Assembly: GCF_004684245.1 (NCBI RefSeq)
Contig: NZ_CP038452.1
Location: forward strand, 1,102,796-1,166,795
From: Thermus caldilimi
Lineage (GTDB): Bacteria > Deinococcota > Deinococci > Deinococcales > Thermaceae
Length of the DNA stretch: 64,000 nucleotides
Direction of reading: 5' to 3'
Position numbers and translations under genes: made by a program. Below, piece after piece: positions 1-64,000 of the stretch; position 1 is the stretch's first letter, and the number at the start of each line of letters is the position of its first letter. A model generated the notes under the pieces. It had not been told where the DNA came from and did no database searches. It worked only from the letters and a program-made list of their open reading frames with translations.

Positions 1-1097
1 CGGCCAGTATGGCCTCCCGGGAAGGGGCCAAGACCCGTTTGGACCTGGCCAAGGAAAGGCTTCTTCCCCTCCTGGAAAGAGCCCCGGAGGCCGTCTTGGT
101 GCGGGCTGGGGAAAGGCCGGAAGCCTATGGCCCCGCCCCCGGCATCGCCCTGAGAACCCGGCTCCTGGCGCTGGAGGCCAAGGACCGGGAGGCCCGGCTG
201 GAGGAGGCCATCGCCCTAGGGCGGAGGCTTCTAAAAGCTCCGGTGCTGGTGGCCACGGATGGCCCCCCGCCCCCTGGGGCGGAGGGGTACATCGGGGTGG
301 GAAGCCCCAGGGAGAACCTGGGGATCGTGGCCGTGGCCCAAGGGTTTCTGGCCTTAGGGAATAGCGCAAGCCGCCCCCTTGTCGCCCAGGTGGAGGTAGG
401 TGGCAGGGTGGAAGAGGTGCGGGTTCCGGCCCGGGGCTTTGCCCAGCTGGAAAACCTTCCCCCCACCTTTACCGCCCGGCTCCTGAATGGAGGTGTCCTG
501 GACTTGGACGACGAAGCGGGCTTCGGCCTAAAGCGGATCGGGGTGGACTACCCCAAGGCCCCTGCCTTGGAAAGGCTCTTCCTCCTTCTGGGGGCGGTTC
601 CTGGGGAGGAGGTGCGGGTGCGCATCGGGGTACCCCAGGGGCTTCCCGACAGGCCTACCCTCTATCTGGCCCCTTCCGGGGGAAACCCTACCCTGGTTCT
701 CCTCACCACCCCCCACCCCCTACTGGAAGGAGTAGCCCTCTTGGGGGAGAGACTCCCCCCACCCCCCAAGCCCCCCGCCCCCTGGCAGCCCCTGGTGGAA
801 GGGGAGGATGGGGTGGGCCTCGTCTACTTGACGGAAAGAGGCCTGTACCTGCCTCCCTTGGCCGCCCTCCAGGAGCGCCCCTTCTTCCCCCTCCTGGTTT
901 ACAACTTCCTCAAACCCTACCGGGAGGTGCGCGCGGGCCTCCTTTCCCCCGGAGAAACCCTCCTGCCCACCCCCGGGCCCAGCTTCCTTCCTTCAAAGCA
1001 GGGAGGGGCAGGCCGGTTCCTCGCCCTCCTCGCTGCCTTGGTGCTCCTTCTCGAAGCCTTTCTCTTCCGCCCCAAACCCCGGGCCCAGGAAGCATAA
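1..1097 (+). CDS. von Willebrand factor A (BatA-like) membrane protein, 5' partial
   Basis: The gene enters from beyond the left edge. The frame is open to base 1, and the codons before the first ATG (base 9) read A-S, giving ...A-S-M-A-S, which looks like the end of a DxSxS MIDAS motif of a vWA domain. The ATG at 9 is therefore probably internal. About 365 residues are visible: the rest of the vWA-like region, a middle beta-rich part, and a single C-terminal hydrophobic segment (about residues 335-355 from the ATG) followed by a short basic tail (FRPKPR). This fits aerotolerance/BatA-type proteins anchored in the inner membrane. The role is unknown. BatA relatives usually travel with a MoxR ATPase and a DUF58 protein; the DUF58 gene in this window lies 46 kb away at 47369. 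Confidence 0.65.
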   Translation, partial: ASMASREGAKTRLDLAKERLLPLLERAPEAVLVRAGERPEAYGPAPGIALRTRLLALEAKDREARLEEAIALGRRLLKAPVLVATDGPPPPGAEGYIGVGSPRENLGIVAVAQGFLALGNSASRPLVAQVEVGGRVEEVRVPARGFAQLENLPPTFTARLLNGGVLDLDDEAGFGLKRIGVDYPKAPALERLFLLLGAVPGEEVRVRIGVPQGLPDRPTLYLAPSGGNPTLVLLTTPHPLLEGVALLGERLPPPPKPPAPWQPLVEGEDGVGLVYLTERGLYLPPLAALQERPFFPLLVYNFLKPYREVRAGLLSPGETLLPTPGPSFLPSKQGGAGRFLALLAALVLLLEAFLFRPKPRAQEA

Positions 1098-1104
1098 TGG
1101 GCCC

Positions 1105-1529
1105 ATGCGCTTCCGTCCTTTTACCGAGCTGGACCTGGACCTCCTCAACCGGGTGGCGGGAAGCCGGCCCTTGAGCCTGGGTGCTGTGCGCTTTTTCGCC
1201 CGCACCGGCCACTCCTTCCTGGCGGAAGGGGGGAGGAGCCCATGGGCTTTGCCCTGGCCCAGGCGGTGTGGCAGGGGGAGGCCACCACGGTCCTCGTCAC
1301 CCGGGTGGAGGGCAGGAGCCAGGCCGTCCTGGAGGGCCTCCTGGCTGCGGTGGTGAAAAGCGCCTACGACGCCGGGGTTTACGAGGTGGCCCTGCACCTG
1401 GACCCCACACGGGAGGACCTTCAAAGAGCCTTGCAGGCCCAGGGCTTCGCCATCGGGCCCCTGGTGCTGGCGGTGCGGGTCCTGGGGAGCCGGGGGCAAA
1501 GGGGGGAAACCCGGGGCGTCCTAGAATAG
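1105..1529 (+). pseudogene. DUF1999 acetyltransferase-fold protein, interrupted by a -1 frameshift
   Basis: Two reading frames together make one protein. 1105 onward gives MRFRPFTELDLDLLNRVAGS...TGHSFLAE. The continuation, MGFALAQAVWQGEATTVLVTR...GETRGVLE, is in another frame and ends at the TAG at 1527-1529. The product closely resembles the Thermus DUF1999 family, which has a GNAT-like fold (from memory, about 140 residues). The break falls at a run of six G (1228-1233); a seventh G would give FLAEGGEEPMGFALAQ and restore a full-length protein. It may be a sequencing undercall, a real mutation or a slippage site. It follows the vWA gene by 7 bases. Confidence 0.75.
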
Positions 1530-1534
1530 GGACC

Positions 1535-1744
1535 ATGAACCGGGTTCTCATCGGCATCCGGGGAGAGCCTACCCCCGAGGGGATGGAGCGGATCCTTAGG
1601 GCGTTGCGGGACCTCGAGGGCACCTCCCAGGTCCAGGCCACCGGCCCCACCCAGGTCCTGGTGGAGTACGACCCTCAGGTTCTCACGGTGATGGACCTTC
1701 TCCGCACCATCCGGGAACAGGGCTTCCTGGCAGGCATGCTTTAG
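1535..1744 (+). CDS. Small HMA-like (ferredoxin-fold) protein
   Basis: This 69-residue protein is predicted from the ATG at 1535, five bases after the DUF1999 stop. The pattern (N-terminal strand MNRVLIGIRG, helix ERILRALRDLEG, strands VQATGPTQVLVEYDP, helix TVMDLLRTIREQGFLAG) matches a heavy-metal-associated domain. The metal-binding CxxC is absent: there is no cysteine in the protein. Metal transport is therefore not supported, and a regulatory or protein-binding role is only a guess. Confidence 0.6.
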   Translation: MNRVLIGIRGEPTPEGMERILRALRDLEGTSQVQATGPTQVLVEYDPQVLTVMDLLRTIREQGFLAGML

Positions 1745-1780
1745 CGTCCCCAAGAGATAGACTGGTACCCGAGGTGCCCC

Positions 1781-2938
1781 ATGCTGGACTTCTACGCCCT
1801 GGAAGACCTCCTCACCCCGGAGGAAAAGGAGATTAGGAAGGCCGCCCGCCGCTTCCTGGAAAAGGAGGCCCTGCCCTTTATCCGCGACTGGTGGGAGGAA
1901 GGGGTCTTCCCCACCCACCTCATCCCCCGGTTCGCGGAGCTGGGCTTCCTAGGACCCACCCTGCCCCCGGAGTACGGGGGGGCAGGGGTTTCTAGCGCCG
2001 CCTACGGCCTCATCGCCTACGAGCTAGAAAGGGTGGACTCGGGGCTCAGGAGCTTCGTGAGCGTGCAGAGCTCCTTGGTCATGTACCCCATCTACGCCTT
2101 CGGGAGCGAGGAGCAGAAGCGGGAGTTCCTGCCCAAACTGGCCCGGGGGGAGATGGTGGGCTGCTTCGGCCTCACCGAGCCCGACGGGGGGTCGGACCCC
2201 TACGGCAACATGAAGACCAAGGCCCGCCGGGAAGGAGACATCTGGGTGCTGAACGGCACCAAGATGTGGATCACCAACGGCAACCTGGCCCATATCGCCA
2301 TCGTCTGGGCCAAGGACGAGGAGGGGCGGGTTCTGGGCTTCATCGTCCCCACCGACACCCCAGGCTTCCAGGCCCGGGAGGTGAAGCACAAGATGAGCCT
2401 AAGGGCCTCGGTGACCAGCGAGCTCATCCTGGAGGAGGTGCGGGTGCCCGAATCCCTGCGCCTGCCCAAGGCGGAGGGGCTCAAGGCCCCCCTCTCCTGC
2501 CTCACCCAGGCCCGCTTCGGCATCGCCTGGGGGGTCCTGGGGGCCCTGGAGGCGGTCTATACCGAGGCGGTGGAGTTCGCCAAGAGCCGAAGCACCTTCG
2601 GCGAGCCCATCGCCAAAAAGCAGCTGGTACAGGCCAAGCTGGCGGAGATGCTGGCCGACCACACGGAGGGGCTACTTCTCGCCTGGCGCCTGGCCCGGCT
2701 CAAGGACGAGGGGAAGCTCAAGCCGGCCCAGGTTTCCCTGGCCAAGCGGCAGAACGTGATGAAGGCCCTCAAAGCAGCCCGCCTGGCCCGGGACATCCTG
2801 GGGGGAAGCGGCATCACCCTGGAGTACCACGCCATCCGCCACATGCTGAACCTGGAAACCGTCTACACCTACGAGGGCACCCACGATATCCACACCCTGG
2901 TCCTGGGGCGGGAGGCCACGGGGCTGAACGCCTTTTAG
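1781..2938 (+). CDS. Acyl-CoA dehydrogenase, glutaryl-CoA-dehydrogenase-like
   Basis: A 385-residue FAD enzyme of the acyl-CoA dehydrogenase family. N-terminal helical domain, a middle beta domain with CFGLTEPDGGSDP and WITNG, and the C-terminal helical domain with RSTFGEPI and ILGGSGITLEYH are all present. The YEGTHDIHTLVLGR signature near residue 363 carries the likely catalytic Glu (about E364), in the position and context typical of glutaryl-CoA dehydrogenases. The expected reaction is oxidation and decarboxylation of glutaryl-CoA to crotonyl-CoA in lysine or aromatic degradation; another short-chain acyl-CoA is possible. The start ATG is 36 bases after the small HMA-like gene, and holA follows by 3 bases. 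Confidence 0.85.
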   Translation: MLDFYALEDLLTPEEKEIRKAARRFLEKEALPFIRDWWEEGVFPTHLIPRFAELGFLGPTLPPEYGGAGVSSAAYGLIAYELERVDSGLRSFVSVQSSLVMYPIYAFGSEEQKREFLPKLARGEMVGCFGLTEPDGGSDPYGNMKTKARREGDIWVLNGTKMWITNGNLAHIAIVWAKDEEGRVLGFIVPTDTPGFQAREVKHKMSLRASVTSELILEEVRVPESLRLPKAEGLKAPLSCLTQARFGIAWGVLGALEAVYTEAVEFAKSRSTFGEPIAKKQLVQAKLAEMLADHTEGLLLAWRLARLKDEGKLKPAQVSLAKRQNVMKALKAARLARDILGGSGITLEYHAIRHMLNLETVYTYEGTHDIHTLVLGREATGLNAF

Positions 2939-2941
2939 AGC

Positions 2942-3841
2942 ATGATCATCGCCTTTACGGGGGATCCCTTTCTGGCCAAGGAGGCCCTCCTCCAGGAGGC
3001 TTCCCTTCGGGGCCTCACCCACTTCACCGAGCCTACGCCCGAGGCCCTGGCGGAGGCCCTAAGCCCCGGGCTTTTCGGGCAAGCCGGGGCCATGCTGGAC
3101 CTGAGGGAGGTGAGCGACGGGGAGTGGAAGGGGTTAAAGCCCCTCCTGGAAAGCGCCCCCGAGGAGGTGGCCGTGCTCCTCCTTGACCCCAAGCCCACCA
3201 CCGCCCGGGCCGCCTTCTACCGCACCCGGGAAAGGCGGGACTTTCCTACCCCGAAGGGCAAGGACCTCGTCCGCCACCTGGAAAACCGGGCCAAGCGACT
3301 GGGGTTCAGGCTACCCGCCGGCATCGCCCACTACCTGGCCTCCCTGGAAGGGGACCTCGAGGCCCTGGAACGGGAGATGGAGAAGCTCGCCCTCCTTTCC
3401 CCGCCCCTCAGCCTGGAAAAGGTGGAAAGGGTAGTGGCCCTAAAGCCCCCCGTGAGCGGATTCGACCTGGTGCGGGCGGTTTTGGAAAGGGATGCCAAGG
3501 CCGCCTTCCGCCACCTTAGGCGGCTAAGGGAGGAGGGGGAGGAGCCCCTAAGGCTCCTTGGGGCCTTCGCCTGGCAGTTTTCCCTTCTGGCCAGGGCCTG
3601 GATGCTCCTCGAGGAACACCCCAGGCCCACCGAGGCCGACCTCACCCGCCTCGAGGCCCACCCCTACGCGGCCAAAAGGGCCCTGGAGCTGGCTCGAGGC
3701 CTCCCCAAGCAAGCCCTCGAGGCCAGCCTGGACGCCCTGATCCAGGCGGAGCGCCGGGCCAAAGAGGGCAAGGATCCCTGGCTGGCCCTGGAAAGAGTGG
3801 TCTACACCCTCCTTCACCTCACCCCGGCAGAACCTGCGTGA
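2942..3841 (+). CDS. holA: DNA polymerase III delta subunit
   Basis: This 299-residue protein has the HolA pattern: N-terminal MIIAFTGDPFLAKEALLQEA, a degenerate AAA+ core with VAVLLLDPKP, a lid region with PAGIAHYLASLEGDLEALEREMEKLALL, and a C-terminal collar domain with LLGAFAWQFSLLARAWMLLEE. HolA opens the beta clamp in the clamp-loader complex and has no ATPase motif of its own, as here. It starts 3 bases after the acyl-CoA dehydrogenase stop, so it is probably cotranscribed. A short dyad (AGGGAA-TTC-TTCCCT, 3863-3877) lies after its stop. Confidence 0.9.
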   Translation: MIIAFTGDPFLAKEALLQEASLRGLTHFTEPTPEALAEALSPGLFGQAGAMLDLREVSDGEWKGLKPLLESAPEEVAVLLLDPKPTTARAAFYRTRERRDFPTPKGKDLVRHLENRAKRLGFRLPAGIAHYLASLEGDLEALEREMEKLALLSPPLSLEKVERVVALKPPVSGFDLVRAVLERDAKAAFRHLRRLREEGEEPLRLLGAFAWQFSLLARAWMLLEEHPRPTEADLTRLEAHPYAAKRALELARGLPKQALEASLDALIQAERRAKEGKDPWLALERVVYTLLHLTPAEPA

Positions 3842-3883
3842 CACCCCCCAAAGGAGTCCTACAGGGAATTCTTCCCTAAGGAG

Positions 3884-3912
3884 TTGACCCGCGGGTCAGT
3901 CCTGGGTTAGCC
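3884..3912 (+). promoter_or_regulatory. Promoter of tldDE with an overlapping palindromic operator
   Basis: TTGACC (3884-3889) and TTAGCC (3907-3912) are separated by 17 bases, with the tldD ATG at 3920. This is a leaderless or near-leaderless arrangement. A perfect 14-base palindrome, TGACCCGCGGGTCA (3885-3898), overlaps the -35 box. From memory it fits the TGACCCNNKGGTCA consensus described for the Thermus TetR-family repressor SbtR. Confidence 0.7.
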
Positions 3913-3919
3913 TCCTTGC

Positions 3920-5314
3920 ATGCTCAGCCCAGACCTGGTAGAAACCGTCCTACGGCAAGCCTTGGAGGGCGGGGCTGACTTCGCCGAGATCTATGCGGAG
4001 CGTTCCCGGAAGCGGCGCATGACCGTGCGTTCGGGCCGCCTGGAGGAGGCCATCTCTGGCCTGGACTACGGAGCGGGCCTCCGCCTCTTCTTTGGCACCG
4101 AGGTGGTCTACGCCTACACCAACCAGCTCACCCGCGAAGGCCTCCTGGAAGCCCTGGAAACCCTCCTCCGGGCCAAGGGAGCCCTGGGGCAGGTGGACGA
4201 GCGGGGTGCCGGGGGCCTGGACTTCCGCAAAGCTTCCCCCAAAGGCCTCCACACCCCCAAGGTACCCTACGGGGAAAAGGACAAGCGCTACCGTCTGGAA
4301 AGGCTTCTGGAGGCAGAGGCCGGCGCCAGGATCGCCCCGGAGATCAGACAGGTGGAGGCCAGCCTCCAGGAGTGGGAGCAAGAAGTCCTGATCGCCAACA
4401 CGGAGGGCACGTGGGCCGAGGAAAAGAGGGTCCGCACCCGGCTTTTTGTGCTGGCGGTGGCCCAAGAGGGCACGGAGGTGCAGACGGGCTACGCGGCCCC
4501 CGGCAAGAGCGTGGGCCTGGAACTCTTTGACCTCTTCCCCCCCAAGGAGGTGGGGGCCAAGGCCGCCCGCCAGGCCCTCACCAACCTGCGGGCCAAGCCC
4601 GCCCCCGCCGGGACCATGCCCGTGGTGGTGGGAAACGCCTTCGGCGGGGTCATTTTCCACGAGGCCCTGGGCCATCTTTTGGAAACCACCAGCGTAGCCA
4701 AGAAGGCCAGCGTCCTGGCCGATAGGCTTGGGGAGGAGGTGGCAAGCCCTGCGGTCACCTACATCGACGATGGCACCCTCCCCCACGCCTGGGGTTCCAC
4801 GGAGGTGGACGACGAGGGCCGCCCCACGGAGCGCACGGTGCTGATCGAAAGGGGCATCCTCAAAAGCTACATGGTGGACCGCCTGGGCCACCTTCTCACC
4901 GGCTATCCCATGACCGGCTCGGGCCGCAGGCAGGACTACACCTTCGCTCCCACCTCCCGCATGCGCAACACCTTCATCGCCCCGGGGGACAAGGAGGTGG
5001 AAGACCTCATCGCCAGCGTGGAGTTCGGCCTCTACGCCAAGGAGTTAGGAGGTGGACAGGTGAAGCCGGGCTCCGGGGAGTACAACTTCGCCGTGCAGGA
5101 GGGGTACCTCATCCGCAAGGGGCGCCTCGAGGAGCCGGTGCGCGGGGCCATGCTGGTGGGCAAGGGGCCGGAAACCATCCGGAAGGTGGTGGCCGTGGCC
5201 AAGGACTGGGAAAACGCCCCCGGGATGTGCGGGAGCCTATCGGGGATGGTGCCTGTGGAGGTGGGCCAGCCCCATGTGCTGGTCTCGGAGATCGTGGTGG
5301 GGGGTAGGGCATGA
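3920..5314 (+). CDS. tldD: Metalloprotease TldD
   Basis: A 464-residue member of the TldD/PmbA family. The zinc-binding HEALGH motif (HExxxH, near residue 247, in GGVIFHEALGHLLETTSVAKK) is intact, marking this as the catalytic subunit. TldD and TldE form a heterodimeric peptidase that degrades unfolded or leader-bearing peptides. Conserved downstream blocks YIDDGTLPHAWGSTEVDDEG and GMCGSLSGMVPVEVGQP are present. The gene overlaps tldE by four bases (ATGA at 5311), so the two are translationally coupled. Its promoter carries a candidate operator (see 3884-3912). Confidence 0.9.
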   Translation: MLSPDLVETVLRQALEGGADFAEIYAERSRKRRMTVRSGRLEEAISGLDYGAGLRLFFGTEVVYAYTNQLTREGLLEALETLLRAKGALGQVDERGAGGLDFRKASPKGLHTPKVPYGEKDKRYRLERLLEAEAGARIAPEIRQVEASLQEWEQEVLIANTEGTWAEEKRVRTRLFVLAVAQEGTEVQTGYAAPGKSVGLELFDLFPPKEVGAKAARQALTNLRAKPAPAGTMPVVVGNAFGGVIFHEALGHLLETTSVAKKASVLADRLGEEVASPAVTYIDDGTLPHAWGSTEVDDEGRPTERTVLIERGILKSYMVDRLGHLLTGYPMTGSGRRQDYTFAPTSRMRNTFIAPGDKEVEDLIASVEFGLYAKELGGGQVKPGSGEYNFAVQEGYLIRKGRLEEPVRGAMLVGKGPETIRKVVAVAKDWENAPGMCGSLSGMVPVEVGQPHVLVSEIVVGGRA

Positions 5315-6621
5315 CGCTGGAGGAAGCCAAGCGCTACCTGTTAAGGCGCGCAAGGGAACTGGGCCTTCAGGCGGAGGTCCTCTTCCAGGAGGAGCGGGAG
5401 CTTTCTTTAAGGGCCCGGCAGGGCATCCTAGAGGAGATCAAGGAGGCCCGCCAGGGGGGAATCGGCCTCCGGGTGGTGGCCCAGGGACGCATGGGCTACG
5501 CCTACACGGAAGAGCTTTCCCAGGAGGCCTTAGAGTGGGCCCTATCGGAGGCCAGGGATAACGCCCTTCTTGCCGACAAGGAAAGCTTCATCCCCCCGGG
5601 CCAAACTCTGGGAAGCCACGATCTTCTGGGGGAGGGCCTCTCCGCTCCCCTGGAAACCAAGAAACAAAGCGCCCTGGAACTGGAAAGGGCCTTGCGGGAG
5701 GACCCCCGCACCCGAAGCGTCCTCATGGGGAGCTACATGGAAAAGGAGGTCCGGGTGGCCCTCTCCAGCACCTTAGGGACCGAGGGTGCCTTCCGCACTG
5801 GGCTTGCTGGGATGGGGGGGAGTCTGGTGATGGGGGATGGCCCAAGCCTCAAGCAAGGTTGGGACTTCAAGCTGGCCAAGGAGTTTCACCTCCTGGACCC
5901 CGGCCGCACCGCTTTGGAAATCCGGGAGAAAACCGCAAGGCACTTAAACGCCAGGCCCCTTCCCACCGGCCGCTACCGGGCCTACCTGGAGCCCAAGGCC
6001 ATGGCAGGGCTTCTCCTGGTGCTTTCCCGCTCCCTTTCCGCCAAAAGCGCCCTCGAGGGCAAAAGCCGTCTCTTAAACCGGCTTGGGGAACGGATCGCCT
6101 CAGAATGGGTCACCCTGGTGGACGACCCCACCCTGGAAAAGGGCCTCCTTTCCCGCCCCTTTGACGCCGAGGGTACCCCGGCCCGGCGCACGGTGGTGGT
6201 GGAGAAGGGAATCTTCAAAACCTTCCTGCACAACGCGGAAACCGCCAGAACCCTGAGCCAGGAGAACACCGGCCACGCCTTCCGCACCTACCGCGGGATT
6301 CTGGACGTGGCCCCCACGAACCTTTACCTGGAACCGGTGGGCAACCTGCGCCTGGAAAAGGGTGTCTTGATAACCGAGTTCATGGGCCTCCACGCCGGGG
6401 CCAACCCCGTGAGCCTGGACTTCTCCCTGCAGGCCCTGGGGCTTTGGGTGGAGGAGGGGGAGGCGCGGTACGCGGTGGAAAACTTCGCCGTGGCCGGGAA
6501 CCTCCTGGAGCTCCTTCAGGCCATCGAGGGCCTGGGGGACCGGCTGGAATGGGAGGTGATGGGAGCCGCCTTCGGAAGCCCCTTGGTGGCGGTGGCGGAG
6601 CTTTCCTTTGCCGGAGCCTAG
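5311..6621 (+). CDS. pmbA: TldE/PmbA metalloprotease partner subunit
   Basis: A 436-residue TldD/PmbA-family protein without the HExxxH motif; the equivalent region reads MAGLLLVLSRSLSAKSALEG. That is the expected difference between TldE and TldD. It is the non-catalytic half of the TldD-TldE heterodimer, with the conserved block SEWVTLVDDPTLEKGLLSRP and the C-terminal MGAAFGSPLVAVAELSFAG. It overlaps tldD by four bases. Confidence 0.88.
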   Translation: MTLEEAKRYLLRRARELGLQAEVLFQEERELSLRARQGILEEIKEARQGGIGLRVVAQGRMGYAYTEELSQEALEWALSEARDNALLADKESFIPPGQTLGSHDLLGEGLSAPLETKKQSALELERALREDPRTRSVLMGSYMEKEVRVALSSTLGTEGAFRTGLAGMGGSLVMGDGPSLKQGWDFKLAKEFHLLDPGRTALEIREKTARHLNARPLPTGRYRAYLEPKAMAGLLLVLSRSLSAKSALEGKSRLLNRLGERIASEWVTLVDDPTLEKGLLSRPFDAEGTPARRTVVVEKGIFKTFLHNAETARTLSQENTGHAFRTYRGILDVAPTNLYLEPVGNLRLEKGVLITEFMGLHAGANPVSLDFSLQALGLWVEEGEARYAVENFAVAGNLLELLQAIEGLGDRLEWEVMGAAFGSPLVAVAELSFAGA

Positions 6622-6644
6622 CGTAAAGCAACTAAGCTGAAGGC

Positions 6645-6896
6645 ATGGCTACGGTCACCATCAGCCCCAAATACCAGATCACCCTACCCGCCGAGGTTCG
6701 GCAGGCCTTGCTCCATCCCGGGGAAAAGCGCCTGGTGGAAGTGGTGGGGGGAGAAATCCGCCTACGCTCCTGGCGCCCACCGGTGCGACAGCTTGTGCGG
6801 GAACTTCTCCAAGCCTATCCCGAGGAAGCCGAGGCCGTGGGAAAGGCCACGGGGCACGACGCGGTGGGCTATATCCGGAAACTGCGCAAGGGATGA
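6645..6896 (+). CDS. AbrB/MazE-type antitoxin
   Basis: An 83-residue protein that starts with a SpoVT-AbrB swapped-hairpin DNA-binding domain (MATVTISPKYQITLPAEVRQALLHPGEKRLVEVVGGEIRLRS), followed by a C-terminal helix likely to wrap the toxin. It begins 23 bases after pmbA and overlaps a PIN-domain reading frame by four bases (ATGA at 6893), the usual order of a VapBC-type pair. As the partner is truncated (6893-7072), this is probably an orphaned antitoxin. Autoregulation is typical of the family but no operator was identified. Confidence 0.8.
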   Translation: MATVTISPKYQITLPAEVRQALLHPGEKRLVEVVGGEIRLRSWRPPVRQLVRELLQAYPEEAEAVGKATGHDAVGYIRKLRKG

Positions 6897-7072
6897 TCAG
6901 CCTGGACACCAACATCCTCTTCGCTGCCCTGGACCGCCAAAACGCTCAACACGAGAAGGCCATCTCCCTGCTGGACGAGCTATCCCGGGAGATTCTTTTC
7001 GTTAGCCCCCCGGTTTACGTTGAACTTCGCGCCGGGCAAGGGTGGCCCCCTGAGCTCGAGGTGGTGCCCTGA
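6893..7072 (+). pseudogene. PIN-domain toxin (VapC-like), C-terminally truncated
   Basis: The ATG at 6893 opens a 59-residue frame starting MISLDTNILFAALDRQNAQH, the first strand and catalytic Asp (D5) of a PIN ribonuclease, followed by VSPPVYVELRAG with the second conserved acid. PIN toxins run to about 130 residues; the third and fourth acidic residues and most of the fold are missing. The frame ends at the TGA at 7070-7072, whose last base is the A of the next gene's ATG. A deletion that fused the toxin remnant to the dehydrogenase gene is the simplest explanation, and ribonuclease activity is unlikely. Confidence 0.7.
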
Positions 7073-8016
7073 TGCCCAAGGGAAAAATCTTTGTGACCCG
7101 CAGCCTTCCGGAAAAGACCTTGGACCGTTTACGGGAAAAGGGTTACCCGGTGGAGGTCCACGAGGGGCTTTTCCTCCCTCGGGAAGACCTCCTCAAGAGG
7201 GTAGAGGGAGCGATAGGCCTCATCCCCACCGTGGAGGACCGTATCGACGCCGAGGTGATGGACCGAGCCCCGGAACTAAAGGTCATCGCCTGCTACAGCG
7301 TGGGGGTGGATCACGTGGACCTCGAGGCGGCCAAAGCCCGGGGCATCCGCGTGACCCACACCCCCGGGGTGCTCACCGAGGCCACCGCTGACCTCACCTT
7401 GGCCCTGCTCCTGGCGGTGGCCAGGCGGGTGGTGGAGGGAGTGGACTATGCCCGAAGGGGCCTTTGGCGGGCCTGGCATCCCGAACTCCTTCTGGGGATG
7501 GACCTCCAGGGCGCTACCCTGGGCATCGTGGGCATGGGCCACATCGGCCAGGCGATGGCCAAAAGGGCCGAGGCCTTCGGGATGAAGGTGGTCTATACGA
7601 GCCGTGCTCCAAAGCCCCTCCCCTACCCTCACCTTTCCCTGGAGGAACTTCTGGCCACATCCGACATCGTGAGCCTCCACACCCCCTTGACCCCCGAGAC
7701 CCACCGCCTCATGAACCGGGAAAGGCTTTTCGCCATGAGGCCGGGAAGCATCCTGATCAACACCGCCCGGGGAGGCCTGGTGGACACGGAGGCCCTGGTG
7801 GAGGCCTTAAAGGGACAACTTTTCGGAGCCGGCCTGGACGTCACCGATCCCGAGCCCTTGCCCCCAGGGCATCCCCTTTACACCCTGCCCAACGCCGTCA
7901 TCACCCCCCACATCGGCTCGGCAGGAAGGCGAACCCGGGAACACATGGCGGAGATGGCGGTGGCGAACCTCCTCGCCGTTCTGGAAGGCCGAGAGCCCCC
8001 AAACCCGGTAGTATGA
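7072..8016 (+). CDS. D-2-hydroxyacid dehydrogenase (glyoxylate/hydroxypyruvate reductase-like)
   Basis: A 314-residue NAD(P)-dependent dehydrogenase. The Rossmann motif [16 protein letters not shown], the signature [13 protein letters not shown] with the catalytic Arg, a [19 protein letters not shown] block with the Glu-containing loop, and [15 protein letters not shown] with the catalytic His are all present. The family reduces glyoxylate, hydroxypyruvate or related 2-keto acids. Its ATG shares one base with the stop of the truncated PIN frame, and the permease after it overlaps by four bases. Upstream promoter signals may have been lost with the toxin deletion. Confidence 0.85.
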
Positions 8017-8768
8017 GTCCCATGAGCTTTCTCATCGGCGTCCTGGGGGGAGGCTTCGGCGGCCTTGTGGGGCTTGGGGGAGGCGTGGTCATGATCCCCC
8101 TCATGGTGGGGGTTTTCAAGCTTTCCCAGCACAAGGCCCACGGCACCAGTCTGGTGGCGGTCTTCTTCACTGGGCTCATGGGAGCCCTCACCTACGGGCT
8201 CCAGGGGTCCTTGAACCTTAAGGCCGCCTTGTTTTTAGCGGCCACCGCCATCCTCACCGCCCGCCTAGGGGCCCGCTACGCCCACAGCCTGCCTGAGGCG
8301 GAACTCAAGCGGGCCTTCGGCCTCTTCCTCCTCCTGGTGGCCTTTCTGCTCCTCCTGAAGCCCTACCTGGCCCCGGTGGGCTTGGTCCGTGGAGAGGCGT
8401 TGCAGGATTTGGCCCTCTTGGTAGCCGGGGGCCTCACCGGCTTCCTCTCGGGCATGATGGGGGTGGGAGGAGGGACCATCATGGTCCCGGCCATGGTCCT
8501 GGTCTTGGGCATGGACCAGCACACCGCCCAGGGCACGAGCCTCCTCGCCATGGTACCCGCCAGCCTGGTGGGAGCCTATACCCACTACCGCCTGGGCAAC
8601 GTGGATACCCTCCTAGCCCCTGGCCTGGTACCTGGGGTGCTCTTAGGTACCTTTTTGGGAGGCGAGGCCGCCCACTTTCTACCCGAGGCTACCTTACGCC
8701 TGGTCTTCGCCATGGTGCTCTTATGGACTTCCTGGCGGTATCTCCGTCCCTCCAGCAGGAAACGGTGA
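8013..8768 (+). CDS. TauE/SafE (DUF81) family membrane permease
   Basis: The 251-residue product has about eight hydrophobic segments and the internal duplication typical of TauE/SafE. The glycine-rich sequences [18 protein letters not shown] and [19 protein letters not shown] each open a half and are followed by matching HKAHGTSL / QHTAQGTSL motifs. Members export sulfite, sulfoacetate or other organic anions, but the substrate cannot be told here. The ATG at 8013 overlaps the preceding stop (ATGA); an in-frame ATG at 8022 is an alternative. Confidence 0.82.
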
Positions 8769-8772
8769 CCTT

Positions 8773-8802
8773 TTGCACTATTCCTCGAGACCAAGGTGGT
8801 CT
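8773..8802. promoter_or_regulatory. Possible promoter region with dyad before the SPW gene
   Basis: A TTGCAC hexamer (8773-8778) lies after the permease stop. Downstream is an interrupted palindrome AGACCA-AGG-TGGTCT (8788-8802) near where a -10 box would fall. No convincing -10 was found at 17 bases. The Shine-Dalgarno GGAGG (8818-8822) precedes the ATG at 8830. Confidence 0.35.
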
Positions 8803-8829
8803 ACCGTAAAGGGGAAAGGAGGTGGGCAA

Positions 8830-9159
8830 ATGCAACGCTGGCAGGATTGGGCCAATCTTGTCCTTGGCGTTTGGCTCATCCTTTCCCCGTGGCTTTTGGG
8901 CTTTAGCGGCACCCCCGCCGCCATGTGGAACGCGGTCATCGTGGGGGTAGTGGTGGGGCTTATGGCCCTCATGCACCTCCGGGGTGGCCCCATGTGGGAA
9001 GAGTGGGTGAACGTGGTCCTGGGCATCTGGCTCATCCTCTCCCCCTGGATCCTGGGGTTTAGCGGCATGGGAAACGCCATGTGGAATGCCCTTATCGTGG
9101 GCATCCTGGTGGGTGTCCTGGCCCTAAGCATCACGCGGGAAAAACCCCGGGCAGCCTGA
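8830..9159 (+). CDS. SPW-repeat membrane protein
   Basis: This 109-residue integral membrane protein contains two near-identical SPW repeats: NLVLGVWLILSPWLLGFSGTPAAMWNAVIVG and NVVLGIWLILSPWILGFSGMGNAMWNALIVG. Each has the S-P-W motif at a helix end. Four membrane segments are expected. The function of the family is not established. The start is placed at the ATG at 8830, eight bases or so after a strong AAAGGAGG; in-frame codons further upstream lack such a site. A 9-bp hairpin follows the stop. Confidence 0.8.
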   Translation: MQRWQDWANLVLGVWLILSPWLLGFSGTPAAMWNAVIVGVVVGLMALMHLRGGPMWEEWVNVVLGIWLILSPWILGFSGMGNAMWNALIVGILVGVLALSITREKPRAA

Positions 9160-9184
9160 ACTCCGATCCGGTGCTTCAAACCTT

Positions 9185-9208
9185 CCGCCTAGGATGAACC
9201 CTAGGCGG
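9185..9208 (+). terminator. Hairpin after the SPW gene
   Basis: A perfect 9-bp stem CCGCCTAGG (9185-9193) / CCTAGGCGG (9200-9208) with a six-base loop. It lies 25 bases after the SPW stop and just before the pyr promoter. Only a weak T-rich tract follows. Confidence 0.65.
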
Positions 9209-9217
9209 GTTGGCCTC

Positions 9218-9246
9218 TTGCACCACTTGGGGACAGGAGGTAAGGT
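9218..9246 (+). promoter_or_regulatory. pyr operon promoter
   Basis: TTGCAC (9218-9223) and TAAGGT (9241-9246) are exactly 17 bases apart. Transcription would start near 9253, about 115 bases before the pyrR start codon. That agrees with the start site mapped in Thermus strain ZO5 (recalled from the published pyr cluster study). Confidence 0.75.
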
Positions 9247-9248
9247 AA

Positions 9249-10816
<1,568 letters not shown>

Positions 10817-10843
10817 AAGACCCCTTTGAAGGGAGAGGAAAGC

Positions 10844-12124
10844 ATGCTGCTCATCAAGAATGTCACCCTGGTAGACGCCTTGGGGGAACGGGGTCCTGCG
10901 GATGTGCTCATCGGGGAAGGCAGGATCCTCAGCCTAAGCGGTGGGGAAGCGGAAAGGATCTTGGACGGGAAAGGCCTCCTCTTGGCCCCCGGCTTCCTGG
11001 ACCTTCACGCCCACCTCAGGGAACCTGGCCAGGAGGTGAAAGAGGATCTGGCCAGCGGGCTTTTGGCCGCCGTGCGGGGAGGATACACGGATATCGTTTC
11101 CATGCCCAACACCACACCTCCCGTGGACACCCCGGAGGCCGTGCGGGCCCTGAGGAAGAAAGCCCAGGCCCTGGGGCTTGCCCGGCTCCACCCCGCCGCC
11201 GCCCTGACCCAGGGCCAGGAGGGAAAGGCCCTCACGGAAGCCGGGCTCCTTAAGGAGGCCGGCGCTTCCCTCCTCACCGACGACGGCCGCACCAACGAGG
11301 ACACGGGGGTGCTGGCGGCGGGCCTTTTGGGGGCCGCGGTCTTCGGCCTCCCCGTGGCGGTGCACGCGGAGGACACCTCCTTGCGCCGGGGCGGGGTGAC
11401 GAACGACGGGCCCTTGGCCGACCTCCTGGGCCTTCCCGGAAACCCCCCGGAGGCGGAGGCGGCCCGCATTGCCCGGGACCTCGAGGTCCTGCGCTACGCC
11501 GTACGCCGGAGCCAAAAGAAACCCCACCTCCACATCCAACACCTCTCCACCAAGCGGGGCCTGGAGCTGGTGCGGGAGGCCAAGCGGGCGGGGCTTCCCG
11601 TCACCGCCGAGGCCACCCCTCACCACCTCACCCTCACCGAGGAAGCCCTGCGCTCCTTTGACCCCCTCTTCAAGGTGGCCCCACCCCTCCGCACCCAAGA
11701 GGATGTGGAAGCCCTCATAGAAGGCCTTCTGGAAGGCACCTTGGACGCCCTCGCCACCGACCACGCCCCCCACACCCAGGCGGAGAAGGAGATGGACCTT
11801 CTCAGGGCCCCCTTCGGCATCCCAAGCCTCGAGGTGGCCTTCCCCCTCCTCTACACCGAGCTTCACCTGAAGCGAGGCTTCCCCCTAAAGCGCTTGGTAG
11901 AACTCTTCACCGACGGTCCCCGAAACATCCTGGGCCTAAAGCCCATCCATCTGGAGGAAGGAGCCGAGGCCAACCTCGTCCTTCTGGACCCCAAGGAGGG
12001 CCCCGTGGACCCCAGGGGCTTCGCCTCCAAGGCCAAGTTCTCCCCCTGGGCGGGGTGGACCTTGGGGGGGTGGCCGGTTCTCACCCTAGTGGAAGGGCGG
12101 GTGGTGTACCAGGCGTTAGAATAA
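10844..12124 (+). CDS. pyrC: Dihydroorotase
   Basis: A 426-residue class I dihydroorotase. The HxH zinc motif is in [11 protein letters not shown], the carboxylated-lysine/His region includes AVHAED and [12 protein letters not shown], and the catalytic Asp is in [14 protein letters not shown]. It cyclises carbamoyl aspartate to dihydroorotate. The ATG at 10844 follows GGGAGAGGAAAGC. An upstream TTG (10826) is in frame but has no better ribosome site. It is the last intact gene of the operon. Confidence 0.93.
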
Positions 12125-12128
12125 GAGC

Positions 12129-12606
12129 GTGCTGAAAAAGCTTCTGGAAGCCGATCCACTGGCCTGCGCCTGGAATGGGTGGGGGGGCTTCCCCTTTGGG
12201 AAGCCCAACCCACCTACCGGCACCAGAAGGCTGTGGACCGCGTTCGCCAAAGCATCCGCCCTAAGGAGGGCTCCTCGTGCCCTTGCATCCACGTGGCCGA
12301 TGTGTACGTCCGCTTCCCTGAAGGCTCCTACAAACGGCCCGATATCGCCCTCTTTTGCCGGGAACCCGATGAGCTGGACGAGGCTATTACCCTCCTGCCT
12401 GAGGCGGTGGTGGAGGTGGTGAGCCGGGGTTATGAGGCCAAGGGTCTGGAAATTGCCCCCGGTTCTACCCCTCCCAGGGGGTTAAGGAGGTGGTGATCTT
12501 TGACCCCCATACGCTCTTGGTCCTGCACCTCCGCCAGAATGGAGCCTGGCGGCATGTGTCCCTGGTGGAGCTGGAACTCCTTTGCGGTTGCACCCTCACC
12601 GCCTAG
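12129..12606 (+). pseudogene. Uma2-like (DUF820) nuclease gene with two frameshifts
   Basis: Fragments in three frames line up as one Uma2-family protein. The first begins at GTG 12129 (MLKKLLEADPLA). The second reads LRLEWVGGLPLWEAQPTYRHQKAVDRVRQS...RPDIALFCREPDELDEAITLLPEAVVEVVSRGYEAKG. The third reads FYPSQGVKEVVIFDPHTLLVL...LLCGCTLTA and stops at 12604-12606. Each junction (near 12160 and near 12462) is repaired by one extra base. The family belongs to the PD-(D/E)xK nuclease fold and is often dispersed in thermophiles. The 3' end overlaps pyrD by 11 bases on the opposite strand. Confidence 0.75.
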
Positions 12607-13639
12607 GGACCCAAAGCTCCTTCAGGCTTCTCACCCCCTCCGCCTCCATAAGCTTCAGTAGGCCCTTCAGCACCCGGCGGGGGAAGAGGGGCCCCCCGTA
12701 GACGAAGCCGGTGTAGACCTGCACCAGGCGTGCCCCGAGCCTCAACCGCTCCCACACGTCCCGGGCGTCTTCCACTCCCCCCACGCTCACCAGGGTGAGG
12801 CCCTCCACCCCCGAAAGATGCCGCAGCACCTCTAGGGCCCGTTCCTTCAAGGGCCTCCCTGAAAGCCCCCCAGCTTCCCTGGCCAGGGGGCTTTTGAGGT
12901 TCGGGCGCTCCAAGGTGGTGTTCACCGCCACCAGGCCCTCGAGGCCATGCCTCAAGCAAAGCTCCACCGCCTGGTCCATGGCTTCAAAGGTGAGGTCCGG
13001 AGCCACCTTAAGGAGAAGGGGCTTTCGGGTGGCGGGGCGGAGCCAGGAAAGAAGCTCATCCAAAAAGGGACCTTCCTGAAGGGTGCGTAGCCCCGGGGTA
13101 TTGGGGGAACTCACGTTGAGGACGAAGTAGTCCCCGTAAGGCTCCAGGACCCGCAAGGCTTCCAGGTAGTCCTCCGCCGCCCGCTCCAGGGGGGTATCCC
13201 GGTTCTTCCCCAGGTTCACCCCCACGGGGAAACGAAGCCTCCTTTCCCGAAAGCGCTTAAGCTTCCTGGCCGCCTCCTCCGCCCCCCCGTTGTTGAAGCC
13301 CATGCGGTTAATGAGGGCATGGTCCTCCACCAGCCGAAAAAGCCGGGGCCTGGGGTTCCCTTCCTGGGCTCTTGGGGTGAGGGTCCCCACCTCAGCGAAG
13401 CCGAAGCCCAAAGCCCACCAGGCCCCCAAAGCCCGGGCATCCTTATCCATCCCCGCCGCCAGACCCAAGGGATTGGGAAAGCGAAGGCCAAAGGCCTCCA
13501 CCTCGAGCCTGGGATCCTCCACCCCCAGGAAACGGGCAGGCACCTCCAAAAGGGGCCCTCGTTCCGACCAGAAGGAAAGAAGCCTTAAGGTGAGCTCGTG
13601 GGCCTCCTCCGGGTCCAGGGCGAAGAGCAGGCGATGCAT
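12596..13639 (-). CDS. pyrD: Dihydroorotate dehydrogenase (quinone), class 2
   Basis: A 347-residue FMN enzyme of the membrane-associated class 2 type. An N-terminal helical extension (MHRLLFALDPEEAHELTLRLLSFW) likely docks to the membrane quinone pool. The barrel carries NPLGLAAGMDKDA, GFGFAEVGTLTP, NRMGFNNGGAEEAA, and the catalytic-Ser region YFVLNVSSPNTPGLR. The phosphate-binding LVSVGGVEDARDVWERLRLGARLVQVYTGFVYGG is conserved. It makes orotate, the step after PyrC. It is transcribed towards the pyrRBC operon, not within it. Confidence 0.92.
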   Translation of the reverse strand: MHRLLFALDPEEAHELTLRLLSFWSERGPLLEVPARFLGVEDPRLEVEAFGLRFPNPLGLAAGMDKDARALGAWWALGFGFAEVGTLTPRAQEGNPRPRLFRLVEDHALINRMGFNNGGAEEAARKLKRFRERRLRFPVGVNLGKNRDTPLERAAEDYLEALRVLEPYGDYFVLNVSSPNTPGLRTLQEGPFLDELLSWLRPATRKPLLLKVAPDLTFEAMDQAVELCLRHGLEGLVAVNTTLERPNLKSPLAREAGGLSGRPLKERALEVLRHLSGVEGLTLVSVGGVEDARDVWERLRLGARLVQVYTGFVYGGPLFPRRVLKGLLKLMEAEGVRSLKELWVPRR

Positions 13640-13655
13640 ACGGGCCCATGGTACC

Positions 13656-13685
13656 TTGACCCAGCCACTCTTTCCAAGGTATACC
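13656..13685 (+). promoter_or_regulatory. Promoter of the lipoprotein gene
   Basis: TTGACC (13656-13661) and TATACC (13680-13685) are 18 bases apart, and the ATG at 13692 follows six bases after the -10 box, so the mRNA is leaderless or nearly so. The site lies in the 52-base gap divergent from pyrD. Confidence 0.7.
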
Positions 13686-13691
13686 TAGCTC

Positions 13692-14228
13692 ATGCGTGAG
13701 GGCTTCCGTATCGGCTTGAAGAGCCTTGTCCTAAGCCTCGGCTTTCTGCTTGCCGCCTGCTCCTTTACCGTTACCGTGACTCTCCCCGACCAAACCTTCA
13801 GCGCCCAAGCCCTGCCCAACACCCAGGGGAAAATCCTTTACCCAAAAAATCCAGCCACCTTCAACCCACCCCCTGTTTCCCCCAAGAGCGTGCTCATCCA
13901 AGGCACCCTCGAGGCCGATCAGCCCTTAAACACCACCCTAACCTTCTACGTGCGTCTTAAGGATCCCAAAACCGACCCCGGTTGCATGGACCTCAGCATC
14001 TCCAACATTCCCGCCTACGCTTGTAGCATCGGCCCCGACGACGAAGAATCGGGAGAAGCTTTCTTTAACAACTCTTCGTCTGTCCCCTTAACCCTAACGG
14101 GCAGGAACCTCACCCAGGGCATCGCCCAGGGCCAGTTCTGGCTGGGCCTCGAGATGCAGGGCCTGCCCCAGGGCCTGGTGAACTTTGCCCTCAAAAACCT
14201 CAAGGCCACGGTGACGGTGGGCTTTTGA
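13692..14228 (+). CDS. Putative lipoprotein of unknown function
   Basis: A 178-residue protein with a type II signal peptide: basic start MREGFRIGLK, hydrophobic stretch SLVLSLGFLLAA and lipobox L-A-A-C (Cys about residue 23). The mature part is rich in Thr, Pro and beta-strand-like patterns (SFTVTVTLPDQTF, LTLTGRNLTQGIAQGQFWLGLEM). It contains one further cysteine pair (GCMDLSISNIPAYAC) that could form a disulfide. No family was recognised. It has its own promoter and terminator, so it is probably monocistronic. Confidence 0.75.
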   Translation: MREGFRIGLKSLVLSLGFLLAACSFTVTVTLPDQTFSAQALPNTQGKILYPKNPATFNPPPVSPKSVLIQGTLEADQPLNTTLTFYVRLKDPKTDPGCMDLSISNIPAYACSIGPDDEESGEAFFNNSSSVPLTLTGRNLTQGIAQGQFWLGLEMQGLPQGLVNFALKNLKATVTVGF

Positions 14229-14243
14229 AAAGCCAAACCCACT

Positions 14244-14273
14244 CCCGGGGGTCTTTGTTCCTCCGGGTTTTTT
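14244..14273 (+). terminator. Intrinsic terminator after the lipoprotein gene
   Basis: An 8-bp stem, CCCGGGGG (14244-14251) with CCTCCGGG (14260-14267, one G-T pair), followed directly by TTTTTT (14268-14273). It is one of the few U-tract terminators in the window. Confidence 0.85.
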
Positions 14274-14306
14274 CTTTGCCCCTGCCGGCGCTATGATAGG
14301 GACTAG

Positions 14307-16690
<2,384 letters not shown>

Positions 16691-16694
<4 letters not shown>

Positions 16695-18379
16695 ACCTCC
16701 ACCAGCTGCCCTAAAGGGGCCAGCACGCGGCTGGTGCCCGGGGCCTTTCGGTAGGCCTTCAGGGCAAGCTCAGCCAGCCCCTTGGTCCCCAACCCCAGGC
16801 GGTACACGCCCGGGAGGAGGAAAAGAAGGTAGTCCAGGGGCCTTTGCGGCAACACAGCTCCCCAAAAGTCGTAGGCTCTGACCTCCACGGGCAGGAAGTA
16901 AACCCCCTTGTCCCCGGCGAAAAACCGGAGGGGAAAGGCCTCAGCGTCCACTCCCACGCCGTTGGGCAGGTGCTGGTACACCTGTCCCTGAAGGTGCAGG
17001 ACCGCCGGCTCATCCAGCACCAAGGCCACCTCCACCGCCTCCCCGTCCCAGGAGATCAGCTCCAGCTCCTCGGGGAGGTCGTCCATGGGTACCGGAGAGC
17101 CCAAGCCCATGAGCTTCTCGGGCGGTAAGAACTCACTCCGGGGAAAAGCGGGGTCGGCCATGAAGCGGCGCCATCCCAGCAAGGATTTGGCCCATACCCC
17201 GGTTTCTAGGGGCCGCCTGCTGGCCTGGCGATGGTACGCCTCCGCCACCGCATCCCCTGTTCCATGGAAAAAGTCCGCCAGGCGCCCGTGCAACCTGAGC
17301 CTTTCCCCGGGAGCAATGCCCGAGCAAAGGTAGCGGCGGAACTGAGGCTCGGCCAGGCGGTACCGGCCCTCGGTAAAAACCAGCCACCCCCGGTGCTCCA
17401 GCTCGTCCAAATGGGCCTCGACCCCCAAGGCCTGCGCCACCTCCGGCGGGAAGGAACCGGGGTGCAGCGACAAGGCCTCCAAGGCCCTCCGGGCCGCCTC
17501 GGGCAGGTGGCGAGCCTCGAGGGCCACCATGGCCCGCACCCGCTGGGGCAAGGCCTCAGGGTCGTCCAGGGCCAGGAGTTCCTTGAGGATCTCCGGGCGG
17601 CCGCCGCTTTCCAGGTAAAAGCGGGCCGCCCGCTCGAAGGAGAGGTTCCGCAAGTACCCCCTGCGCACCTCGCCCCAGGCCAGCCGCGGCACCTGAAGAA
17701 CCCGGGTAATCTCCGCCGGGAAGCGGGTTCGCAGGGCCAGCAGGAACGAAGGGTCCTCGCCAAAGGCGCTGCGGGCCACCACCAGGACCTGGCCGGAGGT
17801 GGGGCGGAGCCTAAGGGCCTCCTCCTTTCCAGGGAGGGGGTCACTCAGGTAAAAGACCCCAAGGCCGCTTCCCAGCCCCTCCCGGAAGGGAAGGCCCAAG
17901 CTCTCTGCTAGGGCCCGGGCCAAAGCCTTACGACCGGATCCCGGCGGCCCCATCAGCACCACCAGGGCCGGAGGACGCACCTCCTTGAGCCTTTCCGGAA
18001 GGGGCAAGGCCTCCTTGGGGACCTCCAGGCGCGCCCTCACCGCCTGCAGCCACCCGGTGAACTCGGGGGAGAGGTCCTCGAGGCCCTCCATCACCTCCCC
18101 TACCCCGGGGCTCCGGTCCAGCTCCACCCCAGGGGGGAGCTCCAAGACCCTACCCCTAAAGGCCTCCCTCCCGAAAAACCCCCGGAGGTGGGTGAGCTCC
18201 ACCCGGAGGTTCTGCAAGGCCGCCCCGTGGCCCCAGAGGAGGTCGGCCAGCTTCTCCCTGCGGGTGGGCCCCTCGAGGGCCAGGTAATAGAGGATGCCTA
18301 AGGCCTTCCGCCGCAAGGAAAGGGGCCCCGAGGGTCCTTCCGCCCGGGCAGGGCCGTATAGGGGCAACCGGACCTTCAT
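16691..18379 (-). CDS. SARP/BTAD-like transcriptional regulator with degenerate P-loop
   Basis: About 562 residues from the ATG at 18379; a GTG at 18388 is the alternative start. Residues 20-90 form a winged-helix DNA-binding domain of the SARP/OmpR type (LSLRRKALGILYYLALEGPTRREKLADLLWG...LRVELTHLRG). An ATPase-like middle follows, then helical repeats (EARHLPEAARRALEALSLHPGSF) and a beta-rich C-terminus. The P-loop reads GPPGSGRKA, with Arg in place of the Walker Lys, so ATP use is doubtful. It is divergent from the gene at 18637; the gap carries repeated TTAACG boxes likely bound by this protein. Target functions are unknown. Confidence 0.65.
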
Positions 18380-18391
18380 CGCTCTCACCCT

Positions 18392-18510
18392 CGTTAATCC
18401 AACCGTTAAGAAATCTTTAAGGAGATCCTCACCTTCTACCTTAAGCTTAACGCCCTCAAACCAACCCCGTGTCAGAAAAGCACATGGCCCCCTTAACGCT
18501 CCCTTAACGC
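18392..18510. repeat. Five TTAACG boxes in the SARP-like regulator's divergent promoter region
   Basis: TTAACG occurs on the + strand at 18447-18452, 18493-18498 and 18504-18509, and as its complement CGTTAA at 18392-18397 and 18404-18409. The two boxes nearest the rightward gene are part of the tandem CCTTAACGC (18491-18499 and 18502-18510), an exact 11-base period. The two inverted boxes nearest the regulator are 12 bases apart. SARP regulators are known to bind direct repeats with about 11-base spacing, so this is a good candidate operator set for autoregulation and for the divergent gene. Confidence 0.6.
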
Positions 18511-18636
18511 CCCACGGGAACCTATACCCTTAGCCTGGATCCGGCTATCCTGGACAAGCTACAAGAACCCGGGGAACCCGTATCCCTGGCCCTGGAGCCC
18601 GGTCCCCTGCCCCAGGTCCTTCTTTCCGCCCGGCCG

Positions 18637-19185
18637 GTGGTGCGGGAAATCGTGCGCACCCTCACGGAGGAAAGCCTGGCGGTGGTCCTCCTGCCCCTGC
18701 CCGCGGTGTTGCCCCCGGGGGCGGAGCTTCCCCTCCGGGCCCAGGTGCAGGGAGGCCCCACCCGGGTCTGGGCCGAGCTGGAAGGGCGCACCTATGCCCT
18801 GAATCCCCTGGAGGAAGGGCTTTACGGGGCTTACCTCCCCGTGGAGGGCCAGGGGAGCCTGGAGCTGAAGGTGGTGGCCGAGCGGGGTGAGGAGCGGGCC
18901 GAGGCCAGGGCCTACCTCACGGTGCGCCCCGGCCCCCTGGCCACCCTCCTCGCCACCCCCGCCCTCTTGGACCCCGGGGAGGAGGTGCGCCTCGAGGCCC
19001 GCCTCCTCCGCCGGGCAAACCGGGTGGAGGTGCGCCTCGGACCCCTCATCGTCCCCTTGGAACGGGTGGACGACCTCACCTTCCGCGGCACCCTCCTGGC
19101 TCCCAAGACCCCAGGAGCCTACGAGCTGGAGCTCTACCTGGACGGCACCCGCACCGCCACCGCCCGCATCCGGGTGCGGGACTAG
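18637..19185 (+). CDS. Beta-rich protein of unknown function, start uncertain
   Basis: At least 182 residues from the GTG at 18637, but the open, coding-like frame reaches back to the stop at 18505-18507 (PTGTYTLSLDPAILDKLQEPGEPVSLALEPG...). No ATG, GTG or TTG occurs in that 5' part; a CTG at 18535 lies seven bases after a TATACC box (18523-18528). The C-terminal region looks like two Ig- or fibronectin-like beta domains (LLDPGEEVRLEARLLRRANRVEVRLG, TPGAYELELYLDGTRTATARIRVRD). There is no signal peptide in the visible frame. The function is unknown. Control by the divergent SARP-like regulator is likely. The stop overlaps mobA's by four bases. Confidence 0.6.
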   Translation: MVREIVRTLTEESLAVVLLPLPAVLPPGAELPLRAQVQGGPTRVWAELEGRTYALNPLEEGLYGAYLPVEGQGSLELKVVAERGEERAEARAYLTVRPGPLATLLATPALLDPGEEVRLEARLLRRANRVEVRLGPLIVPLERVDDLTFRGTLLAPKTPGAYELELYLDGTRTATARIRVRD

Positions 19186-19739
19186 GGAAGCTCCTCCTTG
19201 CGGTTGGCGTTCAGGAAAACCTGGGCCCCGAAGCGCTCCACCACCGCCTCCGCCGGGATGTAGGTGGCCCCCAACACCTCCATCACCCGCCGGAGGAGGA
19301 AGTCCCCTTCCCGAAGCTGCCTTTCCACCTGGGGGAGGCAATCCTTGTGATAGAAGGCCATGAGGGGCTCCAGGTGGCCTTCCGGGTTATAGGCCACCAC
19401 CACCGGGTGGGGGGAGGCCAGGGCGCGCTCATAGAGAAAGGCCCAGTACCCCGGGCTCAGGAAGGGCAGGTCCGTGGCCGCCACCGCCACCCAGGGGTAG
19501 CGGGCGTGAAAGAGGGCGGAGTGCAGGCCGGAAAGGCTATCTCCCCCCGGGAGGAGGTCGGGATAGACGGGCACCTCGAGGCCCGGATAGGGCCGGTTGG
19601 CCACGACGAAGCGCTCCCCCGCCCCCTGCAGGCTATCCAAAACCCACCGGATCAGGGGCTTCCCCCGATAGGGGTAAAGGGCCTTGTCCTCCCCGAACCT
19701 GCGGGAAAGCCCCCCGGCGATCACCACACCCGTGTACAC
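19182..19739 (-). CDS. mobA: Molybdenum cofactor guanylyltransferase
   Basis: A 185-residue nucleotidyltransferase with the MobA signature at its N-terminus, VVIAGGLSRRFGEDKALYPYRGKPLI, and the metal-binding Asp in AVAATDLPFLSPG. It links GMP to molybdopterin to give the dinucleotide form used by DMSO-reductase-type enzymes. The FAD oxidoreductase upstream ends 4 bases before it starts, so they are probably cotranscribed. Confidence 0.85.
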   Translation of the reverse strand: MYTGVVIAGGLSRRFGEDKALYPYRGKPLIRWVLDSLQGAGERFVVANRPYPGLEVPVYPDLLPGGDSLSGLHSALFHARYPWVAVAATDLPFLSPGYWAFLYERALASPHPVVVAYNPEGHLEPLMAFYHKDCLPQVERQLREGDFLLRRVMEVLGATYIPAEAVVERFGAQVFLNANRKEELP

Positions 19740-19742
19740 CCC

Positions 19743-20645
19743 CTAGCCTAAAGCCTCCGCTAGCCTCTCCGCCAGAAGGGGCGCATAGAGAAAACCCGTG
19801 GAACCGAGGCCCGTCAGGGCAAAGCCGCCCTCCACGGGGAAGAGGTAGGGAAGGTCCGTACCCTTGGGCGAAGCGGGGCGGTCCAGCCGGAAGCGCACCC
19901 CCCGCCAGGCGGAGGCCACCCGGGGGCGGTAGCCCAGAAGGTCTTCCGCGCCCCTTAGAAGCCATTCCACCTCCCCTTCCGTGGGCGGGGGAGCCTCGGG
20001 ATCAGAACGATGGGGAAGGTAGCTTCCCCCTAGGGCGCTTCCCGCCAGGTAGACCCGGTAGCTGATGGCCCGGGGGAAATAGTCCAGCAGGAGAAGGACC
20101 AAGCCCGGGATATGCCACCCCTCCAGCCCCAAAAGATGGGCCCCCTGCCCACCCCCCGCGTAGACCAGCACCTCCCCCCTTATCCGCCCTCCCCCCTCCA
20201 GCCAGAGATAAGGCGGTTCCCAGGCCAGCACCCGGGCCCTGAGGAGGGCAAGCCCTTCCGAAAGCTTTGCCAGAAGGGGCCTGGGTTCCAACCAGAAGGC
20301 CTCTTCCAGCCAAACGCCCCCTTCGTCCCAAGCGTGCCTGAGCCCCCCAAGCCGGGAGGCCACCTTTCCCCGCTCCCCTTCCGGCACGGGGCGGTAGACG
20401 CCCAGGTGCAGGGGCACGAAGCGGCCGTAAAAGCGCAGGGCCGCCTCGAGGGCCTCCTCCCCCCGGTTGGCCAGGGTGAAGCGCTTCCCCCGCAAGGGGT
20501 TCACCAGGGCCACGGGGGAGCGGCTCGCCTCCCCCAGGCCCTGGGCCACCACCCGCACCCTAAGACCCCTTTCCTTGAGAAGCCAGGCGGCGGTAAGCCC
20601 CGCCACCCCCGCCCCCAGGACCACCACCTCGGCTTCCTCTACCAT
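19743..20645 (-). CDS. FAD-dependent oxidoreductase (DAO superfamily)
   Basis: A 300-residue flavoprotein with an N-terminal dinucleotide-binding motif VVVLGAGVAGLTAAWLLKERG and a C-terminal substrate/FAD block SAWRGVRFRLDRPASPKGTDLPYLFPVEGGFALTGLGSTGFLYAPLLAERLA. The short length and the SPVALVNPLRGKRF segment recall the oxidase half of MnmC and glycine-oxidase-type enzymes, but a specific substrate cannot be assigned. Spacing suggests an operon with the membrane protein upstream (13-base gap to its stop) and mobA downstream. Confidence 0.7.
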   Translation of the reverse strand: MVEEAEVVVLGAGVAGLTAAWLLKERGLRVRVVAQGLGEASRSPVALVNPLRGKRFTLANRGEEALEAALRFYGRFVPLHLGVYRPVPEGERGKVASRLGGLRHAWDEGGVWLEEAFWLEPRPLLAKLSEGLALLRARVLAWEPPYLWLEGGGRIRGEVLVYAGGGQGAHLLGLEGWHIPGLVLLLLDYFPRAISYRVYLAGSALGGSYLPHRSDPEAPPPTEGEVEWLLRGAEDLLGYRPRVASAWRGVRFRLDRPASPKGTDLPYLFPVEGGFALTGLGSTGFLYAPLLAERLAEALG

Positions 20646-20657
20646 CCCCGGCTGGGC

Positions 20658-20992
20658 TCAGAAGCGAAAGCCCTCCCCCTCCTTCCGGCATAGCCCCCTG
20701 GCCGCCAGGCCCTCCAAAAGGGCCCGGGCCTCGGCCTCAGAAAGGAAGGGGAGCAGATCCTCCGGGCGCAATAAGCCCCCCTCCGCCAGGCCTCCCGCAT
20801 GGCCAGGCGCTCCAGGGCCGCCCGCGAAAGCCCCTGGGCCAGAAGCCTCCCCTGCCAGCGGAATAGGCCCAGATACAGGGAGTAGGAAAGCAAGGCCGCC
20901 AGAAGCAGCCCCCAGAGGGCGAAGCGGGAGGTGGCATACACGAGAAGAAAAAAGGCTAGGGCGCCGCCAAAGGGCAGGAAGTGCTGGCGCAT
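20658..20992 (-). pseudogene. Small two-helix membrane protein, interrupted by a -1 frameshift
   Basis: The 5' frame gives MRQHFLPFGGALAFFLLVYATSRFALWGLLLAALLSYSLYLGLFRWQGRLLAQGLSRAALERLAMREAW, with two membrane segments. The sensible continuation, GGLLRPEDLLPFLSEAEARALLEGLAARGLCRKEGEGFRF, lies in another frame and ends at 20658. The break is at six C on the + strand (20776-20781, six G in the coding strand), and one more base would join the frames. Read in the first frame alone the product runs on with low-quality sequence into the next gene. Full length would be about 111 residues. The function is unknown. Confidence 0.65.
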
Positions 20993-21001
20993 ACCGTCCC
21001 C

Positions 21002-22324
21002 TCAGGCCACGGGCAGGGGGATGGGGGCAGGCTCCCTGGCCCCCACCACCTCCCCAAAGAGCAGGTGCGGGGTAGCCTGCTTGATCTCCACCTGATAAAG
21101 CCCCGGGGTGGGAGCCTGGTGGGCGGGAACCAGCACCGGATGGTTCCCCCGGTCGTGCCCCTGCACAAAGCCCTCCTCCTTGGCCACCCCCCGCACCAGC
21201 ACCTCCACCGTCTTCCCCACCCACTCCTGGTTGCGGCGGTAACTCCACTCCTTCTGCTTTTCAATGAGGCGCTGTAGCCTTTCCACCTTCACCTCCCGGG
21301 GCAGGTCCTGGAAATGCTTGAAGGCCGGGGTTCCGGGCCGGGGGGAGTAGATGAACATGTAGGCCTGGTCGTAGCCCACCTCGTCGTAAAGGGAGAGGGT
21401 TTCCTGGAAGTCCTCCTCCGTCTCCCCAGGGAAGCCCACGATGATGTCCGTAGAAAGGACAGCGTCTGGCAAAACCTCACGGATCCTCCGGATGCGCTCC
21501 AGGTAGTGCGCCCGGCGGTACTCCCGGGCCATGCGCCTAAGCACCCGGTCGGAGCCCGATTGCACCGGAAGGTGGATGTAGCGGGTGATGGCGGGGGTCT
21601 CGGCGATGGCCTCTAGGATGTCGTCGGTGAAGTTCACCGGGTGGCTGGTGAGGAAGCGCACCCGGGGGATGCCCATCCCCCCCACCAGGCGGAGGAGCTC
21701 GGCAAAGCTGGGGAAGCCCGGCTGGTCCTTGCCGTAGGAGTTCACGTTCTGGCCCAGGAGGGTCACCTCCACCACCCCCGCCGCTTTCAGCTGCTCGATC
21801 TCCTTCAGGATCAGGTCCGGGTGGCGGGAAACCTCAGGGCCCCGGGTGGTGGGGACGATGCAGTAGGTGCAGTGGTGGTTGCACCCGCGGATGATGGTCA
21901 CATGGGCGGATAGGGCCCCCTTAGGGGGCGGGGGGATGTAGTCCAGGAGGTCCTCCTTGAAGGTGAGGTCCCAGAAGCGCTCGTTCCCCTTCAAGGCCTC
22001 GGGCAAGGAGGTGAGGGCCCCAGGGCCTAAAAGCACGTCCACGCCGAACTTGCGGGCCATCTGCTGGCCCTCGTCCAGCTGGGCCAGGCAGCCCATGAGG
22101 CCGATAAGAAGGCCCCGGCGCTCCTTCTCCTTGCGAAGCTGGCCTAGAAGCGAGCGAACTTTCTCCACGGGCTTGCCCCGCACGGCGCAGGTGTTCACCA
22201 GGACAAAGTCCGCCTCCTCCACGCTCTCCACCAGCTCCCACCCCAGGCTGACGAGCTCGCTGGCCACCAGGTGGGAGTCGTACTCGTTCATCTGGCATCC
22301 GAAGGTGATGATGTGCGCGCGCAT
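21002..22324 (-). CDS. miaB: tRNA-2-methylthio-N6-dimethylallyladenosine synthase
   Basis: A 440-residue radical-SAM methylthiotransferase. The N-terminal UPF0004 domain has three cluster cysteines ([24 protein letters not shown]), and the radical-SAM motif is CNHHCTYC (CxxxCxxC) in [23 protein letters not shown]-terminal TRAM domain follows ([11 protein letters not shown]...[19 protein letters not shown]). It adds a methylthio group to i6A37 of tRNAs. The small membrane protein gene begins 10 bases after its stop. Confidence 0.92.
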
Positions 22325-22441
22325 AAACCTCCTGGGGCGGTCGGGGGGATCCCGGGCCCCGTGGTCTTCAGTGTAGCAACCTCGAGGCCCTCAAGGCCAA
22401 CCCTGATCCCTGGGTTTCCCCTCCAGCCCCCCAAAGGCCAC

Positions 22442-22468
22442 ACCCCCCGGCCACGCTACCGGGGGGGT
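22442..22468 (-). terminator. GC hairpin downstream of the tRNA gene
   Basis: ACCCCCCGG (22442-22450) pairs with CCGGGGGGGT (22459-22468) with one bulged G, enclosing an eight-base loop. It lies about 20 bases past the tRNA 3' end and before the miaB start. It has no U tract and may be the tRNA terminator. Confidence 0.5.
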
Positions 22469-22488
22469 GAAGCTTTGCCTTCCCAGGC

Positions 22489-22565
22489 TGGTGGCGGCGG
22501 TGGGACTCGAACCCACGACACCACGATTATGAGTCGTGTGCTCTGACCACCTGAGCTACGCCGCC
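22489..22565 (-). tRNA. tRNA-Met (CAT anticodon), CCA encoded
   Basis: A 77-base cloverleaf on the minus strand: acceptor GGCGGCG / CGCCGCC, D stem GCTC/GAGC, anticodon stem CACGA/TCGTG with loop CTCATAA (anticodon CAT), five-base variable loop, T stem GTGGG/CCCAC with TTCGAGT, discriminator A and encoded CCA. The paired G1-C72 excludes an initiator tRNA. Elongator Met is most likely; a lysidine-modified tRNA-Ile(CAU) cannot be fully excluded by sequence alone. Confidence 0.93.
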
Positions 22566-22612
22566 ACGGGCGCACCAGGCATCCCCCATCTTAGGGGAGG
22601 TCCCGCCTAGGG

Positions 22613-23062
22613 TCAAGGCTCAAACCCGATGTGATCCATGAAGGCGGGAAGGATCTCCTCGGCGAAGAGGTCCAAGAAAGCCCTCACCGCCCCCAGGCTC
22701 ACCCCTCCCGTGAGGTCCAGGTCCGATTCCACCCACACGGTTCCTCCCTCGTCCAAAAAGGCCCGGCTGAGGCGGCGGTCCCGATTCCAGGCGTTCACGG
22801 CCTCGAGGTCCGGCACCTCCTCCAGGGTAAAGCCAGCGCTTAAGGTCAGGACCCCGCACCGCTCCTCCTGGCAGAAATCCAGGTAGAGCCAGACCTTAGT
22901 CAGGCCAGCCATCTCCAGACGGAACTCCTGGGCACCCGTCTTCTCGTAGGCAAGACCCGCCTGCTTGAGGATCCCTTCCACCTCGGCCGGGGTCAAGCCC
23001 TTGACCACGGCCTGCCCCAAGGCCAATCCCAAAAACAACAATCCCGCCAGCAATATCCTCAT
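22613..23062 (-). CDS. Secreted YbjN-domain protein
   Basis: A 149-residue protein with a cleavable-looking signal peptide (MRILLAGLLFLGLALGQA) and a YbjN-like domain (LTPAEVEGILKQAGLAYEKTGAQEFRLEMAGLTKVWLYLDFCQEERCGVLTLSAGF...LEAVNAWNRDRRLSRAFLDEGGTVWVESDLDLTGGVSLGAVRAFLDLF). The fold resembles type III secretion chaperones. No enzymatic motif is visible. It appears to be a single gene between the tRNA and the oxidoreductase. Confidence 0.7.
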   Translation of the reverse strand: MRILLAGLLFLGLALGQAVVKGLTPAEVEGILKQAGLAYEKTGAQEFRLEMAGLTKVWLYLDFCQEERCGVLTLSAGFTLEEVPDLEAVNAWNRDRRLSRAFLDEGGTVWVESDLDLTGGVSLGAVRAFLDLFAEEILPAFMDHIGFEP

Positions 23063-23118
23063 AAAACCCCTCTTCCGTCCCGGTGGACCTGTAGGCGACC
23101 TTGCAGGACACCCCTAGC

Positions 23119-24231
23119 CTACACGATCCCCTTCTCCTTCAGAAAACGCCCCTCCCGGAAGCGCTCCAAGCGGAACGGGGTTATGTCCAGGCTCCTCGCC
23201 TTCCCGTGGACCACCTGCTCCGCCATGAGCCTCCCCACCATGGCCGCCTGCTGCACCCCGTGGCCGGAAAAGCCCGCCGCCACCAAAAGCCCCTCCTCCA
23301 CAAAACCCAGGATGGGGTTGTGGTCCGGGGTCACCTCGTAGTAGCCCCACCAGCTGGCCTTCCGGTCCAGGGCGAGCCCCTCCAGGAAGGGAAAGCGGAA
23401 AAGGCCCGCCTCGAGGGTGGGCCCAAGCCACTCCCAATCCATCCCCTCGGCGAAGCCAGGGGGCTCAGCGGGATTGGAGCGGCCCAGGAGCACCCTGGGC
23501 CCCTCCGATCGCAGGTAAAAGCCCGTGGCCAGGTCGATGGTGAGGGGGAAGGCGTGGGGGAAAGGGGCGGGGGCCGTGGCATAGACCATGCGCCGCACGG
23601 GGTGGATGGGGATCTCCAGGCCCAGCCTCCGCCCCACCTCCCCTGTCCAGGCCCCCGTGGCCAAGAGCAGGAAAGGGGCCTCATACCGCCCCTTGGGGGT
23701 CGCCACCCGCCAAACGCCCCCCTTCGGCTGCGCCCCAAGCAGGGGCTCGAAAAAGCGCACCTCGGCCCCAAGGCGCCTGGCCTCCCGCAAGTAGTAGGCG
23801 GTCACCCCGTGGGGGTCAATGATCCCGTCCATGGGCCCGTAGGTGGCGTAGGCCAGGCCCTCCTCCCGGAAGGGCACCAGGGCTTGGGCCGCCTCGAGGG
23901 CGAGCTTTTCCACCGGCACCCCCAAAGCCCTCTGGGTGGCCAAGGCTTCCTCCTGGACCTCCCTCAAGGCCTCGGGCACCAGGAAAAGGTAGCCGATGGG
24001 CCGGTAGCCGGCCTCCGGGATCCTTTGGTACTCCAGGATGGAGTGGTAGGAAAGGAGGACGTTCCAGGGCTCGGAGAACTGCACCCTGACCCCAGCGGCG
24101 CTCCGCCCTGTGGAGCCTTGGGCGAAGGTGGCCTCCTTCTCCAGGACCAAAACCCAAAGCCCCGCCTCCGCCAGGCGGTAGGCCGAGGCCGCCCCCACGA
24201 TCCCCGCCCCCACCACCAGGACATCGGGCAT
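23119..24231 (-). CDS. FAD-dependent oxidoreductase, sarcosine/glycine-oxidase-like
   Basis: A 370-residue DAO-family flavoprotein. It has the Rossmann motif VLVVGAGIVGAASAYRLAEAGLWVLVLEKE, a central LLATGAWTGEVGRRLGLEIPIHPVRRMVYAT block, and the C-terminal PDHNPILGFVEEGLLVAAGFSGHGVQQAAMVGRLMAE signature typical of sarcosine oxidase beta and dimethylglycine-type enzymes. It probably oxidises a secondary or N-methylated amino acid. The start is 61 bases from the divergent icd start. Confidence 0.78.
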   Translation of the reverse strand: MPDVLVVGAGIVGAASAYRLAEAGLWVLVLEKEATFAQGSTGRSAAGVRVQFSEPWNVLLSYHSILEYQRIPEAGYRPIGYLFLVPEALREVQEEALATQRALGVPVEKLALEAAQALVPFREEGLAYATYGPMDGIIDPHGVTAYYLREARRLGAEVRFFEPLLGAQPKGGVWRVATPKGRYEAPFLLLATGAWTGEVGRRLGLEIPIHPVRRMVYATAPAPFPHAFPLTIDLATGFYLRSEGPRVLLGRSNPAEPPGFAEGMDWEWLGPTLEAGLFRFPFLEGLALDRKASWWGYYEVTPDHNPILGFVEEGLLVAAGFSGHGVQQAAMVGRLMAEQVVHGKARSLDITPFRLERFREGRFLKEKGIV

Positions 24232-24250
24232 GGCCCCAGTCTAGGACACT

Positions 24251-24274
24251 TTTCCCCGGGGAAAGGGGTATGCT
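24251..24274 (+). promoter_or_regulatory. icd promoter with 14-base palindrome
   Basis: TATGCT (24269-24274) is a good -10 box for icd. Immediately upstream lies the perfect palindrome TTTCCCCGGGGAAA (24251-24264), inside the -35/-10 spacer. A strong Shine-Dalgarno GGAGGT precedes the ATG at 24293. The palindrome is a likely operator; the regulator is unknown. Confidence 0.6.
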
Positions 24275-24292
24275 ATGGCCCGGAGGTCAGGT

Positions 24293-25567
<1,275 letters not shown>

Positions 25568-25581
25568 GCCAGGCCCCTGCC

Positions 25582-27369
25582 CTACTCCAGGGCAAAACGG
25601 GCTTCCAGGTTAGGGAGGTCCGCCTCCAGGAAGCGGAGGCGGACCTCGGTGTTTAGGGGAAGGGGCTGGGCCAGGGCCACCTGGGCGCCGAGGCCCAGCT
25701 CGGGGAGGAGGAAGGTCCCCTGCCCGCCCCGCCTCTCCACCAAGACCCCCGGCCCCTCGTAGCCCTCTTCCAGGAGGTGGACCAGGGTCCAGTGGAGCTT
25801 GCTCCTGCGCTCCGCCTCCCGCACCAGGTCGGCCACCGCCTCCGCCGCCCCCACCCTTTCCAGAAGCTCCCCTTGGGAAAGGGGCTTTTCCCCCTTGAGC
25901 CAGGCCCTGAGCTGCTGGTGGGCCACCAGGTCCAGGTAGCGCCTTAAAGGGCTCGTCACCTGGGCATAAAGGGGAAGGCCCAGGCCCCTGTGGGGTGCGG
26001 GCACCGCCTTGAGCTGGGCCCGCTTGAGGAGCTTCCTCTGCTCCCACATGGCGGCCAGGCCCTCCCCTTCCACCCTGCGGGAAGGGGCCTCCTGGGTGGC
26101 GAAGGGGAAGGGTAGGCCCTCCCTAAGGGCCAGGTGGGCGGCGGCGTAGCCCGCAAGGAGCATGGCCTCCCGCACCCAGAGGCGGCTCTCGTAGGGGGAC
26201 AAGGGGGTGAGGCGCACCCGCCCTTCCTCCAGGCGCACCTTCACCTCGGGGAGGCTCAGGTCCAAGGCCCCCTGGGAAAGGCGCTTCCGGTGAAAGGCCT
26301 GGGCCAAGGCGGCCAGGGGCCCCAGGGCGGGTTCCCCCAGGGCTTCCCGGTAGGTGAGCCGCCTAACCCGGACCCAGGAAGGGTAAAGCCGCTCCTCCAG
26401 AAGCTCCCCCTCCTCAGAAACCCAAAGCTCAAAGGTGAGGGCGGGGGAAACCTCCCTTAGGCCCAGGCCCAGGCGCTCGGTGGCGGCCTGGGGCAGCATG
26501 GGCACCGTGCCCTCGGGGAGGTAGAGGTTGGCCCCGCGGCGGAGGGCCTCCAGGTCCTGGGGGCTCCCCGGGGGCACCAGGGCGGCCACGTCCGCCACGT
26601 GCACCAGGAGGCGGAAACCCCCTTCCACCTCTTCGGCGTAGACGGCGTCGTCCGGGTCCTGGCTCCCCTCGTCGTCCACGGCGAAGGCGAGGAGGTGGGT
26701 GAGGTCTTCCCGGGCCTCCTCCGGCAGGGGGGGCAAGGGGAGGTCTGGGGGGTTCAGGGGAAGGCCCAGGCGCCGGGGATGGGCGTTTTCCCACCGCCAG
26801 AGGCCCAGGCGGAGGAGGAGGGCGTGGGCGGCCTCCGGGGTTTCCGGGAGGGCCAGGGCCCTGAGCAGTCGGCTTTCCTGGCGCTCCCCAAGGGCCAGGG
26901 CCTCGGCCTCGGCCAGGAGGGGGCGGTCCTCCTCAAGCCACCTCCCCTCCTTGAGCCTCCCCACCGCCTCCTGGAAGGCCCGCTCCCGCTCCTCCCTAGC
27001 CCTTTTGGCCCGCAGGAGGGCGGCAAGCTCCTCGGGGGTTCGGGCCCGCACCCGGTCCCCCTCGAGGGCAAACCGCTCCCCCCTTTGGGCCAGGAGGTAG
27101 GCCCCGTAGGCGGTTTCCGGGGTGTAGGCGCCAAAAGCCAGCTCCGCAAGCTCCTTCAGGCTCACCGCCTGGCCCTGCAGAAGTTCCCAGGCGGCCTCCT
27201 CCTCCCCTGCGGGCACCTCGAGGTCCAAGGAGGCCGGTCCGGGATGGAGCCAAAGGACGTCCTTGGGGCGTACCCGGGCCCGCTCCCCCCCGGGAAGGGT
27301 GAGCTCCAGCCGGTCCCCCTTCTCTTCCGCCAGGGCGGGCTTGCCCTTGTAGACGACGAGCGCGGCCAC
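25582..27369 (-). CDS. RNB-domain exoribonuclease (RNase II/R family)
   Basis: A 595-residue protein with the RNB catalytic cluster AVDDEGSQDPDDAVYAEEV near residue 230, where the Asp residues bind Mg. Conserved LLVHVADVAALVPPGS, LPEGTVPMLP, and VTSPLRRYLDLVAHQQLRAWL follow. It degrades RNA 3' to 5'. The N-terminal part is not a typical cold-shock domain; the C-terminal about 60 residues may form an S1-like fold. The GTG at 27369 is used as start. The gene is divergent from the pepF gene by 39 bases. Confidence 0.85.
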   Translation of the reverse strand: MAALVVYKGKPALAEEKGDRLELTLPGGERARVRPKDVLWLHPGPASLDLEVPAGEEEAAWELLQGQAVSLKELAELAFGAYTPETAYGAYLLAQRGERFALEGDRVRARTPEELAALLRAKRAREERERAFQEAVGRLKEGRWLEEDRPLLAEAEALALGERQESRLLRALALPETPEAAHALLLRLGLWRWENAHPRRLGLPLNPPDLPLPPLPEEAREDLTHLLAFAVDDEGSQDPDDAVYAEEVEGGFRLLVHVADVAALVPPGSPQDLEALRRGANLYLPEGTVPMLPQAATERLGLGLREVSPALTFELWVSEEGELLEERLYPSWVRVRRLTYREALGEPALGPLAALAQAFHRKRLSQGALDLSLPEVKVRLEEGRVRLTPLSPYESRLWVREAMLLAGYAAAHLALREGLPFPFATQEAPSRRVEGEGLAAMWEQRKLLKRAQLKAVPAPHRGLGLPLYAQVTSPLRRYLDLVAHQQLRAWLKGEKPLSQGELLERVGAAEAVADLVREAERRSKLHWTLVHLLEEGYEGPGVLVERRGGQGTFLLPELGLGAQVALAQPLPLNTEVRLRFLEADLPNLEARFALE

Positions 27370-27408
27370 GCCCTCCAGGATACGCTAGGCGGAGGTATAG
27401 TGGGCGGC

Positions 27409-29124
27409 GTGGAGTGGGATCTCGCAGATCTCTATGCCGGCCCCGAGGACCCCAGGCTGGAAGGGGACCTGGCCGAAGCCCTGCGCCTGGCGGAAGGGCT
27501 GGACCCTCAGGACCTCCTGGACCCCAAGGGGGCGGAAGCCCTCTTCCGCCGCTACGAGGAAGCCCTGGAGAAGGCCTACCGGCCCCTGAACTACGCCTCC
27601 CTCTACTTCGCCACCCGCACCCAGGACCCGGTGGCGAAAGCCCTCCTGGACCGGGTGCGAAACCGCTACACCGAGGTGCGCAACCGCCTCCTGCCCCTGG
27701 AGGTGGCCCTGCGCAAGCTCCCTGAGGAGGCCTTCCAGGCCCTCCTGGACCACCCCGGCCTGGCGGACCTCCGCCACTTCCTGGAAAGGCAAAGGGCCTA
27801 CGCCCCCCACACCCTTTCCGAGCGGGAGGAAGAGCTCCTAAACCTCAAGGGCCTGGTGGGCAGGAGCGCCTGGAGCCAGTTCTACACGGAGTACACCGGC
27901 CGCTTCCGCTTCCGGGTGGGGGAAAAGGAGCTCACCGAGATGGAGGTGCGGGCCCTGAGGCGGGACCCCGACCCCAAGGTGCGCCGGGAGGCCCACCGGG
28001 AGCTATACGGGAAGCTCCTGGCCGAGGCCCCCACCCTGGGCGCCGTCTTCAACGCGGTCTATTTGGACTATCTCCAGGACCTGCGCCTCCGGGGCTACCG
28101 CCACCCCCTGGAGCCCGTGGCCCTCCGGGACGAGGTGGAGGTAAAGGACATCGAGGCCCTCCTCGAGGCCACCCGGGCCCACTACGGCCTGGTGGAGGCC
28201 TACTACCGCTGGAAGGCCAGGCGCTTGGGCGGGGAAAAGGTGCCAAGCCCCGACCTCCTCGCCCCCCTCACCCGGGAAAAGCCCCAGGTGCCCTTCGAGG
28301 AGGCCAAGGCGCTGGTCCTGGAGGCCTTCCGCCGCTTCTCCCCCGAGGTGGAAAGGATCGCCCGGGAATTCTTTGAGAAGCATTGGATCGACGCCTACCC
28401 CCGCCCTGGCAAGCGGGGCGGGGCCTTCTGCTCTGGGGGGCTTCCCTCCACTCACCCCTACGTCCTCCTCAACCACACCGACGACCTGGACGCCGCTCAC
28501 ACCCTGGCCCACGAGCTGGGGCACGGGGTGCACTTCTACCTGGCCAGGAAGCAACGCCTCCTCAACTTCGGGGCCTCCACCCCCCTGGCGGAAACCGCCA
28601 GCGTCTTCGCGGAGATCCTCCTGGACGACCTCCTCTTGGAAAGGCTTTCCCAGGAGGAAAAGACCCTCCTCCTGGCAGAAAGGGTGGAGGATGCGGTGAA
28701 CACCCTCTTCCGCCAGGTCATGTACACCTTCTTCGAGAGGCGGAGCCTCGAGGCCCGCAAGGAAGCGGCCCTCTCCCCCGAGGCCTTCCACCGGATCTGG
28801 CAGGAGGAGCAAGAGGGGCTCTACGGGGAGGCGGTGGCGTGGACCGAGCTGGACCAAGCGGCCTGGGCCGGCATTCCCCACTTCGTCCACTACCGCTTCT
28901 ACACCTACAGCTACGCCCTGGGCTACCTGGTGGTCCTGGCCCTTTACGGGAAGTACCGAGAGGAGGGGGAAGCTTTCGTGCCTAAGTACCTGGGAATCCT
29001 CGAGGCGGGGGAAAGCGCTAGCCCCAAGGAAATCCTGGCCAGGGCCGGGGTGGACCTGGGCTCCGAGGCCTTCTTCCGCTACGGCTTCGGGGTCTTGGAG
29101 TCTTGGCTTAAAGCCCTGCCCTAG
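27409..29124 (+). CDS. pepF: Oligoendopeptidase F (M3 metallopeptidase)
   Basis: About 571 residues, with start GTG at 27409 (VEWDLADLYAG matches the usual PepF N-terminus, W-D-L-x-D-L-Y). An in-frame GTG at 27400 is the alternative. The zinc site is HTLAHELGHGVHFYLARKQ (HExxH), and the third ligand is in the downstream helix LAETASVFAEILLDDLL. It cleaves 7-17-residue peptides in the cytoplasm. TATAGT (27395-27400) nine bases before the start suggests a leaderless transcript. The frame is open far upstream, antisense to the RNB gene, but that extension is a codon shadow. Confidence 0.88.
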   Translation: MEWDLADLYAGPEDPRLEGDLAEALRLAEGLDPQDLLDPKGAEALFRRYEEALEKAYRPLNYASLYFATRTQDPVAKALLDRVRNRYTEVRNRLLPLEVALRKLPEEAFQALLDHPGLADLRHFLERQRAYAPHTLSEREEELLNLKGLVGRSAWSQFYTEYTGRFRFRVGEKELTEMEVRALRRDPDPKVRREAHRELYGKLLAEAPTLGAVFNAVYLDYLQDLRLRGYRHPLEPVALRDEVEVKDIEALLEATRAHYGLVEAYYRWKARRLGGEKVPSPDLLAPLTREKPQVPFEEAKALVLEAFRRFSPEVERIAREFFEKHWIDAYPRPGKRGGAFCSGGLPSTHPYVLLNHTDDLDAAHTLAHELGHGVHFYLARKQRLLNFGASTPLAETASVFAEILLDDLLLERLSQEEKTLLLAERVEDAVNTLFRQVMYTFFERRSLEARKEAALSPEAFHRIWQEEQEGLYGEAVAWTELDQAAWAGIPHFVHYRFYTYSYALGYLVVLALYGKYREEGEAFVPKYLGILEAGESASPKEILARAGVDLGSEAFFRYGFGVLESWLKALP

Positions 29125-29138
29125 GCCACAATAAGGGG

Positions 29139-30215
29139 ATGGACCTCGTCTTTCGCCCCGGGCGCTACCCCTACCTCACCCAGGACCTTCCCGGCGTGGG
29201 GGGTATGATCCGCCTTCTTCCCCAGGACTTCCAGGTGGAGGAGGTGCCCGCCTACCTGCCCAGCGGGGAAGGGGAACACCTCTACTTCCTCCTGGAGAAG
29301 GAAGGCTTAACCACGCGCCAGGTGGTGGAGTTCCTGCGGGACGAGGTGGGGGTCCCGGAAAAGGAGATCGGGGTGGCGGGGCTTAAGGATAAGCGCGCCC
29401 AAACCCGGCAGTGGTTCTCCATCCCCCGCAAACACGAGGATGCCCTCTGCTTGCTGGAAAACCTTAAGGGAACCCGGCTTCTGGAAGCCAACCTGCACAC
29501 CAACAAGCTGCGCACGGGGCACCTCAAGGGAAACCACTTCCGCATTCTCATTCGCGGAGCTCACGGCGTGGAACAGGCCCGGGCCATCCTGAAGACCCTC
29601 GAGGCCAAGGGCATCCCCAACTATTACGGCCCCCAGCGCTTTGGCCTCGAGGGGCAGAACCCGGTCAAGGGCTACGAGCTGGTGAAGAAGGGCAAGGGAA
29701 GGGGAAACCCCTGGCTCAAGCGCTTCCTGATTGGAAGCCTGCAAAGCCTCCTCTTCAACGACTGGGTGGCCCTGAGGATGGAAAGGGGGCTTTACGACCG
29801 GGTCATCCCCGGGGACTGGGCCAAGAAGCACGCCACCGGGGGAGAGTTTCTGGTGGAACGGGAAGAGGAAGTGGAAAGGTCTTTAAGGCTCGAGATCAGC
29901 GCCACGGGGCCCCTCTTCGGCAAGAAGTACCCGGAGGCCCGGGGGGAGGCCCGGGCCCTGGAGGACGAGATCCTGGCCCGCTATGACCTGAAGCGGGAAG
30001 AGTTCCGCGCCCGCCGGGGGGCAAGGAGGCCCATCCGCATCCCCCTTACGGAGTGGACCCTGGAGGAAACCCCAGAAGGGCTTTGGCTAACCTTCTTCCT
30101 GCCCAAGGGCAGCTACGCCACCAGCCTCCTCAGGGAGGTGATGAAGGTGGAGGTGGATGCTCCGGAAGAGGAAGAAGCCCTGGGGAGGGCTAAACCCTCC
30201 CCCAGCCCCGGGTAG
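29139..30215 (+). CDS. truD: tRNA pseudouridine(13) synthase
   Basis: A 358-residue TruD. The catalytic Asp lies in GVAGLKDKRAQTRQWFSIP. The family blocks PQDFQVEEVPAY, GHLKGNHFRILIRG and IPNYYGPQRFGLEGQN are intact, as is the inserted TRUD domain. It modifies U13 of tRNA. The C-terminal tail (KPSPSPG) overlaps a strong hairpin. It starts 14 bases after pepF and probably shares its transcript. Confidence 0.92.
   Translation: MDLVFRPGRYPYLTQDLPGVGGMIRLLPQDFQVEEVPAYLPSGEGEHLYFLLEKEGLTTRQVVEFLRDEVGVPEKEIGVAGLKDKRAQTRQWFSIPRKHEDALCLLENLKGTRLLEANLHTNKLRTGHLKGNHFRILIRGAHGVEQARAILKTLEAKGIPNYYGPQRFGLEGQNPVKGYELVKKGKGRGNPWLKRFLIGSLQSLLFNDWVALRMERGLYDRVIPGDWAKKHATGGEFLVEREEEVERSLRLEISATGPLFGKKYPEARGEARALEDEILARYDLKREEFRARRGARRPIRIPLTEWTLEETPEGLWLTFFLPKGSYATSLLREVMKVEVDAPEEEEALGRAKPSPSPG
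30182..30202. terminator. Hairpin across the truD 3' end
   Basis: GGGGAGGG (30182-30189) pairs perfectly with CCCTCCCC (30195-30202) around CTAAA; outer CT/AG bases extend the stem with one bulge. It lies in the last codons of truD and just before the convergent outer-membrane gene's stop, so it can serve both genes. No U tract. Confidence 0.6.
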
Positions 30216-30218
30216 CCC

Positions 30219-30659
30219 TTAGAAGCGGTAGCCCACCTTGAACTGGGCCGCCAGCTTATTTCCCGCAAGGCCTAGGTCCCCACCTAGGAAGAAGGGAACC
30301 CCCAGAGCAGCCTTGAGGTCGTACTCGGCATCCGCCCGGAAGTAAAGGCTGGTGTTGCTAAACTGGAAGCCAGGGATGACCACCCCAAGCCCCACGCCCC
30401 CCCTCAAGCCCTCGGCCAGGGGGTAGAGGTAGCGGAAGAGGAAGGCCCCGTTCCAGTTGCCGTTCACGTCATAACCCACGTCCAAGGCCGGCCGCACCTC
30501 CCCCACAGGGGGCTGGAAGAGCTGGCAGTGCCAGGAGGCCTCGAGGCCAAAGCCCTGGGTACCCCCTACCGCCGCCAGGGAGGGCTTTAAGTTCTCCACG
30601 GAAAACTGCGCCAAACCCAGGCCGAAGGCCACCACCCAAACACCCAGAATCCTCCGCAT
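30219..30659 (-). CDS. Small outer-membrane beta-barrel-like protein
   Basis: A 146-residue protein with a signal peptide (MRRILGVWVVAFGLGLAQ), then alternating hydrophobic strands with aromatic ends (ALDVGYDVNGNWNGAFLFRYLYPL, LRGGVGLGVVIPGFQFSNTSLYFRADAEYDL) and a C-terminal Phe (AAQFKVGYRF), as in small outer-membrane barrels. The start at the ATG at 30659 is supported by GGGGAGGT seven bases upstream. The IS481-type element lies 70 bases upstream of it. No specific function can be given. Confidence 0.65.
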   Translation of the reverse strand: MRRILGVWVVAFGLGLAQFSVENLKPSLAAVGGTQGFGLEASWHCQLFQPPVGEVRPALDVGYDVNGNWNGAFLFRYLYPLAEGLRGGVGLGVVIPGFQFSNTSLYFRADAEYDLKAALGVPFFLGGDLGLAGNKLAAQFKVGYRF

Positions 30660-30681
30660 ACCCATACCTCCCCTGTGCATG

Positions 30682-31776
30682 CTACCCCATATCCATGGCT
30701 CTTTGCAAGCTTTTGTAATTGGCCACCACATTTGAGACACCTTGGGGAACCGACTCCCCCCATATCTTAGCCAGGAACTCCAAGGGAGCAAGGCCACCCA
30801 AGGCCCTGTGGGGCCTTCTGCGGTTGTAGTGGTCAAGGTAGGCATTGAGCTCCGCCTGTAGTTCGCTCACCCTCGTGGGCAAAGCTCGGGTATAAAACTC
30901 CTCCCTAAAAGTCCGTTGCAACCGCTCCACGTGCCCGTTGAGCTTGGGGCTCCGGGGAGGCAGCACGAAAAGAGCAACCCCCAAACGTCGGCATGTCTCC
31001 TCAAACTCCGCCATGAACTCGCTACCCCCATCCACCTGTACCGCCCGGATGGGGAAAGGCGCCTGGGCCACCAGTCGGGACAGAAACTCCCCCGCTAGCC
31101 TCGCCGTGGCCCGGCTGTGCACCTCCCCCAGGGCATAGCGGGTAAAGAGGTCCACCGCCGAAAAGTGCCGCACCACCTCCCCCGGTCCCAGGCTCACTAT
31201 CAAGGTGTCCACCTGTACCAGGTCCCCAGGGGCTTGAGCTTCGTATCCCCGGGGCTTACCCCGGGCGTAGGGTCTCCTAGGTCTTCCCCTGGCCTTCCCT
31301 CTCCCCCTCCGGGCCAGAAAGCAGGCCACCCTCTCCACCCGTCCCCTCCCCTCCAAATAGGCCAGAATCCGGCCCACCGTCCGTTCCCCTAGCCGGAAGC
31401 CCTCCTGGCGCAAGGTGAGCCAGATGGGCCACCGCCCCCAGGTGGGGTTCTCCCTCCTCAGCTCCTCCACCCGCGAAAGAAGCTCGGGCCTCCAGTGCAC
31501 CTTTCCCCGCAGGCGCCGGGGGCGGCGGGACTTGGGCTTGAGTCCGGCTAGCCCCTTCTCCCTCAAAGCCCTTTCCCAACGGTAGTAGGTGGCCCGGCTG
31601 ATGCCTAAAAACTCCCGAATCTCTTCCCAGCTCCGCTTGCTCTCCCGCAGGGCTTTCACCAACTTCACCTTGCGAAGGCGTTCCTGGACATCCGGGTCGC
31701 CTGCCCCCGCTTCGGCCAGTCTTGTCCCTTGGCTAGCCCCTTGCCCTATCGCTCGGCCAAACGAGGTAAGCTGCAT
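30682..31776 (-). CDS. IS481-family transposase
   Basis: A 364-residue DDE transposase. It has an N-terminal helix-turn-helix (KRSWEEIREFLGISRATYYRWERALREKGLAGL), a second HTH-like region (NPTWGRWPIWLTLRQEGFRLGERTVGRIL), and the rve catalytic core with D in LVQVDTLIV, D in VQVDGGSEFMAEF and E in NGHVERLQRTFREEFY. The last residues (about 15, VVANYKSLQRAMDMG) are read from outside the left inverted repeat, so the natural stop may be missing or the family ends this way. Confidence 0.88.
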   Translation of the reverse strand: MQLTSFGRAIGQGASQGTRLAEAGAGDPDVQERLRKVKLVKALRESKRSWEEIREFLGISRATYYRWERALREKGLAGLKPKSRRPRRLRGKVHWRPELLSRVEELRRENPTWGRWPIWLTLRQEGFRLGERTVGRILAYLEGRGRVERVACFLARRGRGKARGRPRRPYARGKPRGYEAQAPGDLVQVDTLIVSLGPGEVVRHFSAVDLFTRYALGEVHSRATARLAGEFLSRLVAQAPFPIRAVQVDGGSEFMAEFEETCRRLGVALFVLPPRSPKLNGHVERLQRTFREEFYTRALPTRVSELQAELNAYLDHYNRRRPHRALGGLAPLEFLAKIWGESVPQGVSNVVANYKSLQRAMDMG

Positions 31777-31839
31777 ATGGGGAACCTCCGCTACAGGGTC
31801 GGTTCCCCATCTTTTTATCCCATTCAGCGTCTCACATGT
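30728..31839. mobile_element. IS481-type insertion sequence
   Basis: The ends are marked by imperfect inverted repeats ACATTTGAGACAC (30728-30740) and GCGTCTCACATGT (31827-31839, complement ACATGTGAGACGC; 11 of 13 match). A second inverted pair, GGGGAACCGAC (30744-30754) and GTCGGTTCCCC (31798-31808), lies just inside. No target-site duplication is evident. It sits between a porin-like gene and an alpha/beta hydrolase gene whose C-terminus appears short. Confidence 0.75.
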
Positions 31840-31851
31840 GTCTGTCCAGGT

Positions 31852-32193
31852 TCAGCTTTCCCCTAGGGAAGCTCCAGAGAACACCTTATACCCCCTATCC
31901 TTAAGCACCTCACCCACCGCCTCACCTATTCCCCGGACCAGGATGGGAGGGGAACCCAGGTTGAGCATGACCAGAAAGCCTGCCACATACTCGGCTAGCT
32001 CCTCCGGGGCCATGGAGGGCCCACCCGTGCGGCCATAGCCCGGGAGGTCCAAAAGATAGAAGGTATACCCCTCCGGAAGATCCTCGGGCCAGGCCCTTGC
32101 CTCCTCCGCCAGGAGGAGCACCCCTGGACCCCTTCCCACCCGGTCGAAAACCAGGTTGAGCCCGTAGAGGTGAAGGTACCCCGTCCGCCTCAT
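31852..32193 (-). CDS. Small alpha/beta-hydrolase-like protein, probably 3'-truncated
   Basis: The 113-residue product (YLHLYGLNLVFDRVGRGPGVLLLAEEARAWPEDLPEGYTFYLLDLPGYGRTGGPSMAPEELAEYVAGFLVMLNLG) closely resembles the roughly 131-residue T. thermophilus TT1977-type protein (recalled), a minimal alpha/beta-hydrolase fold without an obvious catalytic triad. The last 20 residues diverge and the stop lies 13 bases from the IS481 end, so the insertion probably removed the true C-terminus. It overlaps the upstream hydrolase by four bases. Confidence 0.6.
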   Translation of the reverse strand: MRRTGYLHLYGLNLVFDRVGRGPGVLLLAEEARAWPEDLPEGYTFYLLDLPGYGRTGGPSMAPEELAEYVAGFLVMLNLGSPPILVRGIGEAVGEVLKDRGYKVFSGASLGES

Positions 32194-32822
32194 AGGGCAA
32201 GGCCTCCGGGCAAGGGCCGAAAGGCTTCACCGCTGAGGAAATCCGCCACCAGGTCCACCACCTCCTCCCTGGCCTCCCAGGGCACCAGGTGGCCCGCCTC
32301 CTCCAGGGTGAAGCGCAAGGCCTCCCCCTTGGCGAAGTCCGCCACCTCCTTGCCGTAAAAAGGCGGGGTAAAGGCATCCCAGGCCCCCTGGACCACCAGG
32401 ATCCGGGCTTCCGTGCCCCTAAGCCAGCGGCGCTCATCGGAAAGCCCTTCCATAAGGGCCAGCCAAGCCCGCACCCCTTCCTCCGAAAGCCCTTCCTTCC
32501 AGGCGGCGAAGATCTCCTCGCTCCCCACCGCTTTTGGGCCGAAGAAGAGGGCCCGGCCCACCTGGGCAAATCCTCCCGTTCCCCGGGCCTCGAGGCCCAG
32601 CCTTAAGGCCGCAAGCTTGGCGGAAAGAAGGGCATCCCGCCGCAGGATGGGGGAAAGGAGCACCAGGCTTCTTGCCCCCTCCTGGAAGGCCACCTTCAAG
32701 GCGGCAAGGGCCCCTTCCGCAAAGGCGATCAGGTGAGCTCCTTCCTCCGAGGGAAGGTCCAGGAAAAACTCCAGCCCCGCCGGGGGGGAAAGAAGCCCAG
32801 GGAAAAGCCGTATCTCGCCCAC
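32190..32822 (-). CDS. Alpha/beta hydrolase
   Basis: About 210 residues from the GTG at 32822, which lies close after a TATAAA-like box. Recognisable parts are HLIAFAEGALAALKVAFQEGARSLVLLSPIL (the nucleophile elbow has A-F-A-E-G instead of G-x-S-x-G), ARILVVQGAWDAFTPPFYGKEV (acid region) and FTLEEAGHLVPWEAREEVVDLVADFL (His). Since the nucleophile Ser is not seen, esterase activity is doubtful. The gene is divergent from the thioesterase gene and overlaps the next hydrolase by four bases. Confidence 0.65.
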   Translation of the reverse strand: MGEIRLFPGLLSPPAGLEFFLDLPSEEGAHLIAFAEGALAALKVAFQEGARSLVLLSPILRRDALLSAKLAALRLGLEARGTGGFAQVGRALFFGPKAVGSEEIFAAWKEGLSEEGVRAWLALMEGLSDERRWLRGTEARILVVQGAWDAFTPPFYGKEVADFAKGEALRFTLEEAGHLVPWEAREEVVDLVADFLSGEAFRPLPGGLAL

Positions 32823-32823
32823 G

Positions 32824-32836
32824 CCCCCTTTATACT
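32824..32836. promoter_or_regulatory. Shared TATA region between divergent genes
   Basis: The 21 bases between the hydrolase GTG (32822, minus) and the thioesterase ATG (32844, plus) hold TATACT (32831-32836) reading right and TATAAA-like sequence reading left. Both genes appear to have leaderless transcripts from overlapping -10 boxes. Confidence 0.5.
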
Positions 32837-32843
32837 CCAAGGC

Positions 32844-33248
32844 ATGGAAGGAAAAACCATTCCCCAGCGGGAAACCCTGGATGCCACCTTGGGGGTGCGC
32901 TACCTGAAGCTGGAAAAGGAAGAAGTGGTGGCCGAGCTGGTGGTAACCCCCAGGGTGCACCAGCCCTTCGGCTTCCTCCACGGGGGAGCCACGGTGGCCC
33001 TGGCGGAAAGCGTGGCCAGCGTGGGCGGGTTCCTGAACTGCCCACCGGGGCATGCCGCCTTCGGCCTGGAGATCAACTGCAACCACCTCCGCAAGAAACA
33101 AACAGGGGTGATCCGCGCCGTGGGGAAACCCCTGCACGTGGGACGCACCACCCAGGTGTGGGAGGTCAAGGTCTACGACGAGGAGGAGAGGCTGGTGGCG
33201 GCAAGCCGCTGCACCCTGGCGGTGGTGCCCTTAAAACCAGGAACGTAG
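32844..33248 (+). CDS. Hotdog-fold thioesterase (PaaI/YdiI type)
   Basis: A 134-residue protein. The motif FGFLHGGATVALAESVASVGG is the conserved catalytic region of 4HBT thioesterases (H-G-G followed by acidic Glu). The later strands FGLEINCNHLRKKQTGVIRAVGKPLHVGRTTQVWEVKVYDEEERLVAASRCTLAVVP complete the hotdog. It likely hydrolyses an aryl- or acyl-CoA. The start ATG at 32844 follows the -10 box by seven bases. The 3' end overlaps the convergent dipeptidase gene by 18 bases. Confidence 0.85.
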   Translation: MEGKTIPQRETLDATLGVRYLKLEKEEVVAELVVTPRVHQPFGFLHGGATVALAESVASVGGFLNCPPGHAAFGLEINCNHLRKKQTGVIRAVGKPLHVGRTTQVWEVKVYDEEERLVAASRCTLAVVPLKPGT

Positions 33249-34193
33249 CCAGCGAAGCCAGTTCTCACCCAGGAACGCCTCGTCCCCTAAGGACCAAAGG
33301 TCTCGGTGGCGGTCCAACCCCAGGGGAACCGCCTCGAGGCCAAACCCCCCGTCCCAGTCCGTGCCCAGGCCCACCCCCTTGGGGCCCAGGATGGCTTCGG
33401 CATGAGCCTTATGGCGGAAGAACGCCTCCAGGGGTAGCCTGGGGTCGCCCCTCTTCCAGCCGAGTTCCAAAAAGGCGTTGAAGGGCACCAAGCCCAAAAC
33501 CCCACCCCGCTCCCTTAGGACCTCCATAAGCCGGTCGGAGAGGTGACGGGGGGAAGGCACCAGGGCCCGGGCGTTGGCGTGGGTGGCGCAGACCGGCCCC
33601 GAGAAGACCTCCAGGGCCTGGAAGGCCGCCTCCTCCGCCAGGTGGGAGAGATCCAGGGCCATGCCCAGGCCCTCCATCTCCCTCAAAAGGGCTTTTCCCA
33701 AGCCGGTCAGGGGGGCCTCCTCGGCGTTGCCCCCTGCGTAGGCATTCCGGGTGGCCCAGGTAAGGGAAAGCATCCTGAGGCCCCTTTGCCGCAAAGGAAC
33801 CAACTCCTCAGGGGAGGCGAGGGCATGGGCACCTTCCAGGAGAAGCACCAGGCCCGGGATACGGTCCTCCTGGTGGCGGGCGAGGTGTGCCTCCAGATCC
33901 CTTCCGTGGCGGAGGATCCTCACCCATCCCTTGGCCTCCCAGGCCTGGTACAGGGCCAGCTGGGCGTACACCTCCTCCTGCCAGTCCTCGAGGGCCCCTT
34001 CCCCGGGGTCCACGAACAAGGTGGCAAAGGCCACCGCCACCCTGGCCTCCCTAAGGCTTTCCAGGGTGACCAGGGGGGTGTCGGGGTGGGGGTCCACCTC
34101 CCTGAGCCGCTCTAGAGAAAGGGAGAGGTCCCGCCCCAGGATCCGGGCGTTGTAGGCCAAATCCAGGTGGGCGTCCACCATGACGGGGTCCAT
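33231..34193 (-). CDS. Membrane-dipeptidase-like (M19) zinc hydrolase
   Basis: About 320 residues. The first zinc motif is DAHLDLAYN, followed by LLLEGAHAL, GLRMLSLTWATRNAYAGG, LDLSHLAEEAAFQAL, and GPVCATHANARAL with metal-binding His. GTDWDGGFGLE near the C-terminus completes the M19 signature. Members cleave dipeptides, including those with D-residues. The start is placed at the ATG 34193; ATG 34181 (MVDAHLDL) is also possible. The gene is divergent from uvrC with a gap of only 14 bases. Confidence 0.82.
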   Translation of the reverse strand: MDPVMVDAHLDLAYNARILGRDLSLSLERLREVDPHPDTPLVTLESLREARVAVAFATLFVDPGEGALEDWQEEVYAQLALYQAWEAKGWVRILRHGRDLEAHLARHQEDRIPGLVLLLEGAHALASPEELVPLRQRGLRMLSLTWATRNAYAGGNAEEAPLTGLGKALLREMEGLGMALDLSHLAEEAAFQALEVFSGPVCATHANARALVPSPRHLSDRLMEVLRERGGVLGLVPFNAFLELGWKRGDPRLPLEAFFRHKAHAEAILGPKGVGLGTDWDGGFGLEAVPLGLDRHRDLWSLGDEAFLGENWLRWLRSWF

Positions 34194-34207
34194 AGGCAAA
34201 CTCTACA

Positions 34208-35986
34208 ATGGGGATCGTGCGGCCTTCCGAGCTTCCTCCCCTTCCCGAGGCCCCCGGGGTTTACCTGTGGAAGCAAGGGGAAGAGGTCCTCTACGTGGGC
34301 AAGGCCAAAAACCTGAGGGCCCGGGTGCGAAGCTACTTCCATGCGGAGGGCAAGGCAACCCGCATCGCCCAAGAGGCCACCGCCCTGGACTTCATCGCCA
34401 CCCGGGACGAGGTGGAGGCCCTCCTCCTCGAGGCCAACCTCATCAAGGCCCACCGCCCCCCCTACAACGTCCTTCTCAAGGACGACAAGCACTACCCCTT
34501 CCTAAAGCTCACCCGCGAGCCCTTCCCCACCCTCCTGGTGGTGCGGCGGGTGGAGGAGGATGGGGCCAAGTACTATGGTCCCTTCCCTGAGGCCAGCGCC
34601 CTAAGGCGCATTAAGACCCTAATCGACCGCCTTTTCCCCTTGCGCAAGAACTCCGGCTACCCCATGAAAAAGAGACGCTACCCCTGCCTGAACCACAGCA
34701 TGGGCCGCTGCCTGGCCCCTTGCGTGGGTCTGGCCGACCCCAAGGCCTACCAGGAGGTGGTACGCCAGGTGGAGGCGGTGCTGGAGGGGAAGGTGGATGG
34801 GCTCCTGAGGGGGCTGGAAGCCAAGATGCGTGAAGCCGCACAGAGGTTAGAGTTTGAGCGGGCAGCGGAGATCCGGGATCAAATGGAGGCTCTAAGAGCT
34901 TTCTTCTCCACTGCCCAGCAAGCCTTTGACCCGGAGATAGGGGATCTGGACTTCTTGGGCTTGGCCCAGGCAGGGCCTTTGGCGGTGGTGCAGCTCTACC
35001 AGGTGCGCTCAGGGCGGATCCTGGGCCGCATCAGCCGGGTGGTGGAAAAGGAGGAAGCGAGCCCTGAGGAAATCCTCTGGGCCTTCCTGCGGGATTACTA
35101 CCTGGAGGCTTCCCCCCTACCCCCCCTGGTCCTGCTGCCCTTCCCCCTGGAGGACCTGGAAGGACTGGCAGCCCTCCTTCACCGCCGCGCCGGGCGGAGG
35201 GTGGAGCTGAGGGTGCCCCAAAGGGGAGAGAAAGCGCGGCTTCTGGAGCTGGCGGAGAAGAACGCCCGCCTGGCCCTGGAGACCGAGCTCAAGCAACGGG
35301 AAAGACGGGGGGACCACCCGGCCCTAAAGGCCCTACAGGAGATCCTGGGGCTATCCCAAAGGCCCTATCGCCTCGAGGGCTACGACGTAAGCCACCTCCA
35401 GGGGGAGGCCCGGGTCTTTTCCATGGCCGTCCTGGAGGGGGGTAGGCCCAAGCGGGGGGAGTACCGCCGGATGCGCCTCAAGGCGGGGAACGACGATTAC
35501 GCCGCCATGGAGGAGGGGGTCTACCGGCGCTTCACGGGAAGCCTCAAGGACCTGCCCCTCCCCGACCTCCTCCTCATCGACGGGGGCTTAGGCCAGGTGC
35601 GGGCAGCAGCCCGGGCTTTGGAAAGAGCAGGCCTGAGCCTCCCCCTGGTGGGCCTGGCCAAGAAGGAGGAGGTCCTCATCACCCAAGAGGGCCGGGAGAT
35701 CCGCCTGCCCCTCACCCACCCCGCCCTCCAGCTCCTCATCCACCTGCGGGACGAGGCCCACCAAAACGGCCTCCGCTACCACCAAAAGCGGAGGAGCCAA
35801 GAGCTTTTCCGGGTCCTCGAGGGCATCCCCGGCATCGGGGAGGCCCGGAAGCGCCTCCTTCTGGAGCGCTACGGGGGGCTTAAGGCCTTAAAGGAAGCTC
35901 CTTTAGAGGAACTTGCCCGCCTGCCGGGCATGAACCGCAAGGCGGCGGAGTCCCTGAAGGCCGCTTTGGAAGGGGGCCTGGGGTAA
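34208..35986 (+). CDS. uvrC: UvrABC excinuclease subunit C
   Basis: A 592-residue UvrC. The GIY-YIG nuclease domain opens the protein (PGVYLWKQGEEVLYVGKAKNLRARVRSYF). It is followed by the UVR motif (EFERAAEIRDQMEALRAF), the RNase-H-like C-terminal nuclease (EGYDVSHLQGEARVFSMAVLEGG, LLIDGGLGQVRAA) and helix-hairpin-helix repeats (IPGIGEARKRLLLERYGGLKALKEAPLEELARLPGMNRKAAE). It makes both incisions in nucleotide excision repair. The ATG overlaps a TACAAT-like box, so the transcript is close to leaderless. argS follows by 12 bases. Confidence 0.95.
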   Translation: MGIVRPSELPPLPEAPGVYLWKQGEEVLYVGKAKNLRARVRSYFHAEGKATRIAQEATALDFIATRDEVEALLLEANLIKAHRPPYNVLLKDDKHYPFLKLTREPFPTLLVVRRVEEDGAKYYGPFPEASALRRIKTLIDRLFPLRKNSGYPMKKRRYPCLNHSMGRCLAPCVGLADPKAYQEVVRQVEAVLEGKVDGLLRGLEAKMREAAQRLEFERAAEIRDQMEALRAFFSTAQQAFDPEIGDLDFLGLAQAGPLAVVQLYQVRSGRILGRISRVVEKEEASPEEILWAFLRDYYLEASPLPPLVLLPFPLEDLEGLAALLHRRAGRRVELRVPQRGEKARLLELAEKNARLALETELKQRERRGDHPALKALQEILGLSQRPYRLEGYDVSHLQGEARVFSMAVLEGGRPKRGEYRRMRLKAGNDDYAAMEEGVYRRFTGSLKDLPLPDLLLIDGGLGQVRAAARALERAGLSLPLVGLAKKEEVLITQEGREIRLPLTHPALQLLIHLRDEAHQNGLRYHQKRRSQELFRVLEGIPGIGEARKRLLLERYGGLKALKEAPLEELARLPGMNRKAAESLKAALEGGLG

Positions 35987-35998
35987 GATAACCCCCTG

Positions 35999-37777
35999 AT
36001 GGTGCGCCGCGCCCTGGAAGAGGCCATTCACCACGCCCTCAAGGAGATGGGCCTGGACCTCCGCCTCAAGGTGGCCCGGGCCCCCAAGGACAAGCCTGGG
36101 GACTACGGGGTTCCCCTCTTCGCCTTGGCCAAGGAGCTCAGGAAACCCCCCCAGGCCATCGCCGAGGAGCTCAAGGCCCGCCTGGACCTTCCCCCTTTCG
36201 TGGAAGAGGCCATCCCCGTGGGGGGGTATTTGAACTTCCGCATCCGTACGGAGGATCTTCTCAAGGAGGCCCTGAGGCCCAAGGAACCCTTCCCAAAGAG
36301 GGAAGGTCTGGTGCTCATCGAGCACACCTCGGTGAACCCCAACAAGGAGCTCCACGTGGGCCACCTGCGGAATATCGCCCTCGGGGACAGCCTGGCCCGC
36401 ATCCTGGACTATGCGGGGCGAAGGGTCCTGGTCCTGAACTACATTGACGACACCGGCCGCCAGGCGGCGGAAACCCTTTTCGCCCTAAGGCACTATGGCC
36501 TGGCGTGGGACGGGAAGGAGAAGTACGACCACTTCGCCGGCAAAGCCTACGTGCGCCTCCACCAGGACCCCGAGTACCCCAACCTGCAGTGGGGCATAGA
36601 GGAAATCCTTCACGCCCTGGAGCGGGGGGAACTCAGGGAAGACGTCAACCGCATCTGCCTGGCCCAGATGGCCACCATGAAGGCCCTGAACGCCCACTAC
36701 GACCTCCTGGTCTGGGAATCCGACATCGTTCGGGCAGGGCTTCTGGAAAAGGCCCTGGGGATCCTGAAACAGAGTCCCCACGTCTTCCGCCCCACGGAGG
36801 GCAAGTATGCGGGGGCCTTGGTCATGGACGCAAGTCCCTTCATCCCCGGTCTGGAAGACCCCTACTTCGTCCTGGTGCGCTCGGGGGGAGCCGCCACCTA
36901 CTACGCCAAGGACATCGCCTTCCAGTTCTGGAAGATGGGCCTTTTGGAGGGGTTGTACTTCCAGCCCTACGAGAACCCCTACTACCCAACCCTGAGAACC
37001 AGCGCCCCTGAGGGGGAACCCTACACCCCCAGGGCCAGGGAAACCATCAACGTCATCGACGTGCGCCAAAGCCACCCCCAGGCCCTGGTGCGGGCGGCCT
37101 TGGCCCTGGCGGGGCACCCCGAGCTGGCGGAGGGTGCCTTTCACCTGGCCTATGAAACCGTACTGCTGGAAGGCAAACAGATGTCCGGGCGCAAGGGCCT
37201 GGCGGTGAGCGTGGATGAGGTCCTGGAGGAAGCGGAAAGGCGGGCCCTCGCCGTGATAGGGGAGAAAAACCCCGACCACCCCGCCAAGGAGGAGGCGGCC
37301 AGGATGGTGGCCCTGGGGGCTATCCGCTTTGCCATGGTGAAGACCGAACCCAGGAAACAGATCGATTTCCGCTACGCCGAGGCCCTTTCCTTTGAAGGGG
37401 ATACGGGCCCCTACGTCCAGTACGCCCACGCCCGGGCCCACAGCATCCTCCGCAAGGCCGGGGAGTGGGGGGAGGCAGACCTCGCCCAGGCCACCCCGTA
37501 CGAGCGGGAGCTGGCCCTGGCCCTTTTGGACTTTGAGGAGGCGGTGCTGGAGGCTGCCGAGGAAAAAACCCCCCACGTGCTGGCCCAGCACCTGCTGGAC
37601 CTCTCCGCCAGCTGGAACGCCTACTACAACGCCAAGGAGGAGGGCCGCCCCGCCACCCCGGTGCTCACGGCACCCCCGGGCCTGAGGGAACTTCGCCTTG
37701 GCCTGGTGAAGAGCCTGCAAGAAACCCTGAAGACGGGGCTTTCCCTCCTGGGTATCCCCGCCCCTGAGGTAATGTAA
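35999..37777 (+). CDS. argS: Arginyl-tRNA synthetase
   Basis: A 592-residue class I synthetase. The HIGH motif appears as HVGH in NPNKELHVGHLRNIALGDSLARIL, and the KMSKS-equivalent is KQMSGRKGLAV. The N-terminal Add1 domain for tRNA D-loop contact and the C-terminal DALR anticodon-binding domain (YVQYAHARAHSILR...) are present. A run of seven G within the gene (VGGYLNF) is in frame. The next gene starts four bases after its stop. Confidence 0.95.
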   Translation: MVRRALEEAIHHALKEMGLDLRLKVARAPKDKPGDYGVPLFALAKELRKPPQAIAEELKARLDLPPFVEEAIPVGGYLNFRIRTEDLLKEALRPKEPFPKREGLVLIEHTSVNPNKELHVGHLRNIALGDSLARILDYAGRRVLVLNYIDDTGRQAAETLFALRHYGLAWDGKEKYDHFAGKAYVRLHQDPEYPNLQWGIEEILHALERGELREDVNRICLAQMATMKALNAHYDLLVWESDIVRAGLLEKALGILKQSPHVFRPTEGKYAGALVMDASPFIPGLEDPYFVLVRSGGAATYYAKDIAFQFWKMGLLEGLYFQPYENPYYPTLRTSAPEGEPYTPRARETINVIDVRQSHPQALVRAALALAGHPELAEGAFHLAYETVLLEGKQMSGRKGLAVSVDEVLEEAERRALAVIGEKNPDHPAKEEAARMVALGAIRFAMVKTEPRKQIDFRYAEALSFEGDTGPYVQYAHARAHSILRKAGEWGEADLAQATPYERELALALLDFEEAVLEAAEEKTPHVLAQHLLDLSASWNAYYNAKEEGRPATPVLTAPPGLRELRLGLVKSLQETLKTGLSLLGIPAPEVM

Positions 37778-37781
37778 GGGC

Positions 37782-38830
37782 ATGCGCCTCGTCCTCGCCG
37801 CCCTCCTCCTTTCCCTCTTGGCCCTGGGCCAGCGCTTGGTCTCCCCCGAGGAGGTGGCCCGAAACCAGGTGATCCAAAAGGCCCTGCCCGCGGTGGTGCG
37901 GGTCCAGGGCTCCCCCACCGCCCCTGGGGAAAACCAGGTGGTGGGCACGGGGTTCTTCGTGAGCCCCTTCCGGGTGGTCACCAACTACCACGTGGTCCAG
38001 GACTTGGCCGACCTCACCGTGCGCCTGGCGGACGGGCGCACCTTCCCTGCGGAGCGCTTCGCCGTGGATCCCGGGATCGATATCGCCCTTCTCACGGTAC
38101 GCGGCCTCCAGGCCCCCCGGGTGCTGGCCTTCAGCAAGACCCCTAGCACCAGCCTTCCCCTGGGCATGGGGGTGGTGCTGGTGGGGTTTCCCTTTGGCCA
38201 GGGACCCTTGGCCTCCTACGGGATCCTTTCCGGCATAGGCCCCCTCGAGGTTCCCTCCCCCGACCCCAGCGTGGGAACCGAGGTGGGGGAATACCTCTTC
38301 ACCGATGCCCCCCTCACCGTGGGCAACTCAGGAAGCCCCCTTCTGAACCTGCAGGGGGAAGTGGTGGGGGTGGTGGCGGACGTGGTGGGGGGCCCTCGGG
38401 GGTGGGAGGAATCGGGGTGGCCATCCCGGCGGATCTGGTGGCCCAAAGCGTCCAGGACCTGGAACGGTTCGGCATCCCCCAGCGGGGCTGGCTGGGGGCC
38501 AGCCTGGTCAGCCTGGACGAACTCCCGCCGGTTCTCCTCAGGGCGGTGGGCCTCACCACCACCCAGGGGGCCATGGTGGACCGGGTGGATCCCGGAAGCC
38601 CCGCAGCCCGGGCCGGCCTAAGGGGAGCCCAGCGGGACGCCCAGGGGAGGCTTTTGGCCCTGGGGGATGTGATCCTGGCGGTGAACGGCAAGGCCGTGAA
38701 GGATAAGGCGGAGGTGGTCCGCCTCATCGCCCGCTACCGCCCTGGGGACCGGGTGCGGCTAACCCTTTGGCGGGAAGGACGGAGGCTCGAGGTCACCCTC
38801 ACCATGGTGGCCCGGCCTGCGATCCGTTAG
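37782..38830 (+). pseudogene. HtrA/DegP-like serine protease with PDZ domain, -1 frameshift
   Basis: The 5' frame encodes a signal peptide ([18 protein letters not shown]) and a trypsin-like domain with a complete triad: His in VVTNYHVVQ, Asp in DPGIDIALLTV, Ser in TVGNSGSPLLNL. The PDZ domain (GAMVDRVDPGSPAARAGLRGAQ...DVILAVNGKAVKDKAEVVRLIARYRPGDRVRLTLWR) is in another frame and ends at the TAG 38828-38830. One extra base at the GGGGGGCCC stretch (38387-38395) joins them as VVGGPSGVGGIGVAIPADLV. If the break is real, a PDZ-less secreted protease results. The family does periplasmic protein quality control. Confidence 0.78.
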
Positions 38831-38850
38831 GCCACCTTGCGGAGGTAAGC

Positions 38851-39459
38851 GTGTACATCGCTATAGAAGGCCCCATCGGTGCAGGCAAAACCACCCTGGC
38901 CCGGCTTCTTGCGCAAAGGCTCGGGGCCGAGCCCCTTCTGGAGGTGGTGGAGGAAAATCCCTTCCTGCCCCTTTTCTACCAGGACCGAAAGCGCTACGCC
39001 TTCAAGACCCAGGTCTTTTTCCTCCTTTCCCGCTACCGGCAGCTTTCCCGCCTTCGGGAAAGATCCCTATTCGGTGGGGTGGTGGCCGACTACCTTTTTG
39101 ACAAGGACGCCATCTTCGCGAGCCTCAACCTGGAGGGCCCCGAGTGGGACCTTTACTTGGACCTTTACCGGGAGCTTTCCCTGAAGCTTCCCCCGCCCGA
39201 CCTCACGGTCTACCTAAGGGTCTCGGTGCCGGTGCTATTGGAACGCATCCAGAAACGGGGCAGGCCCTTTGAGGAGGGGATGGACCCCGCCTACCTCGAG
39301 GCCCTCTCCGAAGCCTACGAGCGCCACTTTGCCCGCTACGCCCATCCCCTTTTGGTCCTCGAGGCGGACCAGCTGGACTACAGCCAACCCGGCCCCGACC
39401 AGGACCGGGTGGTGGCCCTGGTGAAGACCCGCCTTGCCCAGGGCGGCAGGACCGCCTAA
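38851..39459 (+). CDS. Deoxynucleoside kinase, Dgk-like
   Basis: A 202-residue kinase starting at GTG 38851, eight bases after GGAGGT. The P-loop is EGPIGAGKTTLARLL. At the place of the DR[ST] motif it has VADYLFDKDAIFA, which resembles the D-Y-x-x-x-K of Bacillus deoxyguanosine kinase (from memory) and differs from its neighbour. The lid Arg cluster is IQKRGRPFEEG. It phosphorylates a purine deoxynucleoside in salvage. It is the first of two tandem paralogues of identical length. Confidence 0.82.
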   Translation: MYIAIEGPIGAGKTTLARLLAQRLGAEPLLEVVEENPFLPLFYQDRKRYAFKTQVFFLLSRYRQLSRLRERSLFGGVVADYLFDKDAIFASLNLEGPEWDLYLDLYRELSLKLPPPDLTVYLRVSVPVLLERIQKRGRPFEEGMDPAYLEALSEAYERHFARYAHPLLVLEADQLDYSQPGPDQDRVVALVKTRLAQGGRTA

Positions 39460-39472
39460 AGAAGGGTCCAGC

Positions 39473-40081
39473 ATGTATCTGGCCATCGCCGGCAACATCG
39501 GTAGCGGCAAGAGTTCCCTCACCGCCTTGCTCTCAGAGGCCTTCGGGCTGAAGCCGGTGTACGAGGCGGTGAGCGAAAACCCCTACCTGGAGGACTTCTA
39601 CCGAGATATGGGGGCCTACGCCTTCCACTCCCAGGTCTTCTTCCTGGCGAGAAGGGTGCGCCAGCACCTTCTGGAGGTGAACGGGGCGAGGGCCGTGGTG
39701 CAGGACCGCACGATCTATGAGGACGCCCTGGTCTTCGCCCAGAACCTTTACCGGGAAGGCCACTTGCAGGAGCGGGACTGGCAGACCTACCTGGACCTCT
39801 TCCAGAGCGTGTCCCCAGCCCTTAGGAAGCCCGATCTTCTCATCTACCTCCGGGCGAGCCTACCCACCTTGAGGGAGCGGATAAAAAAGCGGGGAAGGCC
39901 CTTTGAGCAGAACCTCCCCGACCGCTACCTTCTCGGGCTCAACGCCCTCTACGAAGAACTTATCGCCTCCTGGGACCTCTCCCCTGTCCACGTGGTGGAG
40001 GCGGACCGGATAGACTTTGTGGAAAAGGCGGAGGACCGCGATAGCCTTCTTGCCGCCCTCCGCCTGTGGATCCGGCCATGA
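39473..40081 (+). CDS. Deoxynucleoside kinase, dAdo/dCyd kinase-like
   Basis: A 202-residue kinase: P-loop AGNIGSGKSSLTALL, the classical catalytic motif VVQDRTIYEDALVFA (DRT) and the lid ERIKKRGRPFEQNL. It is likely the deoxyadenosine/deoxycytidine kinase partner of the gene just upstream (13-base gap). In Bacillus and Lactobacillus such pairs act together or form heterodimers. The stop overlaps the murE start by four bases. Confidence 0.82.
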   Translation: MYLAIAGNIGSGKSSLTALLSEAFGLKPVYEAVSENPYLEDFYRDMGAYAFHSQVFFLARRVRQHLLEVNGARAVVQDRTIYEDALVFAQNLYREGHLQERDWQTYLDLFQSVSPALRKPDLLIYLRASLPTLRERIKKRGRPFEQNLPDRYLLGLNALYEELIASWDLSPVHVVEADRIDFVEKAEDRDSLLAALRLWIRP

Positions 40082-41562
40082 CCCTCGAGGAACTCTTCGC
40101 CCCCTTTGGCCTTCCGGTGTACCCTTCGGGAAGCCACAAGGCCCCGCCCCTAGAGGTGCGGGGGATCACCCTGGACTCGAGGCGGGTGGAACCCGGCTAT
40201 GTCTTCGTGGCCGTACCCGGAGTTCCCCTTCCCCACCGCAAGCCCTTGGACGGACACGACTTTATCCCCCAAGCCTTGGCCAAGGGGGCCATCGCCGTGG
40301 TGGGGGAACAGGAGCTAAGCCTTCCCGTGCCCTATCTGCGGGTGGGGGACGCCCGGGAGGCCTTGGCCCACTTGGCCCGCCGTTTCTTCGGCGAACCCGA
40401 CCGGAAACTGGCCCTCTTGGGCATCACCGGTTCCAAGGGGAAGAGCACCACGGCAAGCCTCCTTCACCACCTCCTGCAAGCCGGCGAAAAACCCGCCGCC
40501 CTCCTCTCCACCGTGGGGCTGAGCCTGGGAGAGGAGGCCCGCCCTAACACCGGCCATTTCACCACCCCCGAGGCCCCCGAGGTGTACGGGTTTTTGCGGG
40601 AGGCCGTGGAAAGAGGGCTGGAAGCTGCTGTGCTGGAGGTTTCCAGCCATGCCCTGGCCCTGAAGCGGGTGGAAGGGCTTACCTACCCCATCGGGGTCTT
40701 TGTGAGCTTCTACCCTGACGACCATCTGGACCTGCACGGCACCGCCGAGGCCTACTTTGCCGCCAAGGCCCTATTGGTGGAACGCTCCCACCTCGCCGTT
40801 TTAAACACCCGCCTACCCCACCTGAAGCAGCTTCTTCCCAGGCCCCACCTTCTCTTCGGGCCGGGTGGGGAGGTGTGGGGGGAGGGCTTGCGGGAAGGGG
40901 AGGAAGGCCTCCGCTTTACCCTGCACACCCCCTGGGGTTCGGGGGAAGCCTTTTTGCCCATGCTGGGGCGGTACAACCTGGATAACGCCCTGGCCGCCAG
41001 CGCCGCCGCCTTGGCCTATGGGATTTCTCTGGAAAAGGTGCTTCAGGGCCTCGCCACCTTTAGGGGAGTGCCGGGGCGGATGGAGGTGGTGCAGGGAAAG
41101 CCCTTCCGGCTGATCATCGACTTCGCCCACACGGGGAAAAGCCTGGAGGAAGCTTTAAAGACCCTGCGGGCCACCACCCGGGGAAGGCTTCTTCTGGTGG
41201 TGGGGGCTGCCGGGGAACGGGATCCGAGGAGGCGGGAGGATATCGGGCGGGTGGCGGCAAGGCTTGCCGACAAGACCTTTTTCACCGAGGAGGACCACCG
41301 CACGGAGGACCTCCGGGCCATCCTCGAGGCCCTGGCCAAGGCCGCCAGGAAGGAGGGGGGCCTTTACGAGATCATCCCCGACCGCAAGGAGGCCATCTTC
41401 CGCGCCCTTTCCGAGGCCCGGGAAGGGGATACTGTGCTCCTGGCCGGCAAGGGGCACGAGCGCACCCTGGAAAGGGGCACCCTGGCCCTGCCCTGGGACG
41501 AGAAGGCGGTGGCCCTGGAGGGGCTTAAGGCCCTGGGCTTAGGTGGAGGCCAGTATCCCTAG
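40078..41562 (+). CDS. murE: UDP-MurNAc-tripeptide synthetase
   Basis: A 494-residue Mur ligase. N-terminal UDP-binding domain (LEVRGITLDSRRVEPGYVFVAVPG), central ATPase with GITGSKGKSTTASLLHHLL, HALALKRVEGL and VSFYPDDHLDLHGTAEAYFAAKA, and C-terminal domain. The substrate-specificity loop reads EEDHRTED rather than DNPR, the meso-diaminopimelate signature. This suits L-ornithine, which is the cross-linking residue reported for Thermus peptidoglycan. The 3' end overlaps trmFO on the other strand by 24 bases. Confidence 0.9.
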   Translation: MTLEELFAPFGLPVYPSGSHKAPPLEVRGITLDSRRVEPGYVFVAVPGVPLPHRKPLDGHDFIPQALAKGAIAVVGEQELSLPVPYLRVGDAREALAHLARRFFGEPDRKLALLGITGSKGKSTTASLLHHLLQAGEKPAALLSTVGLSLGEEARPNTGHFTTPEAPEVYGFLREAVERGLEAAVLEVSSHALALKRVEGLTYPIGVFVSFYPDDHLDLHGTAEAYFAAKALLVERSHLAVLNTRLPHLKQLLPRPHLLFGPGGEVWGEGLREGEEGLRFTLHTPWGSGEAFLPMLGRYNLDNALAASAAALAYGISLEKVLQGLATFRGVPGRMEVVQGKPFRLIIDFAHTGKSLEEALKTLRATTRGRLLLVVGAAGERDPRRREDIGRVAARLADKTFFTEEDHRTEDLRAILEALAKAARKEGGLYEIIPDRKEAIFRALSEAREGDTVLLAGKGHERTLERGTLALPWDEKAVALEGLKALGLGGGQYP

Positions 41563-42852
41563 GGAAGCCACCCATTCCTCAAAGGCCCTGAGGCCCCTAT
41601 GGTACATGGCCTCCCGCTTCTCCTTCTTGGCCATCCTTCCCTCCACCGGAGGGACCAGCCCCCAGTTGGCGTACATGGGCTGGAAGCCTTTAGGGTTGGC
41701 GGTGGCCAGGAAGCGAACCAACCCCCCCAGCATGCTCTCCTCCGGCGGGGCCACGGGTTTTAACCCCTGGTAGCGCCGGGCGGCGTTCAGGCCCGCCAGG
41801 AATCCTGTGGCGGCGCTTTCCAGGTAGCCCTCCACCCCGGCCAGCACCCCGGCGGCGAAAAGCCCTTCCCGCTCCTTAAACTCCAAGGTCTCCCGAAGTA
41901 GGAGGGGAGCGTTTAGGTAGGTGTTTCGGTGCATCACCCCGTAGCGCACGATCTCGGCGTTTTCCAGGCCCGGGATCATCTGGATGAGCCGCTTTTGCTC
42001 GGGCCACTTAAGACCGGTCTGGAACCCCACCAGGCTCCACATCCGCCCCGCCTTATCCTCCTGGCGAAGCTGCACCACGGCAAAGGGCTCCTTGCCGGTC
42101 CTTGGGTCCTTGAGCCCCACGGGCTTCATGGGGCCAAAGAGGAGGGTTGGGTAGCCCCTTCGGGCCAGCTCCTCCACGGGCACGCAGGCTTCAAAGAACT
42201 CCCGCTTTTCCCACTCGTGGGGGGTGTGCTCCTCCGCCTCGAGGAGAGCCTGGTAGAACCGCCGGTACTCCTCCTCGGTCAGGGGGCAGTTGAGGTAGTC
42301 CGCTTCCTGCCCGTAGCGCCCGGCCCGGAAGCACTTTCCCAGGTCAATGCTTTCGTACAGGACGATGGGGCTTGCCGCATCAAAGTAGCTCAGGAAGTGG
42401 TCGCCAAACCGGCGCCGTATGGCCTCGGAGAGGGCGTCGGAGGTAAGGGGCCCCGTGGCCAGAATGGCGAGGCCCTCAGGGATCTCCGCCACCTCCTCCC
42501 GCACCACCTCCACCAGGGGATGCCGGGTAAGCCTCTCCGTGATGTACTGGCTAAACTCCTCCCGGTCCACAGCCAAGGCCCCTCCTGCGGGCACCCGGGC
42601 CCTGAAGGCCGCCTCCATGACCAGGCTTCCTGCCCGGCGCATCTCCGCCTGCAATAGTCCCTTGGCGTTCGTGGGCCCCTCGCCCCCCAAGGAGTTGGAG
42701 CAGACGATCTCCGCTAGCTTTTCCGTGGCGTGGGCCGGAGTCATGCGCTTGGGGCGCATCTCATAAAGGCGCACGGGAACCCCAAGCCGCGCCAGGGTCC
42801 AGGCGGCCTCGCTTCCCGCCAGGCCTCCGCCCACCACCGTTACCCGTTCCAT
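41539..42852 (-). CDS. trmFO: Methylenetetrahydrofolate-tRNA-(uracil-5-)-methyltransferase
   Basis: A 437-residue FAD protein. N-terminal GGGLAGSEAAWTLARLGVPVRLYEMRP, the family hallmark CSNSLGGEGPTNAKGLLQAEMRRAGSLV, and the cysteine-containing FFEACVPVEELARRG and YLNCPLTEEEYRRFY blocks are present. It makes ribothymidine at U54 of tRNA using methylene-THF, a modification important for heat adaptation in Thermus. The last 24 bases are shared with the end of murE on the opposite strand. Confidence 0.93.
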   Translation of the reverse strand: MERVTVVGGGLAGSEAAWTLARLGVPVRLYEMRPKRMTPAHATEKLAEIVCSNSLGGEGPTNAKGLLQAEMRRAGSLVMEAAFRARVPAGGALAVDREEFSQYITERLTRHPLVEVVREEVAEIPEGLAILATGPLTSDALSEAIRRRFGDHFLSYFDAASPIVLYESIDLGKCFRAGRYGQEADYLNCPLTEEEYRRFYQALLEAEEHTPHEWEKREFFEACVPVEELARRGYPTLLFGPMKPVGLKDPRTGKEPFAVVQLRQEDKAGRMWSLVGFQTGLKWPEQKRLIQMIPGLENAEIVRYGVMHRNTYLNAPLLLRETLEFKEREGLFAAGVLAGVEGYLESAATGFLAGLNAARRYQGLKPVAPPEESMLGGLVRFLATANPKGFQPMYANWGLVPPVEGRMAKKEKREAMYHRGLRAFEEWVASLGILAST

Positions 42853-42858
42853 CCTTTA

Positions 42859-42870
42859 GATGGTACCATC
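42859..42870. promoter_or_regulatory. 12-base palindrome upstream of trmFO
   Basis: GATGGTACCATC (42859-42870) is a perfect palindrome six bases before the trmFO start, in the 61-base divergent gap. A TAGAAT box (42902-42907) lies seven bases before the Uma2 fragment's ATG. No regulator can be named. Confidence 0.35.
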
Positions 42871-42913
42871 CGGGTTGGTTTGGGAAAAGGGCGAGGGGGG
42901 GTAGAATGACCCT

Positions 42914-43162
42914 ATGGCGGTGCGGCACCGGTTTAAGGTGGAGGAGGTCTTGGCCCTTTCGGCCCCGGGGCCGGAAGCCCGCCTGGAGTTGCTGGAAGGC
43001 GAGGTCTACGAGATGGCGCCCATCTCCAGCGAGCACGCAGGGCTGCTGAACTGGCTCCTGCGGACCCTGGCCGCCCGTACCCTGGGCCAAGCCCACATCC
43101 GGGTGCAAAGCCCCCCCCTTTACCTCTCCCAGGCGGAAATCCTTTGGAGCCCTCCCCTATGA
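42914..43162 (+). pseudogene. Uma2-family (DUF820) gene, 3' truncated
   Basis: The 82-residue frame ([75 protein letters not shown]) is the N-terminal half of a Uma2 protein; the family is about 180-200 residues with PD-(D/E)xK residues in the missing half. After SQAE the frame reads ILWSPPL and stops at 43160-43162, overlapping the hisF ATG. A deletion appears to have joined it to hisF. Nuclease function is unlikely. Confidence 0.75.
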
Positions 43163-43938
43163 GCCTGGCCAAGCGCATCATCCCCTGCCTGGATGTCCAC
43201 GCGGGCCGCGTGGTGAAGGGCGTCAACTTCGTAAACCTCCGCGATGCGGGCGACCCCGTGGAAGCCGCCCAGGCCTACGACGAGGCCGGCGCCGACGAGC
43301 TGGTCTTCCTGGACATCTCCGCCACCCACGAGGAGCGGGCTATCCTCCTCGAGGTGGTGGCCCAGGTGGCGGAAAGGGTCTTCATCCCCTTAACCGTGGG
43401 AGGAGGCGTCCGCTCCTTGGAGGATGCCCGGAGGCTTCTTCTGGCCGGGGCCGATAAGGTGAGCGTGAACTCGGCCGCGGTGAAGCGCCCCGAGCTCATC
43501 CAGGAGCTTTCGGACCACTTCGGCTCCCAGGCGGTGGTCCTGGCCATTGACGCCCGCTGGAAGGGGGACTTCCCCGAGGTCCACATCGCTGGCGGACGCA
43601 TCCCCACGGGGCTTCACGCGGTGGAATGGGCCCTTAGAGGGGTAGAGCTTGGCGCTGGGGAAATCCTTCTCACCAGCATGGACAAAGACGGCACCAAAGA
43701 AGGCTACGACCTCAGACTCACCCGCATGGTGGCCGAGGCGGTGAGCGTGCCGGTGATCGCAAGCGGAGGGGCGGGGAAAAAGGAGCATTTCCTCGAGGCT
43801 TTCTTGGCCGGGGCCGACGCCGCCTTGGCCGCCAGCGTCTTCCACTTCGGCGAGATCCCCATACCCGAACTCAAGCGATTCTTGGCCGAACGGGGCTTGG
43901 AGGTGCGCCTAGATGGACCTGTCCCAAGTGAAGTTTGA
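43159..43938 (+). CDS. hisF: Imidazole glycerol phosphate synthase, cyclase subunit
   Basis: A 259-residue TIM barrel with both phosphate-binding halves: [24 protein letters not shown] (catalytic Asp of strand 1), [17 protein letters not shown], and [17 protein letters not shown] (second catalytic Asp), plus [15 protein letters not shown]. It forms IGP and AICAR with ammonia from HisH; hisH is not in this window. The ATG lies in the stop of the Uma2 fragment (ATGA). The 3' end overlaps hisIE by 26 bases. Confidence 0.94.
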
Positions 43939-44548
43939 TGAACAGGGCCTGGTACCCGTGGTGGTACAGGATGCCAAAACGGGTGAGGTCCTGACCCTGG
44001 CCTACGCCAACCGAGAAGCCCTGGAGGAAACCCTCAGGACAAGGCGGAGCACCTTCTATAGCCGGAGCCGAAAGACCCTATGGCGCAAGGGGGAGACCTC
44101 GGGGAACCTCCAGGAGGTGGTGGAGGTCCTCCTGGATTGCGATGGGGATGCGGTGGTCTACCGGGTTCTTCCTCACGGCCCCGCCTGCCACACGGGGGAA
44201 CGAAGCTGCTTCCACCGCCCCCTCCTTTCCGGTGAACCCAGCCTGGGCTTTGTCCTTTCCCAGGTCTACGCCACCATCCAGGAGCGGCTTAAAACCCTTC
44301 CCGAGGGAAGCTACGTGGCCAAGCTCCACCAGGCGGGCCTGGACCGGATCCTGAAGAAGATCGGGGAGGAGGCCGGGGAGGTCATCATCGCCGCCAAGAA
44401 CCAAAGCCCTGAGGAGGTGCGCTGGGAAGCCACGGATCTTCTCTTCCACCTCCTCCTCGTGCTGGCGGAACTGGGGCTCACCCCGGAGGACCTGGCCAAG
44501 ACCCTCTGGGAGCGGCACCGGACCCCAGGCGGCCCTGCGCCCAGTTAA
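43913..44548 (+). CDS. hisI: Bifunctional phosphoribosyl-AMP cyclohydrolase / phosphoribosyl-ATP pyrophosphatase
   Basis: A 211-residue HisIE fusion. Residues 1-115 form the cyclohydrolase domain ([67 protein letters not shown]...[10 protein letters not shown], with the metal-binding Asp and Cys residues). Residues 120-205 are the MazG-like pyrophosphatase domain ([16 protein letters not shown]...[19 protein letters not shown]). It does steps 2 and 3 of histidine synthesis. It starts inside hisF, so the two are translationally coupled. Confidence 0.93.
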
Positions 44549-44562
44549 GTACCCCCCTTCCC

Positions 44563-44583
44563 CCCGGCCCAGGGTCCGCCGGG
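44563..44583 (+). terminator. GC hairpin after hisIE
   Basis: CCCGGC (44563-44568) pairs with GCCGGG (44578-44583) across a nine-base loop, 15 bases after the hisIE stop. No U tract, so it is a weak candidate. Confidence 0.4.
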
Positions 44584-44633
44584 CACCAAAGCGGTCAGGC
44601 TTCCAGCTTAGCCCAAACCCTTATGATGGAAAC

Positions 44634-45602
44634 ATGGAAATCGAGCGCCGGCTGGTCCTCGAGGTGGTGCGGGTAACCGAACAGGCTGCCCTGGCGGCAA
44701 GCCGCCTGGCGGGCAAGGGGGATAAGGAAGCCGTGGACGAGGCGGGCACCCAGGCCATGCGCCGGGTCCTGAACGAGCTTCCCATAAAGGGGACGGTGGT
44801 CATCGGCGAAGGTGAGATGGACGAGGCCCCCATGCTGTACATCGGGGAGGTCCTGGGCCAAGGGGGCGTGGAGGTGGACATCGCCGTGGACCCGGTGGAG
44901 GGCACCACCACCGCCGCCAAGGGCCTGCCCAACGCCGTGACCGTGATCGCCATCAGCGAGAAGGGCGGCCTCTTCCACGCCCCCGACATGTACATGGAAA
45001 AGCTCATCGTTCCCCCCCCGGCCGCGGGACTTGTGGATCTTTCCTGGCCGGTTTCCGCCAACCTGAAGGCCTTAGCCCTGGCGCTCCAGCGCTCTGTGGA
45101 GGACCTGGTGGTGGTGGTCCTGGACCGCCCCCGCCACGAACGCCTCATCCGGGAGATCCGGGAGGCAGGGGCCCGGGTGAAGCTGATCTCCGACGGGGAT
45201 GTGATCGCCGCCTTGGCCGCCGCCATCCGGGGCACGGGGGTGCATGCGGTGATGGGGATTGGCGGAGCCCCTGAAGGCGTTTTGGCCGCCGCCGCTTTAA
45301 AGTGCCTGGGCGGGGAGATCCAGGCCCGCTTCACCCCGCAAAACGAGGAGGAACGAGCCCGGCTCAAGGCTATGGGAGGGGACGAAAACCGCATCTACCG
45401 CACCGAGGACCTGGCCCCGGGAAGGGAGATCGTCTTCGCCGCCACCGGCATCACCGACGGGGACATCCTCCAGGGGGTGCGCTTCTTCGGGGGCGGGGCC
45501 AGAACCCATTCCATCGTTCTGGGCCACGCCACCCGCACCGTTCGCTTCATAGACTCCATTCACCTTTTTGAAACCGGAGCCCGGGTGACCATTCGGGTTT
45601 AG
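44634..45602 (+). CDS. glpX: Fructose-1,6-bisphosphatase, class II
   Basis: A 322-residue GlpX-type phosphatase. Metal-binding motifs [15 protein letters not shown] and [25 protein letters not shown] are intact, and conserved [25 protein letters not shown] and [30 protein letters not shown] follow. It performs the committed step of gluconeogenesis. TATGAT (44622-44627) lies six bases before the ATG, so the transcript is nearly leaderless. Confidence 0.92.
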
Positions 45603-45611
45603 ACTAAGGGC

Positions 45612-47372
45612 GTGCCCCGCTGGTACGCCCAGGAAGAAGCCCTAAGGCTTGCCCTGGATTTCTTCCAGGGCGATGAGCTTAGGGCCTCCGTGTTCCTCCA
45701 CCGCTACGCCCTAAAGGACCCGGAAGGCAGGTTCCTGGAAGCCACCCCGGAGGAGATGTGGCAGCGGCTCGTCCAAGGAGTCACACGGGTGGAAAAGGGA
45801 GCCACGCAGGAGTTCTCCTGGCTTTTCTCCGACTTTCGTTTTGTCCCCGGGGGACGGATCCTCTTTGGCCTGGGAAACTGGCGCCGGTCCACCCTGTTCA
45901 ACTGCTACTACATCCCCATCCGGCAGGACTCGGTGAAGGGGATTACCCGCTTCCTGGACGAGGCCGCCCGTACCTTCGCCTACGGGGGCGGGGTGGGGAG
46001 CAATGCGGATGCCTTGAGGCCCAAGGGGGCTAAGGTGGGCAACGCAGGCATGGAGAGTTCGGGGGCAGTGAGCTTCATGGAGCTCTTCTCCACCCTGGCG
46101 GGGGTCATGGGGGCGAGCGGAGGGAGGCGGGGAGCCCTTATGCTCACCTTCTCCGACCGGCATCCCGACCTCCTGGACTTCCTTCGGGTCAAAACCGACC
46201 CCGAACGAAGCCGGGTGCGCCACGCCAACCTCTCCCTAAGGGCCACGAACGCGTTTTTACAAGCCGCTTTGGCCGACGAACCCTGGACGCTTTCCTTCCC
46301 CACACCCCGAGAGCACATAACCCGCGCCATCCGGGCCAAGGAAGCCTGGGACCTCCTGGTGGAGGCCGCCTGGCAAAGCGCCGAACCCGGCCTCCTCTTC
46401 TGGGACCGGGTGCGCACCTGGGCCACGGCCCAGTACGGAGGGATGGAGGTGGAAGGGGTCAACGTCTGCGGGGAGGTTCCCATGGAACCCTATGGGGCCT
46501 GCAACCTGGGAAGCCTCAACCTGGCGGCCTTCGTACAGGAGCCCTTTACGGACAGGGCCCGGCTGGATTGGGCGGGCCTCGAGGAGGCCACCCGTTTGGC
46601 CGTACGCTTTTTGGATGCGGTGGTGGATCTGGGGAAGAACCGCCACCCCGTGAGGGCCCAACGGGAAGCCTCCTTAAGAAGCCGGCGCATTGGCCTTGGG
46701 ATCATGGGCCTGGCGGACACCCTGGCCATGCTGGGGCTACCCTATGGTGCGGAGGAAAGCTTAAAGTTTGCGGAAGAGGGGATGCGCCGCATCAAGGAAG
46801 CCGCCTACTGGGAAAGCGCCCGCCTGGCAAGGCAAAGGGGTTCCTTCCCGGCCTTTGACCCAAAGGAGCACATAAAAAGCTCCTTCATCCAGTCCCTGCC
46901 CGAAGCCCTCATCCAGGCGGTGGAAAAGGGCCTGAGAAACGCCGCCCTTCTCTCCATCGCCCCCACCGGCTCCATCTCCATCCTGGCGGGGGTGACGAGC
47001 GGCATAGAACCCATCTTCGCCCTCACCTACCTGCGCCACGCCGGGGGACAGGTGTTTCTGGCGGAACATCCCCTCTTGAAGCGGTACCGCAGGGAACGAG
47101 GAGGCGAGGTGCCGGACTGGCCCACGGCCCATACCGTGGATCCTTTCCAGAGGGTGCGCCTTCAGGCCGCCTTGCAACGCCATGTGGACCAAAGCATCTC
47201 CTCTACGGTGAACCTCCCCCGGGAAACCCCCAGGGAGGTGGTGGAAAACCTCTTCCTCACCGCCTGGAAGGAGGGGTGCAAGGGCATCACCGTCTTCCGG
47301 GAGGGAAGCCGGGAGGAAGTCATCGAACCCCTACCCCCGGTGGGGGTCTGCACCTTTTGTCAAGCGGCATGA
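45612..47372 (+). CDS. nrdJ: Class II (adenosylcobalamin-dependent) ribonucleotide reductase
   Basis: A 586-residue reductase starting with GTG. The pair STLFNCYYIPI (N-terminal redox Cys) and GVNVCGEVPMEPYGACNLGSLNLA (N-x-C-x-E catalytic residues plus second redox Cys) form the active site. APTGSISILAGVTSGIEPIFALTYLR is the conserved C-terminal barrel segment, and the tail ends with CTFCQAA, a CxxC that recycles the disulfide. No small subunit gene is adjacent, which fits a B12-dependent enzyme. The stop overlaps the DUF58 gene start. Confidence 0.9.
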   Translation: MPRWYAQEEALRLALDFFQGDELRASVFLHRYALKDPEGRFLEATPEEMWQRLVQGVTRVEKGATQEFSWLFSDFRFVPGGRILFGLGNWRRSTLFNCYYIPIRQDSVKGITRFLDEAARTFAYGGGVGSNADALRPKGAKVGNAGMESSGAVSFMELFSTLAGVMGASGGRRGALMLTFSDRHPDLLDFLRVKTDPERSRVRHANLSLRATNAFLQAALADEPWTLSFPTPREHITRAIRAKEAWDLLVEAAWQSAEPGLLFWDRVRTWATAQYGGMEVEGVNVCGEVPMEPYGACNLGSLNLAAFVQEPFTDRARLDWAGLEEATRLAVRFLDAVVDLGKNRHPVRAQREASLRSRRIGLGIMGLADTLAMLGLPYGAEESLKFAEEGMRRIKEAAYWESARLARQRGSFPAFDPKEHIKSSFIQSLPEALIQAVEKGLRNAALLSIAPTGSISILAGVTSGIEPIFALTYLRHAGGQVFLAEHPLLKRYRRERGGEVPDWPTAHTVDPFQRVRLQAALQRHVDQSISSTVNLPRETPREVVENLFLTAWKEGCKGITVFREGSREEVIEPLPPVGVCTFCQAA

Positions 47373-48043
47373 CCCGCTACCGCATCGCCACCCGGCCTTA
47401 CTTTCCCTACCCGGGGGAGCGCCTGGCCCGCAGGAAGGGCCTAGGAGGCGAGTTTTACGAGCTCCGTCCCTATGCCCCTGGGGACGAAATAAGGCGGGTC
47501 CACTGGCGGGCTTACGCCAAAACGGGAAGGCTCTACACCCGCCTGGAAACCGCACCCGAGCGTAGCCGTTTCCGCATCTACCTGGACGAAAGCGAAAGCA
47601 TGCGCCTCTTGGGCAAGCTGGCCTATGGGGAGGAGGTGGCGAGGCTCCTCCTGGGAATCGCCCGCCAGGAGGACGCCTTGGCCCGGCTGGAACGGGGCAG
47701 GCCGGAAGCCCTTCGCCCGGGCCGGGGCACCCTGGTCCTCATCACCGACGGGCTAGACCCCTTGCCCTGGCCCAGGATCCTTCCGAGGAGATTGGTGCTG
47801 GTCCAAATCCTGGCACCCCCGGAGCTAGCCCCGCCCCTCGAGGAAGCCCTCCTCAAGGATGTGGAAACCGGGGAAATCCTACCCGTGGGGCCGGAGGAGG
47901 TAAGGGCGTACCAAAAGGCCCTCGAGGGGCACTTAAAAGCCCTTCGCCTCCTCGCCCTTCTTCGGGGCCGCTACGCCCTCTTGAAGGTGGGAGAACCTCC
48001 CCTTCCCGCCCTCCTCCGCCAGGGAGTGGTGGAGCCCCTTTAA
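47369..48043 (+). CDS. DUF58 domain protein, short form
   Basis: A 224-residue DUF58 protein. The core motif is GGEFYELRPYAPGDEIRRVHWRAYAKTGRLYTRLE, and the following part looks like a vWA-like fold with D-E-S-E-S-M (YLDESESMRLL). It lacks the N-terminal membrane helices seen in longer relatives. DUF58 proteins usually occur beside MoxR ATPases and vWA proteins; neither is adjacent here. The ATG overlaps the RNR stop by four bases, so the two are coupled, an unusual partnership with no evident functional reason. Confidence 0.78.
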   Translation: MTRYRIATRPYFPYPGERLARRKGLGGEFYELRPYAPGDEIRRVHWRAYAKTGRLYTRLETAPERSRFRIYLDESESMRLLGKLAYGEEVARLLLGIARQEDALARLERGRPEALRPGRGTLVLITDGLDPLPWPRILPRRLVLVQILAPPELAPPLEEALLKDVETGEILPVGPEEVRAYQKALEGHLKALRLLALLRGRYALLKVGEPPLPALLRQGVVEPL

Positions 48044-48292
48044 GGGTCCTTCCCTCCTTGGAACGGACCCGGTGCCTATGGGCCTCTCCAACCTCTCCCC
48101 GTCCCACAGCCTATGCCCCACCACGTTCAGCCTTCCCTACTTACCCCGCGCCCGGGGCACCCCCTGCCTCTCCCCACGCCGGACCCAGGGATGAGCACTG
48201 GGTTCCGAGGCGGGTTGGGGCCGGGCACCAGGGCGAGGTTTACGCCGTGGGTTCGGCAGGGGGTAAGGGCTTCGCTTCGTGGCCCGGTTGCC
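48044..48292. other. Gene-free convergent gap with potential structured RNA
   Basis: No credible protein is encoded here. At the DUF58 stop a hairpin GGGTCC/GGACCC (48044-48049/48065-48070) with inner TTCC/GGAA can form, probably a terminator. The rest folds on paper as a three-way junction. The closing stem is ACCCCCTGCC (48159-48168) with GGCAGGGGGT (48255-48264). One arm is built from CCCCA/TGGGG, GCC/GGC and GGACCCAG/CTGGGTTCC (48172-48220). A second arm is GGCG/CGCC (48232-48246). An alternative stem CTTACCCC/GGGGTAAG (48140-48147/48260-48267) competes with the first. It matches no RNA family I recognise. Confidence 0.4.
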
Positions 48293-50173
48293 CTAGTTGC
48301 CCTGGGGGCCCTGGGCCAGGGGGGTAAACTCCTCAAGACCCAGGTCCCTTAGCCTTCCCGGGTCCACGCTTCCCTTCTCCCACCCCGCAAGCCGCCAGTA
48401 GGTGCGCACGCCCTCCTGGAAGGCCCCGGGGTCCAGATGGGCCTCGGGATTTCCCTTCCGGAAAGGCTGGAAGAAACGCTCGGGTAGGCGGTCCTCCTCC
48501 GGACCGATCCCCTCCCGTAGGTTGAAAAGCCGGGTGAGCTGAAGCGTCCTCTCCCCTACCTCCAGCATCTCCTTAGGGGAAAGCCGCCAGCCTGTGGTGG
48601 CGTAGATGGCCTCCTGCCACTCCTCTGGGGTCCAGGGCACAAAGTCGCACATCACCAGGCTGTTCACGAAGCCCCGCTCCCTCGTCTTGGTCCAGAGCAT
48701 GCGGATTTTGGCCTCGGAAAGGTCCTCTGGGGGAAGGGGCGCAAAGTCTTCCCCATAGAAGCGAAGCTCCTTTAGGGCCTTCCCCTCCTTGGCGAAGGCG
48801 GTGTCGTGCAGGTTGTGGTTGTGGTCGGCTCCCGTTGGGCTCACCGCATACCCTACCCCCAGGGCCCGCTTGTACCGGGGGTCGTGCATGGGCACCTCCT
48901 GGCCCTTCACCTGCATGGCCAGCTCCGGATGGCCGATGGCCTCCGAAAGCCGCCTGGACCCCAAGGCCAAGAGCTCCCCAAGCCGCCCTTCCCTCCGGGC
49001 CAGCCTCTCTATGGCAGCGATCAAGGCGTCCCCGTTGCCGAAGCGGAGCCCCAGACCCTCATCGTCCAGGTAGCCCTTCTCCGCGGCCTCCATGGCCGAG
49101 GCGATGGTCACCCCCACCCCGATCACGTCCAGACCGTACTGGTTGCAGAGGGTGTTGGCCTTGGTGACCGCGTAGGGGTCCACCACCCCACAGGTGGAGC
49201 CCAAAGCCCCCAGCCCCTCGTACTCCGGCCCCCCGTACTCGGGGCGCACGTCGTACTTGCCGGTGCCCTCGATCCGCACCACCTGCTTGCAACGGATGGC
49301 GCAGGCGTAGCAGGTATCCCGACCGATGCGGATGCCCAGGGCATCCAGGCTAGTGCCGTCCAGGGCCTCGGCTCCTTCCAGGAAGCCATCCAGAAAGTTA
49401 TGGCTGGGAAGAACCCCCCTTAGGTTAAAGGGCTTCACCGTGCCCACGGTACCCATGGTGACCAGGCCCGCGGCCCTTTCCATGCGTTCCCCCGCCATAC
49501 GCCGGGCCAGGGTGGAGAGGAGGGCGGGATCGTGGTAAGTGGGACGGGTATCCTTTCTGGCCCGGGCGGAGACCGCTTTCAGGCGTTTGGCCCCCATCAC
49601 CGCCCCCAAGCCCCCTCGCCCGGCGAAGTGGGCCAGGTCGTGGATCACGTTGGCGGTGAGAACTTGGTTTTCCCCTGCGATGCCGATCTGGGCCACACGG
49701 GTGCTGGGGCCATGCGCCGCCTTGAGAAGGGTTTCCACTTCCAAGGGGTCTTTACCCCAAAGATGGGAGGCGGGGTGAAGGGCCACCTCGCCACCCTCCA
49801 CGTGAAGGTATACGGGTTCCTCCGCCTGCCCCAGGATCACCAGGGCGTCCAGGCCGGCGTTCTTCATCTCGGCGCCAAAGAACCCCCCAGCCTCCGCATC
49901 CCCATACCCTCCGGTGAGGGGGCTTTTGGCGGCCACGGTGTTGCGGCCCGACCCCGAGATGGGGGTGCCGGTGAGGATGCCGGGGGCAAAGATAAGGGCG
50001 TTTTCCGGGCCCAGGGGATCCGCTCCCCTGGGCACATGCTTCAAAAGAAGGTAGGCGGAAAGAGCCCTGCCCCCAAGAACGCTGCGCCAGAAAGCCTCGC
50101 CGTAGCTCTCGTACCAGATCCGTCCCGTGGAGAGGTCCACGAAGGCCACGCGGTCGTGATAGCCCTTGGGCAT
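48293..50173 (-). CDS. Aldehyde:ferredoxin oxidoreductase (tungsten-pterin type)
   Basis: A 626-residue AOR-family enzyme. The N-terminal domain has VDLSTGRIWYE, GGRALSAYLLLKHVPRGADPLGPEN and SGRNTVAAKSPLTGGYGDAEAGGFFGAEMKNAGLDALVI, which binds the tungstopterin. The [4Fe-4S] cluster cysteines are in IGRDTCYACAIRCKQVV (CxxCxxxC), with a fourth in VMCDFVPW. Such enzymes oxidise aldehydes to acids and reduce ferredoxin. It is a single gene between convergent DUF58 and the ABC transporter. A perfect 11-bp hairpin lies 14 bases before its start. Confidence 0.88.
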   Translation of the reverse strand: MPKGYHDRVAFVDLSTGRIWYESYGEAFWRSVLGGRALSAYLLLKHVPRGADPLGPENALIFAPGILTGTPISGSGRNTVAAKSPLTGGYGDAEAGGFFGAEMKNAGLDALVILGQAEEPVYLHVEGGEVALHPASHLWGKDPLEVETLLKAAHGPSTRVAQIGIAGENQVLTANVIHDLAHFAGRGGLGAVMGAKRLKAVSARARKDTRPTYHDPALLSTLARRMAGERMERAAGLVTMGTVGTVKPFNLRGVLPSHNFLDGFLEGAEALDGTSLDALGIRIGRDTCYACAIRCKQVVRIEGTGKYDVRPEYGGPEYEGLGALGSTCGVVDPYAVTKANTLCNQYGLDVIGVGVTIASAMEAAEKGYLDDEGLGLRFGNGDALIAAIERLARREGRLGELLALGSRRLSEAIGHPELAMQVKGQEVPMHDPRYKRALGVGYAVSPTGADHNHNLHDTAFAKEGKALKELRFYGEDFAPLPPEDLSEAKIRMLWTKTRERGFVNSLVMCDFVPWTPEEWQEAIYATTGWRLSPKEMLEVGERTLQLTRLFNLREGIGPEEDRLPERFFQPFRKGNPEAHLDPGAFQEGVRTYWRLAGWEKGSVDPGRLRDLGLEEFTPLAQGPQGN

Positions 50174-50186
50174 AGCTAAAGTTTAA

Positions 50187-50210
50187 CCCCTGGGGCTAAA
50201 GCCCCAGGGG
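50187..50210 (-). terminator. Perfect 11-bp hairpin between the ABC transporter and AOR genes
   Basis: CCCCTGGGGCT (50187-50197) pairs with AGCCCCAGGGG (50200-50210) around a two-base apex, so in practice a smaller stem with a larger loop forms. On the minus strand it follows the binding-protein stop by 17 bases and precedes the AOR start by 14, so it may terminate one gene or attenuate the other. Confidence 0.6.
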
Positions 50211-50227
50211 GAAAAACCCCACTTGCG

Positions 50228-51481
50228 CTAGCGGGTCTTCCCCGCCAAAAGGTCCTCGGCCAGCTTCTGGGCCTTGTCCAGGGCGGACTTGGGATCCGCC
50301 TTGTTCAAAATGGCCTCCTTGATGGCCTGGCCCAGGATGTCAAAGCGGATCTGCTCCCACTCCGCCAAAGCCGGCTCAAACTTAGCGTAGCGGCTTTGGC
50401 GCACGATGGTGGCGAAGTCGGGGTTCTCGGTAGCGTAGGTCTGGTAGACCGCATCCTTCAGAGCTCCCTCGGTCACCGGCACGTACCCGGTGGCGGTGGC
50501 GAAGACCGCCTGGGCCCTGGGGGAGAGGACAAACTGCAGGAAGTCCTTGGCCACCGCCTGCTCCTCCTTGCTGGCCTGGCGGAAGACCACCAGGTTGGTG
50601 CCCTGGACCAGGGCGAAGCCCACCTGGCCGGAGGTGCGGCCCGGCAGGGTGGCCACCCCTAGGTCAAACTTAGCCCCCTGGCGGTAATAGGTGTAGCCCG
50701 CGGAGGTATCCACGCTGAAGGCGTAAGGGCCGGAGCCCAGGTTCTGGTTGATGTACCCGGAGGTAATGGCCTTGGCCCAACCCTCCCTCACCCCGTTTTG
50801 CAGGAGGGTGAGGGCCTCCACCGCCTCCTTGGAGTTCAGGACCAGCTTGCCGTTTTTCAGGTAGCTTCCTCCAAGGTTGAAGAAGAAGTAGGCGAAGGTG
50901 GAGGCGTCCGGTTGGAACCAGTAGACCGGGCCCCCTTCGGCCTGGGAGAGCTTCTTGCTTAAGGCCACGAACTCCTCGAGGGTGATGGGCACCCTGGCCC
51001 CGTGCTTCTTGAGGAGGTCCTTGTTGTAGTAGAGGACCTGGATGCTCTTGTTGAAGGGCACCCCGTAGACTACCCCCCCGAAGCGCACGGCGTTCAGGAA
51101 GGCCAGGTTCACCCCCTGAAGCTTCACCCCCAAGGACTCAATGGGCAGAAGGGCCTTGGCCTCGAGGTACAGGGCGATGTTGTTCTCGTAGGCCTGGGCC
51201 ATGGCCGGAACCTTCCCCGCGGCGAAGGCCGCCTTAATCTTGGTGGAGAGGTCCCGGTAGCTCCCCTGGGGTACGGGGCGCACGCACCGCCCCTGCTGGC
51301 CCTTGTTGAACTCCACCACCAGGTTCTCCAAGGCGGCCTTGGGCGCCCCTCCAGTGAAGCCGTGCCAGAGCTCGGCCACCACCTTGGCCTTGGCGCACTG
51401 CTCCTTGATGACGTCCTCGGGCTTGGCCTGCTGGGCCAGGGCCAACCCTAAAATCACCATCAGCAAAAGCGTTTTCCTCAC
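50228..51481 (-). CDS. ABC transporter substrate-binding protein (UgpB-like)
   Basis: About 417 residues from the GTG at 51481, five bases after GGAGGT. It has a signal peptide (VRKTLLLMVILGLALAQQ). The mature part resembles UgpB-type glycerol-3-phosphate or sugar binders: VVAELWHGFTGGAPKAALENLVVEFNKGQ...SYRDLSTKIKAAFAAGKVPAMAQAYENNIALYLEAKALLPIE, VYGVPFNKSIQVLYYNKDLLKKHG. The exact ligand is unknown. TATACT (minus strand, 51499-51504) lies just upstream, so it can be expressed separately from the permeases. No ATPase gene is in the cluster; a shared MsiK/UgpC-type ATPase elsewhere is probably used. Confidence 0.82.
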   Translation of the reverse strand: MRKTLLLMVILGLALAQQAKPEDVIKEQCAKAKVVAELWHGFTGGAPKAALENLVVEFNKGQQGRCVRPVPQGSYRDLSTKIKAAFAAGKVPAMAQAYENNIALYLEAKALLPIESLGVKLQGVNLAFLNAVRFGGVVYGVPFNKSIQVLYYNKDLLKKHGARVPITLEEFVALSKKLSQAEGGPVYWFQPDASTFAYFFFNLGGSYLKNGKLVLNSKEAVEALTLLQNGVREGWAKAITSGYINQNLGSGPYAFSVDTSAGYTYYRQGAKFDLGVATLPGRTSGQVGFALVQGTNLVVFRQASKEEQAVAKDFLQFVLSPRAQAVFATATGYVPVTEGALKDAVYQTYATENPDFATIVRQSRYAKFEPALAEWEQIRFDILGQAIKEAILNKADPKSALDKAQKLAEDLLAGKTR

Positions 51482-51533
51482 CTCACACCTCCAGGCAGAG
51501 TATACCGCGTCCATTGTCAGGGGAAATTCAAAC

Positions 51534-52727
51534 TCACTTGAGCCCCGAGCGGGCGATGCCCTGGATGAACTGGCGCTGGGCGAAGAAGTAGCCCAGGATC
51601 ACGGGGAGGATCACGAAGGTGCTGGCCGCCATCAAGGCCCCATAGTCCGAACCCGCCTCGGAAACAAAGGCCTGCAAGCCCAGCTGCACCGTGCGCATCT
51701 CCGGACTTTGGGTGACGATGAGGGGCCAGAGGAGGGCGTTGTAGGCCCCCAGGAAGGTGAAGATACCGTAGGACACAAGCCCAGGGAGGCTTAAGGGCAG
51801 GGCGATGCGGAAAAGCTGGGTCAGGTACCCCGCCCCGTCGATGCGGGCGGCATCAAAGAGGTCCTGGGGGAGGGAAAGGTAAAACTGCCGCAGGAGGAAG
51901 ATGCCGAAGACCGAGGCCAGCCAAGGGACGATGAGGGCGTAGTAGGTGTCCAGCCAGCCCAGCCGGGCCAGGAGGACGTAGTTGGGGATCAGAAGCACCT
52001 CCCCCGGCACCATCATGGTGGCCAGGATGAGCACGAACACCGCCTCCTTGCCGGGAAAGGGAATGCGGGCCAGGGCAAAGGCCGCCAGGGCCGCCAGGAA
52101 AAGCCCCACCGCCACTTGGGTCAACGCAGTGAAGAAGCTATTGAAGAAGTAGCGCCCCCAGGGAGCCGCATGCCAGGCTTCCAGGTAGTTGTGGAACACG
52201 TAGCCCAAGGCCCCGGGCACCGCATTCACCCACTCCAGCCGCCAGTACTCCCCCTGGGAGCGGATGGCGTCGGGGGGCAAGGGGGCCTCCAGAGGGACCT
52301 CCTTGGGCCAGAGCACCACCAGGGGCAAAAAGCGGAAGGCCTCCTCCGTGGTGTTGGTCAGCCGCACCCGCCAAGCCCCTTCCCGATACACCACCTCCAC
52401 CCGGGTGCCGTCGGCCCGGGGATCAAAGAAGGCCCCAGGGGTGCGGGGTACCAGGGCTCTGGGCGGATGCCCTTCCCTCCCAGGGAAAACCAGCTCCACG
52501 CTCCTTCCAGGTGCCAAGCCCCCCCATAGAGGGCTATCCCCCAGCCGGGCCGCCTTGAGCCAGTTCGCCGGCTTCATGCGCTCTGGAACCCAGATAGGCT
52601 TGGCCTGCAGGGCCTCCTGGGGGCTTTTCAGGCTGGTGGCCAGCATCCAGTAGAAGGGGAAGGCCATGACGAGCCCCCCCAGAAAGAGGAACAGGTGCAC
52701 GAACAGGACACCGGGCCTAAATCTCAT
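51534..52727 (-). CDS. ABC transporter permease (MalG/UgpE-like) with a large soluble insertion
   Basis: A 397-residue permease against about 280 for the family. TM1 (VLFVHLFLFLGGLVMAFPFYWMLATSLKSP) is normal, and the remaining membrane helices and the EAA loop (LPQDLFDAARIDGAGYLTQLFRIALPLSLPGL) occupy residues 180-397. Between about residues 60 and 175 sits a hydrophilic, beta-rich block (SVELVFPGREGHPPRALVPRTPGAFFDP...GAWRVRLTNTTEEAFRFLPLVVLW) that should lie outside the membrane, next to the binding protein. It overlaps the other permease by 11 bases. Confidence 0.85.
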   Translation of the reverse strand: MRFRPGVLFVHLFLFLGGLVMAFPFYWMLATSLKSPQEALQAKPIWVPERMKPANWLKAARLGDSPLWGGLAPGRSVELVFPGREGHPPRALVPRTPGAFFDPRADGTRVEVVYREGAWRVRLTNTTEEAFRFLPLVVLWPKEVPLEAPLPPDAIRSQGEYWRLEWVNAVPGALGYVFHNYLEAWHAAPWGRYFFNSFFTALTQVAVGLFLAALAAFALARIPFPGKEAVFVLILATMMVPGEVLLIPNYVLLARLGWLDTYYALIVPWLASVFGIFLLRQFYLSLPQDLFDAARIDGAGYLTQLFRIALPLSLPGLVSYGIFTFLGAYNALLWPLIVTQSPEMRTVQLGLQAFVSEAGSDYGALMAASTFVILPVILGYFFAQRQFIQGIARSGLK

Positions 52728-53910
52728 AGTTCACCCGCCTTTCCAAAACCCGCCTTTGAACCAAGGTGAGAACCAGGATGAGGAAAAAGGTCACCATGGC
52801 GATGGCGCTGGCGTAGGAAAAGTCCGAATCCCGGAAGCCCTTGTTGTAGAGGTAAAAAGCCAGGGTTAGGGTATCCTGCAGCACCCCGCCCGTGGGGGTC
52901 AGGACGTAAACCTGGGTGAACACCTGGAAGGCCCCGATAAGCCCCAAGGTGAAGAGGAAAAAGGTGGTGGGGGAAAGAAGCGGCCAGGTGATAAGCCGGT
53001 GCTTCTGCCAAAAGCTCGCCCCATCCAGCTCCGCCGCCTCGTAATACTCCTTGGGAATGGCCTGAAGCCCGGCCAGGAGGATCACCACCTGGTATCCCAG
53101 AAAATGCCACACGCTCATGACCATGATGGCCACAAAGGCCAGGCTGGGCCCCGCCCAAAACCCCTGGGGCTGAACTCCCAGGGGCTCAAGGAGAAGGGCA
53201 AAGACACCCTTGGGCGTGTTCAGCCAGTCCAGACCCGGGGTGCGCAGAAGCCAGTTGAGGAAACCGAATTCCGGGTGGTAGATCCACCGCCACACCGCCG
53301 CCGCCGCCGTGAGGGCGGTGATGTAGGGGAGAAAGTAAAGGGTGCGGTAAAACCCCAGGAAGGCCACCTGGGCGTTCAGAAGGATGGCCACCCCCGTGGC
53401 CAGGAAAAGGCCCACCGGCACGGTAAAGATCACGTACCAGAAGGTGTTCCCCAAGGCCTTCCAGAAAAGAGGGTCTTGGAGGAGGATACGGTAGTTCTCC
53501 AAACCGGAGAAGGCCGCCGGGCGAAGGAAGTTCACCCGTTCAAAAAGGCTCAGATAAAAGGCGTAAAAGGTGGGGAAAACATGCCAGACCAGAAGGAGGG
53601 CTAAGGCCGGCCAAACCAGGGCCCAGCCGTAGAGGGCTGCCTGCTCCTTTTCCCTAAGGCCCCGGCCAAACAAGAGGGCAAACAAGAGAGGAGCCAAAAA
53701 CGCCAGGGGTGGGAGCCAGTACGCAAAAAGCCCCAGCCCCAAAAGGACATGGCGCCAACCAAAACGAAGCCCCCAAAGGACGAGAAGGGCGTAAAGCCCA
53801 AGCCCCACCCCCACCCAGGCCCCCGGGAGAAAGCCGAGCCGGAAGGCGTACACACCCAAGGCAAGGAGTGCCCCCAAGGACAGAAGGGCATGAAGGGGAA
53901 AGGTCCGCAT
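52717..53910 (-). CDS. ABC transporter permease (MalF/UgpA-like) with extra N-terminal helices
   Basis: About 397 residues from the ATG at 53910. Residues 1-75 add hydrophobic helices (LHALLSLGALLALGVYAF, WVGVGLGLYALLVLWGLRFGW, HVLLGLGLFAYWLPPLAFLAPLLFALLF) before the canonical permease core, which starts with ALYGWALVWPALALLLVWHVFPTFYAFYLSLFE. The EAA loop is AIPKEYYEAAELDGASFWQKHRLITWPLLSPT. It is first in the three-gene leftward unit (this gene, second permease, binding protein). A TATACT box (minus strand) lies 10 bases before its start, shared with tsaB. Confidence 0.85.
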   Translation of the reverse strand: MRTFPLHALLSLGALLALGVYAFRLGFLPGAWVGVGLGLYALLVLWGLRFGWRHVLLGLGLFAYWLPPLAFLAPLLFALLFGRGLREKEQAALYGWALVWPALALLLVWHVFPTFYAFYLSLFERVNFLRPAAFSGLENYRILLQDPLFWKALGNTFWYVIFTVPVGLFLATGVAILLNAQVAFLGFYRTLYFLPYITALTAAAAVWRWIYHPEFGFLNWLLRTPGLDWLNTPKGVFALLLEPLGVQPQGFWAGPSLAFVAIMVMSVWHFLGYQVVILLAGLQAIPKEYYEAAELDGASFWQKHRLITWPLLSPTTFFLFTLGLIGAFQVFTQVYVLTPTGGVLQDTLTLAFYLYNKGFRDSDFSYASAIAMVTFFLILVLTLVQRRVLERRVNYEI

Positions 53911-53920
53911 CCCGTGCCGG

Positions 53921-53928
53921 AGTATATA
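53921..53928. promoter_or_regulatory. Shared TATA box between the permease and tsaB
   Basis: AGTATATA (53921-53928) reads TATATA rightward, 10 bases before the tsaB GTG at 53939, and TATACT leftward, 10 bases before the permease ATG at 53910. The 28-base gap leaves room only for leaderless mRNAs, and both directions compete for the same bases. Confidence 0.55.
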
Positions 53929-53938
53929 GGATGGAAGG

Positions 53939-54487
53939 GTGTGGACCCTCACCCTGGACACCGCTACCCCCTACCTCTCCTTGGGCCTCTTCCGCGGGGA
54001 AGAGGGGGTGGGCCGTATGGTGCGGCTGGGCCGTAGGCACGAGGAAGCCCTGTTTGGCTTACTGGACGAGCTCTTAGGGGAAGTGGGCGTGGAGCGGGAG
54101 GAGATCGGCACCCTGGTCCTGGGGGAGGGTCCGGGCTCCTACACGGGTCTTCGCATCGCTTTGGCCGCAGGCATGGGCATCGCTTTAGCCCACGGAGCCA
54201 GGGTGTTTGGGGTAAGTTCCCTCCTCGCTGCCTCCTGGCCCCATTTGGAGGAAGACGGGCCTCCCCTAAAAGCCCTTTTCACCGCCAGAAACGGGCTCTA
54301 CTACGGGGCCACCTACGCCAGGCGTGAGGGGAAACCCCTTGTGCTCGAGGCCCCCAGGAAACTCAAAGCCCAGGAGATCTCACGGCTCCAGGGTAGCCAC
54401 CTTCTCCTGGACGCCCCCCCTGACCCTAGGGCCCTTTACGAGCTTTTGCCCTTTGCCCGGGAGGGGGTGGAGCCCTTGTACCTTTAA
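53939..54487 (+). CDS. tsaB: tRNA threonylcarbamoyladenosine biosynthesis protein TsaB
   Basis: A 182-residue protein from GTG 53939, with the ASKHA-fold N-terminal half: TLDTATPYLSLGLF, RRHEEALFGLLDELLGEVGVEREEI, LVLGEGPGSYTGLRIALAAGMGIALA. It helps TsaD make t6A37 in tRNA as part of the TsaBDE complex. The protein is shorter than E. coli TsaB (about 231), with a reduced C-terminal lobe. It is transcribed alone. Confidence 0.85.
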   Translation: MWTLTLDTATPYLSLGLFRGEEGVGRMVRLGRRHEEALFGLLDELLGEVGVEREEIGTLVLGEGPGSYTGLRIALAAGMGIALAHGARVFGVSSLLAASWPHLEEDGPPLKALFTARNGLYYGATYARREGKPLVLEAPRKLKAQEISRLQGSHLLLDAPPDPRALYELLPFAREGVEPLYL

Positions 54488-54497
54488 AGCCTCCCTG

Positions 54498-55151
54498 CTA
54501 GTCCGCCGCCACTCCTGGCAGCCGGGGCAGGCGGTACTGGTAGCTGGGAAGGGGCTCCCGGAAAGCGGCACCCCTAAGCTTCTCCGCCATCAGCACCAGG
54601 TTCTCCCCAGCGATGCGGGCGTCTTCCAGGAGCTCAGCGTTTTCCCTAAGATTTGGGGTTCCCCGGTGGTGGGCGTAGACCAAACCCAAAGGGGCCAGGA
54701 CAAACCCCATATAGGAGAGGGGTAAAAGCATCTGCGCAAGCGCCTGGCTCGCCCCCTCCTCCTCCGCCACCGCCAGGAGAGCCATGGGCTTGCCCAGGTT
54801 CAAAAGCCCTTGATTCTCCATGGAGGTCATGCGCTCCAAGAGGGCCTTCATCCGGGCGGAAACGCTAAACCAGTAGACCGGGGTGGCGAAGACCACAGCG
54901 TCTGCATTCAGGATTTTCTCCGCCACCTTGCCAAACCCATCCCAGGGCCCCTGCACGCAGGTATCGGGGCCGCAGGAGGCGGGGTCCAGGGAGTAATTCC
55001 CCGCACAAAAAGGAAAGGGGTGCTTCACCAAGTCCAAGCGCTCGGTGACCGCTCCCTTACCCCTGGCCGCTTCCAGAACCTCGTCCAGCAACGCTGCCGT
55101 AAACCCGTCCGTCCGTGCCGATGCGTTGACGCCGAGCACGCGTAAGCCCAT
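54498..55151 (-). CDS. NADPH-dependent FMN reductase-like flavoprotein
   Basis: About 217 residues from the ATG at 55151; a GTG at 55160 is in frame. The FMN phosphate loop is VLGVNASARTDGFTAALLDEVLEAA, and the ADAVVFATPVYWFSVSARMKALLERM block is typical of flavodoxin-fold reductases. A cysteine-rich insertion (HPFPFCAGNYSLDPASCGPDTCVQG) resembles iron-sulfur flavoproteins and multimeric flavodoxin WrbA relatives. The substrate is unknown. Ends 10 bases from the convergent tsaB stop. Confidence 0.75.
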   Translation of the reverse strand: MGLRVLGVNASARTDGFTAALLDEVLEAARGKGAVTERLDLVKHPFPFCAGNYSLDPASCGPDTCVQGPWDGFGKVAEKILNADAVVFATPVYWFSVSARMKALLERMTSMENQGLLNLGKPMALLAVAEEEGASQALAQMLLPLSYMGFVLAPLGLVYAHHRGTPNLRENAELLEDARIAGENLVLMAEKLRGAAFREPLPSYQYRLPRLPGVAAD

Positions 55152-55197
55152 AAATATCACCTACACACTAAACCTCCTTTAGCATAGCATGCGCACT

Positions 55198-56184
55198 CTA
55201 AGGCCGCCAAGCTCCGGCCACGAACTCCCCCATCCCCCGGGCCCGCACCGGGTAGCCCCTAAGGGTACCCTCCCCCGCCACCGGGCCCTCCCAGTAGGCC
55301 ACCCGGGTGGTGCGGGAGAGGATCTCTCCTTCCCGGAAGAGGGAGCGGAGGGTAAGGTCCAGCTCTGGCCCCACAAGGCGCCAAGCGAGGGTGTAGGTGC
55401 GGCCCGAGGGGCTTGTCCAGGCCTCGAGGGGCACAAAGGCCAACTCCAGGGCCTCCACCCGCCCTAAGGGATCCACCCGGCTTCCCAACACCTGGACCAC
55501 CTGGCCTTCCCGGCCCTTTACCTGGTAGGCCATGAGCTCAGAACCGTCCGAGAGGTGGAGGCCGAACCAGTCCCAAGTGGCGGAGACCCCGGAGAACTGC
55601 TCCCCCCACTGGTGGTCCAGCCAAGCCTCCCCCTGCACCCCTTCCTCCAGGACCCGGCCCCGGACCTCCACCCGGGTGTAGGACTGGTAGTACATGCGTC
55701 CGGTCTCCGCCGTCCCCGAGTAGCCAGGCGGGTGGACCACCGGGGACTTTAAGGGAAGGAAGGCGAGATCCACGGGTCCCGCCAGCAGGCGGAAGCCCTC
55801 CCCCTCCCTATAGAACCGCCAACCGGAGACCTCCAGGTAAGGGCCCGGTTCCGCCCGCCCTCTGGGGGCGAAGAGGTCTTGGTCGGAGACCTCCAGGAAG
55901 CGCCTTTCCCCTGTGCGCAGGTCGGTGAGGGCCAGATGGGCGGCGTGGAAAGCGCCAAAGAGGCTTCCCGGCAAACCCAGGATGCGGTAGGAGGGCGGGG
56001 CGTAGGCCCTGAAAAAGGCGAAGTGGAAGGCGTAGGGCTCGGCCCACCCCGAAGCGTACCACCACTCCAGCGGGGCGGGTTTAGGGTCCCAGTCCCCGGG
56101 GTCAGGTAGGTTTTCCGGGACCACGGCCAAGAGGGCCGGGGCACAGGCGGTCAGCACCAGGGCCAGCCATCCGATGCGGCGCAT
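55198..56184 (-). CDS. CrtC/AttH-like lipocalin-domain lipoprotein
   Basis: About 328 residues from the ATG at 56184, which gives a lipoprotein signal (MRRIGWLALVLTAC, lipobox L-T-A-C). The upstream in-frame extension is low-quality sequence. The mature protein has the CrtC/AttH double lipocalin pattern: PLEWWYASGWAEPYAFHFAFFRAYAP, AHLALTDLRTGERRFLEVSDQ, MYYQSYTRVEVRGRV, EAWLDHQWGEQFSGVSATWDWFGLHLSDGSELMAYQV. CrtC is a carotenoid hydratase, so a carotenoid or lipid role is possible but unproven. Divergent from tatD by 67 bases. Confidence 0.75.
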   Translation of the reverse strand: MRRIGWLALVLTACAPALLAVVPENLPDPGDWDPKPAPLEWWYASGWAEPYAFHFAFFRAYAPPSYRILGLPGSLFGAFHAAHLALTDLRTGERRFLEVSDQDLFAPRGRAEPGPYLEVSGWRFYREGEGFRLLAGPVDLAFLPLKSPVVHPPGYSGTAETGRMYYQSYTRVEVRGRVLEEGVQGEAWLDHQWGEQFSGVSATWDWFGLHLSDGSELMAYQVKGREGQVVQVLGSRVDPLGRVEALELAFVPLEAWTSPSGRTYTLAWRLVGPELDLTLRSLFREGEILSRTTRVAYWEGPVAGEGTLRGYPVRARGMGEFVAGAWRP

Positions 56185-56251
56185 GGTTCCAAAATACCTC
56201 GGGGAAAGACCCCGGTGTGTAGCCCTTTCCGGGGTAGACTGGGGCCCGGGC

Positions 56252-57007
56252 ATGACGGACACCCACGCCCACCTGGACTTCCTGGAGGAGGCGGAGCTCG
56301 CCGAGGCCAAGGCCCACCTCCCCGAGCTCAAGGCCGTCCTCACCCTGGGGGTGGACCCCAGCCGCTGGGAGAGGACCCTGAGCCTGGCGGAAGGGAACGT
56401 CTACGCCGCCGTGGGCCTCCACCCTACCTCCGCCCACCTCCTCTCCCCCGAGGTGGAAGAGGCCCTAAGGCACTACGCCCGCCATCCCCGGGTGCGGGCC
56501 ATTGGGGAAAGCGGCCTAGACTATTACTGGACCCCCGAAACCCAGCCCGCCCAGCTCAAGGCCCTGGAGTTCCAAGCAACCCTGGCCGAGGAGCTCGGAC
56601 TACCCTTGGTGCTCCATGTGCGGAGCAAGGATGGACAAGCGGAGGAAGACCTGGCCACCTGGCTCCTCGCCCACCGACCCAAAAGGGTGGTCCTCCACGC
56701 CTTCGGCGGGCACCCGGCCCTCGAGGCAGCGGGCCTCGAGGTGGGAGCCTACTTTAGCTTCGCAGGCCCCCTCACCTACAAGAAAAACCAGGCCCTCTGG
56801 GAAGCCGCCCAAAGGCTTCCTTTGGCCCAGCTCCTGGTGGAAACCGACACCCCCTTCCTGCCCCCAGAACCCCACCGGGGAAAGCGCAACCTTCCCCACT
56901 ACGTGCACCACACCCTGAACAAGCTTGCGGAGGTGCGGGGGGTGGCCTTGGAGGAAATAGAATCCATCACCGATCAGAACGCTAAAACCTGCTTCCGCTG
57001 GACATAG
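56252..57007 (+). CDS. tatD: TatD-family metal-dependent hydrolase
   Basis: A 251-residue TIM-barrel nuclease. Metal ligands: HxH in MTDTHAHLDFL, E in IGESGLDYYW, H in LVLHVRSKDG, H in VVLHAFGGH and D in LLVETDTPFLPPEPHRGKRNLPHYV. TatD members are 3'-5' exonucleases acting on DNA or D-tyrosyl-tRNA-related substrates. The start at ATG 56252 is chosen because the upstream frame is unlike the family. A putative secreted PLD-family gene follows by 57 bases. Confidence 0.88.
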   Translation: MTDTHAHLDFLEEAELAEAKAHLPELKAVLTLGVDPSRWERTLSLAEGNVYAAVGLHPTSAHLLSPEVEEALRHYARHPRVRAIGESGLDYYWTPETQPAQLKALEFQATLAEELGLPLVLHVRSKDGQAEEDLATWLLAHRPKRVVLHAFGGHPALEAAGLEVGAYFSFAGPLTYKKNQALWEAAQRLPLAQLLVETDTPFLPPEPHRGKRNLPHYVHHTLNKLAEVRGVALEEIESITDQNAKTCFRWT

Positions 57008-57063
57008 CCCCCGCCTTCTGCTTGCGGATTTCCTGACCCCCATGGGTCAGAATGGAAGGTGGT

Positions 57064-58365
57064 ATGAGAAAACTTCTTTTCCTTCTTTTCCTCCTCCTTC
57101 TACCCGCCCTGGCCGCCCCCAGGCTGGTGGTGGAGCCGGACGATGGGGTTAAGCCGCTACTGGACCTCATCGCCTCGGCCCGGGAGGAAATCCTGGTGAA
57201 GATGTACCTCTGGACCCCAAGCCGCCTGGACGTGGTGGACGCCTTGGGAGAAGCCGTGGCCCGGGGCGTGAAGGTTAAGGTCCTTTTGGAGCGGGAGCCC
57301 TCCGGGGGACGGGTGGACCTCACGGTATTCCAGGCCCTGAAGGAACGGGGAGTAGACGTCAAGCTCACCACCCCCTTCCGCTTTGTCTTCGTCCACGAGA
57401 AAAGCCTGGTGGTGGACCGCAAGCGGGCCTGGGTGGGCACCATGAACCTCACGGGAAGTTCCTTCACCGCCAACCGGGAGTACGCCCTCATCCTGGACGA
57501 TCCCAGACAGGTGGCGGAGGTGGTGAAGGTCTTTGAAGCGGACTGGGAGGGGAAAAGGCTGGATCTCTCCCAGGCGCTTCTGGTCTGGGCTCCAAGCCGT
57601 ACCCTGGGCGGGGTCAAGGAGGGCAACGCCCGGGAAACCCTCCTCACCCTGATTCGCAGGGCCAAGAAAGAGGTTTTCCTGGAGCACCAGGCCATGGCCG
57701 ACCCCGAGGTGGTGGCCACCCTCAAGGAAACCTTGGCCAGAGGGGTCCGGGTCCGCCTGGTGGGAAGCCCCCAGGAGCCGGGGGACACCTACTTCCTGGC
57801 GGGAGCGGAGGAGCTAAGGCAGGCCGGGGCGGATCTCCGCTTCCTACCCGATCCCTACGTGCACGCCAAAGCCCTGGTGGTGGACGGGGAGGTGGCCCTT
57901 CTGGGAAGCCTGAACCTGAGCGCCAATTCCTTAAACGCCAACCGGGAGCTTTCCGTGCGCTTCACCCACAAAGAAGCTCCCGAGGCCTTCGCCAGGCTCC
58001 TTTCCGTTATGGAAAGGGACTTCCAGGCAGGCCTTACCGAAAACCCCTTTGCCCTACCGCCCCTGGAAGGGGTCATCCCCTGGCAAGAGGCCCCGAAATA
58101 CTTTGGCCGTATAGCCACGGTGGAAGGGGTGGTTCAGCAGGTGGAAGACCGGGGTACCGTGGCCTTCCTCCGGTTCGGACCCGGGGAAAGCGACCTGAGG
58201 CTGGTGGTTTTCCCAAGGAGTTACGCCCTCTTCCGGCAACCCTTCCCTCAAAGCTACCTGGGTAAGAAGGTAAGGGCCAGGGGGCGCATCGTGCTTTACG
58301 CCGGCTACTACGAGATCGTGCTAGAGGATCCCTCGGCCCTCGAGGTGCTGGATGGAAGCCCTTAA
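57064..58365 (+). CDS. Secreted phospholipase-D-family protein with C-terminal OB-fold
   Basis: A 433-residue protein starting at ATG 57064 (GGAAGGTGG just upstream) with a signal peptide (MRKLLFLLFLLLLPALAAP). Two HKD domains are complete: FVHEKSLVVDRKRAWVGTMNLTGSS and YVHAKALVVDGEVALLGSLNLSANS, each HxKx4D with the following G-[ST]-x-N. Residues 345-425 form a separate OB-fold-like domain (FGRIATVEGVVQQVEDRGTVAFLRFGPGESDLRLVVFPRSYALF...LGKKVRARGRIVLYAGYYEIVLEDPSALEVL), similar to nucleic-acid-binding modules. A periplasmic nuclease is more likely than a lipase. It overlaps the next gene by 14 bases. Confidence 0.8.
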   Translation: MRKLLFLLFLLLLPALAAPRLVVEPDDGVKPLLDLIASAREEILVKMYLWTPSRLDVVDALGEAVARGVKVKVLLEREPSGGRVDLTVFQALKERGVDVKLTTPFRFVFVHEKSLVVDRKRAWVGTMNLTGSSFTANREYALILDDPRQVAEVVKVFEADWEGKRLDLSQALLVWAPSRTLGGVKEGNARETLLTLIRRAKKEVFLEHQAMADPEVVATLKETLARGVRVRLVGSPQEPGDTYFLAGAEELRQAGADLRFLPDPYVHAKALVVDGEVALLGSLNLSANSLNANRELSVRFTHKEAPEAFARLLSVMERDFQAGLTENPFALPPLEGVIPWQEAPKYFGRIATVEGVVQQVEDRGTVAFLRFGPGESDLRLVVFPRSYALFRQPFPQSYLGKKVRARGRIVLYAGYYEIVLEDPSALEVLDGSP

Positions 58366-58651
58366 GGCCCTGGGCTACGAGATAAGCCCCATAGAAGGAG
58401 GCTTCTACGGGGAGAAGCGCCTGGGGGGCGTGGTCTACCAGGTCTTCTACTCCGAGGCAGGGGACGTGCGCCTAAGGCGCCTTCGCTTCCTGAGGGAGGA
58501 GGCAAAGCCCTTAAACCTGGCCGGGGTGGCAGGGGAGTGGGCAGCCCGGTACCAGGTGGAGGAGAACTTCTTCGCTGTGGCGAACCCTCAGGACCTCCCC
58601 AGCCTGGTCCTGGCCTTTGAACGCCTTGACCTAGGGGGAGAAACCCCCTAA
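58352..58651 (+). CDS. Hypothetical protein, 99 residues
   Basis: The frame starts with an ATG inside the last codons of the PLD gene and ends at 58651. The sequence (MEALKALGYEISPIEGGFYGEKRLGGVVYQVFYSEAGDVRLRRLRFLREEAKPLNLAGVAGEWAARYQVEENFFAVANPQDLPSLVLAFERLDLGG) has regular strand-helix alternation and codon use like its neighbours, so it is probably real. No family or signal peptide was recognised. Coupling to the PLD gene suggests a joint function. Confidence 0.6.
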   Translation: MEALKALGYEISPIEGGFYGEKRLGGVVYQVFYSEAGDVRLRRLRFLREEAKPLNLAGVAGEWAARYQVEENFFAVANPQDLPSLVLAFERLDLGGETP

Positions 58652-58715
58652 ACTCAAGGGCAATATGCGTCTGCCCCAGGGCAATGACGCCTAGACGGGG
58701 GGCAAGGCCATCCGG

Positions 58716-58743
58716 CCCCCCCGGTCCCCCATGGCCGGGGGGG
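58716..58743 (+). promoter_or_regulatory. 9-bp GC hairpin upstream of aspS2
   Basis: CCCCCCCGG (58716-58724) pairs perfectly with CCGGGGGGG (58735-58743) around a ten-base loop, ending 22 bases before the aspS2 ATG. No U tract follows. It may terminate the upstream transcript or regulate aspS2 expression. Confidence 0.45.
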
Positions 58744-58765
58744 TCAAACCTTAAGAGGAGGGAGC

Positions 58766-60033
58766 ATGCGGGTTCTGGTGCGGAACTTGAAGAAGCATGT
58801 GGGCGAAGAGGTGGAGCTTTTGGGCTTTCTCCACTGGCGGCGGGACCTGGGCAAGGTGCAGTTCCTATTGCTCCGGGACCGAAGCGGCATCGTGCAGGTG
58901 GTCACCGGAGGGCAGAAACTCCCCTTGCCGGAAAGCAGCCTTCGGGTAAGGGGCCAGGTGGTGGAAAACCCCAAGGCCCCAGGGGGCCTCGAGGTGCAGG
59001 CAAAGGAAATAGAGATCCTCTCCCCTGCCCTGGAGCCCACCCCGGTGGAAATCCCCAAGGAGGAGTGGCGGGCAAGCCCCGACACCCTTCTGGAATACCG
59101 CTACGTCACCCTAAGGGGGGAGAAGGCCCGCGCCCCCCTCAAGGTCCAAGCCACCCTGGTGCGGGGCTTCCGCCGCTACCTGGACCGCCAGGACTTCACG
59201 GAGATCTTCACCCCCAAGGTGGTGCGGGCCGGGGCCGAGGGCGGCTCGGGGCTTTTCGGGGTGGACTACTTTGAGTATCGGGCCTACCTGGCCCAGTCCC
59301 CCCAGCTCTACAAGCAGATCATGGTGGGGGTGTTTGAGCGCGTCTACGAGGTGGCCCCGGTCTGGCGCATGGAGGAGCACAACACCAGCCGCCACCTGAA
59401 CGAGTACCTCTCCCTGGACGTGGAAATGGGGTTCATCGGGGGGAGGAGGACCTCATGCGGCTTGAGGAAAACCTCCTGCAGGAGATGCTGGAGGAAGCCC
59501 TTTCCAGCGCCGGAAACGAGATCCGGCTCTTGGAAGCCGAGTGGCCCTCCTTCCCCAAGGAAATCCCCCGCCTGACCCATGCCGAAGCCCGGAAAATCCT
59601 GAAGGAGGAACTGGGCTACCCCGTGGGCCAGGACCTTTCCGAGGAAGCGGAGCGCCTCTTGGGCCAGTACGCCAAGGAGCGCTGGGGTTCGGACTGGCTC
59701 TTCATCACCCATTACCCCCGAAGCCTTCGTCCCTTCTACACCCACCCCGAGGAAAACGGCACCACAAGGAGCTTTGACCTCCTCTTCCGGGGCTTGGAGA
59801 TCACCTCCGGGGGCCAGAGGATCCACCGCTACCAGGACCTGGTGGAAAGCCTGAAGGCCAAGGGCATGGACCTCGAGGGCTTCCGGGGGTACCTGGAGGT
59901 CTTCAAGTACGGCATGCCCCCCCATGGGGGGTTCGCCATCGGGGCGGAAAGGCTCACGCAAAAGCTCCTTGGCCTGCCCAACGTGCGCTACGCCCGGGCC
60001 TTCCCCAGGGACCGGCACCGGCTCACGCCCTAG
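58766..60033 (+). pseudogene. aspS2: Aspartyl-tRNA synthetase, archaeal (AspRS2) type, -1 frameshift
   Basis: Two frames together give a full-length (about 422 residue) archaeal-type AspRS. The 5' part has the OB anticodon-binding domain (HVGEEVELLGFLHWRRDLGKVQFLLLRDRSGIVQVV) and class II motif 2 (YEVAPVWRMEEHNTSRHLNEYLSLDVEMGF). The 3' part begins MRLEENLLQEMLEEAL and includes LRPFYTHPEENGTTRSFDLLFRGLEITSGGQRIHRY and motif 3 (GMPPHGGFAIGAERLTQKLLGL). The break is at six G, 59438-59443; a seventh gives FIGGEEDLMRLEEN. In Thermus this non-discriminating enzyme makes Asp-tRNA-Asn for GatCAB (from memory). If the frameshift is real, no active protein is made. Confidence 0.85.
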
Positions 60034-60034
60034 G

Positions 60035-60062
60035 CCCCGTTGGGGCTTGCGCCCCAACGGGG
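60035..60062 (+). terminator. Perfect 12-bp hairpin after aspS2
   Basis: CCCCGTTGGGGC (60035-60046) pairs with GCCCCAACGGGG (60051-60062) around TTGC, starting one base past the stop. It has no U tract, a form of terminator common in Thermus. Confidence 0.7.
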
Positions 60063-60114
60063 ACCCCAGAGAAGCCTTGGAAGCCTTGGTTGCGCCATTT
60101 TCCACCCTTGGGGC

Positions 60115-60142
60115 CCCCATCGCGGCCTAAGCCGCGATGGGG
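60115..60142 (-). terminator. Perfect 12-bp hairpin after sdhB
   Basis: CCCCATCGCGGC (60115-60126) pairs with GCCGCGATGGGG (60131-60142) around CTAA, three bases past the sdhB stop (minus strand). It mirrors the aspS2 hairpin in the same 112-base convergent gap. Confidence 0.7.
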
Positions 60143-60145
60143 TGC

Positions 60146-60844
60146 TTAGAACCGATCAAAGAGGATGGCCCGCTTGACCTCTTCAATGAGCTGGGTCACG
60201 GGGATCTCCCGGGGGCAGGCCTCGGTGCAGTTGTAGGCGGTGCGGCACCGCCAGACCCCGCTCCCCGAGCCCAGGGCCTTGAAACGTTCTCTCTTCCCCC
60301 GGTCGCGGGAGTCAAAGATGAAGCGGTGGGCCTGAACGATGGCGGCAGGACCCAGATACGTCCCGTTTACCCAGAAAACCGGGCAGCTGGTAGTACAGGA
60401 AGCGCAGAGGATGCACTTGGTGCCGTGGTCAAACCGTTCCCGTTCCTCAGGGCTTTGCAAACGCTCCCGCGCAGGGGGCGGCTCGTCGTTGATGAGGTAG
60501 GGCTTCACCGCCCGGTAGGCGGCGAAGAAGGGCTCCATGTCCACGATGAGGTCCTTCTCCACCGGCAGGCCCCGGATGGGTTCTACGGTGATCACGTTCC
60601 CCAGGTCCTTCACCAGGGTCTTGCAGGCCAGGCGGTTTCTGCCGTTGATAAGCATGGCATCGGAGCCGCAGATGCCGTGGCCGCAGCTCCGGCGGAAGGC
60701 CAGGGTGCCGTCCTGGTCCCACTTCACTTTGTGGAGGAGGTCCAAAACCCGGTCCCAAGGTTCGGCCTCCACCTGGTAGGTGTGCCAGGTGGGCTTCTGG
60801 TCCTTGGCGGGGTCAAAGCGGAGGATCTTCAGGGTTACCTGCAT
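60146..60844 (-). CDS. sdhB: Succinate dehydrogenase iron-sulfur subunit
   Basis: A 232-residue subunit of complex II with all three cluster motifs. The [2Fe-2S] site is SCGHGICGSDAMLINGRNRLAC, with Asp in place of the third Cys as in E. coli SdhB. [4Fe-4S]: CILCASCTTSCP. [3Fe-4S]: CRTAYNCTEACP. It passes electrons from SdhA to quinone in the membrane. It is last in the sdhCDAB unit, eight bases after sdhA. Confidence 0.95.
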   Translation of the reverse strand: MQVTLKILRFDPAKDQKPTWHTYQVEAEPWDRVLDLLHKVKWDQDGTLAFRRSCGHGICGSDAMLINGRNRLACKTLVKDLGNVITVEPIRGLPVEKDLIVDMEPFFAAYRAVKPYLINDEPPPARERLQSPEERERFDHGTKCILCASCTTSCPVFWVNGTYLGPAAIVQAHRFIFDSRDRGKRERFKALGSGSGVWRCRTAYNCTEACPREIPVTQLIEEVKRAILFDRF

Positions 60845-60852
60845 GGCGCCTC

Positions 60853-62586
<1,734 letters not shown>

Positions 62587-62587
62587 A

Positions 62588-62983
62588 CTAGTTCACCCCG
62601 AAATCGTGATTGAAAAGGGAAAGGCTTCCCAGGAAGAAAAGAAAGGCGATGAGGCTGTAGAGCACCACCTTGGTCCAGAAGCGCCTGGACGGGTTTCGAA
62701 TCCAGTCATCCAGCACATACCTAAGCCCGTTGGCCCCGTGCAAGAGACCTAAGGCCAGGATCAAAAGGTCGTAGATCTTCCAAGTGGTCTGGGAAAGTCT
62801 CTTGGCCACGTACTCGTAGTTGATGCTGTTGAGGTCGGTGATGACGGAGTTCATCCACATGTGGCCGATGAGCAAGAAGACCAACACCACCCCGGAGATG
62901 CGCATGAAGACCCACCAGTAAAGCTCCAGGTTGGTGCTGGCCTCGAGGAGAGCCTCCTCATAGCGCTTGGACTTAATCGCCAT
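62588..62983 (-). CDS. sdhD: Succinate dehydrogenase membrane anchor subunit D
   Basis: About 131 residues from the ATG at 62983; the GTG at 62989 is in frame. It has three membrane segments (VFMRISGVVLVFLLIGHMWMNSVI, IYDLLILALGLLHGANGLRYVL, VVLYSLIAFLFFLGSLSLF), with His residues in GHMWM and LLHGANG placed to bind heme b. It anchors complex II and forms the quinone site with SdhC. The start overlaps the sdhC 3' end by 11 bases. Confidence 0.88.
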   Translation of the reverse strand: MAIKSKRYEEALLEASTNLELYWWVFMRISGVVLVFLLIGHMWMNSVITDLNSINYEYVAKRLSQTTWKIYDLLILALGLLHGANGLRYVLDDWIRNPSRRFWTKVVLYSLIAFLFFLGSLSLFNHDFGVN

Positions 62984-63338
62984 GGCCACCCCCTAAAATG
63001 CCCCCTCCAATCTTCAGCAGGAAAGGAAGGTAGAAGATCACGAAAAGAACCCAGACCCCGTACCAAAGCTGCCGCTGGTAGCGCACCCCCCAGGCGGTGA
63101 AGTCCATGAGGATGATCCTGAGCCCGTTGAACCCGTGGTAAAGCACCCCAGCGATGAGAAGTAGGAGCCCGATCTGGAACACCGGCTGGTGGTAGAACTT
63201 CATGAGGGCGTTGGACACCTCCGGACCCCACATGGCGCTGGAAATGTTAGCCACGTGGAGGATTAGGAAAACCAGGATGCCGAGGCCCGAAATCCGGTGC
63301 AGGTAAAACGCCCACTGCCCTTCTCTTCCCCTGTACAT
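62973..63338 (-). CDS. sdhC: Succinate dehydrogenase cytochrome b subunit C
   Basis: A 121-residue membrane protein. LHRISGLGILVFLILHVANISSAMW has the family R-I-S-G and heme-region His, and QIGLLLLIAGVLYHGFNGLRIILMDFTAWG and LWYGVWVLFVIFYLPFLL are the other helices. It is first in sdhCDAB; GGAGGTGCC directly precedes the ATG. The minus-strand TATGAT box at 63359-63364 is the likely -10 element. An insertion sequence lies immediately upstream. Confidence 0.9.
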   Translation of the reverse strand: MYRGREGQWAFYLHRISGLGILVFLILHVANISSAMWGPEVSNALMKFYHQPVFQIGLLLLIAGVLYHGFNGLRIILMDFTAWGVRYQRQLWYGVWVLFVIFYLPFLLKIGGGILGGGHGD

Positions 63339-63358
63339 GGCACCTCCTTGCCGGGGAT

Positions 63359-63364
63359 ATCATA
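63359..63364 (-). promoter_or_regulatory. Likely -10 box of the sdhCDAB operon
   Basis: TATGAT on the minus strand (ATCATA on plus), 20 bases before sdhC. The position of a -35 box 17 bases upstream falls at about 63382-63387, inside the transposase gene end, where the match (AAGTTT) is poor. Confidence 0.5.
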
Positions 63365-63378
63365 CCACCTTTCTTAAC

Positions 63379-64000
63379 TCAAAACTTGCACCTCCCGAAT
63401 ACCCTGCATGAACACCCCCTTCCCCCCGCAGGCGGAGGCCAAAGACCCAAAGCTCCCAGCTCGGCCATGAGGACCCGCAAGACCACCTCCGGCAGAAGCA
63501 GGCGCGCCGCCTCCCGCCCAGCCTCCCGCCAAGAAAGACCTCTCCCGTCTGGAGCTAGCCTCACCCAGTGGGCCAGCAGGTAAGCCAGGAAGGACAACAC
63601 CAGAAACCGATGCACCCCCAAGGCCGTCCGCTGCCCAAAACGCCCCAGGGAAAACTCGCTCTTTACCGTGCGGAAGAAGTGCTCAATGGTAAACCGCCGC
63701 CGCCCCCACACCAGCACAGTCCGTGGCCCCGCGGGAAAGGTGGCCACCACGTACCGCCACTCCCACCCTCCCCCGGGTAAGGGATAGCGGTACCAGCTCA
63801 CCCACACGGGAAAGGGAAGTCCCCGCAGGTGCACCCGGCTCCCCTGCCGTCTGAGCCCAAAGAGGGGAAGCCCCTCCCGCGTCTTTCGGTCCCGCCGCAT
63901 CCCCACCACCGCTTCCAGACCCAACCCCCGCACCCCCACAAGAAACCGGGCGGTGCCGAAGGCAGCATCGGCCACCACCCGAAGGTGGAAGGACTTGCGC
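63379..64000 (-). mobile_element. IS4-type transposase, 5' end beyond the window
   Basis: About 207 codons of a DDE transposase reading leftward from beyond the right edge. VVADAAFGTARFL carries a catalytic Asp. FTIEHFFRTVKSEFSLGRFGQRTALGVHRFLVLSFLAYLLAHW has the R-x3-E-x6-K arrangement of the IS4 group (R-F-T-I-E-HFFRTV-K). The frame is open to base 64000 (RKSFHLRVVADAAFG), so the GTG at 63978 is probably internal. It lies 41 bases upstream of sdhC. The IS end and inverted repeats could not be fixed because only one end is visible. Confidence 0.75.

Follow-up and report, generated by a model that had tools for sequence, protein, structure and literature searches.

The gap upstream of regulator A in the 64-kb window (the whole 64,000-nucleotide stretch of Thermus caldilimi DNA analysed here) is probably, at about 0.8, a divergent operator-promoter bound by that regulator, which would activate a divergent operon in related species and regulate its own gene; in this genome the right-hand pair of boxes would be a relic. 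This reading is drawn from sequence comparison. The features in the window are as follows.

16691-18379, minus strand: regulator A; the ATG at 18379 is the likelier start, and a GTG at 18388 is possible
18392-18397, minus strand: left box 1, TTAACG on the minus strand, nearest the regulator start
18404-18409, minus strand: left box 2, TTAACG on the minus strand, 12 bp from left box 1
18415-18420, minus strand: left box 3, decayed (CTTTAA on the plus strand), 11 bp from left box 2
18447-18452, plus strand: middle box, TTAACG within AGCTTAACGCC
18461-18477, minus strand: weak 11-bp repeat CCAACC...TCAGAA, from the gap alignment, with the spacing judged by eye
18490-18499, plus strand: right box 1, CCCTTAACGC, TTAACG core at 18493-18498
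18501-18510, plus strand: right box 2, CCCTTAACGC, 11 bp from right box 1, TTAACG core at 18504-18509
18510-18513, no strand: deletion junction with CCCC microhomology, from comparison with relatives
18511-19185, plus strand: 3' remnant of operon gene 6, comprising the final 222 codons for its 953-aa secreted protein and lacking a start of its own

A word search of the whole window found TTAACG or CGTTAA five times, always inside 18392-18509, as the sequence-only reading had reported in counting five boxes within about 120 bases. Its description of the two outer groups also holds: the right two boxes are exact copies at an 11-base period, and the left two are inverted and 12 bases apart. Dinucleotide shuffling of the gap, taken as 134 bases long, gave on average 0.11 boxes over 20,000 rounds, and neither five boxes nor an 11-bp pair was obtained even once. 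Genome-wide word counts, derived from pattern searches of the single 2.45-Mb contig, gave 145 copies of TTAACG versus 45 of the reversed word. The search for 11-base pairs that had been proposed as a check returned only two exact TTAACG-N5-TTAACG pairs in this genome, not many random occurrences. All five boxes are confirmed, and chance falls far short of explaining them.

The gap alignment shows the array at the orthologous position in nine other Thermus species, all with the divergent operon, which answers the earlier question of whether the boxes are conserved. In its full form, the array runs from CGTTAA-N6-CGTTAA-N5-CGTTAA beside the regulator through a plus-strand TTAACG in the middle to TTAACG-N5-TTAACG on the right, with TTCACG substituting for TTAACG in some species. 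The position of left box 3, decayed in the window, holds an exact CGTTAA in four relatives, and the middle box is kept in every operon-bearing relative. Where the window has the weak repeat at 18461-18477, the relatives have GTCAAA/GTGAAA repeats; whether this is a functional element is uncertain. Identity was 95% in box columns versus 62% in the other columns, and when six hexamers were placed at random in 20,000 trials, the observed box identity was never reached (permutation p < 5e-5). The 27 Thermus genomes counted contain 39 direct TTAACG pairs with a spacer of 0-24, 25 with a period of 11 bp, 8 with 12 bp and 6 with another period. The array thus contains direct repeats at the 11- or 22-bp period of SARP-type operators, and the 11-base period that had been attributed to SARP operators agrees with the published description (PMC10936776). 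Across Thermus, the conserved layouts are directed at the regulator on one side and at the divergent transcript on the other. Four genomes depart from the pattern: G013 retains the regulator and has lost both operon and boxes, G015 still has partial boxes next to a diverged regulator, with the operon absent, and deletions in G001 (loci L085/L092) and G020 (L086/L091) have left only the regulator 3' end and the gene 6 tail, with the boxes gone.

In all nine of these relatives, a TAnnnT hexamer resembling a -10 element (TAGGGT, TAGCCT, TACCCT, TAACCT or TAAGGT) starts exactly 10 nt past right box 2, and it is followed by a purine-rich Shine-Dalgarno sequence, e.g. AAAGGAGGTG, and then by the start of a secreted protein. 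As in SARP-type operators, the 3' repeat therefore stands at a fixed short distance before the -10, which in the window is deleted. The first three of the six operon genes encode secreted proteins (about 270, 245 and 225 aa), and they are followed by genes for a protein of 261 aa, a secreted protein of 157 aa and a final protein of 953 aa with SdrD_B-like and carboxypeptidase-regulatory-like domains; the order and spacing of the six suggest a single transcript. Thermus caliditerrae and T. tenuipuniceus are examples of species that carry the operon.

The sequence-only reading had proposed control of a divergent gene, which it called unknown. The relatives do have a divergent target operon; in this genome that target has been deleted. 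About 5.8 kb is missing compared with genome G003, namely the TAnnnT -10, the Shine-Dalgarno sequence, the start, genes 1 to 5 and three quarters of gene 6 from its 5' end, and the CCCC at the junction occurs both in the promoter and inside the gene. A search of this whole genome for the first operon protein gave no match. What is left is a C-terminal part without signal peptide, 90-91% identical to gene 6 of the closest relatives. The right-hand reading frame was taken as 18508-19185, and we considered whether it is a self-standing gene; this was rejected, since it matches the last 222 codons of gene 6 and the operon is deleted at CCCC. With the -10, Shine-Dalgarno sequence and start lost and an in-frame TAA inside right box 2, the supposed gene is an incomplete 3' remnant of the deleted operon. 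The right half of the operator is thus probably a relic facing a gene fragment in this genome, where only autoregulation, through the left cluster, could still operate.

Regulator A begins with a SARP-type winged helix (residues ~1-90), followed by a stub of the first BTAD helix (~95-118), an ATPase-like region and a C-terminal region. Its first ~118 residues are 42% identical to the N-terminus of a 981-aa BTAD regulator of the same genome (tblastn E 4e-9), whose BTAD is clear (E 7.5e-15) and which also carries an AAA domain; regulator A thus carries the N-terminal OmpR-type DNA-binding domain (ODB) by which SARPs are recognized. The alignment of the two proteins stops in the first BTAD helix, and the P-loop of regulator A begins at about residue 140, which leaves room for the first BTAD helix only. 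No BTAD follows the ODB: a Pfam search found no BTAD match in regulator A, while the same search detected the domain in another regulator of the genome (E 7.5e-15). Pfam Trans_reg_C likewise gave no match in regulator A itself, and matched 2 of 12 relatives weakly (0.0074). A PDB profile search with the regulator N-termini gave weak OmpR-type matches only (SaeR, E 0.35), and the AlphaFold model, built on an alignment of five sequences only, had a pLDDT of 48 and is unusable for the BTAD question. The Walker A motif is degenerate (GPPGSGR, residues 144-150), with arginine instead of lysine, which makes ATP binding by regulator A doubtful. The earlier assignment to the SARP type therefore stands for the DNA-binding domain and fails beyond it, where there is only the BTAD stub and the degenerate Walker A. 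On its sequence, regulator A is a SARP relative without BTAD that would act like a SARP, and we do not class it among the canonical members. Full-length relatives with ~43% identity are present throughout Thermaceae. In other Thermaceae genera (L142-L147, L151, L152, L155, L157), many of the gaps at these relatives keep CGTGAA-N6-CGTTAA followed by GTAACA, perhaps the ancestral form of the operator.

Related modules were found at other loci.

L062:9411-16613 (G000:C1 about 1709400-1716600): paralogous module of regulator and operon, whose boxes read GTAACG
L137:6771-10813 (G000:C1 about 244770-248810): locus of the BTAD SARP and a fabH-like gene
L138:7717-9060 (G000:C1 about 2405700-2407060; also L139, L127, L129): lipoprotein locus with three GTAACG boxes, kept in many Thermus genomes

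In the first, a regulator ~45% identical to regulator A faces a homologous operon, whose promoter has GTAACG-N5-GTAACG with TAnnnT 10 nt on. The large final gene of this module is frameshifted in a C run in this genome, by a real mutation or a sequencing error. In the second, the BTAD SARP of this genome stands divergent to a fabH-like gene or operon that has an 11-bp GTAACG-N5-GTAACA repeat and TAACCT 9 nt on; the ATG lies just past TAACCT, as expected of a leaderless transcript, and an exact GTAACG pair is found at the fabH-like gene in several other species. The third is unlinked, and its three boxes, with periods of 8 and 11 bp, lie where a TPR-protein gene ends, upstream of the lipoprotein gene. 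At G000:C1:288503-288568 (L113), GTAACG occurs four times in steps of 20 bp. An 11-bp CGTTAAGG pair lies between the speA 3' end and a membrane-protein gene, oriented against the downstream gene (G000:C1:1652570-1652586, L055; also L036, L039, L043, L044, L046, L047, L049, L050, L052 and L060).

In the mechanism that we propose, two or more regulator A monomers would bind side by side on the right TTAACG repeats of the relatives, on one face of the DNA. The protein would thereby cover the -35 region, 10 nt upstream of the TAnnnT -10, and might recruit RNA polymerase to a promoter without a good -35, activating the six-gene secreted-protein operon in a SARP-like manner. The oppositely oriented boxes at the regulator start would serve autoregulation; a search for a -10 lying 10 nt behind the left cluster gave none that was consistent. 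In this genome, the ~5.8-kb deletion has taken the -10, the ribosome-binding site and almost the whole operon, leaving a left cluster that may still autoregulate. We infer the identity of the binding protein, the activation and the sign of autoregulation; the proposed side-by-side binding and polymerase recruitment at the right repeats draw on the conserved geometry and the paralogous cases. Against the mechanism stand the partial boxes of G015, whose operon is absent, the lack of a -10 at the conserved place beside the right pair of the window, the left cluster with no consistent -10, and the speA-side pair. More broadly, it is reasonably likely that a Thermaceae lineage of SARP-type regulators, BTAD-less and with a degenerate ATPase domain, assembles on tandem 11-12-bp repeats and so switches operons of secreted surface proteins, and that its duplicated modules diverged in box word, TTAACG versus GTAACG.

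Other explanations were weighed against this mechanism. The boxes might be bound by a different Thermus DNA-binding protein, such as a global factor or another paralog, with the adjacent regulator acting elsewhere. The speA-side pair speaks for this, as about a dozen Thermus genomes keep it, some of them lacking regulator A, and the word is therefore not exclusive to this regulator. However, the box clusters follow the regulator A locus and the paralog locus, each with its own variant (TTAACG and GTAACG, respectively), and in G013 the boxes disappeared along with the operon, which makes this explanation unlikely. Still less probable is full function of the boxes in this genome, with 18511-19185 expressed from them as a new short gene, and we give this little credence: the frame is open over 225 codons and the boxes are exact, but the junction has no start codon with a ribosome-binding site, right box 2 has the in-frame TAA, the window has no TAnnnT at the conserved distance from the right pair, and the fragment is a C-terminal part that lacks a signal peptide. 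As for an A+T-rich word clustering by chance in an A+T-rich gap, TTAACG is rare in this G+C-rich genome, and gaps, being more A+T-rich, are enriched for it; the gap shuffles and the conservation in nine species nevertheless rule this out.

To our knowledge, SARP operators have been studied almost only in actinomycetes, and no description of such operators in Thermus was found in the literature searched. Here the SARP geometry appears in a different phylum, next to several members of one regulator family, and the target is of another kind. The paired TTAACG and GTAACG modules offer a natural test of recognition-helix specificity in proteins of thermophiles, and the absence of a BTAD would probe whether this domain is needed for side-by-side binding.

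Several known systems can be compared with the Thermus array. Operon protein 4 (261 aa) weakly resembles the WxL-interacting proteins of WxL/WxLIP surface systems: WxLIP was the top Foldseek match, at a TM of 0.38 from a low-confidence model (pLDDT 60), and a paralog matched Pfam WxLIP_PGBD at E 0.0031, below the cut-off. Those systems differ in that no WxL domain was detected in the other operon proteins. DnrS, the denitrification regulator of Thermus thermophilus, is likewise a Thermus regulator annotated with a BTAD; according to the parts of its description consulted here, this BTAD is C-terminal, behind a GAF domain, and those parts do not describe a repeat operator (PMC5748679). The large SARP AfsR (ODB-BTA-NOD-TPR) shares with regulator A a winged helix of the SARP type at the N-terminus and an ATPase-like part towards the C-terminus, whereas in regulator A the BTA is cut to a first-helix stub, the Walker A lysine is replaced by arginine and no TPR match was found. 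In the published description of SARP operators, direct repeats recur every 11 or 22 bp and the 3' one lies 8 bp before the -10 (PMC10936776), and PimR has operators with three and with two repeats (PMC5930380), the three-repeat form resembling the Thermus array. The Streptomyces cases AfsR/afsS and PimR/pimM share with Thermus the 11-bp direct repeats over the -35 region (PMC10936776, PMC5930380). In Thermus the distance to the -10 is 9-10 nt, the box word is TTAACG or GTAACG, regulator A is without the full BTAD of the Streptomyces SARPs, and the target is a secreted-protein operon in place of antibiotic genes.
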